Origin: Marinagarivorans algicola
GTDB taxonomy: Bacteria; Pseudomonadota; Gammaproteobacteria; Pseudomonadales; Cellvibrionaceae
Direction: 5' to 3'
Assembly: GCF_001292705.1 (NCBI RefSeq)
Contig: NZ_LGAK01000017.1
Coordinates: 1 to 64,000, forward strand
Length of the DNA: 64,000 nt
Shown: positions 1-64,000 of the stretch, one piece after another
Position numbering within the stretch: position 1 is the stretch's first letter
Layout: each line of letters starts with the position of its first letter
Notes under the pieces: generated by a model
Seen by the model: the letters and a program-made list of their open reading frames with translations, nothing else
What the model was told of the DNA's origin: nothing
Databases searched by the model: none
Program-made: the position numbers and the translations under genes

Positions 1-158
1 CCTATTTTAATGTTGAATATGCATACTAGAAATATAATTTTTAACGCTTAATTTTTACACTAAGCACCTCATATTTAAATGATAATCTTAGATTTATTTC
101 TGCTTTTACTGCCTATTTATATTTACAGAGCTATATAGTTCTATATGTTTTTATTTTG

Positions 159-316
159 TCACTATTCAGAGATACCGAAACTGGGCACTGATGAATCATT
201 GTCTCGGTAGCTTAAGCCATCGATGGGCGCTATATAAGTGCCCTTGGTACTTAAATTCCAGGAAATAATCTATCAATACCTTATCAGATGATTTTTTCAG
301 ATTGGCGGAATAGTTA
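159..316 (+). repeat. Dispersed MITE-like repeat, copy A
   Basis: This 158-bp element begins TCACTATTCAGAG and ends GGCGGAATAGTTA, so its ends form a short terminal inverted repeat. Its first 60 bases are nearly identical to the copy at 44866, and its last 25 are nearly identical to the copy ending at 37703. The flanks share TTTATTTTGTC on both sides, a possible target duplication, although part of that string may belong to the element. It has no coding capacity. Confidence 0.75.
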
Positions 317-393
317 CCTTTATTTTGTCTTATGTCGAAGATTTTGTTGGTTTTTTTATGGAAGATTTATTGATGGTTTTTTTGAACGTAGCG

Positions 394-453
394 AAAGGCA
401 AGCGGCAAAAGATAGTCATTGGCGGTGTAACTTATTGCCGCTTTTGCCTTTTT
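394..453 (+). terminator. Stem-loop with T-run
   Basis: AAAGGCAA-GCGGCAA (394-408) pairs with TTGCCGC-TT-TTGCCTTT (435-451), giving a long stem with one bulge, followed by T residues. It has the form of a rho-independent terminator for a plus-strand gene left of the window. No such gene is visible here. Confidence 0.5.
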
Positions 454-532
454 ACTGATCTATGAGGTGATCAATTCGCTTAAAACCCTTAAATTACGCG
501 TTAAATAAATGTATTTTTAACGAAACACAGTG

Positions 533-549
533 TTGGCATAAGCGTTGCA
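533..549 (+). promoter_or_regulatory. Sigma54-type (-24/-12) promoter of flagellin 1
   Basis: TTGGCATaagcgTTGCA has the invariant GG and GC dinucleotides separated by exactly ten bases, as required for RpoN promoters (consensus TGGCAC-N5-TTGCW). It lies 100 bases before the flagellin start codon. Sigma54 control of flagellar class II/III genes by FlrA/FlrC-like activators is common in Vibrio, Pseudomonas and relatives. No activator gene is present in this window. Confidence 0.6.
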
Positions 550-648
550 ATTTATTCGATGTCAGCGTCAAAACTATTTTGACTCCATTCAGTAGTGTAC
601 ACACTGTTGTGAGCTGTTGAGTGGTTTAGTGAATACAGGAGATGGGTT

Positions 649-2781
649 ATGCCTCTAGTTATTAATACCAACATTGCTTCATTAAATGCACAACGCCAAT
701 TACTTAACTCGGGTAATGAGTTGTCAACAGCCATGGAAAGATTGTCTTCGGGTAAGCGTATTAATACTGCTGCCGATGATGCTGCAGGCTTGGCCATTTC
801 AAATCGTATGACTTCGCAAGTAAGAGGCTTGAATCAAGCGGTCAGAAATGCCAATGATGGTATTTCTTTGATTCAAACGGCTGAAGGAGCGCTGGATGAA
901 ACGACCAATATTTTGCAGCGTATGCGCGAATTGGCGATTCAATCGGCGAACGGTATTTACGATGAGTCTAACCGCAAAACGCTCGATGCCGAAGTGCAGC
1001 AATTAATTAGTGAGCTAGATCGTATCGCGACCTCAACTACTTTTAATGGGCAAACATTATTAGATGGCAGCTTGGGAAGTGTTGAATTGCAAGTCGGCTC
1101 ACAAGCCAATCAAACGATTGAATTTAATATTCAAGCGATGGATGCCAAAACGTTAGGGATGGGCTCGGTGAGTGTTGATATGTTAGGCTCCGAAGTCACA
1201 TCAACGCTGAGTGCGCTGAGCTTAAACGAATCAGATGTGAGCATTAATGGCCAATCGATTGGTGCTTTCGATGGGTCCAGCGATACCTTTCAAGATCTAA
1301 TTGATGGTATTAATGAAAATGTATTAGGTGTTGAAGCCTCTGGTTATACCTCGCTAGAAGGTGGTGGCAATGGCGATGGTGTGCTTGAAAATGGGAATAA
1401 ATTGCGTATTACATTAGCCGCGGCTGACGGCAGTGGAAATAATGTATTTAATATTACTGATACCGAAAACATGACCGAGCTGGTTGAAAAGATCAACAGT
1501 GTCACTGGCGGTGCGGTGAGTGCCGACCTAGATGACAACGGCCGTTTGGTCATTACTAATAATAGTGGCTCAACAATAGAAGTAGCAGGTATTGACGCGA
1601 CAGGTTCATCAGACGCTGCGGCTGAAATCATTGAACGCGCAACCGGCTTTGATACCTTCAATGGTGTGACTGGTCAATTAGATGCTGCTTACGGACAAAT
1701 TGTATTAACTTCGGAGCATGGTGATCCTATTACAGTTTCACGCGGGGCCACCGGTACACTCGAGAACCTACAAGATCTTGGTTTTAGAGAAAGTGACGAA
1801 GCGGGTATTGTAAAAGGTGCTGGTTTAGGCTCTGCCGGTGCTGCACAGTCGTGGAGTGTTGGCGATTTAACGATTAACGGTGTCATTATTGATAATAACA
1901 ATACCGATAGCTTGCAGGGTAAAGTCAATGCTATTAATGAACAAAGCGATGAGACAGGTGTTGTGGCTCATGCCTTTGCCTCGTTATCGATAGATATTAG
2001 TACGGCCGATTTAACCGTGGCCTCAGCCACTGCCGATAACATTACCATAAACGGTGTGACGATTGACTTAGGTTTGACTGCTAATGCAACGGCCTCTGAT
2101 ATTGTGGCGGGTTTTAATGCCAATACCGATTTAACCGGTGTCACGGCAAGTTTGTCGGGTACACGTATTATGCTGGAGTCAGATCAAGGCTCAATTAATA
2201 TTACCAGCCCATCAACAAACAGCATTGTAGATAGTGGAACGGCATTAGCGGGTGCTACTTTCCAATCTTATATTACGCAAAGCACTGGCACTTTGCTTTC
2301 TTCTTCGGTGGCAGCAAGCTCGGCTCTAGCATTAAAAGTTGAGGCGGGCATAAAATTAGTCGCCACCAATGACCAACCCATTAGTTTAGAGCTTGGCGGT
2401 AATGTCGATCCTCAATCACTGGGGCTCATCGAGGCAAACTCAACCGCCGGTGGGCGTTTTGGTAGCGCGATTGCGAGTGTGAGCGTCGATACGATTGCTG
2501 GGGCGCAAAAGGCTATCGGTGTAGTGGACAATGCACTGGACTCTATTAATGATGTGCGCTCGCAGTTAGGTGCAGTCAATAACCGACTCGATTTTACGAT
2601 TAATAATTTGCTGGTGGTATCCGAAAACACTTCTGCTGCTAAATCACGCATTATGGATGCTGACTTTGCAGCAGAAACCGCAGCACTAAGTCGCGCACAA
2701 GTCCTTCAACAAGCCTCCCAAGCGATGTTAGGCCAAGCTAATGCCGCATCGCAGCAGGTACTACAGTTATTGCAAGGATAG
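649..2781 (+). CDS. fliC: Flagellin (large, paralogue 1)
   Basis: Structural subunit of the flagellar filament, exported by the flagellar type III apparatus. Residues 1-170 are a canonical flagellin D0/D1 half, with [27 protein letters not shown] and the [17 protein letters not shown] block. Residues about 620-710 are the matching C-terminal D1/D0 half, ending QQVLQLLQG. The roughly 440 residues between form a large variable outer region (D2/D3) holding several flagellin IN-type motifs (for example [11 protein letters not shown] and [19 protein letters not shown]). At 710 aa it is much longer than the 270-500 aa typical of many flagellins. The start is supported by CAGGAGA eight bases upstream of ATG. 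It is followed by a terminator, so it is its own transcription unit behind a sigma54-type promoter. Paralogue 2 follows at 3092. Confidence 0.96.
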
Positions 2782-2921
2782 CTAGGCGGATTAGTCACTG
2801 ATTTGAAGTGATAAAAAAATGATTAAAAAATATAAAAACTAGTAAAAAACGAATACCCTATAAAGGTCTTGTTAATTGAACATAAAAGTATAAAAAACAC
2901 TGACTCATAATTAAATCATGT

Positions 2922-2956
2922 AAACAGCGATACTAAACTCTATCGCTGTTTTTGTT
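2922..2956 (+). terminator. Terminator after flagellin 1
   Basis: Perfect 11-bp arms AAACAGCGATA (2922-2932) and TATCGCTGTTT (2941-2951) are followed by further T residues. This separates flagellin 1 from flagellin 2. Confidence 0.8.
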
Positions 2957-2979
2957 TGTATTTAATTGTATAAAAACAT

Positions 2980-3006
2980 TAAAGTTTTTGTTGTGCTAGC
3001 CGAAAA
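2980..3006 (+). promoter_or_regulatory. Sigma28 (FliA) promoter of flagellin 2
   Basis: TAAAGTTT, then eleven bases, then GCCGAAAA. This matches the FliA consensus TAAAGTTT-N11-GCCGATAA at all but one position and has the exact spacing. It lies 86 bases upstream of the second flagellin start codon. It makes paralogue 2 a late, FlgM/FliA-controlled gene, unlike paralogue 1. Confidence 0.88.
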
Positions 3007-3091
3007 GTGAATTAGGAACGCTTACTACAAGCAATTTCCATTTTACTGAGTGCAAATATCTGCACTTGAGACTCTCTGTGAGGAGGCTACC

Positions 3092-5158
3092 ATGCCACTT
3101 TATATCAATACCAACGTTTCATCTTTGAACGCACAGCGCCAGTTGAATAAAGCCGGCATGGGCGTTGACACAGCCATGGAGCGCTTGTCTTCTGGTAGTA
3201 GAATTAACTCTGCTGCAGATGATGCTGCGGGCTTGGCTATTTCAAATCGTCAAACTTCTCAAATTCGCGGTCTTGACCAAGCCGTCCGAAACGCCAACGA
3301 TGGCATTTCATTGATTCAAACCGCTGAAGGCGCGCTATCAGAAACAACCAATATTTTACAGCGTATGCGAGAACTGTCTATTCAGTCGGCTAACGGTATT
3401 TACGGCGACAATGACCGCGCCACACTCGATGCTGAAGTTCAGCAAATGGTTTCTGAATTAGATCGTATTGCTGAGACCACCTCCTTTAACGGTCAAAATA
3501 TTCTTGATGGCAGTACCGGTAAAATTGATTTGCAAGTGGGTGCACAAGCGAACCAAACGGTAAGCTTTGAAGTCGCTGCGGTTGACTCTGATACTTTAGG
3601 TATGGGCTCGCTTAGTGCTGATGTGGTCAGTGATGAGATAGCAGCTAATTTCTCAACGCTATCCTTTTCGGAGCAGGATGTCTTAATTAATGGTCAAGCG
3701 ATTGGCGCTATTTCGGCGGGCTCTACTGTTGAGGATTTAGTCACTAAAATCAACGACAATATTAACGGTGTGACTGCCGAGACGGCGGTAGAGCTTACGA
3801 GCTCTAGTGTGGGCACCGGCGTTATTGGTACATCAGCATCAACGGTAACTTTAACTAATAATGATGGTACTGATTTATCTATTCAAATTTCTAATACGGA
3901 TAGCCTAGAAGAATTTGCCAGTGCGATTAATGAGGGTTTTGGCGGTCGCGTTAGCGCGACTATTGGTGATGATGGAAAATTAAGTATGTCGGCTGAAGGC
4001 GCTAAAACATTGGCACTTGATGCGACAGCGGCAGCGGCAGCGGGTAGTGGGCTGGCTGCACAGGCTAAGATTATTCTCACTTCTGATAGTGGAGATGATA
4101 TTACCGTAGAGCGAGGCGCGACAGGCACACTGGGCGACTTAGATAATTTAGGCTTCCGTGAAATGGACTCTGGTGGCGTGATCGAAGGGGTTGGCCTAGT
4201 TGCAAACTCTAATGGCGCGAATGAATCACTAGAGGCTGGCGAGCTAACCATCAATGGCACCGTCATTGACAATAAAAATACCGATAGTTTGCAAGGTAAA
4301 ATTGATAATATTAATGATGTCTCTGATCAAACCGGTGTAACGGCAAAGGCTTATTCAACGGTGAGTATCGATATGAGTGGCTTTATTTCATCAGGGATTG
4401 GTGCAGCTGGTACCGATCAACTTGAAATTAATGGTGTAACAGTTGATTTAGGTCTTGTCGATAGCGCCTCAACAGAAGATGTCGTCAATGCATTAAATGA
4501 TAATAGTGATGTCACCGGTGTTTCGGCTAGGTTACAAGGCACTAATATCATATTAGAATCTGATCAAGGGGCAATTAACTTAGCGGCAGGCAGCGCTAAT
4601 GCAGTTTCGTTTATTGGCAGTGCAACAGGTGTTACTGAGGCAACTAAGGCGACGATTAATTCAGCCGGCGCTTTTGTTGAATCAACAGCCACTATTACTA
4701 GTACTATAGGCTTTACCGCTGAGGCAGGCTTAAAGCTGGTGAGTGAAAATGGCAACCCTATTAGTGTAGAGCTTAAAGATGGAGCCGATCCAGCGCGCTT
4801 AGGCTTAAAAGAATCCAATAGTTTAGGTGAAGGCTCGTTTGGCACGTCATTATCTTCTATCAGTATTGATACTGCGGCCAATGCTCAAAAGGCCGTAAGT
4901 GTGATTGATAACGCCTTAGAAACGGTGAACAACATTCGTTCTGACTTAGGTGCGGTGAGCAACCGGCTTGATTTTACAATTTCTAACTTATCCAATGTAT
5001 CTGAAAATACATCAGCGGCACGTTCGCGAATTATGGATGCCGACTTCGCCGCAGAAACCGCTGCATTAAGTCGATCACAAGTATTGCAACAAGCATCACA
5101 GGCTATGCTGGCTCAGGCAAATTCTCGTCCTCAGCAAGTGTTGTCGTTACTGCAATAA
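3092..5158 (+). CDS. fliC: Flagellin (large, paralogue 2)
   Basis: Second filament subunit, 688 aa. The start at 3092 (MPLYINTNVSSLNAQ) is chosen because GAGGAGG lies eight bases upstream and it aligns with the start of paralogue 1; an in-frame upstream codon at 3050 has no support. The N- and C-terminal D0/D1 halves are nearly identical in motif to paralogue 1 ([38 protein letters not shown]). The central region is homologous but diverged, sharing the blocks ITVERGATGTL-DLDNLGFRE and [18 protein letters not shown], which points to tandem duplication. It is driven by a sigma28 promoter and followed by a terminator. Confidence 0.96.
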   Translation: MPLYINTNVSSLNAQRQLNKAGMGVDTAMERLSSGSRINSAADDAAGLAISNRQTSQIRGLDQAVRNANDGISLIQTAEGALSETTNILQRMRELSIQSANGIYGDNDRATLDAEVQQMVSELDRIAETTSFNGQNILDGSTGKIDLQVGAQANQTVSFEVAAVDSDTLGMGSLSADVVSDEIAANFSTLSFSEQDVLINGQAIGAISAGSTVEDLVTKINDNINGVTAETAVELTSSSVGTGVIGTSASTVTLTNNDGTDLSIQISNTDSLEEFASAINEGFGGRVSATIGDDGKLSMSAEGAKTLALDATAAAAAGSGLAAQAKIILTSDSGDDITVERGATGTLGDLDNLGFREMDSGGVIEGVGLVANSNGANESLEAGELTINGTVIDNKNTDSLQGKIDNINDVSDQTGVTAKAYSTVSIDMSGFISSGIGAAGTDQLEINGVTVDLGLVDSASTEDVVNALNDNSDVTGVSARLQGTNIILESDQGAINLAAGSANAVSFIGSATGVTEATKATINSAGAFVESTATITSTIGFTAEAGLKLVSENGNPISVELKDGADPARLGLKESNSLGEGSFGTSLSSISIDTAANAQKAVSVIDNALETVNNIRSDLGAVSNRLDFTISNLSNVSENTSAARSRIMDADFAAETAALSRSQVLQQASQAMLAQANSRPQQVLSLLQ

Positions 5159-5202
5159 CAGCAGGAAGGGTTTTAACGCCCTAACAACAGGGATCGTTGG
5201 TC

Positions 5203-5227
5203 GCCGATGAGGAAACTCATCGGCTTT
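5203..5227 (+). terminator. Terminator after flagellin 2
   Basis: Perfect 9-bp arms GCCGATGAG and CTCATCGGC enclose a GAAA tetraloop and are followed by TTT. It lies 45 bases after the flagellin stop. The T-run is short, so termination may be partial and may allow read-through into flaG. Confidence 0.65.
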
Positions 5228-5250
5228 AGTACGTGTTGAGAGGTAACTGT

Positions 5251-5751
5251 ATGAATACTATAAATACCACCACGCCCATAACCCCGGCTGTACCTATGCA
5301 GCATTTAGCCAAAAGCACCAATATGAGTACTGTTCTGGCGGCAAATACAAGTGTTAATGCGACACATGACGGCAAAATATTGCCGTCAACCCAAATAGCT
5401 TCGGCTGCTAGCGGGGTCGAGATGCAGTCTGCAGCCACTACGGGCATGCCACAGGTCAGTGTTATTGACGGTGCTGTTGATAACACTACAGGGAAAGTTG
5501 AAGGGCAGCCAAGCGATGAACAGGGTGCTAAAGCATTAGAGTTAGCCGTAGAAACGGCTAATAATTTTGTGCAGACCGTACAGCGTGATTTGCACTTTAG
5601 TATTGATCAAGAGTCTGAGCGAACGGTTGTTAAGGTTGTTGAGTCGAGTAGCGGTGATATTATTCGTCAAATCCCAAATGAAAGTTTTTTGGAGTTGGCA
5701 CGAAAAATGAAAGAGTTTGGCGAAGTCTCCTTAGTTAATGCGACTGGCTAG
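5251..5751 (+). CDS. flaG: FlaG family protein
   Basis: Small flagellar protein found between flagellin and fliD genes in polar flagellates; it influences filament length, but its molecular role is not settled. The 166-aa product has a low-complexity Thr/Ala-rich N-terminal half. Its conserved FlaG domain covers roughly residues 80-166 (VQRDLHFSIDQESERTVVKVV, then IIRQIPNESFLELARKM). The ATG at 5251 follows GAGAGGT. An in-frame TTG at 5233 is possible but less well placed. The order flagellin-flaG-fliD is the usual one and supports the call. Confidence 0.9.
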   Translation: MNTINTTTPITPAVPMQHLAKSTNMSTVLAANTSVNATHDGKILPSTQIASAASGVEMQSAATTGMPQVSVIDGAVDNTTGKVEGQPSDEQGAKALELAVETANNFVQTVQRDLHFSIDQESERTVVKVVESSSGDIIRQIPNESFLELARKMKEFGEVSLVNATG

Positions 5752-6059
5752 GTAATACGTTAATGCTATATGCGAAATAATTAATAGCGCTCAATAGCAA
5801 TAACAATAGCTAAGATGTATTAGCGGGCTCAATAATGAGTACCGCCGCTTTGCGTTGTGAGTATTAAAAAGCTATCGTTTTATAAGAGATTATTTTTTAA
5901 TGGAATTTTATTAAAAAATGGCGTTAGCTGTGGCAATACTAAAGGTGCATTATATTTCTATAGGCTGAGCTATAGCAATGCAATGAATAGCAATAATTAT
6001 GGCTTATTAAAAGATAAATTATGTAATACAAATGAAGTGAAGGCTTCAGGTAGGTTTGT
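5752..6059. other. AT-rich intergenic region flaG-fliD
   Basis: About 300 bases with no supported gene. A 68-codon GTG-initiated frame (5857-6063) overlaps the fliD start, has no ribosome site and looks like chance. No clear sigma54 or sigma28 promoter and no terminator were found. Confidence 0.5.
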
Positions 6060-8108
6060 ATGATTGATAATAATATTATTCAGTCTTTAGGTGCAGGTTC
6101 GGGAATTGATTCGCGTGCATTGGTTACGCAGCTTACCGAGATCGAGCGCTCGGCACCGCAGGCGCGAATAGACACCAAAACAGAACTACGTGAAACTCAA
6201 ATTTCAGACTTTGGTAAAATAAAAAGTGCCCTTGCAACATTCCAAACATCTATTAAAGCCTTAACTGAGCGCGAAGGGCTATTTAGTAAAGGTGCTTCGT
6301 TTACTGAAAGTGATGCGCTAGTGCCTACTGAGTTAGGTACTGATATTAAAGCAGGCACTTATAAATTTGAGGTTACCTCGTTAGCGCAATCACAATCACT
6401 CGCATCGGTAGAGTTCGGCAGCGAAGATGAAGCCGTGGGGGAAGGTGTACTAACGTTTAATTTTGGACAATGGGCAGGAGCGAGCTTTACTCAAGATGCC
6501 GATGCAACCTCTGTCGATATCACCATTGATTCAAGTAACAATAGTTTAAAAGGCATGCGCGATGCGATTAATGATGCTGACATGGGTGTTACCGCATCGA
6601 TTATTAATAACGGTAGTGGTTATGTTTTATTAATGACAGCAGAGTCTGGGGGCAACAATCAATTACAAATAACCACTGCCGAAGCAGGAGCAGTACCGAC
6701 TAATGGCGATGATAATGGGTTGTCTCGATTTGCCTACACGAGTGAGCTGTTATCTGATCCGGCAATAACACCGACACGCCTTACTCAGCAGCAAGCGGGC
6801 ACCGATGCAGCTTTAATTGTTAACGGTTTACCGGTAACACGCAGCAGTAACAGCGTTAACGATGTCGTTGAGGGTTTAACGCTGGACCTCTTAAAGGAAT
6901 CGCCTGGTGAGATTATTACGGTTACGGTGTCTGATGATGTGGATTTTGCGAAGCAAAAAACACGCGATTTTGTTGATGCTTATAATGCCTTACTTGAAGA
7001 GTTAGAGCCTGTGATTGGTTTTGATACCGAAAACGATCAATATGGATCGCTAGCCAATGACTCTTTGGCTAAATCTGTTGTATCGCAAATGCGCGGCATG
7101 TTTGCGAGTAGTGTGACTGGGCTTTCGGAAAGCTCAACCTTTGCAGCTTTAACCAACTTAGGTATACGCACAGAGCTCGACGGTACGCTGAGTATTGAAG
7201 ATGATGAATTTAATGCTGCCTTTGATGATAATTTAGCTGCAGTACAGCAATTATTGGCGCCACATTCACAGTCGTCAGATGCTGGTATTACCATTAATAG
7301 TTTTGGTAAACAAACCCAAGCAGGGGAGTTTGACGTGATTATTAATCAAGCACCTAAAAAAGGCGCTTTTACTGGTGGTGATACAGGGGGTGTCAATTTA
7401 GATACTACAGGTAAAACTTACGGCTTCAATATTACCCTCAACGGTGTTGCATCTGATTTTATTACTATACCAACAGATGTGGTCTATAACAGTACAGAAG
7501 AGCTAGCCTCTGCAATACAAAGTGCTATTAACAGCGACGAAAAATTGAAAGCATCGAATGCAGCGGTCTCGGTCTCTTATATCGATGATAAATTTGTGAT
7601 GACATCATCGAAATACGGTGCAGCCTCTAATGTCAATGTAGACTCGGTAACCGGTGATTTAGCCACCGACCTCATGATTACAACAGGCAACGGCACCGCA
7701 GGTAAAGATGTATCCGGCTCAATTAATGGTGTAGCAGCATTTGGCTTAGGGCAAGTGTTATTGCCAAAACTCGGAGAGCCAGCCGAAGGTTTAAGTTTGG
7801 TGGTAAGCGAGTCTGCTAGTAGTAGTACCATTAACTTTTCGCGTGGGGTTGGCGGTCAGCTAGAAGAGCTTATCGGCACCTTCTTACAATCGAATGGCTT
7901 AATTGATCAGCGAGAAGATAATTTAGGTCGTGACATTGATACGCTCGATAGTGAACAAGAGCGCTTAGATCGACGAATGGTGACCTATGAAGATCGATTA
8001 ATGCAGCAGTTTATTGCGATGGAAAACATCTTAAATGGACTAAATAGCTCGGGTAGCTTTTTAGATAATCTTTTTAAATCACTACCTTTTACCTCGTCCA
8101 ATAACTAG
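6060..8108 (+). CDS. fliD: Flagellar filament cap protein FliD
   Basis: FliD (HAP2) caps the growing filament and catalyses flagellin insertion at its tip. The 682-aa product has the FliD N-terminal domain at residues 5-100 (GSGIDSRALVTQLTEIERS...). The FliD C-terminal domain begins near residue 255 (GTDAALIVNGLPVTRSSNSVNDVVEGLTL). The C-terminus is heptad-rich and predicted helical (DNLGRDIDTLDSEQERLDRRMVTYEDRLM). It is about 200 residues longer than the enteric protein because of an insert near residues 410-610 that carries IN-type motifs like those in the flagellins. The start has AGGTAGG nearby. The usual chaperone gene fliS is not found downstream, where a dispersed repeat lies instead. 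Confidence 0.93.
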   Translation: MIDNNIIQSLGAGSGIDSRALVTQLTEIERSAPQARIDTKTELRETQISDFGKIKSALATFQTSIKALTEREGLFSKGASFTESDALVPTELGTDIKAGTYKFEVTSLAQSQSLASVEFGSEDEAVGEGVLTFNFGQWAGASFTQDADATSVDITIDSSNNSLKGMRDAINDADMGVTASIINNGSGYVLLMTAESGGNNQLQITTAEAGAVPTNGDDNGLSRFAYTSELLSDPAITPTRLTQQQAGTDAALIVNGLPVTRSSNSVNDVVEGLTLDLLKESPGEIITVTVSDDVDFAKQKTRDFVDAYNALLEELEPVIGFDTENDQYGSLANDSLAKSVVSQMRGMFASSVTGLSESSTFAALTNLGIRTELDGTLSIEDDEFNAAFDDNLAAVQQLLAPHSQSSDAGITINSFGKQTQAGEFDVIINQAPKKGAFTGGDTGGVNLDTTGKTYGFNITLNGVASDFITIPTDVVYNSTEELASAIQSAINSDEKLKASNAAVSVSYIDDKFVMTSSKYGAASNVNVDSVTGDLATDLMITTGNGTAGKDVSGSINGVAAFGLGQVLLPKLGEPAEGLSLVVSESASSSTINFSRGVGGQLEELIGTFLQSNGLIDQREDNLGRDIDTLDSEQERLDRRMVTYEDRLMQQFIAMENILNGLNSSGSFLDNLFKSLPFTSSNN

Positions 8109-8360
8109 CTCTAGTTTAGTTATTATGATTGAAATCAATTTGGCCTGAGCGTCAATCTGACGAATTTCAATTGACCGCGCTGATACTTAGCTTGATATGA
8201 TTGGGCCAAGTTCATGTCGTAAACCAAGCTAATGCCGCCGCGCTCAATTTTTATTATCGGGCTTATCACATCTTATTTAGGCTCTATTACGGTATTTTAT
8301 TGGTATTATGTGTTTGAGTTTCTAGGTGCTTTTTGCCGAAAATTCAAGGCTCACTATTTT

Positions 8361-8609
8361 GGCTGCTATACAGTCAAGCTGACAAATCTCACCCAATAGT
8401 ACTATATAGCGTGCTATATAGTACTTAGTTTCAGCAGAATGGGTATGTATCTTCACCTTCCATGCACCTGCACTGCCCTACATCTATATAGATATAGGCA
8501 AGATTGGACTTTGCAGGAGTATAGGGCCGAAAATGACAGAGTTGCAAATGGCTTGAATACCCCAGTCAATGATGCATTAGCATACAATTTTGTTACCTCT
8601 AAATAGTGA
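8361..8609 (-). repeat. Dispersed MITE-like repeat, copy B
   Basis: Read on the minus strand, this begins TCACTATTTAGAGGTAAC (plus 8609 down), matching the TCACTATTCAGAGATACC start of copy A. It then has CATCATTGACTGGGG and TTCAAGCCAT, and ends GTGAGATTTGTCAGCTTGACTGTATAG, which matches the end of copy F. The interior is diverged and holds a 13-bp-arm palindrome. Its outer end overlaps the in-frame GTG at 8606. Confidence 0.6.
8398..8425. repeat. Perfect 13-bp-arm palindrome
   Basis: AGTACTATATAGC, then GT, then GCTATATAGTACT: two perfect 13-base arms with a two-base centre. It lies inside repeat copy B and is absent from the other copies. It could extrude as a cruciform or bind a dimeric regulator; nothing in the sequence decides which. 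Confidence 0.85.
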
Positions 8610-8743
8610 CATTATTATTTTTATTGATTGGCTCTATTTATTATCATTTTATTGTCATTTTATTATCAAATGCAGCGTATAATCGTAATCATTTGGTTGG
8701 CTATCACAGGCCTAAATGCCAATATAATTATGAGATAAAGCAA

Positions 8744-9133
8744 TTGAAAGCGTGCAATCAGTGTGGAAAATGTTGTCTTAAATATGGTCAAGGTGCCCTA
8801 GCTGCGACTGCTAATGACATTGAAATGTGGGCGTTGTTTAATCCTGATATTATGCAATATGTGCAAAATGGAAAAATATGGATGGACCCCAAAACGGGCG
8901 AGCAATTACAGCGCTGTCCCTTTTTGGTACTAGAGGCGGAGTCACAAAAATATACCTGTAGTATTTACCATGATAGACCCGAAGACTGTCGACACTATCC
9001 TACGCATATTATAGAAATGGTTCGCGATGAATGCGAGATGATTGAGCTTGTTGATCTTGAGGCACCTAAAAAGGCGCAAATTCAGTTAGACTCCTTAATG
9101 AAAGACAGCCGTCCAGCTTACGCTAAAGCATAA
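8744..9133 (+). CDS. YkgJ family cysteine-cluster protein
   Basis: Small cytoplasmic protein of the YkgJ/Fe-S oxidoreductase-like family, thought to bind a zinc or iron-sulfur centre; the biochemical role is unknown. The motif CNQCGKCC sits at the very N-terminus. It is followed by RCPFLVLE, then CSIYHDRPEDCRHYPTH, giving the usual set of about eight conserved cysteines. The TTG at 8744 (129 aa) is chosen because family members normally begin just before CNQCGKCC. The frame stays open upstream to a GTG at 8606, but that codon lies within the end of a repeat element and would add a hydrophobic stretch not usual in the family. Start confidence is low; family confidence is high. Confidence 0.8.
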   Translation: MKACNQCGKCCLKYGQGALAATANDIEMWALFNPDIMQYVQNGKIWMDPKTGEQLQRCPFLVLEAESQKYTCSIYHDRPEDCRHYPTHIIEMVRDECEMIELVDLEAPKKAQIQLDSLMKDSRPAYAKA

Positions 9134-9749
9134 TAAAATTATTATTTATGACTAATGGCTATGGTATAAATATATTTTATTTTCATGTTAAGTTATATTT
9201 TTTATGCCTTTTTATTCCGTGCTTTAATTTTTTTTCCTGATGTCTGCGGCTTTTTATTGCCTGTTAATGGTATAAGGAAAGCCCGCGCTCTTAATTTTTA
9301 TATTGTTACATTCTGCTTGTTAAAACCCGCGCACCTTCAGCCTTGCAACCTGCTTTCATCGCTTTGGTGATTCTATGCATGCTTTAAAAAGACTATACGA
9401 CACGCTTAAATAATGAACCGTTCATATTCTCAGAAGTGTGAGTACGCCATGCATAAATGTTATTCAAATAGAGTATGCATTGCATTTGTGACTAAAAGGT
9501 CACATTTTTTGAGTGGCACAGATTAAATTTACTTAACGTTTTTGTTTTTTTACTAGACTACCTTTGGACCTGTTAAGCGCTTAAGTGATAGAGTATGCCA
9601 CTTAAGAGTTGTATAACATCTATGGCTCTTCGCACTTTCACTTTTTCCTTTAAGATTTTTAAGGGTTCTATCGTTGTGGTGCCGCACTGGGGTGTTATCG
9701 CCTCGCTAATAATAACGAGATCAATTGATCACTTTTATGGTAAAAAACC
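9134..9749. other. Intergenic region upstream of the GH6 cellulase
   Basis: About 600 AT-rich bases. Short frames at 9185-9370 and 9595-9783 lack ribosome sites and recognisable content. A palindromic TTAAGCGCTTAA (9573-9584) with a CpG centre is a candidate operator for the cellulase gene. Confidence 0.5.
9573..9584. promoter_or_regulatory. Candidate LacI-type operator
   Basis: TTAAGCGCTTAA is a perfect 12-bp palindrome centred on CG, the half-site geometry typical of LacI/GalR family operators. It lies 166 bases before the cellulase start. Regulation of cellulases by LacI-type repressors is known in other bacteria (for example CebR in actinomycetes). The assignment here is inference from symmetry and position only. 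Confidence 0.3.
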
Positions 9750-11705
9750 ATGCTTAATAAAAAACTGCAATATTGGGGGGTAAGTGTTTCTAAAGCCTTA
9801 CTCTTAATGGGTTCGACAGCTGTTATGTCTGCTTGTGTGGGGAAAACCACATCATCACAAAGCATGTCGCAATCCTCGGTGTCTAGTCTATCAACTAGTA
9901 CAACCACTAGTACTTCCTTGTCGGCCTCGTCAATGGGTACGGTATCGAGTATTGCTTCTGAGGCATCCAGTATGCTTGGGTCTTCTAGTCTGCCAGAAGC
10001 GTCGAGTAGTACGGGGTTTGACCCGGGCGCGATAGATGTGATTTCTGATGACAATTACGACGGTAATATTCCATTAGACCAAAAAGTGGTTGGGCAGGCT
10101 GGCGCCGCCCTACAAACTGCTGGTAATCCTTTTGAAGATGCTTATTTTTATTTAAGCCCTGATGTGAAAACCATGATGGATTCATCATTGGACATTATCA
10201 AAGCGCAAGGCGATGATAATTTAGTGAATAAAATTAAATATGTCCAACGCCAGCCGAGCGCCGTATGGATGGATTCGATTGCCACTATTGGCGGTGATGT
10301 TGCAGCTGGTCGCCGCTCACTAGAGCAGCACTTAGACGCAGCAGTTGAGCAGCAGCGTTATTACGCCGCGCAAAACGCGGGCCAAGCGGCCCCCATGACG
10401 GTTGTGGTGATTATCTACAACTTACCTGATCGCGACTGCGCGGCTTTTGCCTCTAATGGCCAATTAATTGAAGTAGGTAAGCCCGCTGATGGCGCGGCAC
10501 AAAATGGCGATGGTTATGAGCGCTACCGCGATGACTATATTGGTGAAATAGCTGCCATATTTAGTAAAAAGCCTGAATATGCCAATTTGCGCATTGTGGC
10601 AATGCTAGAGCCCGATTCGTTCCCGAATATGATTACCAATACCAATGAGGGGGCTAATGGCGAGCCCGCCAATGGCACACTCAACCCTACACCTGCCTCA
10701 TTACCTAATGGTGGTTACTGTGATCGTATTTTGAGCCACACAGGCTCGGGCGCTGCCGTGGCGGGTGAAGGTACTGGCGATACTCCTCATTTAGGCCTCT
10801 ATGCCGCCAGTTTACGTTTAGCGATCGCTGAGTTTGCAAAAATTCCAAATGTTTATACCTATCTTGATATTGGTCATGCGGGCTGGTTGGGCTGGGACAG
10901 TGATACCGATAATGTGAGTAACATGAAGCGCGGCGTAAAATACTTTAAGCAATTGGTTGATGGTGCCGATGGTGCTTTGGATGGTTTAGGTTTAGATATG
11001 ATTCGTGGTTTTGCCTCGAACACATCGGGCTATACACCTGTAGAAGAGCCATTAATTTCTAATGCTGTAGCTGATCGTGCTGCTTTGCAAGGGTTTTATC
11101 AGTGGAACCCGGCTGTTGATGAAGTGAGCTATATTGATATGCTACAAAAATATTTCACGACCTCTGATCCGGCTTTTGGTACGGCTTCATTTGATGCTAA
11201 TAAGTTTGGTTTTATTATTGATACTGCACGCAACGGCTGGGGTAGCGATAATCGTCCAGAGTTAGGTTCGGGTACCAAAGGAACTGATGCTAATAAGCGC
11301 ATTGATGTACGTGCTCATCGTGGTCACTGGTGTAACGTGAATAATGCCGGTGTGGGTGAAGTGCCCAAAGCTAACCCCGATGTGAGCCGCCCCTACTTGG
11401 ATGCCTTCTTTTGGATGAAGCCGCCGGGTGAGTCAGATGGCATATCTTTCGATCATACTAAGCTGTCGGCTAGCGAAGTGGCAGCATTAGATGCCATTGA
11501 CCGCAAAGTATATGAGTCGGCCACCGATGGCGTGTATGCTGGTAAATCACTCGATACTATGTGTATTCCCGGTCAGGCACGTGAAGGGGTTACTGTGGAT
11601 GTTGTACCCAATATGGCACCACATGCTGGTGCGTGGTTTCATAAGCAGTTTATTATGCTAATCAACAATGCTCACCCACCCTTAGGGCAAAGTGATTACG
11701 ATTAA
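9750..11705 (+). CDS. GH6 family cellulase/cellobiohydrolase lipoprotein
   Basis: Inverting beta-1,4-glucanase of glycoside hydrolase family 6, acting on cellulose outside the cell. Residues 1-29 are a lipoprotein signal with lipobox Cys29 (VMSAC), and residues about 34-87 are a Ser/Thr-rich linker. The catalytic domain starts near residue 120. The GH6 signatures are clear: YNLPDRDC at 223-230 and LEPDS at 286-290, with Asp289 as the presumed general acid. ARNGWGSDNRPE and WFHKQF near the C-terminus are also typical. There is no carbohydrate-binding module, so surface anchoring may replace substrate binding. The linker style is characteristic of Cellvibrionaceae. It is transcribed towards the DUF1552/DUF1592 pair with a shared terminator between. 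Confidence 0.94.
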   Translation: MLNKKLQYWGVSVSKALLLMGSTAVMSACVGKTTSSQSMSQSSVSSLSTSTTTSTSLSASSMGTVSSIASEASSMLGSSSLPEASSSTGFDPGAIDVISDDNYDGNIPLDQKVVGQAGAALQTAGNPFEDAYFYLSPDVKTMMDSSLDIIKAQGDDNLVNKIKYVQRQPSAVWMDSIATIGGDVAAGRRSLEQHLDAAVEQQRYYAAQNAGQAAPMTVVVIIYNLPDRDCAAFASNGQLIEVGKPADGAAQNGDGYERYRDDYIGEIAAIFSKKPEYANLRIVAMLEPDSFPNMITNTNEGANGEPANGTLNPTPASLPNGGYCDRILSHTGSGAAVAGEGTGDTPHLGLYAASLRLAIAEFAKIPNVYTYLDIGHAGWLGWDSDTDNVSNMKRGVKYFKQLVDGADGALDGLGLDMIRGFASNTSGYTPVEEPLISNAVADRAALQGFYQWNPAVDEVSYIDMLQKYFTTSDPAFGTASFDANKFGFIIDTARNGWGSDNRPELGSGTKGTDANKRIDVRAHRGHWCNVNNAGVGEVPKANPDVSRPYLDAFFWMKPPGESDGISFDHTKLSASEVAALDAIDRKVYESATDGVYAGKSLDTMCIPGQAREGVTVDVVPNMAPHAGAWFHKQFIMLINNAHPPLGQSDYD

Positions 11706-11717
11706 GCTATCGCATTA

Positions 11718-11759
11718 ACAAACACCCGTACTAGCGTAATTATTAGTGCGGGTGTTTGT
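11718..11759 (+). terminator. Long stem-loop after the cellulase gene
   Basis: ACAAACACCCGTACTA (11718-11733) pairs with TAGTGCGGGTGTTTGT (11744-11759) with one or two mismatches. There is no T-run, so it may be an mRNA-stabilising hairpin and not a terminator. Confidence 0.55.
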
Positions 11760-11774
11760 GAGGTGAGATATGCT

Positions 11775-11804
11775 AATCAATAATCAATAATCAATAATCA
11801 ATAA
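11775..11804. repeat. Short tandem repeat (TCAATAA)
   Basis: About four head-to-tail copies of the 7-base unit TCAATAA lie between the two hairpins that follow the cellulase gene. It probably arose by slippage; no function is suggested. Confidence 0.85.
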
Positions 11805-11838
11805 CCAAAAAGGGCCGTTAATTAACGGCCCTTTTTGG
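11805..11838. terminator. Bidirectional terminator between convergent genes
   Basis: A perfect palindrome with 17-base arms and no loop: CCAAAAAGGGCCGTTAA followed directly by its complement. A-run and T-run on the two sides make it work in both directions, serving the cellulase gene and the DUF1552 gene. Confidence 0.9.
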
Positions 11839-11881
11839 TATTACCTCTTAGTTATGCTATCGAGACTTAAACCCTTGGTAT

Positions 11882-13312
11882 TTAAGCCAGTAAGGCGTCT
11901 ATAGTGCCAGTATTTGAGGATTTAGAGCCAAAAGAGGTATGCGGTAAATTGCTGGCTTTTAATATGGTGGTGTAAAGGTCGTTGAGCGAGCGCCCATCAA
12001 ATTTACAATTCAGACCGCCTTGCTTAAAGCCTGTGTTTTTACCCGCTAATACAGTGACAGGGTAATTGTCCATGCCGTGGTCGGCACCGCGCGAGACTTC
12101 TGAGATCCACAAGAACACGGTATTATCCAGCATCGAAGAGCCGTCGCTATCGGGTGTATCAGCTAAGCGTTGGCACAGTTGCGCATATTTTTTAGCATAA
12201 TAATTTCTTAATACACACATATAAATGGCTGCCGCATCGCTGCCCTGATGCGAAATACCGTGCGACTCACTGCGTCCCATACCCGCACTACTACCGTATT
12301 TTTGTAAATCGTCCGCTAGCCAAGGGTAGGTTATTTTAGGTTGCACACCACCAAAGTCCATGGTCAAAACACGTGAAAAGTTACAGTTCAGTGCTTGGAA
12401 GGCCATATTTAAAGTAGCGTCAACATCGCGATCAAGTTGCTTATCGAGCTCCACCTGTATTTGATCAGGAGTTAAGTGGAGTCTATCAAAGTCGAGCTTC
12501 GGTGCGCCGGGGTTTTCGCAGCTGGCGCTAGGCATAAAGTTAGCCTGGCTATTAAATTGGCCGGCCAATTGCTCAATACTACTTTGGTAAAAGTTCAGTG
12601 ACTCCTTAGCGCTCATACCCGGTAGATTTTGTTTGAGTTGGGTAATGTTTTTACCGACGCTCTCTAATACAGCAATTTTGGCTTCTAAGCTAAATTTATC
12701 TTTGGGGCCGCCGTCGTCGACAGGTGAGGCAAACAACCGCTGGTAGATTTTTTGCGGGCCAACCAATCTCGGGACCTGTACACCGTTATTGTCATAGCAA
12801 AAGCTCATGCCGCCTTCACCGCCTAGGCCACCGGTATTAAAATTGAGATGGCGATAGGGCGTGCCGGCTTGGCTGGCAATCAGATTGGCGATATGCACAT
12901 CCAGTGATGGGCCTGTTGTAGTGACCAATGTACCGGTATTGCCTGAGCGAATATTGCCACCGGTTAAGACATGAGCTGCTCCGCCAGCGTGTGAGCCTGT
13001 GCCTTGGCTAATGGCCGAGGCGTTATTAAGACCTTGCATCACAATCATGTTGTCACGGAAGTTCATGAAGGGGTCAATGGCTGTTCGAAAGTCTGATGCT
13101 TGTAGTGCTTGCACTTCGTCGGTGGGGGTTTTTACTAAGTGCTCATCACGCGCCGCATCCATAATGCCTAGGGCGTTCATAACAGTAATGAAGCGTACCG
13201 GAGCTTTACCGGTTGCTGCATGCGCACTTTTTTGTAAGCCCATTAAGCCTGCCGTAGAGGTGGCCATTAAGGCAGAAGATTGTTTAATAAAACAGCGTCT
13301 ATTTCTATTCAC
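11882..13312 (-). CDS. DUF1552 family Tat-exported protein
   Basis: Member of the DUF1552 family (476 aa), which is usually encoded beside DUF1592-type proteins; the biochemical function is unknown. Residues 1-32 are a twin-arginine-like signal (NRNRRCFIKQSSALMA, then an Ala/Gly-rich stretch to SAHA), suggesting export of a folded, perhaps cofactor-containing protein. The body has typical family features such as ITVMNALGI, SHAGGAAHVLTGG and the C-terminal block VFLWISEVSRGADHGMDNYPV. It is the second gene of an operon, eleven bases downstream of the DUF1592 gene. Position next to a cellulase suggests but does not prove a role in polysaccharide use. Confidence 0.88.
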   Translation of the reverse strand: MNRNRRCFIKQSSALMATSTAGLMGLQKSAHAATGKAPVRFITVMNALGIMDAARDEHLVKTPTDEVQALQASDFRTAIDPFMNFRDNMIVMQGLNNASAISQGTGSHAGGAAHVLTGGNIRSGNTGTLVTTTGPSLDVHIANLIASQAGTPYRHLNFNTGGLGGEGGMSFCYDNNGVQVPRLVGPQKIYQRLFASPVDDGGPKDKFSLEAKIAVLESVGKNITQLKQNLPGMSAKESLNFYQSSIEQLAGQFNSQANFMPSASCENPGAPKLDFDRLHLTPDQIQVELDKQLDRDVDATLNMAFQALNCNFSRVLTMDFGGVQPKITYPWLADDLQKYGSSAGMGRSESHGISHQGSDAAAIYMCVLRNYYAKKYAQLCQRLADTPDSDGSSMLDNTVFLWISEVSRGADHGMDNYPVTVLAGKNTGFKQGGLNCKFDGRSLNDLYTTILKASNLPHTSFGSKSSNTGTIDALLA

Positions 13313-13323
13313 AGCATGTACTC

Positions 13324-15447
13324 CTATTGATGGACCAAGGTGATAAAGTCATCAGACTTGACTAAAGCTTCTAATAAATCGAACAAGCCATTAGAGCCTG
13401 AGCGCCATTGATCAACAATGGTATCCATTTTGGGTTTGTCGGTTTTATGTTCATAGCGGCCATATACATGCCTAAACATAAGATTGGCCATGCAGGTTTG
13501 TGCTTGTTTGCTTTCACTGACTTTTTTGGCAAAATCTTCAAGTCCGTTCACTTCGCCCGATAGGTCACCAATGGTCACAAGTGATGCACTATCATCAATA
13601 TTGCTTCTGTTATCGTATACCGCGTATCGATCCATACGGAGGAATGGGAATCCATAGTTATCAATAGTATCGTGACAGCCAACACAGCCTGGGCCCGCAT
13701 GTGCAGCTTGAAGCCATTCTTTAACGGTTTGGCCTGGCGGGCGATCGTCTGGGTTAGGCGCGGCTACGGCAGGTGGCGGGGGAAGCTCGCCACACAGTAA
13801 GTGCTGCGCGACAAACACACCACGAGTAATTGGCGATGGGGTATCAGTGGTATGACTACCAATAAAGGCCTGTAAGCCAAAAATACCTAAAGGTGCTGTA
13901 ATCGTTTTACCCCGTACGGCTCGCGTTCTTACTGAGCCAGAATAAAAGCTCTCAAAGGGTTCATTGTTTGCTAGCCAGTTTTTCAAAAATGCATCTAATG
14001 CAGCCATGGCATTATCTTTGTACGTTTGCTGGTGTACATAGCTTTTTGCGGTATCTGGAGCAAGGGCTTTTAAGAGCTGTTTTTGGTTACCGCTAAGGTC
14101 AATACCTAACCAGCGCGTTAGTATGGCTTGAATATTATCTTTACCGCCATCTTTATTAATTAAGCGGTTAAAGTGTTCGGCTCGCACCGAAGCGGAATAT
14201 AAGCTGTTGTTCGCTGCTGCCTCTAATAATGGCTGGTCCGGTGGTGAATTACTGAGTAGGTAAGCTAAGCGGTTAGCCACTTCGATCTGGCGTAATTTTA
14301 AACCGCCATTGAAATCCGTTTGTCCGCGCTCAATGAGGTGGATATATTCAGGGGAAACCAAAGCGGCAATTAAAAAACCCCTTAAGGCTAACTTGCGTTT
14401 TTCATTTTTGTTTTCGTCGGGATAAAGGCCTTTAACGTCGTCTTCAACCTTTTTAAACTCAGCTAATTCTGCCGCACTAACGGGTCTTCTTAAAACGCTT
14501 TCTAAAAATGTTTTTCTAAAGTTGCTTGCACATGTGGCTTCATCAAGATTGTTAGCGCAGCCTAAAGCACTTTTATAGGCTGCATCTGAATTTAAATCTT
14601 CTACAAACATTTTAGCCAGTGTATCGGCATTTTCAAAATACCCACTAGCCAGTTGCGCATTAACTTTTTGTGTATCAGCAATATTAATTAAGCCTTCGAG
14701 TTCGGTTTCGCCGGGCAATTTACTTTCGGCATCTACTTTAGGTGCGCCGGGCAAGCCATCACTGCCAATAGGCGTATCGAGTAGAGGGCCAAAGTTAAGC
14801 AGTTTTTTGGTGGAATTGATATATTGCTCGTGGGTTAATCGGCGTAAAGGCGAAAGCGGCGTTTCATTACTTTTCACACTTTCGTAGCCTGATAAAATAT
14901 ATTTGGCTATTTCTTGTGAGCAATCATTCGCGCAGCCTGCTGGGTTACCTTTAGGCATATCCGTTAAAATATAAGCTGCTAGTGTTGCTTGTGTGCTGCA
15001 ATCGAGGCCGGCGCAACGCGTGAGGTCAATCAAAGACTTTGAGTCAGTACTGGCTTCGCCTGCTGCAATGGCTTGGCGGTAGGCGTCTTCGCCGTCGTAG
15101 TGGCAAAACGAGCACTGCTCAGAATAGAGGCGCTCACCTTTAATTAGTGCACTGCTATCCTCTTCATCATCTGTATCAGTTGCATCATCAGAATGGCTAC
15201 TTGCACTCGAAGAAGGTATTGAATTTACGCTGCTTTGACTAATGATACTTGAGCTACTGACAGGTATTAGGCTCGAACGACTAGAAGAAACACCGACAGA
15301 GGAGCGGCTGGAGCGAGTGATACTTGAGCTGCCATCAGCGCTACTTGAGGTCTCTGGCGTTGGGTCTGGGGTGGCTACACACCCCGCGAGAGTGATACCG
15401 GCGGTGAATATAGCCGTGCGGAAGAGCATATCGTTAAGTATTCGCAT
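13324..15447 (-). CDS. DUF1592/DUF1588/DUF1585 haem-motif lipoprotein
   Basis: Large multidomain exported protein (707 aa) of the DUF1587-1592-1588-1585 architecture. Residues 1-23 form a lipoprotein signal (Cys23 in LAGC), and residues 34-100 are Ser-rich then acidic linker. CSFCH at 112-116 is a c-type haem motif in a cytochrome-like N-terminal segment. The DUF1592 core follows (RRPVSAAELAEF... SPEYIHLIERG). CVGCH at 588-592 lies in GCHDTIDNYGFPFLRMD, the DUF1588 signature. The C-terminal 80 residues match DUF1585 (RHVYGRYEHKTDKP). The start at 15447 has GGGA upstream; an in-frame ATG at 15477 would precede the signal peptide. The two haem motifs suggest an electron-transfer or oxidoreductase role at the cell surface together with the DUF1552 partner. 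No reaction is known. Confidence 0.86.
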   Translation of the reverse strand: MRILNDMLFRTAIFTAGITLAGCVATPDPTPETSSSADGSSSITRSSRSSVGVSSSRSSLIPVSSSSIISQSSVNSIPSSSASSHSDDATDTDDEEDSSALIKGERLYSEQCSFCHYDGEDAYRQAIAAGEASTDSKSLIDLTRCAGLDCSTQATLAAYILTDMPKGNPAGCANDCSQEIAKYILSGYESVKSNETPLSPLRRLTHEQYINSTKKLLNFGPLLDTPIGSDGLPGAPKVDAESKLPGETELEGLINIADTQKVNAQLASGYFENADTLAKMFVEDLNSDAAYKSALGCANNLDEATCASNFRKTFLESVLRRPVSAAELAEFKKVEDDVKGLYPDENKNEKRKLALRGFLIAALVSPEYIHLIERGQTDFNGGLKLRQIEVANRLAYLLSNSPPDQPLLEAAANNSLYSASVRAEHFNRLINKDGGKDNIQAILTRWLGIDLSGNQKQLLKALAPDTAKSYVHQQTYKDNAMAALDAFLKNWLANNEPFESFYSGSVRTRAVRGKTITAPLGIFGLQAFIGSHTTDTPSPITRGVFVAQHLLCGELPPPPAVAAPNPDDRPPGQTVKEWLQAAHAGPGCVGCHDTIDNYGFPFLRMDRYAVYDNRSNIDDSASLVTIGDLSGEVNGLEDFAKKVSESKQAQTCMANLMFRHVYGRYEHKTDKPKMDTIVDQWRSGSNGLFDLLEALVKSDDFITLVHQ

Positions 15448-16183
15448 TATTTTTTCCCAAAAGCAGGATAAGCACAAATTGATGTGGGTGATTTACATTG
15501 AAATAAAAATAGGTCAGGGCTTTATAAATAATACTTACTCTTACATTTGTTTTATATGTGATTTTATTTTTTGAGTATTTTCTCTCAAATCACAATGATT
15601 TAAATATTAAATTTTTGATGTTAGGCTCATTTTTTAGGCTATATATAATATTAAAAAATAAAAATTCTGTTTTATATATGTGCATAAATAAAACACTTTT
15701 TAGTACTTTGCTTTGTTGCCAAAAAAAATGATGGGTAGCGCTATTTTTATGCCTATACAAATTATATTGGTGGCAGTGTCTTTGAGGGTGACTATCGAGT
15801 ATTTAGGTGCTGTGTTGACGCGCCTAAATTGCGGAGTAATTATTATCAAAAAAGTTATTGTCGTTTTGACATAATTATTGCTCTTGAAGTTTTAAGGTTA
15901 TTGCGGCATAAATAGAAAACCTTTTTTAGTGGTACTCATGCAAAAATAAGAAACATTTTTAGGTGTTATTTTTACCTAGTAATAAAATGTTTTAAAATGG
16001 GTATCTTATTAAAAAATCAAAAAACCTCTCAATGTAATGAAATTGAATACCGTAAAAAATCGGGTCATAAAGTCGTGAATGTTAATGAGTCAGGCGATTA
16101 TCAGAGATATATTTTTTAGTATCAGATAGGCATAAAAAAAGGCCGCTAATTAACGACCTTTTTTAGTGTGTGAGTGGCTACCA
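15448..16183. other. Long AT-rich intergenic region
   Basis: About 730 bases, strongly AT-rich, with no supported reading frame on either strand. It presumably carries the promoter of the DUF1592 operon (minus strand) near its left end. A terminator for the DUF1244 gene lies at 16134-16165. No other repeat or RNA structure was recognised. Confidence 0.5.
16134..16165 (-). terminator. Terminator of the DUF1244 gene
   Basis: AAAAAAAGGCCGCTAAT is followed by TAACGACCTTTTTT, a near-perfect palindrome with A and T runs. It lies just after the stop of the minus-strand DUF1244 gene. Confidence 0.75.
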
Positions 16184-16477
16184 TTATGACTTTTGGCGTT
16201 TGTTAAAGGCCTCGAGTTGCTCGGGGGTTGCGGGTTTTTGGTGTTTGTCTTTCCATTGACTGTAAGGCATTTTGTAAACCACTTCGCGGCTTGCTTCATA
16301 ATCAACGTCTAGGCCTTGCTCGGTGGCGGCTGCGCTATACCATTTGGCTAAGCAGTTACGGCAAAAGTTGGCAAGGTTCATAAGTTCAATGTTTTGCACG
16401 TCCTTATTGTCGTCTAGGTGTTGCAGTAAACGTTGAAAAGTCGCTGCTTCTATTTGTGTTTTTTGCTCGGGTGTCAT
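16184..16477 (-). CDS. DUF1244 domain protein
   Basis: 97-aa cytoplasmic protein of the conserved DUF1244 (SMc04008-like) family. The diagnostic block NLANFCRNCLAKWYSAAA lies at residues 35-52, with two cysteines in CRNC. The MPYSQWKDKHQKPAT segment at 74-88 is also typical. Function is unknown; structures of family members are small helical dimers. The ATG has GAGG eight bases upstream. It stands alone between a terminator and uvrA, which is transcribed in the same direction from farther right. Confidence 0.9.
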   Translation of the reverse strand: MTPEQKTQIEAATFQRLLQHLDDNKDVQNIELMNLANFCRNCLAKWYSAAATEQGLDVDYEASREVVYKMPYSQWKDKHQKPATPEQLEAFNKRQKS

Positions 16478-16578
16478 ATTCGCCTCGGTGTTAAGAGCCG
16501 CAGGGTTAAATGCGGCTGGCTGTTCATTAAGCGTGTGTAATGGAGCGATAATAAAGATACGCCCATTAAGCGCCTGTA

Positions 16579-19461
16579 TTATTTTGTTTTTGCTGCGGCT
16601 TTTGGTTTAGCTTTGGGTTTTTCTTTGGGGGTGAGCATGGGTTTTAAAAAGCGCCCGGTATGCGAGGCTTTTACTGTGCAGATATCTTCAGGTGTACCCG
16701 CAGCAATTATTTGGCCACCACCACTGCCGCCTTCTGGGCCTATATCAATCACCCAATCCGCTGTTTTAACCACATCTAAGTTATGCTCAATCACAACAAC
16801 GGTATTGCCGTGGTCGCGTAGGCGATGCAAGACATTTAAGAGCTGCTGTATATCATGGAAGTGCAAGCCGGTTGTGGGCTCATCTAAAATGTACAGTGTT
16901 TTACCGGTATCGCGTTTAGAGAGCTCTTTGGCGAGCTTGACCCGCTGAGCTTCACCGCCCGAAAGCGTTGTGGCCGACTGCCCTAGGCAAATGTAGCCTA
17001 AGCCTACATCCATTAAGGTTTGTACTTTTTTAGAGATAGAAGGAATGGCATCAAAAAATTCTACGGCGTCTTCTATTGTCATGCCGAGTACTTCGTGAAT
17101 ATTTTTACCTTTGTATTTAACGCTTAATGTTTCGCGATTATAGCGCTGGCCTTTACATTGGTCGCACTCTACATACACATCGGGTAAAAAGTGCATTTCG
17201 ACTTTTACCATGCCATCGCCTTGGCAGGCTTCACAGCGGCCACCCTTTACGTTAAAGCTAAAGCGTCCGGCTTTGTAGCCGCGTGCGCGGGCCTCTTGTG
17301 TGCCAGCAAATAACTCACGCACAGGGGTAAATATACCGGTGTAAGTGGCAGGGTTAGAACGCGGTGTGCGGCCAATAGGGCTTTGATCGATATCGACACA
17401 TTTATCAAAATAATCGAGCCCATGCACCGCTTTATGTGGGCGGGCGGTTAAGGTTGTTGCATTGTTAAGTGCGGTAGCCGCTAGCGGGTATAGCGTGCCG
17501 TTAATGAGAGTGGATTTCCCCGAGCCCGAAACACCGGTGATACAGGTCATTAGACCGACGGGAATGTTGGCGGTAATATCTTTAAGGTTATGGCCCGTGG
17601 CCCCTTCGAGTACTAAAAATTGATCGTCTTTTACGGGCGTACGTACGGTGGGTATGGCAATCGATTTCCTGCCTGACAAATACGCGCCGGTTAGCGATTT
17701 ACGACTGCGTTTAATTTGCTCTATGGTGCCTTTGGCAATAATTTCACCGCCATGTACACCAGCGCCAGGGCCCACATCAACCACATAGTCGGCTAGGCGA
17801 ATGGCATCTTCATCATGCTCGACCACAATCACGGTATTACCTAAGTCGCGTAGGTGGCTAAGGGTTTTTAAGAGCCTGTCGTTATCGCGTTGATGTAAGC
17901 CAATAGAGGGCTCATCTAAAATGTACATAACGCCTACCAGCCCCGCACCAATTTGGCTGGCTAAGCGAATGCGCTGCGCCTCACCGCCCGATAGCGTATC
18001 GGCACTGCGATTTAGGGTTAAATAATTTAAACCAACATCCACCAAAAATTGAAAGCGCTCACGCAATTCCTTAAGAATTTTATCGGCCACTTTGGCTTGC
18101 GCGCCTTTAAATTTTAACTGGCAAAAATACGCATGGGCCTCACCCACGGGTAAATCGGTGATGTGATCTATTTGACGATTGTCAATAAAAACGTTGCGCG
18201 CTTCTTTGCGTAAGCGGGCACCATCGCATTCGGGACAGGTTTGGGTCGATAAAAATTTACTCAGCTCTTCGCGCACTGAATTAGATTCGGTATCGCGTAA
18301 GCGGCGCTCTAAATTGGGTATAACTCCTTCAAAGGTATGGTTGCGCTTGTGAACATCGCCGCGCTCATTGACATAATTAAATTGGATAACTTCTTTACCC
18401 GAGCCATAAAGTACGGCCTTTTTTTGTTTGGCTGTGAGGTTCTGCCAAGGGGTTTCGACATCAAAGGCATAATGCTCCGCCAATGAGATTAACATGTGAA
18501 AATAATACAGATTGCGCTTGTCCCAACTTTTTACAGCGCCATCGGCCAGCGAGGCGCTTGCGTCAACAACAATACGTGATTCGGAAAAAAACTGTTTTAC
18601 ACCTAGGCCATCACAGGTGGGACAGGCGCCGGCGGGGTTGTTAAAAGAGAATAGCCGTGGTTCTAGTTCAACAATTGAGTAGTCACAGTGCGGGCAGGCA
18701 TGCTTAGCCGAAAATACCTGATCTTGCTCGGTGTCGCCTTGTTCGGCATCCATATAGGCAATAGTGGCAATGTTATCGGCAAGGCGTAGAGCTGTCTCGA
18801 AGCTCTCGGCAAGGCGCTGTTTTAGATCGTCACGTACTTTAAAGCGATCAACCACCACCTCAATGGTGTGCTTAATGCGCTTATCGAGCTTAGGGGCGTC
18901 ATCTAAATCTACCACTTGGCCATCAATACGCGCTCTTACAAAACCGTCACGTATCAGCCCTTGCACCACATGCACGTGCTCGCCTTTGCGTTCGCGTACT
19001 ACCGGCGCTAGTAACATTAGCTTGGTGCCCTCTGGCAGGGTGAGTACGGTATCGACCATTTGTGACACGGTTTGCGCGGCCAAAGGCACATCATGAATAG
19101 GGCAGCGTGGCTCACCAACCCGCGCAAAAAGCAGGCGTAAGTAGTCGTATATTTCGGTAATTGTTCCCACCGTTGAGCGCGGGTTGTGACTGGTTGATTT
19201 TTGCTCGATAGAAATAGCAGGGCTTAAGCCTTCAATATGGTCAACATCGGGCTTTTCCATCATCGATAAAAACTGGCGAGCATAGGTCGATAAGGACTCT
19301 ACATAGCGTCGCTGCCCCTCGGCATACAGGGTATCAAAGGCTAGCGATGACTTGCCCGAGCCAGATAAACCCGTAATCACAATGAGCTTGTCGCGCGGGA
19401 GTTCGATATCGATATTTTTAAGATTGTGGGTGCGAGCACCCTGAACAATGATTTTATCCAC
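16579..19461 (-). CDS. uvrA: Excinuclease ABC subunit A
   Basis: DNA-damage recognition ATPase of nucleotide excision repair, working with UvrB and UvrC. The 960-aa product has both ABC modules. The first Walker A is GLSGSGKSS near residue 31, and its signature [12 protein letters not shown] lies near 485. The second Walker A is [11 protein letters not shown] near 640, with [15 protein letters not shown] and [15 protein letters not shown] near 830-860. The zinc-finger cysteines are present in CPHCDYS...CPTC and CEACQGDG...CDQC. The C-terminus is a Lys-rich tail ([16 protein letters not shown]). Length and motifs are those of intact UvrA. No convincing LexA box was found upstream. Confidence 0.98.
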
Positions 19462-19662
19462 AATGACCTACGGTTATTTGGCTGGTAAAAAAAGAGTAAG
19501 GGTGGAGTATACGAACTTGGCGCCCTCTTGTCTTGATGGGGGCCTGAGTATATTGGTGTAAATAGCTTGGCTTTAACAAAATAATGGGTGAATAACCAGT
19601 GTTTTGGTGGCGGGCTTATGTTTGTTAAGCTGATGCTTTTATTAGCACCTAAGGAGATGGCT

Positions 19663-20172
19663 ATGCCGTTTACCCCCTTCCATATGGGCCCAGGTATTTT
19701 TATTAAAGCTTTGTTGCAGGGCAGTTTTAGTTTAATGGTTTTTGGTTGGGCGCAAATAGTGATGGATATTCAGCCGTTACTGGTTATGCTCAGTGGTGAG
19801 GGTCATTTGCATGGCTTTTCGCATACTTTTGTAGGTGCAACGCTATTGGCTATTTTGGCGGCTACCACGGGTAAGTATTTGGCGCTGGTGGGGCTGCATT
19901 GTTTTGGTCTTAATCAAGACTGGAAGGTATCCATCACTTGGCCTGTCGCGCTAATGTCGGCTGTTATTGGCACCTTTAGCCATGTGCTGCTCGATGCGGT
20001 GATGCATAGCGATGTACAACCCTGGGCGCCCCTGCATTTACACAATGCGTATTTGGGCTGGCTTAGTAGCGAGCAGTTACATCTTTTTTGCATAGCAACG
20101 GGCGTTGTTGGCGGTATAGTTTATGCCATTTTGCGGACTAAGACGGTGAGAGGGCGTGAAGATAGCAAATAG
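19663..20172 (+). CDS. Membrane protein, possible metal-dependent hydrolase
   Basis: 169-aa integral membrane protein with about four hydrophobic segments. It begins MPFTPFHMGPG and contains conserved polar residues in HGFSHTFVGA (about 45-54) and FSHVLLDAVMHSD (about 104-116). These His/Asp motifs resemble the membrane-bound hydrolases related to YdjM, which is the basis for the tentative name. Substrate is unknown. The ATG at 19663 is chosen because AAGGAG lies seven bases upstream; the frame is open to 19588. It is divergent from uvrA and precedes the scrap region. Confidence 0.6.
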   Translation: MPFTPFHMGPGIFIKALLQGSFSLMVFGWAQIVMDIQPLLVMLSGEGHLHGFSHTFVGATLLAILAATTGKYLALVGLHCFGLNQDWKVSITWPVALMSAVIGTFSHVLLDAVMHSDVQPWAPLHLHNAYLGWLSSEQLHLFCIATGVVGGIVYAILRTKTVRGREDSK

Positions 20173-20489
20173 TCCGGGGTAAGTGGCTTTTTGTGTTTTC
20201 TCCTCGTCCCTTACATAAAGGTACGGTGTTGACGCAGAAATTCGCTCGGCAAGACCCCATAAATAAAGCGGAGCAGGCAAAGTGTAGTAAGAAAACAGGT
20301 GCTTTCACGCCTGTTCAAGGCCCCCATGAACCGCATGTAGGTTTATAGTAATGGCCTGAGGGAAAGCAACCCTAATAGCCTTAAGGGCCATATACTTATA
20401 GATAGTGAAATCCCTGCTACTCGAACTGGAAAAGGGTTTACAGGTCCATCTTCTGGTAGTGATTAGTAGTCTATTCTTGAGGATTTGGG
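20173..20489. other. Non-coding stretch with a short decayed reading frame
   Basis: No intact gene. On the plus strand a frame is open from 20341 to a stop at 20464, encoding 41 residues that end ATRTGKGFTGPSSGSD. It has an in-frame TAG immediately before it, preceded by ATGAACCGCATG. It looks like the tail of a decayed gene, but I could not assign a family. Hairpin-forming segments AACAGG/CCTGTT (20295-20314) and TGGCC/GGCCA (around 20352-20390) are also present. Confidence 0.4.
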
Positions 20490-20951
20490 ATGATTAATGA
20501 CAAGATTGATTCTAGGGGCACTTATTTTTCATTCTTAAAGTACTTTGAGGAAATTGCTTTTGAAGACGTTATGACTTTAGATGAGAAGAGTAAGTGTTAC
20601 AAAAAAATTCATGAAGAATTTTTCGTTGATCTCTCTTTGATGTTGGTTTATGAGGGTTTTGATGCTTCCGAAATCGATAGTGATAGATTTTGGTCTTTTT
20701 TTGATAAGTATGAATTTCAATTTTCTACATGCTTTAAAAGTACAGATTTTTATATCTATATAAATACATACCCTGACAAAATTTTAGTTAAAGTTAGCGG
20801 TGTTTTCTTGGCCAATATTTTGAGTTTTGATTGGTTTGGTTTTGAGTATTTCGTATGCGATGTCGGATATAATTTTTGTTTGACGGAAACCAGAAGAGAC
20901 TCTGTGTATGTGAGTGGTCGCTTTGAAGGTTTTTTTCAGAGCTTAACATAA
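20490..20951 (+). CDS. Hypothetical acidic protein (orphan cargo)
   Basis: I do not recognise this 153-aa protein. It is acidic and unusually rich in Phe and Tyr, has no signal peptide or clear membrane helix, and its codon use is much more AT-rich than neighbouring genes. The ATG is preceded by TTGAGGATTTGGG. It lies 24 bases after the stop of a short decayed frame and just before transposase remnants, so it was probably acquired horizontally. Its size, acidity and position behind a decayed C-terminus are like immunity proteins of polymorphic toxin loci, but this is only inference. It is probably a real gene because the frame is clean and the ribosome site is good. Confidence 0.6.
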   Translation: MINDKIDSRGTYFSFLKYFEEIAFEDVMTLDEKSKCYKKIHEEFFVDLSLMLVYEGFDASEIDSDRFWSFFDKYEFQFSTCFKSTDFYIYINTYPDKILVKVSGVFLANILSFDWFGFEYFVCDVGYNFCLTETRRDSVYVSGRFEGFFQSLT

Positions 20952-21229
20952 TGGGCGACGTTTTTCTGGGACAGGCACTCGTTTAAAGTCCGGTTGCGTC
21001 ATGTTTTCTTATTCAGTGTTTTATGATTTAACGTTAGATAAGGTTGGCGGATCAGTCCCCGCTTAAAAAGCCAGTTATGTGCAGAGCCAGCACTTTAGGG
21101 CTTTGAAGTAAATCGCCCATAAGGCACTCACTGCGTCGACACGCCGTGGATATATCCCTATAGGCTCCATTGCCGCTTCCCTGCGGCAAAGGGTCTATGC
21201 AGTAAGCACCTTATGGGCTCCTTTAGGGT
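20952..21229. other. Non-coding stretch with a large inverted repeat
   Basis: No gene. It contains the imperfect inverted repeat described at 21115-21218 and ends at the ISAs1-type transposase fragment. ATTTAACGTTAGAT near 21025 is a short palindrome. Confidence 0.5.
21115..21218. repeat. Large imperfect inverted repeat
   Basis: GCCCATAAGGCACTCACTGC (21115-21134) pairs with GCAGTAAGCACCTTATGGGC (21199-21218) at 17 of 20 positions. The 64-base interior carries a smaller hairpin, TTGCCGC-TTCCCT-GCGGCAA. Its form suggests a structured intergenic repeat of the kind that often flanks insertion sequences in this group. Confidence 0.75.
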
Positions 21230-21487
21230 TTGGGGTGTCCTGAATTTCTCTGTTGGGCTATTGAAAATAGTCTTCACTGGGTTTTGGATGTCGTATTTCG
21301 TGAAGATGACAGTCGCATCCGCACGAAAAATGCTGCCGAGAATATGGCGATGATTAAACATGTTGCGATGAATAAATTGCGGGCTGCTCAATCTCAATGG
21401 TCTCGAAAAGTGAGTTTAAAAGGGTTGAGAAAAGCAGCAGGATGGGATGATGATTCACTGCTATCAATTCTTTCTCAGCGGATTTAA
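21230..21487 (+). pseudogene. ISAs1-family transposase, C-terminal remnant
   Basis: Only the last 80 or so residues of an ISAs1-type transposase remain. The diagnostic string is AIENSLHWVLDVVFREDDSR, followed by IRTKNAAENMAMIKHVAMN; it includes the conserved acidic end of the catalytic region. Homology begins near 21254, immediately after the large inverted repeat. The intact protein would be about 350-380 aa, so the gene is heavily 5'-truncated and cannot be active. It abuts an IS3-family remnant six bases downstream. Confidence 0.85.
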
Positions 21488-21493
21488 ATTTAA

Positions 21494-21718
21494 GTGGGAT
21501 TACCCTGTTGGTACAATGAAGAGCATCAGCATAGTGGCATTCAATATGTGACACCCAGTCAGCGCCACAAGGGCGAAGACTGTGAGATATTAATACAGCG
21601 CAAGGAACTCTACGAAGCGGCTAAAGCACAAAACTCTACTCGCTGGTCTCGCGATACACGCAACTGGGATTTTATTAAAAGCGTAGCGCTGAAGCCTGAA
21701 AAATTGACAACTGATTAA
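21494..21718 (+). pseudogene. IS3-family transposase (OrfB), C-terminal remnant
   Basis: The segment from about 21509 encodes WYNEEHQHSGIQYVTPSQRH, then GEDCEILIQRKELYEAAK and WSRDTRNWDF. This is the C-terminal end of the integrase core of an IS3-family OrfB, including the final catalytic Glu region. The catalytic DD part and OrfA are missing. It sits directly after an ISAs1 remnant, suggesting nested insertion and deletion. Confidence 0.85.
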
Positions 21719-21754
21719 CTTTTTTATGACAGCGAGCTTGAAAGATTCCGATGT

Positions 21755-22456
21755 TTAGTTTGCTGTAATAGTTTTTAACGGTTTACCATTTTCATCAAAA
21801 AAAGTTATCGTAGAATCGCCTTCTGGTGTTACTTTAAATTCAATTCTAGATTTACCTTGTGCATCCATCAACTTAAGTAATGAGTTTTTAGTCGCTGTTT
21901 TTCCAAGGAATACACGTTTAGTTATTGCGTAATTTCCCTCTTTAGCAAGCTGACTGTCTTTATCCGAAAATACAGGTCGTTCAATACCATCAGCTACATC
22001 ACTAAAGGTTAAGCCAGCAAAATGCTCGCCTCCAGCATCAACTCCAAGCAGCTGCATTTGCTGATCTTGCTGATATCTATCAAATGTCAAACTAACTCCG
22101 CTAGATACTACTCCTTCATTATTTAACGCTCCATTAAATATTAACCCCCCGCTCTCAGTTCCTTCATCGTTAAAAAAAAGCATGCCAGCCATCGGTCTCG
22201 GGTGTTCAACCTCTTTATTTTTAATAAATGCTCCAGGAAACAAAGTCCGATTAGAGATTGTAAGGCGAATAGTTCCATCAGGTTCTTTAAAGTTTATTCG
22301 TTGAACATCAATTTCATCAAATTTTTAATTTTTAACAGTAAATTTACCAAAAGAAAATCCAGCAATGGTAATAATTGTCATTGTGATGCAATAAATTATT
22401 AGCCATTTTTGCGTCTGTTTGATATTAAAAATTTCTTTGGCTAGATCTTGTGACAT
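21755..22456 (-). pseudogene. Membrane-anchored hypothetical protein broken by an in-frame TAA
   Basis: A minus-strand frame starts at ATG 22456 with AAGGAA eight bases upstream and runs to 21755, but codon 44 (22327-22325) is TAA. The first 43 residues are a short cytoplasmic start (MSQDLAKEIFNIKQTQKW) and one transmembrane helix ending FGKFTVKN. Beyond the stop the same frame continues for about 190 codons of sensible sequence (FDEIDVQRINFKEPDGTIRL, later GKSRIEFKVTPEGD), which is beta-rich and probably extracytoplasmic. The continuity of frame on both sides argues for one original gene of 233 codons with a recent nonsense mutation. An internal TTG start at 22243 could yield a soluble fragment. 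I do not recognise the family. Confidence 0.65.
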
Positions 22457-22487
22457 GATCGCTATTCCTTATATTGATCATTGTATA

Positions 22488-22557
22488 GCTAACGCCTGCA
22501 TAAGCGGCGCATAAATACTTGGCTAAGATTAGCGAGCAAAAACACAAGGGCGTTCAT
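22488..22557 (-). repeat. attC-like inverted repeat
   Basis: AACGCC (22491-22496) pairs with GGCGTT (22549-22554), with a central GCTAA-GA-TTAGC hairpin. Read on the minus strand it ends GCCGCTTATGCAGGCGTTAGCT, which resembles the 3' half of an integron cassette recombination site. The R box GTTAGCT deviates from GTTRRRY at one position, and the opposite R box is poor. No integrase is present. Confidence 0.3.
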
Positions 22558-22810
22558 CCTAAAAACACCTACTTTAACAATCCGCCACGAATATCTGAAA
22601 GTACTAAAATACGCGGAATTATGGCACTATTAATTCTGATTATCAACACGAGTTAATTATTGCGCTAGGGTATATGCTCAGGCAAAATTTGCACACTTCA
22701 AGACGTCCTGCCTTCCGCAGCATTAGTAAATTCATTGACGTCGCCGCGCCATTCTTGATGACACCCGGCTTAAAGCGAGATCGCCGTAAAGATATAGCTC
22801 GCGTAGTTCA

Positions 22811-22861
22811 CTCCCCTCCAGCGAAGATCCGTACATGCGTATTTAACGCATACTGCCAATC
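22811..22861 (-). ncRNA. Relic of a group II intron 3' end (domain V-like hairpin)
   Basis: On the minus strand, GGCAGTATGCG (from 22856) pairs with CGCATGTACGGATC through a short loop TTAAATA, followed by CTTCGCTGGAGGGGAG. This closely resembles intron domain V (AGCCGTATGCG...CGCACGTACGGTTC) and the GGAGGGG stretch that follows it. The catalytic AGC is altered to GGC, and no reverse transcriptase is present, so it would be inactive. Confidence 0.45.
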
Positions 22862-22994
22862 TTCTTAGGCAGGCATGACAAAAAGAAAGCGACACTAAGC
22901 TTTATCGACTATTGTATCACCATGCCAAAATAATCGCTAACAAGGCATTAATGTAATAAAAGGCATAAATAATCCAAAGCAAATAACGTAGGGT

Positions 22995-23240
22995 TATGGT
23001 ATTCGCGCATCAATGGGCGATGTTGTTGCCTGCTGGGATAATGCTGTCGTTGAGCGTTTCTTTGGCAGTTTACAGTGTGACTGGATTTTTAAAGTGCCGA
23101 TGCATAATCGTAAAACCATGAGCAAAGGCGTTGCTCTGTATATGAAAGATTACAACAATGATCGACTTCACTCCTTTTATTCAAAAAGTGGCAGAGAAAT
23201 GTGTCCGGAATTATTGACCAGAACAGACAATAGTCTGTGA
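22995..23240 (+). pseudogene. IS3-family transposase remnant (second subgroup)
   Basis: From 22995 the frame reads YGIRASMGDVVACWDNAVVE, then RFFGSLQCDWIFKVPM and YMKDYNNDRLHS, ending at a stop at 23238. This is the conserved end of an IS3-family integrase core, including the WDNAVVERFF block with the catalytic Glu. It differs in subgroup from the remnant at 21494. The N-terminal two thirds and OrfA are absent. Confidence 0.85.
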
Positions 23241-23433
23241 ACTTTATTTTTATAATAATTATTCTATTAGGATTTTTATGTGTGAATCGTTTTGGGTGTT
23301 ATAGCACGATAGTAAACTTTAAAGCCTTAAAAACTTGGATTGCAGCTGGCTTACGAATAAAAACCAATCTAGCCGCCCAAGCCCATATTGGGCAGAGGCT
23401 AGGTTGGGTGTGCGTGTTCTTTATTTGGTGGTA

Positions 23434-24792
23434 TTAAATGGCGCGTAAAAAGGCCAATAAGATGTGCTGTTGCGCTGCTGTTAGTGCCTTGAATTTTTGC
23501 TGACTTTGTAAAGCTTCGCCACCGTGCCATAAAATGGCTTGCTCAAGAGTTTGGGCTCGGCCATCGTGTAAAAAGCGAGAGCCGGGTACAGCTTCAACCA
23601 AGCCCAAACCCCATAAAGGCGGTGTACGCCACTCGCTGGGATCAGCATCACCTTCTCGTACATTATCGCTAAGCGCCTCACCTAAATCGTGTAGTAATAA
23701 ATCGGTGTAAGCGTATATCAATTGATGTGACAGCAACGGATACTTTTTTGATTGCCCTGTTGTTAGCGTGGGCTGGTGGCAGTGTGCGCAACCGATGCTT
23801 TCAAATATATCTGCGCCTTGATTAAACTGTTGAGCGTTTTGTACTCGGCGCTCTGGCACAGCCAGTAAGGTTAAAAAGTCATTAACAGCCGCTAACGTAT
23901 TATCTGATACTTCGGGGGTACCACCATTGGGCTGTTCGGCACACACTGTTTGTTGCATGGTACAGGGCTCGGTGGGGTTAATGCTTGTGGTAAGCCCCAT
24001 ATCTTGCTGCATGGCACCGGCACTTTGGTGTCTTAAGGTGGGCTGCATCGCCTTCCAGCCAAAGCGCCCAAGCATCAATTGCCCCTCAACTTCTAGCCAA
24101 TGTGCGCGTCCTGAAATGCCATCAGCATTTTGGTCGTCGGGATCCTCTAGGTTTAAAATTTCTTCTGGAGGCACTAAATCTAATAATCCAATACCCACTA
24201 ATTGAGGGGATAAGCGGGGCCCTAAATGAATACCTTGGGCTAAGGCAGGCCCATGGGTGAGTAGGGTAAAAATCGGTTGGTCACTGTCATTAAATGACCA
24301 GCTTACTTGACCTTCACTCAGCCCTATTGTAGCGGCTGTTTGTAATTGCCCGCCATAATAAGGGTCGAGGTTACCTTGTGTATCACCTAGCCTAAATAGC
24401 AGCCCTACACCGATCTGGCCATTTGCTTGCAAGCTGGCTGCACGGCCCGCTGATAAATGACAATCAGCACAGGCAGAGGCGATACTTAGTGGTCCTAAGC
24501 CGTCAAATAGTGTCCTTGGCCCTGGCGCTGCAGTCCAGCGACCGATAAAAAATTCGCGCCCCTGTGAGGCTGTTTTTAATTGTGTTAAATCGAGTGTTGG
24601 AATAAATTGTAAAAAAGGAAATGCTGAATTAAAAGGCGCCGTTGCATTACCTGCAACAGGTGGCCATATAAAATCGTCAAGTGTTATTGTTTTATCAACA
24701 TTTGACGCGTTACCACCTGCACCGCAAGCCGATAATAAACCGTACATTATGAATAAAAAAACAAAATATGTTTGCGAATATATTGTAGGCAT
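23434..24792 (-). CDS. Di-haem oxidoreductase (DHOR/DUF1111) lipoprotein
   Basis: Putative peroxidase-like c-type cytochrome of the di-haem oxidoreductase family (452 aa). Residues 1-23 are a lipoprotein signal (Cys23 in LLSAC). Two haem motifs are visible, CADCH at 108-112 and CAHCH at 335-339. Also present are GQVSWSFNDSDQP, EDPDDQNADGISGRAHW and the C-terminal WRTPPLWGLGLVE...FLHDGRAQTLEQAILWHGGEA, all typical of the family. The start at 24792 is chosen to give a normal signal length; the frame opens at a GTG at 24837 and ribosome sites are weak for both. The electron partner is unknown. It resembles the haem-motif protein at 13324 only in having a surface anchor and CxxCH motifs. Confidence 0.88.
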   Translation of the reverse strand: MPTIYSQTYFVFLFIMYGLLSACGAGGNASNVDKTITLDDFIWPPVAGNATAPFNSAFPFLQFIPTLDLTQLKTASQGREFFIGRWTAAPGPRTLFDGLGPLSIASACADCHLSAGRAASLQANGQIGVGLLFRLGDTQGNLDPYYGGQLQTAATIGLSEGQVSWSFNDSDQPIFTLLTHGPALAQGIHLGPRLSPQLVGIGLLDLVPPEEILNLEDPDDQNADGISGRAHWLEVEGQLMLGRFGWKAMQPTLRHQSAGAMQQDMGLTTSINPTEPCTMQQTVCAEQPNGGTPEVSDNTLAAVNDFLTLLAVPERRVQNAQQFNQGADIFESIGCAHCHQPTLTTGQSKKYPLLSHQLIYAYTDLLLHDLGEALSDNVREGDADPSEWRTPPLWGLGLVEAVPGSRFLHDGRAQTLEQAILWHGGEALQSQQKFKALTAAQQHILLAFLRAI

Positions 24793-24983
24793 AAAAAATA
24801 GAATCGGATAAAAATTAAAAACCTCCGAATTCAGCACTCATACAAGCATGAATTTACAGAGCTTTAAAGCACTAAATATAAAAAGTGCTTTGTCACATAA
24901 GGATGTATTGAGTTACTGACTAACGGGTAATGAGTCCATGGGGTTCGGTATTCAATAGTGGTTGAATCAATATTGATTCAGCG

Positions 24984-26528
24984 CTACGGGGATTCAGAAA
25001 AAGACACCAATAAAGGAACCCGGTAGCTCCATAAGTTGGCTGTACTTTCACCGCCACCTAAAGACCCCTCAAAACTCCAGCCCCAAGTAAAAAACTCACC
25101 ATCGCTACGCATAGCCAAGGTGTGCAAGGCCCCATTACCTAAATCAATAACATTATCTAAACCGGTAATCGGACTGTCGGGTTGCGCAATATCGCCATCT
25201 TTCTCAATGCCGAGTGTGCCAAGCATGTTTTGCCCCCAAGGGTAAATATTGCCGTCTTCACGCTGTATAAAGCTTTGATTACCTTTGGCCCAAATTGCGG
25301 TTACGTCATCAAACCAAGGTAGTAATTGAGGCATTAGTATATTTTCGCCCCATGTATGGGGTCCCACTTGGTGGCTTGCATTTAAACCCCAGCCATATAC
25401 CGCCCCTGAGGCTGTTAAAGCTAGAGCATGCCCCTTACCGCTAGCAACACTGACTACAGGTTCATTAATCAGAATTTGAGTGGGTATTGGGTGAGCATTA
25501 TCGTCGACTAGACCATTGCCAAGTTGGCCGTAGCGATTGCTACCCCATGCCCACAAGTTGCCATCGCCATCAATTGCATACGAGCTTGCAGAGGCTGATA
25601 CTTGAACAATATTGGTTAAGCCGCTCACCTTAACAGGGCTATCGTGAGTGTTATGAGAGCCATCACCAAGCTGGCCTTCTTGGTTGCGGCCAAAGGCAAA
25701 CACAGTGCCGTCCGTTTTTAATAGTAAGCAATGCGCACTGCCTCGACTTATGGCTATAACATCGCTTATGGCGTGAATTTTTTGTGGTGTTGTATGGCCG
25801 GCTTCATCGATAACGTTATCGCCAGCTGCACCAAGGCCCAATTGACCGTCACTGCCGTTGCCCCAGCTCCATACATTACCTTGCGTATCTAAAGCGCTGG
25901 ATGCATTTTGGTTAAACGCCAGTGATACCATTTTAACGGATTCACCGTTGGCTGTAGGCACAGGGACTAATGTAGGCATAATAGGATGCGCGCCTTCTGC
26001 GTTGGCGGCATCATCATTAATACTCGAGATAAATCCCAAGCCAGATTGCCCTTTATTATTGCGGCCCCAAGTGTAAATGTTTGCATTTTTTATCACCCCA
26101 GAATGCGCACCGCCAGCACTGGCGCGGGCACCAAAATAAAAGGTTTCGCTAGCGATCGCTTCGTTATTGGCCTCATCTGTAGCAATTACGGAATAAGTAT
26201 TAGCTCCTGCGGTGGCCTCAATCACGGCACTAAAGCGATCACCCTCTAGGCTGGCAATAATACGCTCATCGTTATAAGAAATAACAACAGAGGTGAGTGC
26301 ATTATCATCGCTTACTCGGCCCCGAACAGTGACAAGTCGTGAATGCACGCTGGCATTATTGTCAGGCGATAACTGCGTAAGCCTAGGTGCAACGTTATCA
26401 ATAGCGCTTTCTGGAAATTCAGTAGTCTCAGTGGTATCGGGCTTGTTACTAGAGCCAGAACCGCAGCCATACAAAAGTAAAGCACTTGTAAAAACAAGCC
26501 CGTAATAAAAAGTGTTGATCGTTTGCAT
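24984..26528 (-). CDS. RCC1-repeat lipoprotein
   Basis: Exported lipoprotein of 514 aa. The signal ends in LLLYGCGSGSS (Cys22). Residues about 45-130 form an Ig-like domain (PRLTQLSPDNNASVHSRLVTVRG). Residues 140-510 contain about six or seven RCC1-type repeats, each with a WGxNxxGQLGxG motif (for example VWSWGNGSDGQLGLG, LWAWGSNRYGQLGNG), predicting a seven-bladed beta-propeller. Bacterial RCC1-like proteins are common on surfaces of environmental bacteria, and ligands are generally unknown. It stands alone on the minus strand. A second RCC1-like lipoprotein lies at 29027. Confidence 0.88.
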   Translation of the reverse strand: MQTINTFYYGLVFTSALLLYGCGSGSSNKPDTTETTEFPESAIDNVAPRLTQLSPDNNASVHSRLVTVRGRVSDDNALTSVVISYNDERIIASLEGDRFSAVIEATAGANTYSVIATDEANNEAIASETFYFGARASAGGAHSGVIKNANIYTWGRNNKGQSGLGFISSINDDAANAEGAHPIMPTLVPVPTANGESVKMVSLAFNQNASSALDTQGNVWSWGNGSDGQLGLGAAGDNVIDEAGHTTPQKIHAISDVIAISRGSAHCLLLKTDGTVFAFGRNQEGQLGDGSHNTHDSPVKVSGLTNIVQVSASASSYAIDGDGNLWAWGSNRYGQLGNGLVDDNAHPIPTQILINEPVVSVASGKGHALALTASGAVYGWGLNASHQVGPHTWGENILMPQLLPWFDDVTAIWAKGNQSFIQREDGNIYPWGQNMLGTLGIEKDGDIAQPDSPITGLDNVIDLGNGALHTLAMRSDGEFFTWGWSFEGSLGGGESTANLWSYRVPLLVSFSESP

Positions 26529-26986
26529 AAGTTAAGCACCGCGTAAAATGTTGGCGCATATTAACCTTAATGATAATCATACGCAAATAGAAATAAAAAC
26601 AATAATCAGTTGTATTTAATTGGTTTGTCAATCAAGTGATGGCTTAAGTAAAATTATTGATGAGCTGAAAAATCATGAATTCCTTTAGCCTTTGCCGGCA
26701 CACACCGTTCAGGCGCTGGCTTGAGCGGCGCAGCCAATGATTCATGAGCTTGCATTTCGGTATCTTTGAATGGTTTAAAAGCCCTAAATACTCCCGAGCG
26801 AATTATTTGCGAGTATTGGATTGCAAAGGGTAACAATGCAGCGTTGTATCGAGAGTGAGCGCTAGGCGCTGTGCTTTGAGCTACGGGGCATACTCTGCAG
26901 ATATCTATTCAACCGGTATCACCACGCAGGGTTATCGCGCGCGGCAACACGGTTAAGGCAGGGGGTCAAGTTTTAGGTGTAAAGTT
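26529..26986. other. Intergenic region with repeat copy C
   Basis: No gene. Copy C of the dispersed repeat occupies 26652-26777 in minus orientation. The remaining 200 bases (26780-26986) are GC-richer and show nothing recognisable. Short frames here lack ribosome sites. Confidence 0.5.
26652..26777 (-). repeat. Dispersed MITE-like repeat, copy C
   Basis: Read on the minus strand it begins TAAACCATTCAAAGATACCG and continues AAATGCAAGCTCATGAATCATTGG and CCGCTCAAGCC, closely matching copies A and G. It ends TCATGATTTTTCAGCTCATC, the counterpart of CAGATGATTTTTTCAGATTGG. It is the shortest copy (about 126 bp); its right end has lost the GAATAG terminus. Confidence 0.65.
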
Positions 26987-27655
26987 TTAATGCTGGGTTA
27001 AAACTTTAGTCAAAAAGCGGCCAATATCCTGTATTTGCTCGGGACTCACTGTATGTTCCATAGGGTAGCGACGGTAGCCTACTGTGTAGCCATTATCTTC
27101 AAAAGTTTGTTTGGCCGCTAACCCTAAACTTTCTAGTACTACGGCATCTTGGCTGCCGTGGTGAATCTCGATGGGTAATGCCTTATTGACAGTCTCAAAA
27201 GTGACCGAAGCTGCAGTAGGGAAGTAAGTCGATAACCCTAGTACAGCGGCCAAAGGTTTTGGGTAGTGCGCTGCAACATGATAAACCACAGCACCGCCTT
27301 GCGAAAAACCCGCTAAAACAATGCGCTCGCTAGGAATACCTCGTGTAATTTCACGCTCGATAAGGCTTGTAATATAATCTGCTGAGCGCTGTAATTGTTG
27401 CTCGTTAATCTGTCGCCCTCCATTATCCATCGACAGAATGTCATACCATGCCGGCATAAAGTAATGGCCATTAATCGTCACTGGTAAATGCGGCGCATTA
27501 GGGAATACAAAGCGTACGGCTAACGCATTAGGCAGATTTAATTCAGGTACTATGGGTACAAAATCATTACCATTGGCGCCCAATCCATGCAGCCAAATAA
27601 CAGCAGCGCTAGGGTTAACGGCAGTTTCAATTTCTATTGGTGGGAGATCAAACAT
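26987..27655 (-). CDS. Alpha/beta hydrolase, carboxylesterase
   Basis: Cytoplasmic esterase of the phospholipase/carboxylesterase (acyl-protein thioesterase-like) family, 222 aa. The oxyanion motif WLHGLGANGNDF lies at 21-32, and the nucleophile elbow GFSQGG near residue 110 holds the catalytic Ser. The Asp is in HHGSQDAVV, and the His is in YPMEHTVSPEQ near the C-terminus. The start at 27655 (MFDLPPIEIETAVNPS) fits the family length; the frame extends to 27694 without support. It stands alone on the minus strand. Confidence 0.92.
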   Translation of the reverse strand: MFDLPPIEIETAVNPSAAVIWLHGLGANGNDFVPIVPELNLPNALAVRFVFPNAPHLPVTINGHYFMPAWYDILSMDNGGRQINEQQLQRSADYITSLIEREITRGIPSERIVLAGFSQGGAVVYHVAAHYPKPLAAVLGLSTYFPTAASVTFETVNKALPIEIHHGSQDAVVLESLGLAAKQTFEDNGYTVGYRRYPMEHTVSPEQIQDIGRFLTKVLTQH

Positions 27656-28000
27656 AAATAAGCCTAGATGAGTGAAAACATTAGTGTAAGGCAATTTGGC
27701 ACAAGCTCAACTGAGAATATGATTAGGTTGTGTCTGTCTTTTGGTGTCTAATAATTCTGGGCGCATCGTTAAGGGGGGAGTAATAGAATGGAGTACATGG
27801 CTAGATGCCTTTTTAGTTGATCGGAAGGCTTTAGCTTCAACGATAACGCTCATTGCGTCGGATCGCCCTCAAGCGCACACTGAATATCAAATAGCGATTT
27901 TCTTATTTCTCCTTTATTCTGTGCGCACATTATCTAGAGTGCGTAGAGCCAGCTATTGCGGGTAAACTATGACCCTTCTCCCTCATTTGGATACCCTTTA
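27656..28000. other. Intergenic region between divergent genes
   Basis: Holds the divergent promoters of the carboxylesterase and the EamA transporter. A 74-codon frame at 27741-27965 has no ribosome site and no recognisable content. No repeat seen. Confidence 0.4.
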
Positions 28001-28891
28001 ATGTCACCCAAATCCTTTAGTTTATTACTTGTATTGTCAGCCTTATGGGGTGCATCTTTTTTGTTTATGAGAGTCGGTGCGCCAGAGTTTGGCCCTGTCA
28101 GCTTGATTTTTATTCGCATGGGCGTGGGTGTACTGGCTTTACTCCCCTTTTTTGTTAGTCAAAAATTGCTCGGTTGTATTGCTCATAATGCTAAGCCTTT
28201 GCTTATATTGGGCCTGACTAACCACGTTATTCCCTTTGTTGCGCTATCTTATGCCGCTTTATCTTTGGAATCTGGCTTTACATCACTGATTAACTCGACG
28301 ACACCCGTTTTCACAGCACTGATTGCAGCATTATTTTTTGCCTCGACGATTAAACCCAGTCAGGGTGCAGGCTTAGTTATTGCGATTATCGGCGTCGCTA
28401 TTTTATCGGCTGACAAAATGAGCTTTGGCAGTCAAGGGACTGGTTGGGCTGTTGCCGCAGGTTTGTTGGCTGCGACTTCTTATGGTTTTGCAGGTAATTA
28501 TACCAAGCATGCTTTAGGGCACCTTAGTGCCACTGAAATTACTGTGGGCAGTATGTTAGCCTCTACTGGCATGCTTATTATTCCTGGTATGGCCTTTTGG
28601 CCTGCAAGTAACCCTAGTGGTCAAGCTTGGGCGAGTGCGTTATTACTAGCGGTTGCATCGACCGGCATCGCCTTTATTATTTACTTTAAAATCATGAAAG
28701 AATCTAGCGCCTTTATGGTGTCAAATGTCACCTTGTTGGTACCGATTTTTGCAATTAGTTGGGGGATTTTTTTATTGGACGAATCATTGAGTTTAAGGCT
28801 GGTCGCAGGAATGATTGTGACGCTCTTAGGTACGGCATTAACGTTAAAGCTTATTCCTTTCCGGCGAACTGTAGCCAAGCCATCGACCTGA
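28001..28891 (+). CDS. DMT family (EamA) transporter
   Basis: Inner-membrane transporter of the drug/metabolite superfamily, 296 aa, with ten predicted membrane helices and two EamA repeats. It begins with LLVLSALWGASFLFMRVGAPEFGP; the second half has GLLAATSYGFAGNYTKHA and ends FLLDESLSLRLVAGMIVTLLG. Substrates of the family are small metabolites or amino acids, and the substrate here cannot be told. The ATG at 28001 is chosen because it directly precedes the first helix; the frame is open to 27956. A strong bidirectional terminator follows. Confidence 0.92.
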   Translation: MSPKSFSLLLVLSALWGASFLFMRVGAPEFGPVSLIFIRMGVGVLALLPFFVSQKLLGCIAHNAKPLLILGLTNHVIPFVALSYAALSLESGFTSLINSTTPVFTALIAALFFASTIKPSQGAGLVIAIIGVAILSADKMSFGSQGTGWAVAAGLLAATSYGFAGNYTKHALGHLSATEITVGSMLASTGMLIIPGMAFWPASNPSGQAWASALLLAVASTGIAFIIYFKIMKESSAFMVSNVTLLVPIFAISWGIFLLDESLSLRLVAGMIVTLLGTALTLKLIPFRRTVAKPST

Positions 28892-28934
28892 CCTTTGAGC
28901 GCAATTGATAACTCATCAAAAAAATAAGATAGCT

Positions 28935-28971
28935 ATAAAAAAAGCCTACTCTTTTGGAGTAGGCTTTTTAC
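28935..28971. terminator. Bidirectional terminator
   Basis: AAAAAAAGCCTACTC pairs with GAGTAGGCTTTTT around loop TTTTG. It separates the plus-strand transporter from the minus-strand lipoprotein at 29027. Confidence 0.9.
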
Positions 28972-29026
28972 CTTTACTGCCTAATGTTAGATTTGACGTG
29001 CGGGCTTATATTTTTAACGTGAATAC

Positions 29027-30772
29027 TTAGTAACCGTAAACTTTGGCGTTGGCAGGTAGTTCTTTCTCTGCTTTGTATGCCTTGCCAGCGCGTGTTATTG
29101 AACCATCCTCTTTGACAAAAAAGGCCCTGTCTTTATTAACACCAACTTCGGCAAAGTTATTGCCCGGAATTGTCACGCCGTCCATATCTAGGCCCCAGCA
29201 CTGTGCTGTGCCATCAATACCTACAGCGCAAGTGATTTGATCGCCTGCACCGATACTTTTAACTTTAAGGCCTGCAGTATAATTTTTGATGGCCGAGTTG
29301 TTGGCGTCGCCCCAACATTTAAGGGCATTATTCATTTTAATGACACAAACATGATCACGAGTCCGGCGTTCGCCGCCTACGGCAATGTCCTTCACTTTTA
29401 AATTGTCAGGCATTGTTGGTACTGGGTCTGTGGAGTAAGGCCCATTCCAGCATATAAAGGTGTCATCTTCTTTGATAGCGCAGGCTAAGTTATCACTCGA
29501 TGCAATAGCTTTTGCTTTGAGGTTGGCGGGTGGTTGTGGGAATTTACCGGCCCAATCGGCGCTATAGTTATTTTTTTCATCTATGTGCGTTGTGCCCCAG
29601 CACGCTACGTCGCCGTTGAGACGCAGGGCACAGGCATGGCGGTCACCACCAGAAACAGTTATTGTATCGTTCCAAGTGGGCGTTTTGAGTGAGACTTCAG
29701 GGCCCCAGCAGCGTAAGTTACTGCCATTGTTACGTGGTGTATCCAGCACTGCACACGCACCAGTATGAACGCCCGATAGCGCTGTTACCTTGCCTAAATT
29801 GTTGGGTGCAATACCACGGCCTGTACAGACACCCTCACCGTGCGGTGAGCAGTCGCGCGGAAGCACGTAGGCGCTACCCCAGCATTGCGCTGTTTGATCT
29901 GTTTTTATATAGCAGCCGCCATGGGGGCCTGGAGCAAATACATCGGGACTAAAAACTTCACCTAATTGTAAGGCCTTAGTGGGTGCATTAATGGTGAAGC
30001 TAATGTTTTTTATGACGTGGTCATTGTCATTATCAATGGCCTTGACTTTAACGTGATAGTCGCCAGCGTCATCTATTGATGCCAGCTCCATTAAATCACT
30101 TGCTAGCCAAGCGTACGGCGGTTGATCCTTTTCGCCTAAGCTGTTGTTATTTAGAAAGAGTTCGACTGAGGCAATACTTCCGTCAGGGTCGTCGGCATTT
30201 ATGCGTATATCGACACTTGAACCTATATCGAAGCTTTGCTGGTGAGTTAAATTGTTGAAGCTAATAGTGGGTAATTGATTGGCCGTTAGTGAGACAGTTG
30301 TTTGGGCCGAGACATTGGTGTCGATATCAAAGACAGTCACCTTGATAGTATGCTCACCGTTAGGTAAGCCGGCAAAAACCGTTTCAGACCACTCATAAGG
30401 TGGTGCAGTAAGGGCTGCGCCCACTGGTGTATTATTAATAGAAAGCTCTACCTTTTTGATATTGCTGTCAGCGTCTGCGACGGTGGCAACAATGGCGCGA
30501 TTGTTAGTACTGATAACACCAGCGCGATTAATTTTAAGAGAAGATACCGCCGACACACTGATTGTGGGTGGTTCATTAATGATAATTGGCGCACTGCTTG
30601 AAGATGCAACCACAGAAGAGGATGCAGTATTGTTTGATGATGACGTGCTGACTTTATCACCGCCATTATTGGCAACACAAGCGTGTAAGCTCATAACCAG
30701 TAAAGCGAATACAGAGGGTTTTATGTAGGGCTTAAGGTGTGCTTTAAGGCTGTAAGGTGCTCGCTGATTCAT
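29027..30772 (-). CDS. Ig-like/RCC1-like repeat lipoprotein
   Basis: Exported lipoprotein of 581 aa with Cys32 (SLHAC) as the lipidation site and a short Ser-rich linker at about 42-62. Two bacterial Ig-like (cadherin-type) domains follow at about 65-160 and 165-255 (VELSINNTPVGAALTAPPYEW and VELFLNNNSLGEKDQPPYAW). The C-terminal 320 residues hold cysteine-containing RCC1-like repeats, with CALRLNGDVACWG, CVIKMNNALKCWGDA and CAVGIDGTAQCWG; paired cysteines probably form disulfides in each blade. The Ig domains plus propeller suggest adhesion or ligand binding. The start has GGGAG nine bases upstream. Confidence 0.82.
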   Translation of the reverse strand: MNQRAPYSLKAHLKPYIKPSVFALLVMSLHACVANNGGDKVSTSSSNNTASSSVVASSSSAPIIINEPPTISVSAVSSLKINRAGVISTNNRAIVATVADADSNIKKVELSINNTPVGAALTAPPYEWSETVFAGLPNGEHTIKVTVFDIDTNVSAQTTVSLTANQLPTISFNNLTHQQSFDIGSSVDIRINADDPDGSIASVELFLNNNSLGEKDQPPYAWLASDLMELASIDDAGDYHVKVKAIDNDNDHVIKNISFTINAPTKALQLGEVFSPDVFAPGPHGGCYIKTDQTAQCWGSAYVLPRDCSPHGEGVCTGRGIAPNNLGKVTALSGVHTGACAVLDTPRNNGSNLRCWGPEVSLKTPTWNDTITVSGGDRHACALRLNGDVACWGTTHIDEKNNYSADWAGKFPQPPANLKAKAIASSDNLACAIKEDDTFICWNGPYSTDPVPTMPDNLKVKDIAVGGERRTRDHVCVIKMNNALKCWGDANNSAIKNYTAGLKVKSIGAGDQITCAVGIDGTAQCWGLDMDGVTIPGNNFAEVGVNKDRAFFVKEDGSITRAGKAYKAEKELPANAKVYGY

Positions 30773-31172
30773 AATGTACTCCCACAGTAAAATCAGGTGA
30801 TCGGGTCAAAAGTAGCAATCATGCTAATACTAGCGCTGACTGGCGAAGCTAGCTTAAGGGTATTCAAAAGTCTAGCGTCAAGCCTTCAATGTGGAATGTT
30901 AGTGCGGCACTTGAGTATTCGATGTACCGCACTGTGATTTGCGTCATATATGAAATACTTCTGGCTTGATCTTGTGTTCGAGGTGCGGTCACTAAAGCTG
31001 GCACTGCATTGTTATTTGCCAGCTGGCCTGCTGGACACTCTGCGTAGCGGGCCATTCCATGGGGTTGGCCTTGGTGCAGCGTGTCGGTGGCGCCGTTGAG
31101 TTAGACGCTTGGCGTTCTTTTCTTTAGAATGGAATACCTTTTAGTTCACTCCTTTTGTTTTTGAGACCGCTT
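30773..31172. other. Intergenic region upstream of purU
   Basis: 400 bases between divergent genes. A minus-strand 63-codon frame (30864-31055) is not supported. No riboswitch (tetrahydrofolate, glycine or purine type) was recognised. Nothing else seen. Confidence 0.4.
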
Positions 31173-32057
31173 ATGTCTAACGTATTGCCCAGCCCAACAG
31201 CTTCTAGCTCGCTGATTCTTAAGCTCAGCTGTAAGGATCGCCCAGGTATTGTGGCGGCGGTCGCTAATTTATTTTCGTTGCAGGGTTTTAACATTAGAGA
31301 GTCGTCACAGTTTGAAGATGTGCATACATCGTGTTTTTTTATGCGTACGGTTTTTGAGTCGGTTGAGGGACCTAAAGATATTGCAGCTGTAAAAAGCGCC
31401 TTTAAAGCAGTAGCCGAACGTTACGCAATGGCTTGGTCGCTACACGATAGAGCAGTTAAACCTAAGGTGCTAATTGCTGTGAGCCAATGGGGGCACTGCC
31501 TTGATCATTTACTAAACAACCAAAAACAAGGTTCACTGCCGGTGGAGATCACTGGTGTTTTATCGAATCATCAAACGATGCAGCCTTTATGTGAGTGGTA
31601 CGGTGTGCCGTTTCATTATTTGCCTGTGACTAAAGAGACCAAAGCTGAGCAAGAGCTACAGATACTTGAGCTATTCAAAGCAACGGGTAGTGAGCTTTTA
31701 GTCTTAGCGCGTTATATGCAAATACTGAGCGATAATATGTGCGCACAATTAAGTGGTAAGGCGATTAATATTCATCACTCATTTTTACCAGGCTTTAAAG
31801 GTGCTAAACCTTATCATCAAGCGTATGAGCGCGGTGTAAAGCTTATTGGCGCTACGGCACATTTTGTAACAGCCGATTTAGATGAAGGCCCTATTATTGA
31901 GCAGGCGGTAGAGCGAGTATCGCACGCACAAACACCCGATAAACTCGTTGAAATAGGCCGTGATATCGAAGCAGTTGTCCTGGGTCGCGCGGTGCGCTGG
32001 CATGCCGAGCAGCGCGTTTTATTAAATGGCCATAAAACAGTTGTTTTTAATGGTTAA
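31173..32057 (+). CDS. purU: Formyltetrahydrofolate deformylase
   Basis: PurU hydrolyses 10-formyltetrahydrofolate to formate and tetrahydrofolate, supplying formate and balancing one-carbon pools. The 294-aa product has an N-terminal ACT domain (LKLSCKDRPGIVAAVANLF, about 17-95). The formyltransferase domain covers the rest, with LARYMQILSD, INIHHSFLPGFKGAKPYHQA (catalytic His) and TAHFVTADLDEGPIIEQ (catalytic Asp region). The start at 31173 is the second in-frame ATG and gives the usual length; 31155 is an alternative. No neighbouring one-carbon genes are seen. Confidence 0.96.
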   Translation: MSNVLPSPTASSSLILKLSCKDRPGIVAAVANLFSLQGFNIRESSQFEDVHTSCFFMRTVFESVEGPKDIAAVKSAFKAVAERYAMAWSLHDRAVKPKVLIAVSQWGHCLDHLLNNQKQGSLPVEITGVLSNHQTMQPLCEWYGVPFHYLPVTKETKAEQELQILELFKATGSELLVLARYMQILSDNMCAQLSGKAINIHHSFLPGFKGAKPYHQAYERGVKLIGATAHFVTADLDEGPIIEQAVERVSHAQTPDKLVEIGRDIEAVVLGRAVRWHAEQRVLLNGHKTVVFNG

Positions 32058-32248
32058 TGCCTGTGGCTATTTTGAATATGAGATAGCTACTGTGATATGG
32101 CATGCTATTAGATCTAGCATTTTTCTGTAAGAGAGGCACTAAGTAGCTAGCCAATAATTGATTTTTATTTATTGAGTATGATTTTTTATGGTTGAATAAT
32201 AATCATGACAATATTAAATTTTAGATGAAAAAAACAATTGAGTGAGCC

Positions 32249-32971
32249 ATGAAATCACCCACTATTTTTTTTGATTTAGACGATACGCTTTTTGATTATC
32301 AGGGGGCTAAAAATGCCGCAATCATAGATTTTTGTTTACTGCTTGATCGGTCATTTCCTTCTGCGGCGTGTGCTGTTACCTTATGGGATACTCTGACCTC
32401 TACATATATGGAGCAGTACCACCGCGGTGAACTGAGTTATGCTGAACAGCAGCAAAAGCGAGTAAGTCGGTTTATGGGGGTGGTTCTTGATGCATATCGA
32501 GCACAGCAATGGTATGACCGTTATCAGTCTGTGTATGAGCAGCATTGGCGCACTTTTAATGATGTATTACCGGTGTTAAATGCATTGAAGCATCAGGGTT
32601 TTTCTCAGGCGATTATTACTGATGGCCCGCCTCAGCAGCGCCATAAATTACGGCAGTTGGCGATAGAGTCTTTTTTTGAGCATATGACAATTCCGCAAGA
32701 AGTGGGCTGTCCCAAACCAGACCCTAAAATATTTATCTTGGCGGCTCATAAGGCACAACAACCTGTCACAGAGTGTTGGTATGTCGGAAATCATTATCAA
32801 AAAGATTTTATAGGTGCTTTGAATGCAGGCTTTAAAAGTGTGTGGTTAAATCGTACAGGGGGCGTTAGTGCTGCACAGCACACACAGTTAAATAACAATC
32901 GGGGGCGGGGCTGGTGTATCCAGAGTTTAGACGAATTACTACCGATTATTTTGCATAATTCATCAGCGTGA
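32249..32971 (+). CDS. HAD-family phosphatase (YjjG-like)
   Basis: Haloacid dehalogenase superfamily hydrolase, 240 aa. Motif I is FFDLDDTLFDY at 7-17 with Asp nucleophile, motif II is AIITDGPPQ near 126, motif III Lys is in CPKPDPKIF near 155, and motif IV is YVGNHYQKDFIGALNAG near 175. A helical cap lies between motifs I and II. The order and length fit the subgroup that includes the pyrimidine nucleotidase YjjG, but the substrate is not certain. It is followed 15 bases later by a glutaredoxin-like gene, probably in one transcript. Confidence 0.9.
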   Translation: MKSPTIFFDLDDTLFDYQGAKNAAIIDFCLLLDRSFPSAACAVTLWDTLTSTYMEQYHRGELSYAEQQQKRVSRFMGVVLDAYRAQQWYDRYQSVYEQHWRTFNDVLPVLNALKHQGFSQAIITDGPPQQRHKLRQLAIESFFEHMTIPQEVGCPKPDPKIFILAAHKAQQPVTECWYVGNHYQKDFIGALNAGFKSVWLNRTGGVSAAQHTQLNNNRGRGWCIQSLDELLPIILHNSSA

Positions 32972-32986
32972 GTAGGTAGGTTAAGA

Positions 32987-33235
32987 GTGACGCATCAGTG
33001 GAATTTATATGGTACGCAAGGGTGCCATTTGTGTGAGAAAGCCAAAGTCATTATTCAGCATTTACAATACGATTTTAGTATTGAATTGACTGAAATTGAT
33101 ATTACTGAAGGCGCATACGCTGAGCAATGGGTTGAACGCTTTGGTGAGCATATACCGGTATTAGAAAATACCACCACCCAGGCATTGCTTTATTGGCCTT
33201 TTTGCCCAGAGGTTTTAACACATTGGCTGAGTTGA
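32987..33235 (+). CDS. Glutaredoxin-like (DUF836) protein
   Basis: 82-aa thioredoxin-fold protein with the redox motif GCHLCEKA near residues 11-18 after the first beta strand. The cis-Pro region is in HIPVLEN. The C-terminus (ALLYWPFCPEVLTHWL) has the Trp typical of the short glutaredoxin-like YbbN/DUF836 group. It starts with GTG 15 bases after the HAD gene. The partner is unknown. Confidence 0.88.
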   Translation: MTHQWNLYGTQGCHLCEKAKVIIQHLQYDFSIELTEIDITEGAYAEQWVERFGEHIPVLENTTTQALLYWPFCPEVLTHWLS

Positions 33236-33237
33236 GA

Positions 33238-33437
33238 TCATTATTCAGAGATACTGAAATTGGGCACTCATGAATTATCGACTTGGCCGCTCAAGCGATC
33301 TACGACTTTGTACTTCTCGAGAGTTTGCTTCTTACTGTCTAGCCCTTGCTTTTCTTGTAAGGCTCGGCACAAATGCCCAGAATATGACTCACCAGTACCC
33401 CATTAGGTGAGGCTTATCAGCTTGGCTAATATAGTGA
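33238..33437 (+). repeat. Dispersed MITE-like repeat, copy D
   Basis: Begins TCATTATTCAGAGATACTGAAATTGGGCACTCATGAATTA only three bases after the glutaredoxin-like stop codon, then GGCCGCTCAAGCGAT. It ends GTGAGGCTTATCAGCTTGGC-TAATATAGTGA. The middle shares GGCTCGGCAC and CTTGCTTTTC with copy F. The length is 200 bp, and the right terminus is degraded. Confidence 0.7.
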
Positions 33438-33521
33438 CAAGTTGAGAGATTTTTATTGTGTCGTTTTAAATGATAAAGGCATTAAAAGTATATTTTTATT
33501 AACGATTGGAGTTTTATTTAA

Positions 33522-34757
33522 GTGTTAAAAAGCACGTTGTACCCCGCGATTGGTTTGACCTATATAAGCCATGGTGCGCAGTGGGTTGTGATTACTTGGC
33601 TAGCGATCGATATTTTATCATTATCGCCTATTGCTGTGGGTTCTTTAGTGGCAGCTATGCTGCTGGTACAAGTGGCATTATTGCCAATAGCTGGTCGCAT
33701 GGCAGATACAATAAGGCCGACGTTATTGGCGCAGTGGACGGCTACAGGCTTGTGCGTCAGTCATTTATTGCTTGTGGGTGTTGTGCTTGCATGGTGGTTT
33801 AATATCGTGATTTTTGTTTTGTATGCACTTTTTACAAGCGCAATAACAGCATTTTTTTTGCCGGCTAAAGATAAGGCATGTGTTGAGCTGTTACCTAATC
33901 GCTTACAAAAAGCACTAGCACTAGGCAGCGCCTTTCAATTTTTGGGTGTAGCAATAGGCGCGATGATTGCTGGTTTTATTGATGATGTGGGTTTGACAGG
34001 AATACTTATTTTGCAGAGTTTTTTAATGGCGCTTGCGGCCGTTTATTGGGGCTTCATTGAACCGTCTTCTGCTGTACGGATACGTGACACACTCCCTGAT
34101 AGCGCAACCTGCGATACGCTTGTCAGTGATCAATCTGTAAAAAATAGTACAAGCCATTTGATGATGTTATTTAAAGCTAATGGTGTATTGCGGCACCTGT
34201 TGGCGCTTTGCGCTTTTAATGGCTTTATGCATATGGGGTTCGCGGTAGCATTATTTCCTGTATTGGGTATTCAGCATTGGGGGTTTGATAATTTACATTA
34301 TGCCATTATGCAGGGGGTCTTTAGCCTAGGTGCTGTGGTGGTTTATGTGAGTAATGCTTACCGTAAACCCCAGCAGTATCCCGGGCAGGGTATGCTGTTT
34401 TGTTTGCTGTACACTGCGGCTATTGCTTATGCGATTACTCGTGAGCCTACATTTTGGGGTAGCTACGGCTTGATTTTTTTATGGGGAGTGACAGCGGGTT
34501 ATTCGGCATCTATGAGTCGCATTGTACTGCATTCAATTGTTCGCGAGCATGAGCGTGGGCGCACAGTGGCTTTATATCAAATGGTATTACTCAGTGCGGC
34601 ACCCTTGGGTTGCTTGGCTTGTGGCTTGATTTTACATTTCATGAATATGACGCAAACACTTTATGTGTTAAGTAGTGCAAGCGTGATTGTTTTTATAATA
34701 TTTTTATTTAGCCGGCGGTTATGGGCGGTAGAGCAAGCCTGTGCGAGTGAGCGTTAA
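33522..34757 (+). CDS. MFS transporter
   Basis: Major facilitator superfamily permease of 411 aa with about eleven or twelve hydrophobic helices. The loop 2-3 region has AGRMADTIRPT, the MFS motif A position. A longer cytoplasmic loop lies near residues 180-210, and the C-terminal half contains a second motif A-like segment (SRIVLHSIVREHERGRTVALYQ). It resembles the MFS_3/enterobactin exporter-like group (VELLPNRLQKALALGSAFQFLGVAIGAMIAG). The GTG start has GGAG upstream. The substrate cannot be told. Confidence 0.85.
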   Translation: MLKSTLYPAIGLTYISHGAQWVVITWLAIDILSLSPIAVGSLVAAMLLVQVALLPIAGRMADTIRPTLLAQWTATGLCVSHLLLVGVVLAWWFNIVIFVLYALFTSAITAFFLPAKDKACVELLPNRLQKALALGSAFQFLGVAIGAMIAGFIDDVGLTGILILQSFLMALAAVYWGFIEPSSAVRIRDTLPDSATCDTLVSDQSVKNSTSHLMMLFKANGVLRHLLALCAFNGFMHMGFAVALFPVLGIQHWGFDNLHYAIMQGVFSLGAVVVYVSNAYRKPQQYPGQGMLFCLLYTAAIAYAITREPTFWGSYGLIFLWGVTAGYSASMSRIVLHSIVREHERGRTVALYQMVLLSAAPLGCLACGLILHFMNMTQTLYVLSSASVIVFIIFLFSRRLWAVEQACASER

Positions 34758-35068
34758 GTGGATATTTAATCGGATTATTCTACTTTTACGGTATTTTTAA
34801 ATTGCATTTTAGGTTACTTAATCAGGCCGAAGTGCAGGACTTTAATGCATTATGCCCCAGCTATTGTGGTGCCCATCCTGCAAGAATATTCATTATTAAG
34901 CAGGGGGGCGGGCATAGTGATGTGCAAAATGAGATTTTTTAGAAAATAAAGTCGAGGTGTATAAAGCTGAGGTGTAGGTAGGCGTTTTGTTCGCCTTGGG
35001 GTGCGCTGTTTGTTGAATACTTTGACCGCTTATGTGATATATAGCGGGTTAAGTATTAATGGTGGTGA
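34758..35068. other. Intergenic region
   Basis: About 310 bases between convergent genes, with no gene, repeat or strong terminator recognised. Confidence 0.4.
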
Positions 35069-35359
35069 TTAGTAAGAGGCAATTTTTGTATTATTTTTTT
35101 GCTCATGCTTGGCGATGGCGTTTTTTGCTGATCGATATTCTTCGCTTGCGCTACTGAGTGCTCTTACGCATTCGCGGCGCTTATCATAATTACCATTGGC
35201 ACAAGAATCGCGTAATTCACGGTAAGACTGGACGATGTTGTGTGCTTGCGCGAGTTCCATTTCTACTTCGCTAGCAGCACTTGCAAGTACAGATAACGGT
35301 GCACTTGCCACCACTAAGCAAAAGGCAGGTAGTGACTTTAAAAGGAGTGATTTAGTCAT
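35069..35359 (-). CDS. Small exported hypothetical protein
   Basis: 96-aa protein with a clear Sec signal peptide (KSLLLKSLPAFCLVVASAPLSVLASA, cleavage near residue 28). The mature part is a short, charged, mostly helical segment with two cysteines (RDSCANGNYDKRRECVRALSS) likely to form a disulfide. I do not recognise the family. It is monocistronic. Probably a periplasmic protein of unknown role. Confidence 0.65.
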   Translation of the reverse strand: MTKSLLLKSLPAFCLVVASAPLSVLASAASEVEMELAQAHNIVQSYRELRDSCANGNYDKRRECVRALSSASEEYRSAKNAIAKHEQKNNTKIASY

Positions 35360-36153
35360 TGCGAGGCTCTCAGTTGTTAAATGTGTTACGTATGTTACTG
35401 TTGGTCATTTTAACAATATTGGAATGAGTATAAAAGGAACATATGACCTAGGTAGGCCTTTTTTGCGATTTTTTTGTGTTTTTTTGACTATAAAGTGGGT
35501 TTATGCTGTTTTATGGCCTTTATTACGCGATGGTGTCATTTATTTGACGCTGAAATCGCTATTTAAGCGCGCATAATCCCTTTACATATTCCATATTGAT
35601 ATTTAATAGTATGTTTTTTATTTCCTTTTGATTCGGCTAGTTGTCTTTTTTGGCGGCTATTTAATTTGTGCGTCGCTAATAAAGGGGTAATGCTCAATAG
35701 GTGGTGTGTATCGCGTGTGACTGTTCATCGAGTACTCGATTAAGCGCCTATGATAGGGTAAAGAAATGCTCATATTCAGTATTTTATGGTGGTGATCAAT
35801 GTTTTGGGTGTTGCCCGCTTTGAATATTACTGTGTTACTTTTTGCTCGCATCGCTATTGATGATGCACTATTCTGTTAAGCCGACAAATCTCATTTTATA
35901 TTGCGCCCAGCCTTAGCATGGATACGTGGGCCGGCTTTGCAGCTGTATAGGGGGATAGGCAAAGTGAGACTTGATGGAGCACAAAGTCGAGAAGAGCAAG
36001 GCCCAGAAGAGCAACGTCGCAGATGGCTTGAGCGACCTAATCATTCATTAAACATGGCTGGCATTACTGTTTTGATACTAAGGCTGTTTTTAATGAATAT
36101 TATTGTATTGTATGTAGGTGTGATTTTTGATGACTCTATCTAATGGCCATTTT
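35360..36153. other. Long intergenic region with repeat copy E
   Basis: Nearly 800 bases without a supported gene. The frame at 35235-35576 is antisense to the exported protein gene; those at 35657-35851 and 35901-36143 are chance or lie in repeat copy E (35866-36090). The rest is AT-rich and featureless. Confidence 0.5.
35866..36090 (-). repeat. Dispersed MITE-like repeat, copy E
   Basis: The left edge CACTATTCTGTTAAGCCGACAAATCTCAT is the complement of the ATGAGGTTTGTCAGCTTGGCGGAATAGT end of copy F. Toward the right, GATGGCTTGAGCGACCTAATCATTCA corresponds to the TGAATCATT...GCTCAAGCCAT start of the family. The outer right terminus is diverged, so that limit is approximate. Confidence 0.6.
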
Positions 36154-37401
36154 CTAGGAGGGTTCAGGTTCAGGTCTGCGTAAATCAAACTGGCAAATGT
36201 ATGTGCCATCTTCTTGATTGATACTTAATGCGCTGTAATGAGCGTGAATAATCTCTTGAGCAATATCCAATCCAAAACCTACGCTGCCGTATATTAAATG
36301 ATTGTCTGTCGGTGCCATTTGGGTTTGAGTCGAGAACGCATTACAGATAGAAAGGGTAATGTTGTTTTTATCGAGAGTAGAGGGTTGTGCACTTAGAATG
36401 ACACTGGAGTGCTTGGGAGAATATTTAATGGCATTCGTTAGTAAATTAATGAGTACTTGCTGTAATCTATGCTCATCCCCAATGACCATAATATTGGGCT
36501 TAGCAACCAATTTTAGTCGAGTATCTGTTTGCTCGGCTAAGTAGGCCACAGCATGGCAGGCGTTATTCAGTAATGTATGCGCTGCAAATGTTGTTTGGTT
36601 GAGTGTTATCTTACCGGTACTGAGTGCCGCGTTTTCTAAAATAGTATTAACAAATTCTAAGGCGGTTTCGGCTGGGGTAAGAATTTTGTGAATAATGGCC
36701 TGTATGCGCTTTGTGGAAGTGTTGTGCTTGCAGGCCATCTGGGCTAGGCCAATAATTGTGCCTAGGGGGTTGCGTAGATCATGAGCAACATAGCCGACAA
36801 AGCGCTTCATCTTTTCATTGAGCGCTAATAAGCGATCTTCTTTATTGCGTAATAAAATAAATGCACCAATGGCATCGGCCATGAGCACGATTAAGTTGCG
36901 CTCATGGATGGAGAAACCTTGTGAGCGAATGGCGGTAGAGGTGAAATTGAGAGTGCCAAATAGCTCTTCATCGACAAAAATAGGAGCCGATAAGTAGGCT
37001 TCTAGCTGAAGGTTTTGGTAGACTGGGTGGCAGCTCATGTAGTCTAAAACTCCCACATTGGGAAACCCTAGCACCTGTCGGTGTCTAATGACTTCTCGGC
37101 AGTAAGTGTCTTCAAGTTCAAAGGTTTGGCCTTTTGCGAGTAGGGTAATCGGGCTAATAACATCACACACGCGATAGCTGTTACCCGTTATTTCACTGAC
37201 AATACCTGTCTCTAGGCCAAAAACTTCAATTCCAGAGGTGATGTATTCGTGAATTAAATCATCGAAGCTCTCGAATTTGCTGGCGGTTAATAGATGTACG
37301 CGCGTCAAGTTATTCAGCATGGCGCGCAGTTGCTCGGTTTCCGATGCTGACGCATCCATACTCAAATAAGTTGTATCGTCAATAAACGCTGGATATTTCA
37401 T
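36154..37401 (-). CDS. GAF-domain sensor histidine kinase
   Basis: Cytoplasmic two-component sensor kinase, 415 aa, with no membrane segment. A GAF domain spans about 40-185 (LETGIVSEITGNSYRV...APIFVDEELFGTLNF). The dimerisation/phosphoacceptor domain has VGYVAHDLRNPLG with His207. The ATPase domain has an N box LINLLTNAIKYS (Asn323) and a late glycine segment YGSVGFGLDIAQEIIHAH. The usual DxGxG (G1 box) after LSICNAF is not visible, so nucleotide binding may be atypical. No response regulator is adjacent. It is divergent from modABC across a repeat copy. Confidence 0.88.
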   Translation of the reverse strand: MKYPAFIDDTTYLSMDASASETEQLRAMLNNLTRVHLLTASKFESFDDLIHEYITSGIEVFGLETGIVSEITGNSYRVCDVISPITLLAKGQTFELEDTYCREVIRHRQVLGFPNVGVLDYMSCHPVYQNLQLEAYLSAPIFVDEELFGTLNFTSTAIRSQGFSIHERNLIVLMADAIGAFILLRNKEDRLLALNEKMKRFVGYVAHDLRNPLGTIIGLAQMACKHNTSTKRIQAIIHKILTPAETALEFVNTILENAALSTGKITLNQTTFAAHTLLNNACHAVAYLAEQTDTRLKLVAKPNIMVIGDEHRLQQVLINLLTNAIKYSPKHSSVILSAQPSTLDKNNITLSICNAFSTQTQMAPTDNHLIYGSVGFGLDIAQEIIHAHYSALSINQEDGTYICQFDLRRPEPEPS

Positions 37402-37773
37402 TGTTTTACTGCGTATCTCGTTGGGTGTGGTGCATAATTCTTTCTGTATTAATAACTATTCGGTGGCATCGAAATTATGCAACTCCTGAATCATTGGCCG
37501 AGTTGCTCAAGCTTTTTGCGACTTCTTGCTTCTCGATGTTGCGTTTTTCGAGCCTGTGCTCCTGCCAAGCCTTATCTTGCAGATATTTATGCAGGCGCAC
37601 TGTCTAATCCTTGCTTTCCCTGCAGGGCTCGGCACGTAAATACCCAAGTAATAACCCATCAGCACCCTATAAGATGAGGTTTGTCAGCTTGGCGGAATAG
37701 TTACCTTTATTATAGGTTCAATTTTTCACTGTGTGATTGTATTGAGTATCAATTGCTTAAGGAGTTAGTTATT
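37402..37773. other. Divergent promoter region with repeat copy F
   Basis: Lies between the histidine kinase and modA. Repeat copy F (37453-37703) fills two thirds of it, leaving about 70 bases on the modA side for a promoter. No ModE box or molybdenum-cofactor riboswitch was recognised. Confidence 0.5.
37453..37703 (+). repeat. Dispersed MITE-like repeat, copy F
   Basis: Longest copy, 251 bp, with perfect 9-bp terminal inverted repeats TAACTATTC and GAATAGTTA. The start continues GGTGGCATCGAAATTATGCA and CTGAATCATTGG. The end is AAGATGAGGTTTGTCAGCTTGGCGGAATAGTTA. The interior, with GCGACTTCTTGC, CTCGATGTTGCG and GGGCTCGGCACG, is shared in part with copies D and E but missing from A and G. 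Confidence 0.8.
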
Positions 37774-38730
37774 TTGATAAAGCTTGTGATGTGTGTGAGT
37801 GTTTACTTACTTCTGGAGGCAGGTAATGTTTATGCGCAGGCGCTACGCGTCGCGGTCGCGGCTAATTTTGCTGAGCCATTAAAAGAACTTGCCACGGCTT
37901 TTGAGCGTACAACAGGCCATCAAATTACCATTATTAGTGGTTCTTCGGGCAAGTTGCATGCGCAAATAGTACGCGGTGCCCCCTTCGATGTGTTTTTATC
38001 GGCAGATACACAAAAACCACGCGCGCTTATTGAGCAGGGTATTGCAACATGCGCCTTTACTTACGCTCGCGGGCAATTAGTCTTGCTGGTGAGTAAAAAG
38101 GCTTTAGCTCGGGCGGGAACATCAGCGTGGCTAGAGTGGTTAAATGCACCATCTGCTAAGCGCATTGCTTTGGCTAACCCTTTGGTGGCACCTTACGGCA
38201 TAGCTGCGCAGCAAGTCTTAGAGCGTATGAGTGATACGGCAGATACGAATCAACATAATGCACAACACAAAGCGCTAGCCTCAAAAAAAACGCAATTCAT
38301 TAATGCAGAAAATATCAGTCAAGTAGCACATTATGTTAATAATCGCAGTGTTGATGCAGGCTTCATAGCAGCCTCATTATTACCGTCAATCAAAGGTGAA
38401 ACTATTACACCGCTCACCAATGCAGTGCATTGGCGGGGTATGAGGCATTGGTGGTTGTGGGATATTCCAGAGGAAATGTATTCGGCTATTTTACAGCAAG
38501 GGGTTATTTTACCGCGGGCGAATGCTGAGGTGGCGAATGCATTTCGGCAGTTTTTGCTCAGTGCCCAGGCGCAGGCAATATTGCGTGCCAATTGGGGCTA
38601 CCTGATGATTACACCAGACGATGAGCCTATGGTGTGCAATCAGAAATCGGCTCACTTGTTATGTTGTGGCGAGCGCTCAAGTGCTGACTGGAGGGTAAAT
38701 GCAGACAAGGTGCAATATGTTGAGTCTTAG
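37774..38730 (+). CDS. modA: Molybdate ABC transporter, substrate-binding protein
   Basis: Periplasmic molybdate/tungstate-binding protein. The TTG at 37774 is chosen because AAGGAG lies nine bases upstream and gives a normal signal peptide (IKLVMCVSVYLLLEAGNVYAQA). The mature protein begins LRVAVAANF and has the ligand-contact motifs SGSSGKLHAQI and GAPFDVFLSAD, then INAENISQVAHYVN. The usual C-terminus near QAILRANWGY is followed by about 40 extra residues rich in Cys, whose codons overlap the start of modB by 32 bases. First gene of modABC. Confidence 0.92.
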   Translation: MIKLVMCVSVYLLLEAGNVYAQALRVAVAANFAEPLKELATAFERTTGHQITIISGSSGKLHAQIVRGAPFDVFLSADTQKPRALIEQGIATCAFTYARGQLVLLVSKKALARAGTSAWLEWLNAPSAKRIALANPLVAPYGIAAQQVLERMSDTADTNQHNAQHKALASKKTQFINAENISQVAHYVNNRSVDAGFIAASLLPSIKGETITPLTNAVHWRGMRHWWLWDIPEEMYSAILQQGVILPRANAEVANAFRQFLLSAQAQAILRANWGYLMITPDDEPMVCNQKSAHLLCCGERSSADWRVNADKVQYVES

Positions 38731-39421
38731 TGCTGATGATTGGGCTGCTGTTGTGTTGACTATTAAGTTAGCCAGTACTGTGACTGGGATATTAATTGTT
38801 GTGAGTACGCCGCTAGCATGGTGGTTGGTGCAAACCCAATCATGGTTTAAAGCGCCGATTGTTGCTTTGGTCGCTATGCCAGCTATTTTACCCCCAACGG
38901 TTTTGGGGTTTTATTTTCTGGTATTACTCAGCCCTTCAAGCTGGCTTGGTCACGTATTAACGGCCGTGCATATCCCGAGTTTACTCTTTAGTTTTACAGG
39001 CCTCGTGGTTGCTTCTGTGATTTACTCGCTGCCTTTTGTGGTGCAGCCTATTTATTTAGCGATGAAGGGGATCCCCAAAGCAACTTTAGAGGTTGCAGCG
39101 ACAATAGGGGCTAGCCCTACGGATCGTTTTTTTTCGATTGTATTACCTTTGAGTCGCCCAGGTATTATTGCTGCGGCTGTTTTGGGTTTTATTCATACGG
39201 TGGGTGAGTTTGGTGTGGTATTGATGATTGGCGGAAATATCCCTCAGCAAACCAAAGTATTATCGATTCAAATTTATGATCATGTTGAAGCACTGAACTA
39301 TGAGGCGGCACATGTTTTATCGGGTAGCTTGGTGTTGTTTTCTTTTGTGGTACTACTGGTGCTGTATAGCGTCTTATGGCGTGGTGCTAACCCTAATACG
39401 ATCGAAAGACGAAGTCGCTAA
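38699..39421 (+). CDS. modB: Molybdate ABC transporter, permease
   Basis: Inner-membrane permease of the molybdate importer, 240 aa with about five or six helices. The cytoplasmic EAA-like loop that docks on ModC is LEVAATIGASPTDRFFSIVLPLSRPGIIAA near residues 135-165. The start ATG at 38699 has GGAGG immediately upstream and overlaps the end of modA; the in-frame ATG at 38717 is an alternative. ModC follows after 29 bases. Confidence 0.94.
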   Translation: MQTRCNMLSLSADDWAAVVLTIKLASTVTGILIVVSTPLAWWLVQTQSWFKAPIVALVAMPAILPPTVLGFYFLVLLSPSSWLGHVLTAVHIPSLLFSFTGLVVASVIYSLPFVVQPIYLAMKGIPKATLEVAATIGASPTDRFFSIVLPLSRPGIIAAAVLGFIHTVGEFGVVLMIGGNIPQQTKVLSIQIYDHVEALNYEAAHVLSGSLVLFSFVVLLVLYSVLWRGANPNTIERRSR

Positions 39422-39450
39422 ATAATGATGATACCGGTTAGGGAGTTTGT

Positions 39451-40596
39451 ATGAGTGCATCCGCCAATACGGGTTTAAGTACGAGCCTTATATGGCCACG
39501 CAAAAGTTTTGATGTTGATATCCAGCTGACACTACCTGCGGGGGTCAATGTATTATTTGGGCCTTCAGGGTCAGGTAAGACAACAATTTTACGTTATTTA
39601 GCAGGCCTAGATCGAGACGCTAATTACGCTGGTGAAATATATGTTAACGGTGAGTGTTGGTTTAAAGCGATTACAGGCCATAAAAAATATCAGTTAGATT
39701 GCCACAAACGCTCTATCGGGTATGTTTTTCAAACGCCGTCGCTGTTACCTCATTTAACGGTTAAGCAAAATTTAGTCTATGCCATTAAGCGCAGTAAGGT
39801 GTCGCAATCATTGGTCACATTCGAGTCATTGATCGCGTTATTAAAATTGGCACCACTGCTGCATCATATGCCTCACCAGTTGTCGGGTGGTGAGGCGCAG
39901 CGAGTGAGCTTGGCAAGGGCTTTTCTTATTAAACCTAAATTACTGCTGCTGGATGAGCCCTTGTCGGCGCTTGATGTATTACATAAACAAGAGTTGCTTG
40001 ATTTTATGGTATCGTTATTCGCTACGATCAATATCCCCGTAATTTATGTCACGCATTCACTCGAAGAGGTCGCGCGGCTGGCCCAGACACTAACAATCTT
40101 AGAGAATGGCAAGGTTAAATACAGTGGTGAGGCGCAGCATGTACTTAGCAATTTGGCAGTGGCTGCTACGTTAGGACGTGATGCGTGTGTGTATGTTGAA
40201 GCGATCATTTGTGATGACGAAAACCCTTGGTGCTTAATTAAGGTGGCGCTCGGTGATGCGCAATTATATTTTCCCCGATCAGTACTACCTCAGCGGCTTG
40301 CTCAGCATAATACTGCATTGCGCCATTTTAAAAATACACCAGTACGCTTAAAAATTAACGCTAGTGATGTCAGTTTGGCGCGACAAATTCCGCAGCAATC
40401 GAGTATTCAAAATTGTATTGAAGGTGTCATTGATTGTGTTTGGCTTGATGAGCTTGATGCGTATTGTTTAGTGAGTGTTGATGTGGGCGGTCAGGTTATA
40501 ATTGTTCGCATCACAAGAAAGTCGTTCAGTGAATTGGCACTCGTATGCGGTATGACAGTTTTTGTCTTGATTAAATCAGTTGTGATTACGGGTTGA
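39451..40596 (+). CDS. modC: Molybdate ABC transporter, ATP-binding protein
   Basis: ATPase energising molybdate import, 381 aa. Walker A is GPSGSGKTT near residue 38, the signature [14 protein letters not shown] lies near 148, Walker B is LLLLDEPLSALD near 169, and the switch His is in VTHSLEEV near 203. The C-terminal third is a TOBE/molybdopterin-binding domain (about 295-375: TPVRLKINASDVSLARQIP). Last gene of modABC. Confidence 0.95.
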   Translation: MSASANTGLSTSLIWPRKSFDVDIQLTLPAGVNVLFGPSGSGKTTILRYLAGLDRDANYAGEIYVNGECWFKAITGHKKYQLDCHKRSIGYVFQTPSLLPHLTVKQNLVYAIKRSKVSQSLVTFESLIALLKLAPLLHHMPHQLSGGEAQRVSLARAFLIKPKLLLLDEPLSALDVLHKQELLDFMVSLFATINIPVIYVTHSLEEVARLAQTLTILENGKVKYSGEAQHVLSNLAVAATLGRDACVYVEAIICDDENPWCLIKVALGDAQLYFPRSVLPQRLAQHNTALRHFKNTPVRLKINASDVSLARQIPQQSSIQNCIEGVIDCVWLDELDAYCLVSVDVGGQVIIVRITRKSFSELALVCGMTVFVLIKSVVITG

Positions 40597-40712
40597 TATA
40601 TACCGCGAAAGCGCTGATATAGTGCCCCAGTTAATAATTCATTAATACCGCCGCTCAGTATTTCTGAGTTGTAGCTGCATATTTCTTGATAAATGTTATA
40701 CCGCAAGTTACT

Positions 40713-41618
40713 TTACTGTGAGTCTATAAAATACTGTATTTTTTTCTTGATGGCTGGCCAATGCATTAGCCAGCCATCGCTGTGCCGTGTATCCGTTAGG
40801 TTATAGCAGTGCACATGCGTTTGAATATGGCATATGTTTTGTGCGCTGTAAGAGATTACATCATCTTGATGGGCAAAGTAATGCCACTGTGGAATGTTGA
40901 GTAACGGTAGTGTGAGTGTACTTTTGGGAAGTTGATGAATGTGATTAAATTGAATGGGCTTAAGATTACCGGCTAAGGTGATAATTAACAGGGGTTTATG
41001 TAACATGTTATTAGCTAGTAGCATGGCCAAAGTACCACCACCGCTATGACCTATAAGTATATAGTGAGATATTGCATGTTGTTGCAGTGCGTTTTCTAGC
41101 TCTGCTTTTAATGCGCGAATAACACCTTGACTATAAATATCAGTGGTCCACCAATTAGCGGTACAGTGATTAGGTAGTGTTTTTACGCTCGAAAAATCCG
41201 ATGGCTTAAGGCTTGTATTATCAAAATAACATGGGCGTTTTAGGTACAGTGCGGTTGCTTGAGTGTTTTGCCATAATGGATAGGCAACAGGTTTTTTAAC
41301 AATGGGCCGCTGGGCTGGCCAGCGCCCAAGTACCCAGGGTGTGCCATCTCCCTCAATAAACACCCATGCACTCGAGTTAGACGGATGCTGACGCGATAGG
41401 CTGTTATTGGTTGGAGTGTTACCCAGTTTGATAATACTGGATGGTATAGGCGGTGTTTTTGCGTAAGGCGTGGTATGTGTCGTAGGCGCGCAGGCGACGA
41501 GAGTCAAGCCCATAATGGACAGGCTGTAGTTTTTTAATATGAGTACTGTTTTTTTGAAAAAGTGATAGTTAAGGTGAGTTAGCGGCCATATGATCGCTCT
41601 GGGTACTAGGTGTGGCAT
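40713..41618 (-). CDS. Lipoprotein-like alpha/beta hydrolase
   Basis: Putative serine hydrolase of 301 aa. The ATG at 41618 overlaps the stop codon of the upstream diguanylate cyclase gene (TAATG), which decides the start and implies translational coupling. A hydrophobic segment ends in GLTLVACAPTT near residues 37-47, a possible lipidation or membrane-anchor site, although it is preceded by an unusually long N-terminus. The nucleophile elbow is LIGHSGGGTLAMLLA near residue 172. FVFIEGDGTPW-type strand and PQWHYFAHQDDVISYSAQ supply the rest of a possible triad. Substrate unknown. Confidence 0.7.
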   Translation of the reverse strand: MPHLVPRAIIWPLTHLNYHFFKKTVLILKNYSLSIMGLTLVACAPTTHTTPYAKTPPIPSSIIKLGNTPTNNSLSRQHPSNSSAWVFIEGDGTPWVLGRWPAQRPIVKKPVAYPLWQNTQATALYLKRPCYFDNTSLKPSDFSSVKTLPNHCTANWWTTDIYSQGVIRALKAELENALQQHAISHYILIGHSGGGTLAMLLANNMLHKPLLIITLAGNLKPIQFNHIHQLPKSTLTLPLLNIPQWHYFAHQDDVISYSAQNICHIQTHVHCYNLTDTRHSDGWLMHWPAIKKKIQYFIDSQ

Positions 41619-42337
41619 TAATCTGCGGTATCTAACGAAGTGTCTAGTGAGGTTTGCGGAAAAGGTACATGAGCCACGACACAATTACGGCCTTTGTTTT
41701 TTGCTTTATATAAGGCTTTGTCAGCTTGCATCACGAGCGCGCGCGCGGTGACTTCTTTATCTTGAAAGTTAGCTGTCGATACGCCAAGGCTAGCACTTAA
41801 CGATAATTGTCGTCCTTGAGGCAAAATAATCGGTACGCCAACAATTTGTTGGCGTAAGCGTCCAGCAACAGCAATGGCCGTATTCATCGGTGTACTGGGT
41901 AAAATAATGGCATATTCTTCACCGCCATATCGACAAGCGATATCGAGCCTTCTTAGGTCATGCATAATGGCGTTGGCAACATGTTGGATAGCGAGATCAC
42001 CAATAGGATGCCCATAGTCATCATTGACACGTTTAAAGTGGTCAATATCGAGTAAAATCAAGCTGGTAGGGTGGCCTGTGCGGCGTGTGCGCTCAAGCTC
42101 TTGATTAACGGCATAATTGAAATGACGCCGGTTATGTAAACCGGTTAATTCATCGCGATGAACGTCATTTTCTAATTTTTTAACGCGTGCACGTAAAGTT
42201 ATAAGCTCTTGCCAAACAGGGCATTGCTCATCGCCATTTGAGCATCTATGCTCGGTCTCGTTTTGGCTCATAAGGATATCCTGTACAGATGCACTAATGG
42301 CTGGCGCTTTATTTAATTGTGTATAAATAATACGCAT
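41618..42337 (-). CDS. Diguanylate cyclase (GGDEF)
   Basis: Synthesises cyclic di-GMP from two GTP. The 239-aa product has no membrane helix. A short N-terminal part includes a coiled-coil-like stretch (VWQELITLRARVKKLENDVH, 41-60). The GGDEF domain begins at DELTGLHNRRHFN, with the active site GGEEY at 138-142 and an intact inhibitory I-site RRLD at 129-132, so it should be catalytically active and feedback-inhibited. Start choice is uncertain: ATG 42271 has a better ribosome site (AGGATA) and ATG 42337 lies closer to nspC. It is 21 bases downstream of nspC and coupled to the next gene. Confidence 0.92.
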   Translation of the reverse strand: MRIIYTQLNKAPAISASVQDILMSQNETEHRCSNGDEQCPVWQELITLRARVKKLENDVHRDELTGLHNRRHFNYAVNQELERTRRTGHPTSLILLDIDHFKRVNDDYGHPIGDLAIQHVANAIMHDLRRLDIACRYGGEEYAIILPSTPMNTAIAVAGRLRQQIVGVPIILPQGRQLSLSASLGVSTANFQDKEVTARALVMQADKALYKAKNKGRNCVVAHVPFPQTSLDTSLDTAD

Positions 42338-42358
42338 ACTTCTTATTGTGCACAATTT

Positions 42359-43522
42359 TTATGACAGTCGCATTTTAAAATCATTATAGGTGAACGACTT
42401 CACAATGCGTGTTTCTCCGGTCTTTGTGTGCGTGGTGACAATGGCGGGTAAGGGGATACCATTAAAGGTTGTATTTTTTACCATTGTGTAAATAGCCATA
42501 TCTTCAAACATCAATCGCTGGCCTATTTGTAGTGGTTCACTGAAGCTGTAATCACCAATCACATCGCCTGATAAGCAGCTGGGCCCACCTAGGCGGTAAG
42601 TGTAGCCTAATGCGTTAGGCTCGCCAGCGTGGGTAATGCGAGGGCGGTAAGGCATTTCTAAGACATCGGGCATATGACAGGTGGCCGATGCATCCAAAAT
42701 GGCTAAATCCATTTGATTGTGTACTGTATCGAGTACCTCGCACACAAAAATGCCTGCATTGAGCGCAATCGCTTCGCCTGGCTCTAAATACACTTGCACA
42801 TGATGTTGCTGGCTAAATGCTTTGATTCGTGTGATGAGGTCTTCGACTTGATAGTCTTCACGGGTAATATGGTGACCTCCGCCAAAGTTTACCCATTGTA
42901 CTTGCGGCAATATTTCACTAAAGCGTGCTTCTATCGCGTCTAAGGTGCGCGCCAGTGGCTCGAAATCTTGCTCGCAGAGTGTATGAAAATGTAAGCCGCT
43001 AATACCGCTTAGATCTTCATTTGCAAATTTATCGATAGTGATACCCATGCGCGAACAAGGAGCGCACGGATCGTAAATAGCGGCTGCGCCTTCAGAGTGC
43101 TCGGGGTTGATGCGTAGTCCAAAAGACAGCTCAGGACGCTTTTTTTGTGCTGCTAGAGCTTGTGCTTTATGTTGTTTCCATTGGCTAAACGAGTTGAACA
43201 CGACATGATTGGACAGCGCTAGCACCTCGGCGATTTCTTGCGGTCTGTAGGCGGCGGCGTAGGTATGTACTTCACCGCCGTACTCTTCTCGGCCTAGTCG
43301 CGCCTCAAAGGGGCCGCTGGCGCAGGTACCGCTTAAGTATTTCATAATAAGTGGAGCAGCATCAAAAAATGAAAATGCTTTTAACGCGAGTAATACTTTA
43401 GCGCCACTGCGTTGTTGCACATCGGCTAAAAGCTGTAAATTTTTTTCTAGCTGACACTCATCAATGATATAGCTAGGGCTGGGTACGCTGTAAAGATCAA
43501 AGTTTTCGAGGGAGTGAGACAC
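42359..43522 (-). CDS. nspC: Carboxynorspermidine/carboxyspermidine decarboxylase
   Basis: PLP-dependent decarboxylase of the alanine racemase-fold (fold III) family that makes spermidine or norspermidine from its carboxy precursor. The 387-aa protein has the PLP Lys48 in LLALKAFS, the ASGPFEARLGREE strand, the HFHTLCEQ segment and the EPGEAIALNAG phosphate-binding loop. The C-terminal domain has GPSCLSGDVIGDY with the conserved catalytic Cys. GTG 43522 is chosen because GGAT precedes it; TTG 43534 is an alternative. It follows the partner dehydrogenase gene, separated by a small hairpin. Confidence 0.95.
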   Translation of the reverse strand: MSHSLENFDLYSVPSPSYIIDECQLEKNLQLLADVQQRSGAKVLLALKAFSFFDAAPLIMKYLSGTCASGPFEARLGREEYGGEVHTYAAAYRPQEIAEVLALSNHVVFNSFSQWKQHKAQALAAQKKRPELSFGLRINPEHSEGAAAIYDPCAPCSRMGITIDKFANEDLSGISGLHFHTLCEQDFEPLARTLDAIEARFSEILPQVQWVNFGGGHHITREDYQVEDLITRIKAFSQQHHVQVYLEPGEAIALNAGIFVCEVLDTVHNQMDLAILDASATCHMPDVLEMPYRPRITHAGEPNALGYTYRLGGPSCLSGDVIGDYSFSEPLQIGQRLMFEDMAIYTMVKNTTFNGIPLPAIVTTHTKTGETRIVKSFTYNDFKMRLS

Positions 43523-43547
43523 GCGGTAATCCAAAAAGAGTCGACAA

Positions 43548-43573
43548 AAAGAAGCCGCTTTAATGAGCGGCTT
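43548..43573 (-). terminator. Intra-operon hairpin upstream of nspC
   Basis: AAGCCGCT and AGCGGCTT form a perfect 8-bp stem with a six-base loop. On the minus strand it is followed by CTTTTTG. It lies between the dehydrogenase gene and nspC and could act as an attenuator or partial terminator that lowers nspC and diguanylate cyclase expression. Confidence 0.55.
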
Positions 43574-43597
43574 GTTAAAAAGGCTTGCTGAGGGGAG

Positions 43598-44797
43598 TTA
43601 GTTGCTTAACCCCGTCTTTGTGAGCTCCACAACGGTCCAAGGGAGGCCGTACTGGTTGAGATCTTCCATAAACGGATCAGGATCAAACTGCTCCATATTC
43701 CACACCCCAGCTTTCATCCATTGGCCATCGAGCATCATTTTGGCGCCAATCATGGCAGGCACGCCAGTGGTGTACGAGATAGCTTGTGATTGGACTTCGG
43801 CATAACACGCTTCATGGTCGCAGATATTATAAATATACATAATGCGTTCCTTGCCATCTTTAATGCCTTTGGCGACACAGCCAATGCATGTGCGCCCTTT
43901 TGTTAGCGGGCCTAGGCTTGACGGATCGGGCAACACCGCTTTAAGAAACTGCAGTGGTACAATTTCTACACCGTTATACTTAACGGGTTCTATACCTGTC
44001 ATGCCAACATTTTGCAATACTTCTAAATGCTGTAAATAGGCATCGCCAAAAGTCATCCAAAAGCGGGCGCGCTTAATTTCAGGAAAGTGCTTGGTGATAG
44101 ACTCTAGCTCTTCATGATACATTAAGTACATGTTTTTAGTGCCTATGCCTTCAGGGAAGTCATAGGTCTCTTTGATGGATAATGGTGCGGTTTCTACCCA
44201 CTGGCCGTCTTGCCAGTAGCGCCCATTGGCGGTGACTTCGCGAATATTGATTTCAGGGTTAAAGTTAGTAGCAAACGGTTGCCCATGATCGCCAGCATTG
44301 CAATCAATAATATCCAGCTCGTGTATTTCATCAAAATAATGTTTTTTGAGGTAGGCGGTGTATACGTTGGTCACACCCGGATCAAACCCGCTTCCTAATA
44401 AAGCCATCAATCCGGCTTGCTTGAATTTATCTTGGTAAGCCCATTGCCAGCTATATTCGAATTTGGCCTCTTCAGGTGGCTCATAGTTGGCGGTATCCAT
44501 ATAGTGAATGCCGGCATTGAGACAGGCATCCATAATGTGTAAATCCTGATAGGGCAGTGCCACGTTAATAACGAGGCTGGGCTTTTCCGCCTCGAGTAAT
44601 GCGGTTAATGCGGGGACATCATCGGCATCTATTTGTGCCGTACGAATAGGGCGTTTTAATTGTGCCGCAATGGCTTTACAGCGCGCCTCGGTGCGACTTG
44701 CTAAAATAATTTCGCCAAATACTTCAGGTAGTTGTGCGCACTTGTGGGTCACAACACCACCAACGCCGCCGGCACCAATAATTAAAACCTTGCTCAT
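43598..44797 (-). CDS. Carboxynorspermidine/carboxyspermidine dehydrogenase
   Basis: Member of the saccharopine dehydrogenase family that reductively condenses aspartate semialdehyde with putrescine or diaminopropane, using NADPH. The 399-aa product begins with a Rossmann motif VLIIGAGGVGGVV (4-16). It has the characteristic DTANYEPPEEAKFEYSWQWAYQ, LLGSGFDPGVTNVYTAYL and DCNAGDHGQPFATNFNPEINIRE blocks of the carboxynorspermidine group. Start ATG has GAGG upstream. Paired with nspC and near speA, it indicates the aspartate-semialdehyde route to spermidine in place of S-adenosylmethionine decarboxylase. Confidence 0.94.
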   Translation of the reverse strand: MSKVLIIGAGGVGGVVTHKCAQLPEVFGEIILASRTEARCKAIAAQLKRPIRTAQIDADDVPALTALLEAEKPSLVINVALPYQDLHIMDACLNAGIHYMDTANYEPPEEAKFEYSWQWAYQDKFKQAGLMALLGSGFDPGVTNVYTAYLKKHYFDEIHELDIIDCNAGDHGQPFATNFNPEINIREVTANGRYWQDGQWVETAPLSIKETYDFPEGIGTKNMYLMYHEELESITKHFPEIKRARFWMTFGDAYLQHLEVLQNVGMTGIEPVKYNGVEIVPLQFLKAVLPDPSSLGPLTKGRTCIGCVAKGIKDGKERIMYIYNICDHEACYAEVQSQAISYTTGVPAMIGAKMMLDGQWMKAGVWNMEQFDPDPFMEDLNQYGLPWTVVELTKTGLSN

Positions 44798-44857
44798 AAT
44801 GTAAACCTCAATAGTGTGGGTTTATGGGCTGCATAGACAGCCAATTAAGTAGATGAA

Positions 44858-44865
44858 TGTTATTT
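44858..44865 (+). repeat. Left 8-bp direct repeat flanking copy G
   Basis: TGTTATTT immediately left of repeat copy G. An identical TGTTATTT lies immediately right of it at 45028-45035. This is the best candidate target-site duplication of the family. Confidence 0.6.
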
Positions 44866-45027
44866 GTAACTATTCAGAGATACCGAAATTGGGCACTGAT
44901 GAATCATTGTCTGGGCCGCTCAAGCCATCCATGGGCGCTATACAAGCGCTCCCGACACTTAAATGCCCAGGAAATAATCCATCAGTGCCCTATCAGATGA
45001 TTTTTTTCAGTTTGGCTGAATAGCTAC
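44866..45027 (+). repeat. Dispersed MITE-like repeat, copy G
   Basis: 162 bp with the best-preserved ends: GTAACTATTCAG and CTGAATAGCTAC, an 11-of-12 terminal inverted repeat. The body reads AGATACCGAAATTGGGCACTGATGAATCATTG, GGCCGCTCAAGCCATCCATGGGCGCTAT and CAGGAAATAATCCATCAG, close to copy A. It sits between the stop of speA and the promoter region of the dehydrogenase gene. Confidence 0.85.
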
Positions 45028-45029
45028 TG

Positions 45030-46949
45030 TTATTTTTCGTAATAGGTGTAGCCACGCATGCTGTCGCTGAATGCGTTCATTATTTTTAGGCGCTCGGCGG
45101 GTGTAATGCGGCCTTCACGTACGGCCTGTTCGGCTGTGCGACGAAAGCGATTTTGCATTTCCTGTGGATTGTATTCCACGTAGCTTAAAACATCAGCAAT
45201 ACTATCGCCTTCAATTTCATGAATAAAGTCGTAGCTGCCGTCGTCGTTAAAGCGAATGCTGACCACATTAGTATCGCCAAATAAATTGTGTAAATCGCCG
45301 AGGGTTTCTTGGTAGGCACCGACGAGAAACGCTCCAATATAATACTCTTCGTCATCTTTAGGTTGGTGCAATGGCAATGTTTTACGTGTCCCACGATGAT
45401 CGGCAAAGCGATCAATCTTGCCGTCGCAATCGCAGGTGATATCGGCAATAATGGCATTGCGAATAGGTTTTTCATCTAGTCGATGTAAAGGCATCACAGG
45501 GAATACTTGCTCAATTGCCCACATGTCAGGCAGTGATTGAAACAAACTAAAGTTGCAGTAAAAAATATCAGAGAGTTGATCTTTGAGTTTTTCGGCTTCA
45601 TCGAGACCGCGCGGCATTTCTTCGGCAATGGCTAAGATGCGATGCATGACAGCTAAAAATAAATTTTCGGCAAGTGAGCGCGAGCGCAAGTTAATTTGTC
45701 CGCGTTTAAATATTTCACGCAATTCATCGCGGTAAAAAACCGCATCGTTATAACACTCTTGAATATTACGCTCGTTGACCAGGCTAATCAGGTCACTTAA
45801 GTTGTGTACCATGACGTTTTCACTGGCGGGTATCTCACTCGGAATTTTACCCGGTTCGTAGTGAGCTACATCTAAAACATTAAAAACTAATAGCGATGAG
45901 TAGGCAACGGTTGCGCGCCCTGATTCGGTCACAATAATAGGATGGCTAATATTAAATGGATCAAGGGTGCTCATAATCACATCCACGATATCAGCGCAAT
46001 ATTCATCGAGTGAGTAGTTGCGCGAATGTACGTAGTTGGATTTAGAGCCGTCATAGTCAACCGCCAAGCCGCCGCCAAGGTCTAAGTAGCCCATGTTTGC
46101 GCCTTCGCGGACGAGGTCCATGTACACTTGGCACGCCTCTAAAACACCGGTGCGAATATCGCGAATGTTGGGGATTTGCGAACCTAAGTGATAATGCAAA
46201 AGCTGTAAGCAATCGAGCATGTCTTCGGCTTTTAAGGTGTCAACCAGCTCGATAACCTGTGCCGTAGAAAGCCCAAATATACTGCGGTCACCACTGGTGG
46301 CATTCCAGTGCCCGCCCACCATAGAGGCCAACTTAACGCGCACGCCAATCATGGGTTTAATGCCAAGTGCGCGGCTGCGTTTCAGTATAATGGGTAGCTC
46401 TGAAGGCGTTTCAATGACAAAAAAAACGTTATAACCCATGTTGCACGCTTGCAAACCTAGGTCGATAAACTCTTCATCTTTATAGCCATTACAAATAATA
46501 CACGCTTCACGGTTCTCTAGTGTGGCGAGAGCAATAATGAGCTCGGGTTTTGAGCCAGCTTCAAACCCGTGATTGTAAGGTGCGCCTACTTGAGCGATCT
46601 CTTCGATAACATGACATTGTTGATTCACCTTCACAGGGAATACGCCACGGTATTCAGCTTGGTAATGGCTGTCTTTAATGGCTTTGCGAAAGGCTTCATT
46701 TAAGCGCTTAATTTGTTGCGCTAATAAATCTTCAAAGCGAATGAGTACAGGAGCATCCATGCCGCGTTCACGTGCCTGACGGACAATATCGAGAACGGAT
46801 GCTTGTACTTGCACATTGTTTTCGGTTGTGCTGGTAACAGCCACTTCACCGTTGTGGTCAATTTTAAAGTACCCAGCGCCCCATTCATTAATGGCATAAA
46901 GCTCGGCGGCATCATCGGTTGACCAAGTAAGGTGTGATTTTGTATTCAA
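45030..46949 (-). CDS. speA: Biosynthetic arginine decarboxylase
   Basis: PLP-dependent decarboxylase converting arginine to agmatine, the first step to putrescine when ornithine decarboxylase is not used. The 639-aa length is that of SpeA. Recognisable segments include YRGVFPVKVNQQ (PLP Lys), GFEAGSKPEL, GVRVKL, LHYHLGSQIPNI, LGGGLAVDYDGSKSN and, near the end, GDTNVVSIRFNDDGSYDF. The stop codon lies inside the 8-bp direct repeat next to repeat copy G. Agmatine-processing enzymes are not in the window. Confidence 0.97.
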   Translation of the reverse strand: MNTKSHLTWSTDDAAELYAINEWGAGYFKIDHNGEVAVTSTTENNVQVQASVLDIVRQARERGMDAPVLIRFEDLLAQQIKRLNEAFRKAIKDSHYQAEYRGVFPVKVNQQCHVIEEIAQVGAPYNHGFEAGSKPELIIALATLENREACIICNGYKDEEFIDLGLQACNMGYNVFFVIETPSELPIILKRSRALGIKPMIGVRVKLASMVGGHWNATSGDRSIFGLSTAQVIELVDTLKAEDMLDCLQLLHYHLGSQIPNIRDIRTGVLEACQVYMDLVREGANMGYLDLGGGLAVDYDGSKSNYVHSRNYSLDEYCADIVDVIMSTLDPFNISHPIIVTESGRATVAYSSLLVFNVLDVAHYEPGKIPSEIPASENVMVHNLSDLISLVNERNIQECYNDAVFYRDELREIFKRGQINLRSRSLAENLFLAVMHRILAIAEEMPRGLDEAEKLKDQLSDIFYCNFSLFQSLPDMWAIEQVFPVMPLHRLDEKPIRNAIIADITCDCDGKIDRFADHRGTRKTLPLHQPKDDEEYYIGAFLVGAYQETLGDLHNLFGDTNVVSIRFNDDGSYDFIHEIEGDSIADVLSYVEYNPQEMQNRFRRTAEQAVREGRITPAERLKIMNAFSDSMRGYTYYEK

Positions 46950-47133
46950 TGTCTGTGCTTACCTCAAAAGTAGATGGGCTAAAAGTTAGGTGTAGTTAAA
47001 ATAACCCAGGCTAAAAGTGGCGAACTATCGCAGATTTTTTTAGGGATAGCTATACCCAATTAACGTCTAATACCACATTGTTTTTAGTGGGGTAATCGAT
47101 GCCAGGCGCTGGCGTGCAAAATACTTGATTCGC

Positions 47134-48141
47134 CTAGCTAAAAAGCTTGCTGCGCACTGTGGTGCGGTACTGGTTAGGCGGTACGCCAAAAGTCTTTTTA
47201 AACAGGCGGCTAAAGTGCTGCGGGTCTTGTAGGCCAGTGTAGTTCGCTATTTCGGCAATGCTTAAGTTACTGCTTTTTAGCATATCTTTTGCCGTGGTCA
47301 TTCGATGGCGCTGTACATATTGCAAAGGTGAAAGGTTAAGGGCGTTTTTAAAGTGCCTATTGAGGCTGCGCACGCTAATGCCTAATGATGCCGCTAAAGC
47401 GGCGATATCGATACTCTGGTAGTTTGGTGTATTCGCCGGTTGTGTGAGTAGCTCATCGAGTTTGGCAACGGCAAGCGCGACTCGTTCGTCGGAGGTTAGA
47501 GTATTACTAAGGCCTGCTTGCGTATTGGGCTGGCGTATTTCATGAAAAAAATTGCGTTCAACCGTTTGCGCAATGGCACTGCCGTATTGCTCCTGAATAA
47601 AAAAAGCGGTGAGCTCTGCAAGAGCATTAATGCTGGCTGTGCAAAAAATGCGAGGCTGACCGCTAGCGTGGCTTTGGGTAATAAAGCGATCGCGCTGCAG
47701 TTTGACATCAGGGTAGCGCCGGCTAAAGCGATCAAAAAAATGCCAGTGAGTGGTGGCAAATTGATGCTGCAGTAATTGAGCTTGCGCCAAAAAGCATACG
47801 CTAGTCCCGACTGCCGCTAGCGTGCAATCGGTGGGAATGGTGCTTAGCCAGTTTAAAATATCGGGTTGTTGGTTCAATATTTTTATCGGGTCACGCCATA
47901 AAGCGGGTAAAAATATCAGACTATCGCGCGGGATGGGAGTATCGAGCGAACTGCTTTGCAAAGGGAGGCCGGTGTGAGTGTTGATGGTGCCGCTGGTTTG
48001 GCTACGAAATTCGATAGTCAATGGTGGTAAATGATGCTGCTCAACCTTGCGCATAGCCCAAGCGGCACGGAGCATCTCTAGGGGAAGGGTAACGCTAGTG
48101 GCCAGCATATTGGGGTAAAGTAAAAAGATAACAGGTTGCAT
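47134..48141 (-). CDS. GlxA family AraC-type transcriptional regulator
   Basis: Transcription factor with an N-terminal DJ-1/PfpI-like domain (about 1-185: VIFLLYPNMLATSVTLPLEMLRAAW) and a C-terminal AraC helix-turn-helix pair (about 225-325: DIAALAASLGISVRSLNRHFKNAL and IAEIANYTGLQDPQHFSRLFKKTFGVPPNQYR). The start at 48141 (MQPVIFLLYPN) is chosen because it opens the first strand of the domain; the frame is open to 48264. It is divergent from the ketoacyl synthase gene, 153 bases apart, and so is a likely regulator of it. Confidence 0.9.
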   Translation of the reverse strand: MQPVIFLLYPNMLATSVTLPLEMLRAAWAMRKVEQHHLPPLTIEFRSQTSGTINTHTGLPLQSSSLDTPIPRDSLIFLPALWRDPIKILNQQPDILNWLSTIPTDCTLAAVGTSVCFLAQAQLLQHQFATTHWHFFDRFSRRYPDVKLQRDRFITQSHASGQPRIFCTASINALAELTAFFIQEQYGSAIAQTVERNFFHEIRQPNTQAGLSNTLTSDERVALAVAKLDELLTQPANTPNYQSIDIAALAASLGISVRSLNRHFKNALNLSPLQYVQRHRMTTAKDMLKSSNLSIAEIANYTGLQDPQHFSRLFKKTFGVPPNQYRTTVRSKLFS

Positions 48142-48294
48142 ACTGAGCCTAAAGGTAAAATGAGTTTGGCTATTATGGCATGTATATTGGCTATTCTGAC
48201 CTGCTTGGCTTAAGCCGGCAAGCTTACACTTTAGGTCATTAGTTATGTGTCTATCGCGCTTCATCTGAGGTGCGAGATTAATGGAATCTATTGA

Positions 48295-50214
48295 ATGACT
48301 CGCTTACCTGTTATTACCGCTTTTGGTGGCTTTAATGCCGCTGGCCGCAGCTCTTTTCACCATAGTTACAAACGGACTATTTTTACTAGTCTTAACCAGC
48401 AACAGCAGCGCCAAAACTGTACGGCGTTGGCGAGTATCATGGGGTTGCTGCAGTGGCGCAATGAGGATTACTACTGGATTGATGGTGTTGTGTATGATCC
48501 TGTGCACGATTTTTCGCGACTTAAAATGTTGGTTGAAGCGGGCTCTTTGGTGCGCAAGATTGAGCCAAGTCATTTTGATGTCAATGCGGTATTGGTAGGT
48601 AAAAAACTCACCCTTGATGGCTCTGAGCATACGCCAAGCCTTGTCAAAATGACTAAGCGCGATCTGCCAGAGGTGCTTCCGCAGGGCTGGCGTGTCGTGG
48701 CGCAAGAGGGGCGCGAGGTAACGCTGGCCATTAGCGAGTCAATCACGACCTATGCACAGCATGGCAGTGTGATGCCCGTGCAGGCTGCAGGGCAATTGCC
48801 TTCAGGCTTTAACCCTGGCGATCATTACCGCTCTTTGCACCACCCGCGAGGCTTACAGCTTTCGGTTGTAGCCGCCAGTGATACAGTCAATAGTTTAGGG
48901 TTGGACTGGCAGAGTATTGTGCATCGTGTTAAGCCTGATGAAATTGCCGTTTACAGTGCCAGTGTTATGAGTCAGCTCGATGACACGGGGTTTGGCGGTA
49001 TGTTACAGGCGCGCAGTCAAGGTGCGAGGGTTACCTCAAAACAACTGGCTATGGGCTTTAACTCTATGCCAGCTGACTTTATTAATGCTTATGTGCTGGG
49101 TAGTGTCGGCGCCACAGCGGGTGTTGTTGGTGCATGCGCAACATTTTTGTACAACCTAAACGCAGCAGTTGATGATATTAAATCGGGTCGCCGACGCGTT
49201 GTTATGGTTGGGAGTGCTGAGGCACCCATCTTACCCGAGGTCATTGATGGCTATCATGCGATGAGCGCTTTAGCGACAGATGCCGAAATAGCGCGCCTAT
49301 CGGGTGGATTGCTGCCAGATGGCGCGATAGATTACCGTCGTGCGAGCCGCCCTTTTGGGGCCAACTGCGGTTTTACCATTGCCGAATCTGGCCAATATGT
49401 CTTGCTAATGGATGATGCTTTAGCGCTAGAGCTCGGTGCGACTATTTACGGTGCTGTTCCGGGCGTGTTTGTGCATGCTGACGGCTATAAAAAGTCTATA
49501 TCGGCACCAGGACTTGGCAATTATTTAACGATGGGGCGAGCGGTGGGCTTGGCGCAAAATTTACTGGGTAGCGAAGTAGTACGCAATAGTAGCTTTGTGC
49601 AAGCGCACGGCTCGAGTACTCCGCAAAACCGTGTCACTGAGTCGCGTATTCTTGATGAGGTGGCCAAGCATTATGGTATTGACTACTGGCCTGTCGGTGC
49701 GATTAAGTCCTATGTTGGGCATTCATTGGGCCCTGCCAGCGGTGATCAAATGGCGAATACACTGGGAGTATTTGCGCAGGGTATTCTACCGGGGATCAAA
49801 ACGATTGATAGTGTTGCTGACGATGTACTAGCTCAGCGTTTGGGGATTTCTAATCAAGATACCGAGCTCGGTTGCAAGGGCGCGCAAGTGGCTTTTCTCA
49901 ATTCGAAAGGTTTTGGTGGCAACAATGCAACCGCTACTGTGGTGGCGCCCCATACAGTGCATACTTGGTTGCAAAAGCGTCACGGCAAAGCGGCTTTTAA
50001 TGCCTACCAAGATGCCAACCAAATCGTGCAAGCCACCGCAAAAGACTATGATGATTACGCGCTTAAAGGAGATTTAAAGGCTCTTTATAACTTCGGAGAA
50101 CATTTGGTAGATGAAACTGCGTTAAGTTGGAGCCATGAAGGGCTGCAGATCCCAGGCTTCGCTCATCCTGTCGCGTTAAATAGCGACGGCGGCTTTGATG
50201 ATCTGGCGCCATAG
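48295..50214 (+). CDS. Beta-ketoacyl synthase, long form
   Basis: Condensing enzyme of the thiolase fold, 639 aa. The catalytic triad is visible: Cys281 in VVGACATFLYNLN, His438 in VQAHGSSTPQN, and Lys471/His476 in AIKSYVGHSLGPASGDQM. This is a FabB/FabF-like C-terminal domain preceded by about 190 extra residues (NCTALASIMGLLQWRNEDYYWIDGVVYDPVHDFSRLKML...) that I cannot assign to a domain, making it 200 aa longer than FabF. No acyl carrier protein or other fatty acid genes are adjacent, so the substrate is unknown. Flanked by a divergent GlxA-type regulator and a following XRE regulator. Confidence 0.85.
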   Translation: MTRLPVITAFGGFNAAGRSSFHHSYKRTIFTSLNQQQQRQNCTALASIMGLLQWRNEDYYWIDGVVYDPVHDFSRLKMLVEAGSLVRKIEPSHFDVNAVLVGKKLTLDGSEHTPSLVKMTKRDLPEVLPQGWRVVAQEGREVTLAISESITTYAQHGSVMPVQAAGQLPSGFNPGDHYRSLHHPRGLQLSVVAASDTVNSLGLDWQSIVHRVKPDEIAVYSASVMSQLDDTGFGGMLQARSQGARVTSKQLAMGFNSMPADFINAYVLGSVGATAGVVGACATFLYNLNAAVDDIKSGRRRVVMVGSAEAPILPEVIDGYHAMSALATDAEIARLSGGLLPDGAIDYRRASRPFGANCGFTIAESGQYVLLMDDALALELGATIYGAVPGVFVHADGYKKSISAPGLGNYLTMGRAVGLAQNLLGSEVVRNSSFVQAHGSSTPQNRVTESRILDEVAKHYGIDYWPVGAIKSYVGHSLGPASGDQMANTLGVFAQGILPGIKTIDSVADDVLAQRLGISNQDTELGCKGAQVAFLNSKGFGGNNATATVVAPHTVHTWLQKRHGKAAFNAYQDANQIVQATAKDYDDYALKGDLKALYNFGEHLVDETALSWSHEGLQIPGFAHPVALNSDGGFDDLAP

Positions 50215-50396
50215 TTTTAGCGTATGGTTTTTGTAATAAGGTTACGCGCTAAGATTGAGTGCTTATTTAACCCACTGGTTGCGCGAAAGGGTTGTGGTAC
50301 TGGTTTGTTTTTATGTAAAGTAAGTTGCTATTCGCAGCGGTTACAGGCGGGGCCACCTTTTTAACTAAACATTCCTTGCGAAGCGATCATCAGGTT

Positions 50397-50975
50397 ATGC
50401 CATATAACTCTAACAATATTACAGGGGTTCAAGAACTTGCCGTCGGTGAGCAAATTAGCCGCTGGCGCAAGTTACGTGGTTGGTCTCAGCGTGAGTTGGC
50501 TCGCCGTGCGGCAATTGCTAACGGCGCTTTATCACAGGTTGAGCTAGGGCATAGCAGTCCAGCGGTACACACACTTCAAAAAGTCGCTAAAGCGCTAGGG
50601 GTTACACTGCAGGCGCTGCTCTTTGATGAGCCTTATCTGCCTTGTCATGTTGTACGTGCAGGCGATGCGATCCATATTGATTTAGGCGTGGTGGGGTCAT
50701 GTGTATACTCTCGTTTTACTGGCCATGCTGCTTTGTTGCATTTGCAGATTGCTCAGGGCCAAAAGCTGACTTCGCAGTCTTTGAGTGCTGTGAGCGGCCA
50801 AGTGCTTGATAGTGGTTGCAATATCCATGTTTACGACGGACTTTGTTTGTTGGTGGCATCGGGTATTGAGTATTCTTTGAATAAAGGAGATAGCTTAAAT
50901 GTTATGCCTGGCGTCGAGATTGAGCTAATATCAGGCGGCCCTACAGCCCTGAATTTAATGCTATCGCTCGTTTAG
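50397..50975 (+). CDS. XRE family regulator with C-terminal cupin
   Basis: 192-aa transcription factor. The helix-turn-helix spans about 17-72 (GEQISRWRKLRGWSQRELAR, then AAIANGALSQVELGHSSPAVHTLQKVAKALGVTLQALLF). The C-terminal half (about 85-190) is a small beta-barrel of cupin type, with HIDLGVVGSCVYSRFTGH and GLCLLVASGIEYSLNKGDSLNV. This is the PuuR/YdcN-like architecture often linked to amine, amino acid or metabolite sensing. The ATG at 50397 is chosen because it precedes the domain closely; the frame opens at 50325. It is in the same orientation as the ketoacyl synthase, 180 bases later. Confidence 0.88.
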   Translation: MPYNSNNITGVQELAVGEQISRWRKLRGWSQRELARRAAIANGALSQVELGHSSPAVHTLQKVAKALGVTLQALLFDEPYLPCHVVRAGDAIHIDLGVVGSCVYSRFTGHAALLHLQIAQGQKLTSQSLSAVSGQVLDSGCNIHVYDGLCLLVASGIEYSLNKGDSLNVMPGVEIELISGGPTALNLMLSLV

Positions 50976-51418
50976 CTTGTCGATTTGCGTAGGCGTAACG
51001 TCTAGCTCTATTGAGATATCATTCATAAAGACTGTGAATTTCTACCATTGCTAAGTGCGAAAGGCATATGCTGACTATTGTGTTTTGATGATCGTTAGAT
51101 CCGCATCGAGCTGCGCATCGCTAAAATTACGGCTATTAAGATGACGCCATTTCGCCCAAGCTCACGTCGAGCTTGGGTGCGAAGCCTTATCTTCGCGTAT
51201 GGTATTGGCTACAAGCGGCTAACCGAGAATATGCAAGCGCGTTAATTCCACACATTAGCGCTGAAAATGGCACTGTCCAACTTTTTGTTCCTGAACCATA
51301 CTTAGTCGATATTGTCTCGTATGTAAATCTTTAACCTAATAAGTTTTTGGGGGCTGGGTTACATATTACATTTTGGTTTCTATTTGATAGGATCTCACGC
51401 TAAACAAGAGGGTTCGCT
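50976..51418. other. Intergenic region upstream of fadB with a possible gene remnant
   Basis: About 440 bases. A plus-strand frame without ATG, open from 51140 to a stop at 51332, encodes 64 residues including GAKPYLRVWYWLQAANREYA and LFVPEPYLVDIVSYVNL. The composition looks protein-like, but I do not recognise it. A small hairpin CAAGCTC-ACGT-GAGCTTG lies at 51158-51176. The rest is featureless. Confidence 0.4.
51140..51334 (+). pseudogene. Possible gene remnant, unassigned
   Basis: 64-codon open frame lacking ATG; a TTG at 51173 is the only plausible start and has a poor ribosome site. Aromatic- and proline-containing content (KPYLRVWYWLQAANREY) and even codon use suggest a degraded or very small gene. 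It may equally be chance. Confidence 0.3.
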
Positions 51419-54765
<3,347 letters not shown>

Positions 54766-54795
54766 TCCCTTACTTATTTGTTACAATGAGTACCT

Positions 54796-54829
54796 GAGCG
54801 CATTGACTGCTGTGAATGCGCTCTTTTTG
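54796..54829 (+). terminator. Terminator of fadBA
   Basis: GAGCGCATT (54796-54804) and AATGCGCTC (54815-54823) form a perfect 9-bp stem followed by TTTTTG. Confidence 0.88.
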
Positions 54830-55023
54830 TTTGTGTTTTATACAAATAAAAACTTTTTTAAAGAAATTTTAAAAAAAAGTTGCAAGGACGGAATCACTAT
54901 GGCAATATTTGCACCCCTCGCTAAGGCGGGCTCGCAAATAGCTCTTTTTTGTTTTATAAATCAAAGAGTTAGGCCAAAAAACGGTTTGTGTCCCATCTAA
55001 GTATTGACGAGTGTTTAAACCAT

Positions 55024-55108
<85 letters not shown>

Positions 55109-55166
55109 TGGTTTAATTTTTCTCGCATTCATCCTATTTCCCCAGTTTTGGTTTATGAGGCATATC

Positions 55167-56486
55167 ATGCAAGTTTCTGTTGAGACTACGTCGGGTTTAG
55201 AGCGTCGTTTGACGGTCGGTATCCCTGCAGAACAGGTCGATCAAGAAGTCAACAAACGTCTACAGCAGGCAGCGAAAACCGTGCGTATCAATGGTTTCCG
55301 CTTAGGTAAAGTGCCTATGAGCGTTGTTAAGAAGCGTTTTGGCGCTGGTGTTCGTCAAGAGGTTCTTGGTGATGTGGTTAATCGTTCTTATTTTGAAGCG
55401 GTAAATCAAGAAAAATTACGCCCTGCTGGCCAGCCAAGTATTGAGCCTAAACAAGTAGAGGCTGGCCAAGATGTTGAATTTGTGGCCACTATTGAAGTTT
55501 ACCCTGAGTTTGAATTGCAAGGCGTTGATGGTATCGAAGTTGAAAAACTCAGTGCTGAAATCACTGAGGCCGACGTTGAAGAAATGATTGAAACCTTGCG
55601 TAAGAGTCAAGCCAAGTGGGTTGAGTCTGAAGCAGCTGCCGAAGATGGTCAGCGCGTTGTCATTGATTTTGTAGGTACCAAAGGCGGCGAAGCTTTTGAT
55701 GGTGGTACTGCTGAAAACCAAAACCTAGTGCTAGGTTCAGGTCAAATGATCGAAGGCTTTGAGTCTGGTTTGTTGGGCCTTAAGGCTGGCGATGAAAAAA
55801 CATTAAGCTTAACTTTCCCTGATGACTATCAAGCTGAAGAACTTAAAGGTGCGGCTGTTGAGTTTGCTGTAACCGTTAAAAAGGTAGAGATTCAAGAGCT
55901 CCCTGAAGTCAATGATGAGTTTTTCAAGTTGTTTGGTGTAACTGAAGGCGGCGAAGAGCAATTCCGCAAAGAAGTTAAAGAAAACATGGAAAATGAGAAA
56001 GATAAAGCGGCTAAAAACAGTGTCAAAACTCAAATTTTTGATGCGTTAGTGGCGGCTAATGATGTAGAAATCCCTAAAGCGTTGATCGCTGGCGAAGTTG
56101 AGGCACTGCGTAAGCAAACATCTCAACAGTATGGCGAATTAAGTGAAAAGATTGACTTGAAGGCCATCTTCCCAGACTCTATGTTTGAAGAGCAAGCTAA
56201 GCGCCGAACTCATCTGGGCTTGTTGGTTGCTGAAGTTGTTAGCAAAGAAGCACTAAAGGCTGACAAAGATCGCGTTAAAGCGATGGTTGAAAAAGTAGCT
56301 TCAACTTACGAAGATCCTCAGAGCGTTGTGAATTACTACTTTGGTAATGAGCAATTGTTAGCGGGCGTTGAAGCCGCTGTACTTGAAGAGCAAGTAGTTG
56401 AAAAACTTATTGAATCAGCAAACGTAACTGAAAAAACAGTATCATACAAAGAGTTGATCGGTAAGCAGCAAGGTGAAGCAGCTTAA
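55167..56486 (+). CDS. tig: Trigger factor
   Basis: Ribosome-bound chaperone and peptidyl-prolyl isomerase acting on nascent chains, 439 aa. Begins MQVSVETTSGLERRL, with the ribosome-binding domain at 1-115 and the signature GFRLGKVP near 40. The FKBP-type domain lies at about 155-240 (GQRVVIDFVGTKGGEAFDGG), and the C-terminal arms fill the rest. The start at 55167 is canonical and has GAGG seven bases upstream; the frame opens at 55155. It leads the conserved tig-clpP-clpX-lon block. Confidence 0.97.
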   Translation: MQVSVETTSGLERRLTVGIPAEQVDQEVNKRLQQAAKTVRINGFRLGKVPMSVVKKRFGAGVRQEVLGDVVNRSYFEAVNQEKLRPAGQPSIEPKQVEAGQDVEFVATIEVYPEFELQGVDGIEVEKLSAEITEADVEEMIETLRKSQAKWVESEAAAEDGQRVVIDFVGTKGGEAFDGGTAENQNLVLGSGQMIEGFESGLLGLKAGDEKTLSLTFPDDYQAEELKGAAVEFAVTVKKVEIQELPEVNDEFFKLFGVTEGGEEQFRKEVKENMENEKDKAAKNSVKTQIFDALVAANDVEIPKALIAGEVEALRKQTSQQYGELSEKIDLKAIFPDSMFEEQAKRRTHLGLLVAEVVSKEALKADKDRVKAMVEKVASTYEDPQSVVNYYFGNEQLLAGVEAAVLEEQVVEKLIESANVTEKTVSYKELIGKQQGEAA

Positions 56487-56537
56487 AGATTGCACAGTTG
56501 CTTACTTTGAATCGCGCCTATTAGCGTTGATTTAACG

Positions 56538-56580
56538 AGAAACCCCGCTATGGTGTAAAAGCTGTAGCGGGGTTTCTTTC
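56538..56580 (+). terminator. Terminator between tig and clpP
   Basis: AGAAACCCCGCTA (56538-56550) and TAGCGGGGTTTCT (56565-56577) form a perfect 13-bp stem, followed by T-rich sequence. Confidence 0.88.
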
Positions 56581-56686
56581 TTTTCTGGCATATCTTTAAG
56601 TCTCGGGTTAAGCTTCTTCGGTAGTCTTCTTTTTACAATTCGGCTCACATTATATTGAGCTGCTGAAATAAGGAAAATAATAAATT

Positions 56687-57331
56687 ATGTCTAAAATTGA
56701 TATTCAAGGGGTTATGCCTGCAAGCCCAAGCGCTGCCTTGGTGCCAATGGTTGTAGAGCAAACCGCTCGCGGTGAGCGCTCGTATGACATATATTCTCGG
56801 TTACTTAAAGAACGAGTTATTTTTTTGGTGGGGCAGGTTGAAGACCATATGGCCAACCTTGTGGTTGCGCAGTTGTTGTTTTTAGAAGCTGAAAACCCAG
56901 ATAAAGATATCCATTTATATATTAATTCGCCTGGTGGTTCGGTGACTGCGGGTTTGTCTATTTATGACACCATGAAGTTCATTAAGCCTAATGTCAGTAC
57001 AATGTGTATTGGTCAGGCTTGTAGTATGGGAGCATTTTTGTTATCAGCTGGTGAAAAGGGTAAGCGTTACTGTTTGCCTAACTCGCGTGTGATGATTCAT
57101 CAGCCGTCAGGTGGCGCCCAAGGTCAAGCAAGTGATATTCATATTCAAGCGCAAGAAATTTTGAAGATTCGTGAGCAATTGAATAGTTTGATGGCAGAGC
57201 ATTCGGGTAAAAGTGTTGAGGAAATTGCTTTAGCCACAGAGCGCGATAACTTTATGAGTGCCGAAGAGTCTAAGGCGTTCGGTTTAGTTGATGAGGTTCT
57301 TAGTAGTCGCATCACGCCGGCTGAGAGCTGA
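56687..57331 (+). CDS. clpP: ATP-dependent Clp protease, proteolytic subunit
   Basis: Serine peptidase forming the 14-mer barrel used by ClpX and ClpA, 214 aa. Catalytic Ser113 in [14 protein letters not shown] and His138 in [10 protein letters not shown] are visible, with the Asp near 187. [19 protein letters not shown] is the conserved substrate-binding strand. The short N-terminal propeptide (1-about 15) is usual. AAGGAA lies upstream of ATG. Its own promoter is expected after the tig terminator. Confidence 0.98.
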
Positions 57332-57524
57332 TCTAGATTGGCCGTTTAGAGTAAAAGGGTTGTAAAAGTGTATTGTATTTCTTTTGGCAGCCCCCACTGT
57401 AACAGCTAAGCTTGTAGATATAGCGCTTGCACTTACTGATGATGAGTGTGCCCCAGCAATAAAGGCTGGGTCTTAATGAGGACGGATTGAATCCGTTAGA
57501 AAGAAACAATGGCGGAGAGGTTTA

Positions 57525-58811
57525 ATGACCGACCACACTAAAGATCAAGATGACAGCGGTAAATTACTTTACTGCTCGTTTTGTGGAAAAAGTCAGCATG
57601 AAGTGCGAAAGCTAATCGCCGGACCTTCTGTATTTATATGCGATGAGTGTGTTGATTTATGTAATGACATTATTCGTGAAGAAGTCCAAGAGGCTGAGTC
57701 CGAAGGTGGTTCTGATGCATTGCCAACACCTCATGAAATAGCCACCACGCTGGACGATTATGTCATCGGTCAGCGTCAAGCTAAAAAAGTGCTGGCCGTT
57801 GCTGTTTATAACCACTATAAGCGTTTACGTAAAGGTGGCAAAAAGAAAGATGACATTGAGCTAGGTAAAAGTAACATTTTGCTGGTTGGCCCAACGGGTA
57901 GTGGTAAAACCTTATTGGCCGAAACCTTGGCTCGCTTATTGAACGTACCTTTTACCATTGCTGATGCGACGACTTTAACCGAAGCAGGTTATGTGGGTGA
58001 AGATGTTGAAAATATCATCCAAAAGCTTTTGCAAAAGTGCGATTACGATGTTGAAAAAGCGCAGCAAGGTATTGTGTATATTGATGAAATTGACAAAATA
58101 TCACGCAAATCAGATAACCCATCGATTACGCGCGATGTGTCGGGTGAAGGCGTACAGCAGGCTTTGCTTAAACTCATTGAGGGCACGGTAGCTTCGGTAC
58201 CTCCACAAGGTGGGCGCAAGCATCCTCAGCAAGAATTTTTGCAAGTTGATACATCGAATATATTATTTATATGTGGTGGTGCGTTCGCTGGCCTCGATAA
58301 AATTATCCGAGATCGCTCCGAAAAAGGCGGGATTGGTTTTGGTGCTGAGGTAAAAAGCAAAGACGAAAAAGTCAATGTGGGTAAAACACTTAAAAACCTA
58401 GAAACCGAAGACCTTGTGCGCTTTGGTTTGATTCCTGAGTTTGTTGGCCGCTTGCCTGTTGTTGCAACGCTTGATGAGCTTGATGAAGCTGCGTTAATGG
58501 CTATTTTATCTGAACCTAAAAATTCATTGGTGAAGCAATATGGTCGCTTGTTTGAGATGGAAGGCGTAGATATTGATTTCCGTGAAGAAGCTCTGAAAGC
58601 TGTGGCAAATAAGGCGATGGAGCGCAAAACCGGTGCGCGCGGGTTGCGCTCGATTATGGAATCGGTATTACTAGAAACAATGTACAAACTGCCCTCCGAA
58701 GAGGGTGTGTCTAAGGTTGTTGTCGATGATTCTGTGATTAGGGGCGAGTCTGAGCCACTGCTGATCTACGAAGCTGTAGAAAAGCCCGCGAAAGCGGCAA
58801 CCGACGAATAG
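57525..58811 (+). CDS. clpX: ATP-dependent Clp protease, ATP-binding subunit ClpX
   Basis: AAA+ unfoldase that feeds ssrA-tagged and other substrates to ClpP, 428 aa. N-terminal zinc finger [14 protein letters not shown], then CDECVDLC (about 17-46). Walker A GPTGSGKT lies near 121, Walker [10 protein letters not shown] near 180, and sensor/arginine motifs lie in [12 protein letters not shown] and [12 protein letters not shown]. The order clpP-clpX is standard. Followed by a terminator. Confidence 0.98.
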
Positions 58812-58827
58812 TCACTTTTTGTGTTTG

Positions 58828-58861
58828 AAAAGGTCTCTAGCTCTAGAGGCCTTTTTTTTTA
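58828..58861 (+). terminator. Terminator after clpX
   Basis: AAAAGGTCTCTAG and CTAGAGGCCTTTT form a near-perfect stem followed by nine T residues. Confidence 0.9.
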
Positions 58862-58937
58862 GTTGTTTTTTGGCTAAGAGACCATACTTATAGCTCTTGG
58901 TCATTCTGCTTTATGCAGAGCTTTTTGAGGATATATC

Positions 58938-61361
58938 ATGGATACACATCCGGCTAGTGGGAATACGCCTACTACTTTACCTCTGTTGCCATTGCGCGAT
59001 GTAGTGGTTTACCCCCATATGGTAATACCGTTATTTGTGGGGCGTGAGAAGTCAATCGCTGCTTTAGAGCAGGCGATGCAAGATGATAAGCAAATTTTAT
59101 TAGTAGCGCAAAAGCAGTCGGGTGTTGATGAGCCTACGCCCGACGATCTGTATACAGTCGGGACTATTTCGCAAGTCCTTCAAATGTTGCGTTTGCCCGA
59201 CGGTACGGTCAAAGTACTCGTTGAAGGGCGCCAGCGTGCTGATGTGCAGGCTGTATCACCTGTCGATAATTATTATGTTGCGCAAGCAACTGCCGTACCG
59301 GCCGATGATTATGACCCTAAAGAAGTTGAAGTTTATGCGCAATCATTACTTAAGCGCTTTGATGAATATGTCAGCATGAGTAAAAAGGTACCGCCTGAGG
59401 TTATGACCTCTTTGAATGGTATTGATGAGCCCGGCAGAATGGCAGACACTATTGCTGCCCACATGTCTTTAGAGTTATCGCAAAAGCAAGACATCTTAGA
59501 GATGTACAGTGTTCTTAAGCGTTTGGAGCACCTTGTAGGTTTGATGGATGCCGAAGCTGATCTCTTTCAGGTTGAAAAGCGCATTCGCGGTCGCGTTAAA
59601 AAGCAAATGGAAAAAAGTCAGCGCGAGTACTATCTCAATGAGCAAATGAAAGCTATTCAGCGCGAGCTTGGCGACGGTGGCGATGAGCCATCTGAACATG
59701 AGGAGCTTGAGCAGAAGATTATTGATGCGGCGATGCCAAAAGAGGCTGAAAAGAAAACGCGCGCAGAATTTAGTAAGCTAAAAATGATGTCACCCATGTC
59801 GGCAGAGGCTTCAGTGGTGCGCTCATATATTGATTGGATGATCAACGTTCCTTGGTCTAAACGCAGTAAAGTGAAGCACGACTTGGTTCGCGCTCAAGAG
59901 ATTTTAGACGCTGATCACTATGGCCTAGAGGAAGTTAAAGATCGTATTTTAGAGTACTTGGCTGTCCAAAAGCGGGTGCGTAAAATGAAGGGGCCGATTT
60001 TGTGCTTGGTAGGCCCTCCGGGAGTTGGTAAAACCTCTTTAGGGGAATCCATTGCGCGCGCGACTAACCGTAAATTTGTGCGTATGGCACTGGGTGGTGT
60101 GCGCGATGAAGCGGAGATTCGTGGCCACCGCAGGACCTATATTGGTTCTATGCCGGGTAAGTTGATTCAAAAAATGTCTAAGGTTGAAGTTAAGAACCCG
60201 CTTTTTTTGCTCGATGAAATTGACAAGATGGGCATGGATAATCGTGGTGACCCGGCCAGTGCTTTACTCGAGGTATTAGATCCCGAGCAAAATAATAGTT
60301 TTAACGATCATTATCTTGAAGTCGATTACGATCTTTCAGATGTCATGTTTGTATGTACCTCTAATACAATGAATATCCCTGGGCCCTTATTGGATCGTAT
60401 GGAGATTATTCGTATACCGGGTTACACCGAAGATGAGAAGCTGAATATTGCTCAGCGTTATCTGATCCCTAAACAGGTGAAGGCCAATGGCCTTAAAGAG
60501 GGTGAGATCACTATTGCCGAAGAGGCTTTACGTGATGTTATTCGCTTTTATACACGCGAGGCGGGTGTGCGAGGGCTTGACCGTGAAATTGCTAAGCTTT
60601 GCCGCAAAGTGGTCACTAAGCATGTACGGGGCAGCGCTAAATCGCCTAAATGCCTTGTCGAATCGTGTAATCTTGAAGAGATGCTCGGTGTGAAAAAAGC
60701 TGATTTCGGTCGAGCAGAAGAGGAAAATCAAATTGGTCAAGTCACAGGGCTTGCATGGACCCAAGTGGGCGGTGAACTCTTAACCATTGAGGCGTCGGCT
60801 GTAAAAGGTAAAGGGCGCATGGTGAAAACGGGCTCTTTGGGGGATGTTATGCAAGAGTCTATTCAGGCGGCAATTACCGTTGTACGCTCGCGTTCGCAGT
60901 TTTTGGGTGTGGCTCCTGATCACTTTGATAAGCATGATTTACACATACACGTGCCCGAGGGGGCAACACCAAAAGATGGGCCATCTGCGGGTATCGCAAT
61001 GTGTACTGCTTTGGTGTCTGTTTTTACTGATGTCGCGGTGCGTTCTGATGTGGCGATGACGGGTGAAATTACATTGCGCGGTGAAGTCTTAAAAATTGGC
61101 GGCTTAAAAGAAAAGCTGCTAGCAGCTCATCGCGGCGGTATTAAAACTGTACTTATCCCCAAAGATAATGAAGGAGATTTGCGCGAAATCCCCGATAATA
61201 TTAAGGCGGATTTGGTGATTAAACCGGTCAAATGGATTGATGAGGTCTTAGATGTCGCGCTCGAAAGGCCTCTAACACCTTACAGTGACGCTGAATTTGA
61301 AGCCCTAGAAGCCGCGGCTTTTTCATCCTCAAGTGAAAAAGAGCGACCTAATACCCATTAA
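58938..61361 (+). CDS. lon: Lon protease (ATP-dependent serine protease La)
   Basis: Cytoplasmic AAA+ protease degrading misfolded and regulatory proteins, 807 aa. LON N domain at about 15-210 (LPLLPLRDVVVYPHMVIPLFVGRE). Walker A GPPGVGKT lies near 358, with the Lon box FVRMALGGVRDEAEIRGHRRTYIGSMPG just after it. The peptidase domain has the catalytic Ser in PKDGPSAGIAMCTALVS and Lys in GGLKEKLLAAHRGG near the C-terminus. The start has GAGGATATATC upstream. Followed by a hairpin. Confidence 0.98.
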   Translation: MDTHPASGNTPTTLPLLPLRDVVVYPHMVIPLFVGREKSIAALEQAMQDDKQILLVAQKQSGVDEPTPDDLYTVGTISQVLQMLRLPDGTVKVLVEGRQRADVQAVSPVDNYYVAQATAVPADDYDPKEVEVYAQSLLKRFDEYVSMSKKVPPEVMTSLNGIDEPGRMADTIAAHMSLELSQKQDILEMYSVLKRLEHLVGLMDAEADLFQVEKRIRGRVKKQMEKSQREYYLNEQMKAIQRELGDGGDEPSEHEELEQKIIDAAMPKEAEKKTRAEFSKLKMMSPMSAEASVVRSYIDWMINVPWSKRSKVKHDLVRAQEILDADHYGLEEVKDRILEYLAVQKRVRKMKGPILCLVGPPGVGKTSLGESIARATNRKFVRMALGGVRDEAEIRGHRRTYIGSMPGKLIQKMSKVEVKNPLFLLDEIDKMGMDNRGDPASALLEVLDPEQNNSFNDHYLEVDYDLSDVMFVCTSNTMNIPGPLLDRMEIIRIPGYTEDEKLNIAQRYLIPKQVKANGLKEGEITIAEEALRDVIRFYTREAGVRGLDREIAKLCRKVVTKHVRGSAKSPKCLVESCNLEEMLGVKKADFGRAEEENQIGQVTGLAWTQVGGELLTIEASAVKGKGRMVKTGSLGDVMQESIQAAITVVRSRSQFLGVAPDHFDKHDLHIHVPEGATPKDGPSAGIAMCTALVSVFTDVAVRSDVAMTGEITLRGEVLKIGGLKEKLLAAHRGGIKTVLIPKDNEGDLREIPDNIKADLVIKPVKWIDEVLDVALERPLTPYSDAEFEALEAAAFSSSSEKERPNTH

Positions 61362-61366
61362 AAAAA

Positions 61367-61407
61367 CGCGATATTGGTTGTTTGCTGTACAAAAAATCAA
61401 TATCGCG
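61367..61407 (+). terminator. Stem-loop after lon
   Basis: CGCGATATTG (61367-61376) pairs perfectly with CAATATCGCG (61398-61407) across a 21-base loop. There is no T-run, so termination is uncertain. Confidence 0.5.
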
Positions 61408-61520
61408 ATAAATGAGTGCCAATTGTTGCGGGGTTTTCTTGACCGCTCCTTATGCAGTTGGTATAAATTGCAGTCCGCCGTTGGCGCAAAGCCTGCAGTA
61501 TGCTAGAAACCGTAGTTCTC

Positions 61521-61588
61521 TGTCATTACAGGCTGTATATTGTTACAGGTTATGTATTGCTATAGGCTATGTATTGTTACAGGCTGCG
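61521..61588 (+). repeat. Fourfold 17-bp tandem repeat
   Basis: Four consecutive 17-base units with the form TATTGTTACAGGCTATG (TGTCATTACAGGCTGTA, TATTGTTACAGGTTATG, TATTGCTATAGGCTATG, TATTGTTACAGGCTGCG). They lie 146 bases before the hupB start. Confidence 0.85.
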
Positions 61589-61733
61589 CGGTAATCTTTT
61601 TGCTGCTTGCTGCCAAGCCGTGCTACATTGATTAGGCTCAGCCGTATTTGGGTTTAAACTGAACAAAGGTGCATCTGCGCTGGAATAGTTTTTTAAAACA
61701 CTTGCATCGAATAATAATAGAGGGGTTAGTTTC

Positions 61734-62009
61734 GTGAATAAATCTGAATTGGTTGACGCCATTGCTGCTTCGGCAGATATTTCTAAAGCCGCAGCGGGTC
61801 GTGCATTAGACGCAGTGACCGAATCGATCACTAATGCGCTAAAAGATGGTGATCAGGTGGCTTTAGTGGGTTTTGGTACTTTTTTAGTTAAAGAGCGTGC
61901 AGCGCGAACAGGGCGCAACCCGCAAACGGGTCAGCCTATTGAAATTGCGGCTGCCAACATTCCAACATTCAAGCCGGGCAAAGCGCTTAAAGATGCTGTG
62001 AATGGTTAA
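61734..62009 (+). CDS. hupB: DNA-binding protein HU-beta
   Basis: Histone-like nucleoid protein, 91 aa. Contains the HU signature region [26 protein letters not shown] (about 47-72) with the intercalating Pro in RNPQTG. N-terminal helices [27 protein letters not shown] are typical. GTG start with GGGGTTAG upstream. Its position after lon matches Pseudomonas and E. coli gene order. Confidence 0.97.
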
Positions 62010-62155
62010 CTGAACACGCTTTATAGAGCTTTACATTGCATTTTTAGAGGTTAGAAGTGCAATCTAGTAGCTTGTTATTTGTTCTGAGTTTGAATGGAAT
62101 GTGACAATTGTTATTCGTTGTTGGGTTTGATAATTAGTCGAGCAAAAAGTTATTC

Positions 62156-62184
62156 AAAAGGCGCTAGTATCAGCGCCTTTTTTA
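62156..62184 (+). terminator. Terminator after hupB
   Basis: AAAAGGCGCT and AGCGCCTTTT form a perfect 10-bp stem around AGTATC, followed by further T residues. Confidence 0.9.
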
Positions 62185-62219
62185 ATATGCGATTCGTGAT
62201 GAGTCTGTAGGAGTGCATA

Positions 62220-64000
62220 ATGCTGCAAAGCATGCGTGAAAATATGAAAGGCCCTACCGCTAAAATAGTAGTAGGTGTAGCTGTTGCTGCAATGGTTTTG
62301 TTTGGTGTTGAATCATTGTTTGTTAACTCAGTTGGCGGTAGCGAGGTTGCGACTGTCAATGGTGAGGACGTGAGCGAGATAGAGTTGTTGCGTGCTATCG
62401 AGCAGCAAAAAAATCGCTTGCGCCAGCAGTTTGATCTAGATGAAACCAGCGATATGCTGAATGATGATCGCTTGCGTACACCTGCATTGATGAATTTGGT
62501 GCGTCAAAAAGCACTGCATCATGCGGCTTCAGAGCAAGGTATGAATGTATCTCCGAGTATTGTTAAGGCGGAGCTTGCAAAGGCGTTTACTCGTGATGGT
62601 GAGTTTAACAAAGCACAGCTTAATAACTATATTGCAGCTTATGGCTACACGCCCGCCACCTTGGCACAATCTGAGGCTAATGCTTACGTACTGCGTCAGT
62701 TATTTAATGGCGTGAGCCAAACGGAGTTTGTTACTCAAGCCGAAATGGATGCTATGGCCGCTATTGCCGGTCAAAAGCGCAGCTTTGCGACGATTGAAAT
62801 TTCACGTTCATTGGTTGAAGATAAGGTAACCGTCACAGATGAGGAGATTGCACAATACTATCAAGCCAATGAAGCGCAGTTTACCGAGCCTGAGAAGGTC
62901 GCTTTAGAGTATGTAGAAGTAACCATCGCTGATCTTGCTAAAACACAAAATGTGAGTGATAAAGAGCTAAAGGCTGAATACGATCGTGAGCAGCAAGAGT
63001 TTCAAGGCGGCACTGAGTATCGTGTTTCTCATATACTGATTGAAAGTGCGGATGATTCGGCAGCGAAAATCGCCGAGATTAGTGCCAAATTGAAAGAAGG
63101 CCAAGCATTTGCCGATTTAGCCAAAGAATACTCAGATGATTTAGGTTCTAAAGCCTTAGGTGGCGAGTTGGGTTTAATGGTTGAAGGTGCTTTCCCTGCT
63201 GAGTTTGAAGAAGCTGCTAAAGCACTCAGTGCCGGTAATGTATCGGCGCCTGTTGTTACGGATGCTGGTACGCATTTTATTCGCTTAGACGAAAAAGTTG
63301 TTGTTGAGCCTGAAAGCTTTGAATCACGCAAAGAAGCGTTGGCTGCTATGTTGCGCGAACAAAAAGCGAGTGTCGCATATTTGGAGAAAATTCAAGTACT
63401 GGAAGAGGTTTCTTTCGGTGCTTCTGATCTATCAGCTACGGCATCGGCCTTAGGCGTTCCCGTGAAGTCAACTGATCTATTTGCACGCGGTCGCGGTACT
63501 GGTATAGCAGCAAATACTGTCATTGCTAATGCTGCGTTTGCTGAGGATGTTTATGCGCAGGGGCAGAATAGCCAAGTGCTCGAGGTTGAAGGTTCACGGG
63601 CTTTTGTTGTACGTTTAAAGCAGAAGGTTCCTGCTACAGTTCAACCTTTAGAAGATGTAAAAGAAAGCATCACTCAGCAAATTACACAAACCAAAGTGAT
63701 TAATGAGCTACAGACTTTGGCTGCGGATGTCGTGATAGCAATCGAAAAAGGCGAAAAGCCCGAAGTTGTTGCAGAAGAAGGCGAATATAGCTTTAATAAC
63801 TATGAAGGCGTAGAGCGCAGCAACACTGATGTTGACTTTATGGTCTCCCGTGAAGCTTTTAGCCTGCCACGTCCAGATGCAAAGAGCCCCGCGGTGACGA
63901 CAGTCAATGGTGCTGAAGGCCTGACGGTGGTAGTTTTGAGTGAAGTTGTTGACGGTGATGTTGACAATCTGCCGAAAGAGCAGCGCGACGCCATGGAGCA
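62220..64000 (+). CDS. ppiD: Peptidyl-prolyl cis-trans isomerase PpiD (partial)
   Basis: Inner-membrane-anchored periplasmic chaperone of the SurA/PpiD group, working near the Sec translocon. The frame is open from ATG 62220 (GGAG eight bases upstream) to the window end, giving 593 residues; the true stop is beyond 64000. One membrane helix lies at about 15-35 (IVVGVAVAAMVLFGVESLF). A SurA_N-like region lies at about 40-180. A parvulin-type PPIase domain at about 265-365 has YRVSHILIESADDSAAKIAE, FADLAKEYSDDLGSKALGGELG and GTHFIRLDEK. hupB-ppiD order is conserved in gammaproteobacteria. Confidence 0.95.
   Translation, partial: MLQSMRENMKGPTAKIVVGVAVAAMVLFGVESLFVNSVGGSEVATVNGEDVSEIELLRAIEQQKNRLRQQFDLDETSDMLNDDRLRTPALMNLVRQKALHHAASEQGMNVSPSIVKAELAKAFTRDGEFNKAQLNNYIAAYGYTPATLAQSEANAYVLRQLFNGVSQTEFVTQAEMDAMAAIAGQKRSFATIEISRSLVEDKVTVTDEEIAQYYQANEAQFTEPEKVALEYVEVTIADLAKTQNVSDKELKAEYDREQQEFQGGTEYRVSHILIESADDSAAKIAEISAKLKEGQAFADLAKEYSDDLGSKALGGELGLMVEGAFPAEFEEAAKALSAGNVSAPVVTDAGTHFIRLDEKVVVEPESFESRKEALAAMLREQKASVAYLEKIQVLEEVSFGASDLSATASALGVPVKSTDLFARGRGTGIAANTVIANAAFAEDVYAQGQNSQVLEVEGSRAFVVRLKQKVPATVQPLEDVKESITQQITQTKVINELQTLAADVVIAIEKGEKPEVVAEEGEYSFNNYEGVERSNTDVDFMVSREAFSLPRPDAKSPAVTTVNGAEGLTVVVLSEVVDGDVDNLPKEQRDAME

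Follow-up and report, generated by a model that had tools for sequence, protein, structure and literature searches.

Gene content and layout of the locus

The window analyzed here is a 64,000-nucleotide stretch of the genome of Marinagarivorans algicola (G000), which carries on its minus strand, in this order, speA, CASDH, nspC, a small GGDEF diguanylate cyclase gene (DGC) and a lipoprotein hydrolase gene. The gene identities and the strand, first proposed in a sequence-only reading, were confirmed, with scores over cut-off against the TIGR01273, TIGR01047 and PF00990 models. The features are:

45030..46949, minus strand: speA, biosynthetic arginine decarboxylase, 639 aa; TTG start common to the relative G001
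44891..44990, unstranded: palindromic dispersed repeat of 100 nt in the speA-CASDH gap
43598..44797, minus strand: CASDH, carboxy(nor)spermidine dehydrogenase, 399 aa; NF043000, 422 bits
43552..43573, minus strand: terminator-like hairpin between CASDH and nspC, AAGCCGC-loop-GCGGCTT-CTTTTT; fold z -2.5
42359..43522, minus strand: nspC, carboxy(nor)spermidine decarboxylase; TIGR01047, GTG start preferred
42272..42358, minus strand: nspC-DGC gap, 87 bp
41618..42271, minus strand: DGC, small diguanylate cyclase, 217 aa; PF00990, start ATG 42271
40713..41618, minus strand: lipoprotein alpha/beta hydrolase, 301 aa; overlaps the DGC stop by one base

SpeA scores 734.5 bits against TIGR01273 (cut-off 624) and NspC, scanned from TTG 43534, 493.6 bits against TIGR01047 (cut-off 409). 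CASDH reaches 422 bits against NF043000, the carboxynorspermidine synthase model, short of its curated cut-off of 800; this match is full length and by far the better of two, and the saccharopine dehydrogenase N and C domains detected with Pfam fit the identity. We take SpeA, CASDH and NspC to be enzymes of the route from arginine to spermidine, whose product would be spermidine rather than norspermidine; the putrescine step would fall to an aguB-like gene, which is located on a different contig. Norspermidine production was considered and set aside: a single match to the dat model (diaminobutyrate aminotransferase, for diaminopropane) exceeds its cut-off, but its neighbors resemble an ectoine cluster, and the match itself is presumably an ectoine aminotransferase.

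The spacing of nspC and the DGC gene, previously given as 21 bases, had to be revised. That figure rests on ATG 42337, a start rejected on account of an in-frame TAG in the proposed leader of G001, the closest relative (95% identity at the protein level). The DGC most likely starts at ATG 42271, which has AGGA in front of it and is common to the window and G001, and the gap is thus 87 bp; a strict scan detected no terminator in it, and a consensus scan no sigma-70-like match. By comparison with relatives, NspC probably begins at GTG 43522 and not at TTG 43534. As to the TAATG overlap of cyclase and hydrolase, it is present in the window (41620-41616) and missing in G001, in which 54 nt separate the DGC stop from the opening of the hydrolase frame.

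The small hairpin noted earlier before nspC exists, but it looks terminator-like. The strict scan also recovered it in G001 and G029, and hairpins can be seen by eye in G002, G163 and G164; none was found at the remaining 13 nspC-DGC loci, whose CASDH and nspC genes overlap or are almost contiguous. Its significance lies in this recurrence in relatives, since taken alone it does not exceed chance (8 terminator-like sites in 40600-48400 versus 8.9 in shuffles). Promoter-like sites are likewise not above chance (10 versus 14.3 expected in shuffles), and a search for known RNA elements with Rfam at gathering scores returned just one tRNA. The 100-nt repeat has 40 scored copies in its own genome at 75-100% identity (40 of 137 candidates were scored) and the stretch holding it, 44870-44995, has a fold z of -6.8; neither G001 nor G002 has it between speA and CASDH.

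Phyletic distribution and gene neighborhoods

The adjacency proved to be conserved: the DGC gene comes next after nspC on the same strand in 18 of 144 family genomes belonging to 7 genera. The CASDH-NspC sequences of these genomes, together with those of G163, form one monophyletic clade of 19 tips with a support of 1.0. The two genes are separated by about 9-123 bp in 17 loci and by 1.8 kb in G002; depending on the chosen start, 9 to 11 of the 17 gaps are shorter than 50 bp. The order speA-CASDH-nspC-DGC stays while the genes downstream of it change; among 16 scored relatives the next gene is the hydrolase in 3, Ppnp in 2, families f22 and f56 in 3 each, f80 in 1 and a singleton in 4. Parts of the array are missing in some lineages: G163 keeps nspC with no DGC match, G030 still has speA and the DGC but just a remnant of nspC, and in others the polyamine genes are gone from the site and the DGC stayed behind an HPF-like gene. 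In an RpoB tree of 28 of the 30 genomes (G032 had no match, and G164, in two pieces, was left out), the genomes with the HPF-like-DGC pair and no polyamine genes fall inside the nspC-DGC clade, at forks with supports from 90/94 to 95/91. Therefore, the clade probably inherited the linkage from its ancestor, with two or more later losses. The converse scenario, in which polyamine genes arrived at a site that already had the HPF-like-DGC pair, was rejected on account of this nesting, loss being simpler. The DGC gene tree, which is poorly resolved at depth and has no supports, places the window genus together with the aguB group described below and was given no weight. P-values that disregard relatedness, or depend on our own division into lineages, were likewise set aside.

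The DGC also occupies a second polyamine context: its ortholog lies behind an aguB-like putrescine gene in 23 other genomes from 2 genera, the AguA/AguB-like genes scoring below the curated cut-offs. Other contexts include positions behind ECF-sigma/ChrR, MobA-like and further genes, and none of the 21 fetched orthologs from other families has an nspC or agu neighbor.

These patterns bear on whether the linkage carries any function. The DGC could be a passenger with its own promoter, its place in the order kept by slow rearrangement, and its cyclic di-GMP function unrelated to polyamines. We regard this as quite possible, at short of even odds. In keeping with it, DGC and NspC show no positive association across the 144 family genomes (both 58; DGC only 21; NspC only 61, of which 47 come from the single genus g4; neither 4), in a count where G152 (3.4e-40) and G083 (5.7e-40) are entered as DGC-negative, though they may be orthologs, and where the NspC-negative status of G012, G020, G150, G152 and G155 was deduced. 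An nspC match is missing in 21 of the 79 genomes with a DGC (a second match of G032, in a 632-aa frame, and all weaker matches were not counted among the 79), and linkage to nspC is not obligatory for the DGC, as its persistence behind the HPF-like gene where polyamine genes lie elsewhere also illustrates. The terminator-like hairpins point the same way, i.e., the one before nspC in the window and a strong one between nspC and DGC in G032, as do the aguB-DGC gaps of 100-191 bp in the fetched loci of genus g2, which are wide for a single transcript; a further hairpin was seen by eye in the aguB-DGC gap of locus L164. Against a mere passenger stand the order kept in 7 genera despite exchanged downstream neighbors, the recurrence of the DGC beside aguA/aguB-like genes and the many nspC-DGC gaps below 50 bp. 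A single nspC-DGC transcript is plausible, the DGC may also have a separate promoter, and spermidine or putrescine synthesis may be switched on together with the cyclic di-GMP enzyme.

The functional unit could, alternatively, extend to the hydrolase, with the lipoprotein as part of the output. The prediction of a lipoprotein-like hydrolase is well supported: its lipobox Cys43 and the triad Ser192/Asp252/His279 are invariant in all 5 aligned sequences, and a fold search with its model (pLDDT 69) retrieved general alpha/beta hydrolases. Further, it comes next after nspC-DGC in G000, G001, G029 and G164, and right behind nspC in G163. However, its linkage at this site is limited to two genera, G002 has no hydrolase at this locus and its best homolog sits elsewhere, and the TAATG overlap is not shared by G001. 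The hydrolase also evolves faster than the DGC: between G000 and G001 its identity is 62-68% with a dN/dS of 0.21, whereas the DGC stands at roughly 95% and 0.04 (0.039 to three decimals; 0.017 for speA). Hence, we consider a three-gene unit improbable.

A small predicted cyclase with an N-terminal cysteine pair

The GGDEF domain of the DGC is well above the curated cut-off of PF00990 (155.4 bits versus 23.8, scanned with the longer start), and the protein is a putative cyclase. The following features were mapped on the protein:

42221..42244, minus strand: N-terminal cysteine pair Cys10-Cys17, from the ortholog alignment
42158..42220, minus strand: residues 18-38, helix in the AlphaFold model, predicted coiled coil
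41942..41953, minus strand: I-site RRLD (R107-D110); R107 and D110 invariant
41912..41926, minus strand: active-site motif GGEEY; G116, G117, E118 and E119 invariant in 24/24 orthologs

The I-site is intact, as originally read, with R107 and D110 of R107xxD110 unchanged in 24 of 24 orthologs. Compared with the GG(D/E)EF signature, G000, G001 and G002 carry Y in place of F at the fifth position; G034 has GGEEI and the other orthologs shown have GGEEF. Outside the GGDEF part, the protein (AlphaFold pLDDT 88) has no match in Pfam (E <= 0.001) or NCBIfam, and no EAL domain was found with either collection. With matches thus limited to GGDEF and just 39 residues ahead of the DxLT motif, there is no visible ligand domain.

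What precedes the domain is a conserved cysteine pair and a helix. Cys10 is invariant (24/24), Cys17 is present in at least 90% of the aligned DGC orthologs, and the pair occurs in 71 of 74 orthologs, a set of 53 fetched family loci (window excluded) and 21 of the 27 strongest loci from a further search, the other 6 being repeats of family genomes; the DGC sets exclude frames >= 330 aa or below 38.5-39% identity. The second cysteine is 16, 23 or 30 residues from DxLT in 69 of the 74, taking the pair nearest the GGDEF domain where several were possible (locus L123 was scored 16 by script but reads 23). Thus, the predicted coiled coil appears to vary in length mostly by whole heptads. The N-terminus is the same in orthologs far from polyamine genes.

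The original proposal cited the Vibrio NspS-MbaA circuit and saw here a more direct link; read as a shortcut form of that circuit, the DGC would be a directly polyamine-responsive cyclase. There is a precedent, in that polyamines control cyclic di-GMP in Vibrio (PMC8079147, PMC5646818), and the DGC does adjoin two different polyamine gene sets. Nevertheless, its Pfam and NCBIfam matches are confined to GGDEF, there is no EAL, 217 aa leave no space for a ligand domain, and the N-terminus does not change with distance from polyamine genes. Accordingly, this reading was not upheld, and we hold direct polyamine sensing to be highly improbable. A further possibility, which we rate as unlikely, is that the protein belongs to an undescribed minimal cyclase family in which each partner of a dimer contributes two cysteines to the tip of the coiled coil, where they would bind a metal or form a disulfide and so set the register of the coil and with it cyclase activity. 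Such a family would have been placed twice under polyamine gene expression in Cellvibrionaceae, once with spermidine and once with putrescine genes, as one regulon.

Proposed function and comparison with known systems

Our preferred reading, to which we assign a probability of about 0.43, is that of an old speA-CASDH-nspC-dgc array with a self-contained, cysteine-tipped DGC, whose expression is loosely tied to polyamine synthesis. Under it, the array would be an old possession of one Cellvibrionaceae clade, and the DGC a cytosolic, self-contained enzyme consisting of a GGDEF unit on a coiled coil, presumably dimeric, with the cysteine pair at the N-terminal tip of the coil. This tip would read a putative redox or metal signal, with polyamines not being the signal, and the enzyme's own product would limit it through the I-site. 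Read-through from nspC, which in the window genus would have to pass a leaky terminator, would couple its expression loosely to the making of polyamines.

Known members of Cellvibrionaceae degrade polysaccharides, and substrate attachment may matter for them. A cyclase gene kept behind two polyamine gene sets would offer, through shared expression, a simpler route than the polyamine control of biofilm described in Vibrio, which involves a periplasmic sensor (PMC8079147, PMC5646818). The cysteine-tipped coil with its whole-heptad length changes could also be a small, clean test system for coiled-coil switching of GGDEF domains. Among the titles listed in the literature searches, none concerned a cyclase gene adjacent to nspC or aguAB.

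One of the closest known systems is NspS-MbaA of Vibrio cholerae, where polyamines and cyclic di-GMP are connected. There MbaA, a protein with an SGDEF and an EVL domain, senses polyamines of the periplasm by way of NspS, and biofilm formation fails in an nspC mutant (PMC8079147). In contrast, the window DGC has one GGDEF domain in 217 aa and is tied to polyamines by gene position only; Pfam and NCBIfam scans found no sensor domain in it and no binding protein among the six proteins scanned.

In sequence and structure, GGDEF proteins on coiled coils or dimerizing stalks are among the best matches of the DGC: PleD (40% identity), a GCN4-WspR fusion (40%), SiaD (34%) and the coil plus GGDEF part of Caulobacter DgcB (28%). 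Whereas PleD, WspR and SiaD bear receiver or partner-binding modules, the window DGC has just the cysteine pair before a coil of about three heptads. A further system for comparison is the CZB-type cyclase DgcZ of E. coli, in which a metal- or oxidant-sensing domain is N-terminal to GGDEF (PMC8846402). The CZB domain, which senses zinc or hypochlorite, forms a bundle of helices and contains one Cys and three His, whereas the window DGC has two Cys and no further Pfam match at E <= 0.001. Finally, the enzymes of the locus are those of the carboxyspermidine clusters speA-CASDH-nspC-speB. An agmatinase-like gene of family f27 (one member tested) lies behind nspC in 7 fetched relatives, whereas in the window clade it is the DGC, not an agmatinase, that comes after nspC.

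Gene order and gene starts in the window

The window comes from contig C23, in a genome of 4.06 Mb. With 29 GGDEF matches in that genome, the diguanylate cyclase (DGC) of the array is one among many. The gene content and minus strand given in the sequence-only reading were borne out, as was its hairpin upstream of nspC. The features concerned are:

46949 to 40713, minus strand: array of speA, carboxyspermidine dehydrogenase (CASDH), nspC, small GGDEF protein and lipoprotein hydrolase
44891-44990: 100-nt palindromic dispersed repeat in the speA-CASDH gap (fold z -6.8), also at 183-275 and on many other contigs
43573-43552: hairpin AAGCCGC-loop-GCGGCTT-CTTTTT between CASDH and nspC

NspC probably starts at GTG 43522. 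The spacing of 21 bp first read between nspC and the DGC needs a DGC start at 42337, which we rejected, as a TAG interrupts that leader in G001, the closest relative. Comparison with relatives identified ATG 42271, preceded by AGGA, as the common and most likely start, leaving a gap of 87 bp, in which a consensus scan (weak evidence) found no sigma-70-like site. The TAATG overlap between DGC and hydrolase is present in the window but is not common to G001.

The CASDH-nspC hairpin resembles an intrinsic terminator. A strict scan recovered it in G001 and in G029 (Saccharophagus sp. K07), and G002 has one by eye; G163 and G164 show by eye hairpins of other sequence without the T run. The scan found no such hairpin in the 13 other nspC-DGC loci, where CASDH overlaps nspC or ends almost directly against it; it thus belongs to two genera. 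If terminating, it would lower expression of nspC and the genes after it.

The 100-nt repeat has at least 40 scored copies in the genome (75-100% identity). Between speA and CASDH it is itself enclosed by an additional pair of inverted flanks (23 nt, 78% complementary). In G001 and G002 this gap lacks the repeat. Its palindromic form, inverted flanks and absence in G001 suggest a MITE-like element.

The lipoprotein hydrolase is of the alpha/beta type; Ser192, Asp252 and His279 are conserved in 5/5 aligned sequences. It adjoins nspC-DGC in the window genome, G001, G029 and G164, and nspC in G163. It evolves faster than the DGC by dN/dS and is an optional part. ORFs that we take to be ModA, ModB and ModC-like (37681-40596) converge on this end of the array. 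The window genome also carries a second, incomplete nspC-like frame (G000:C37:23981-24706), two pieces of which match the model at 1-152 and 220-318; in G001 (L120) a second nspC is full-length, with CASDH behind.

Conservation and history of the locus

Of the 144 family genomes searched, 79 carry a clear DGC ortholog (E <= 7.6e-43), and 119 give an NspC match (E <= 1e-30). Conservation of the nspC-DGC adjacency, proposed earlier as a check, was found in 18 of the 144 (7 genera), where the two genes are same-strand neighbours. In 17 of these, about 9-123 bp separate the two genes; in G002 a 578-aa frame without a Pfam match (L088:5776-7512) intervenes. The CASDH-NspC pairs of the 18 genomes and G163 form one clade of 19 (support 1.0).

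In genera g7, g12, g21 and g31 the DGC lies behind an HPF/S30AE-like gene (one family member tested), with a 121-aa frame between them in locus L138. The window's AraC and presumed ketoacyl-synthase-like genes recur further upstream in 5/7 fetched loci of this type, and are absent within the stretch fetched from the other two. In G009, G014 and G033, the only three such genomes within the CASDH-NspC tree, the polyamine genes belong to the other lineage and are located elsewhere. Since the RpoB tree nests the HPF-like-DGC genomes within the nspC-DGC clade (18 rows, 99/99), the most parsimonious course starts from an ancestral locus ordered HPF-like-speA-CASDH-nspC-DGC, followed by losses of the polyamine part. 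G030 resembles an intermediate in such a loss: its locus retains speA, the DGC and what is left of nspC, and another CASDH-nspC is found elsewhere in the genome. G163 lacks a DGC match though it has nspC; at its locus L137 the hydrolase comes directly after nspC, apparently a natural DGC loss from the array.

A second polyamine context is found in genera g2 and g5, where in 23 genomes the DGC ortholog directly follows an aguB-like gene, itself behind an aguA-like gene in 9/9 fetched loci. The one member of each family scored matches the agmatine deiminase (247.7 bits against a curated cut-off of 381.8) and N-carbamoylputrescine amidase (290.1 against 410.25) models over nearly their full length. 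The aguB-like gene and the DGC nearly touch in g5 and are 100-191 bp apart in the fetched g2 loci. Together with the 18 nspC-DGC genomes, this puts 41/79 DGC orthologs behind polyamine-type genes, in contexts that are few and related. In L115 (G030) and L112 (G013), CASDH-nspC is followed by aguA- and aguB-family genes in a compact spermidine/putrescine array; these aguB-family genes score over the curated cut-off.

The cyclase and its link to polyamine genes

The I-site (R107/D110), read earlier as intact, is invariant, like GGEE and the other catalytic columns, in 24/24 aligned orthologs, and dN/dS against G001 is 0.039, near that of NspC (0.036). The structural model (pLDDT 88) has a helix (18-38) followed by the GGDEF fold and is close to PleD, WspR, DgcB and SiaD. 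A cysteine pair, C-x(4-6)-C, precedes the helix in 71 of the 74 orthologs examined (L143, L162 and L190 lack it). From its second cysteine to DxLT are 16, 23 or 30 residues in 69/74 (one row re-read), i.e., whole heptads apart; among orthologs with the pair, G002 (24) and G016 (34) are the exceptions. This spacing suggests a stalk formed by a coiled coil and tipped by the cysteines, which may bind metal or sense redox state. An N-terminal polyamine sensor specific to the array is unlikely, because the same N-terminus also occurs far from polyamine genes.

The adjacency of nspC and the DGC is genuine: one clade conserves it, and the second polyamine context echoes it. That the linkage is passive is a real possibility: 58 genomes have both DGC and NspC, 21 DGC only, 61 NspC only (47 of them genus g4) and 4 neither; none of 21 orthologs fetched from other families of the order has nspC, AguA or AguB beside it within about 1.5 kb; and in G032 (Thalassocella blandensis) a hairpin resembling a terminator separates nspC from the DGC. 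Other contexts include a MobA-like gene and an ECF sigma factor paired with a ChrR-like cupin, the latter pair preceding the DGC in L126, L127, L149, L159 and L162, from several genera; this context could be compatible with oxidative stress as the signal for the cysteine tip.

Judged from gene order and sequence, the polyamine-DGC link is likely one of shared expression, not sensing. This differs from the mechanism in Vibrio, where the known polyamine-cyclic di-GMP signalling acts mainly through extracellular norspermidine and NspS-MbaA (PMC5646818, PMC8079147).
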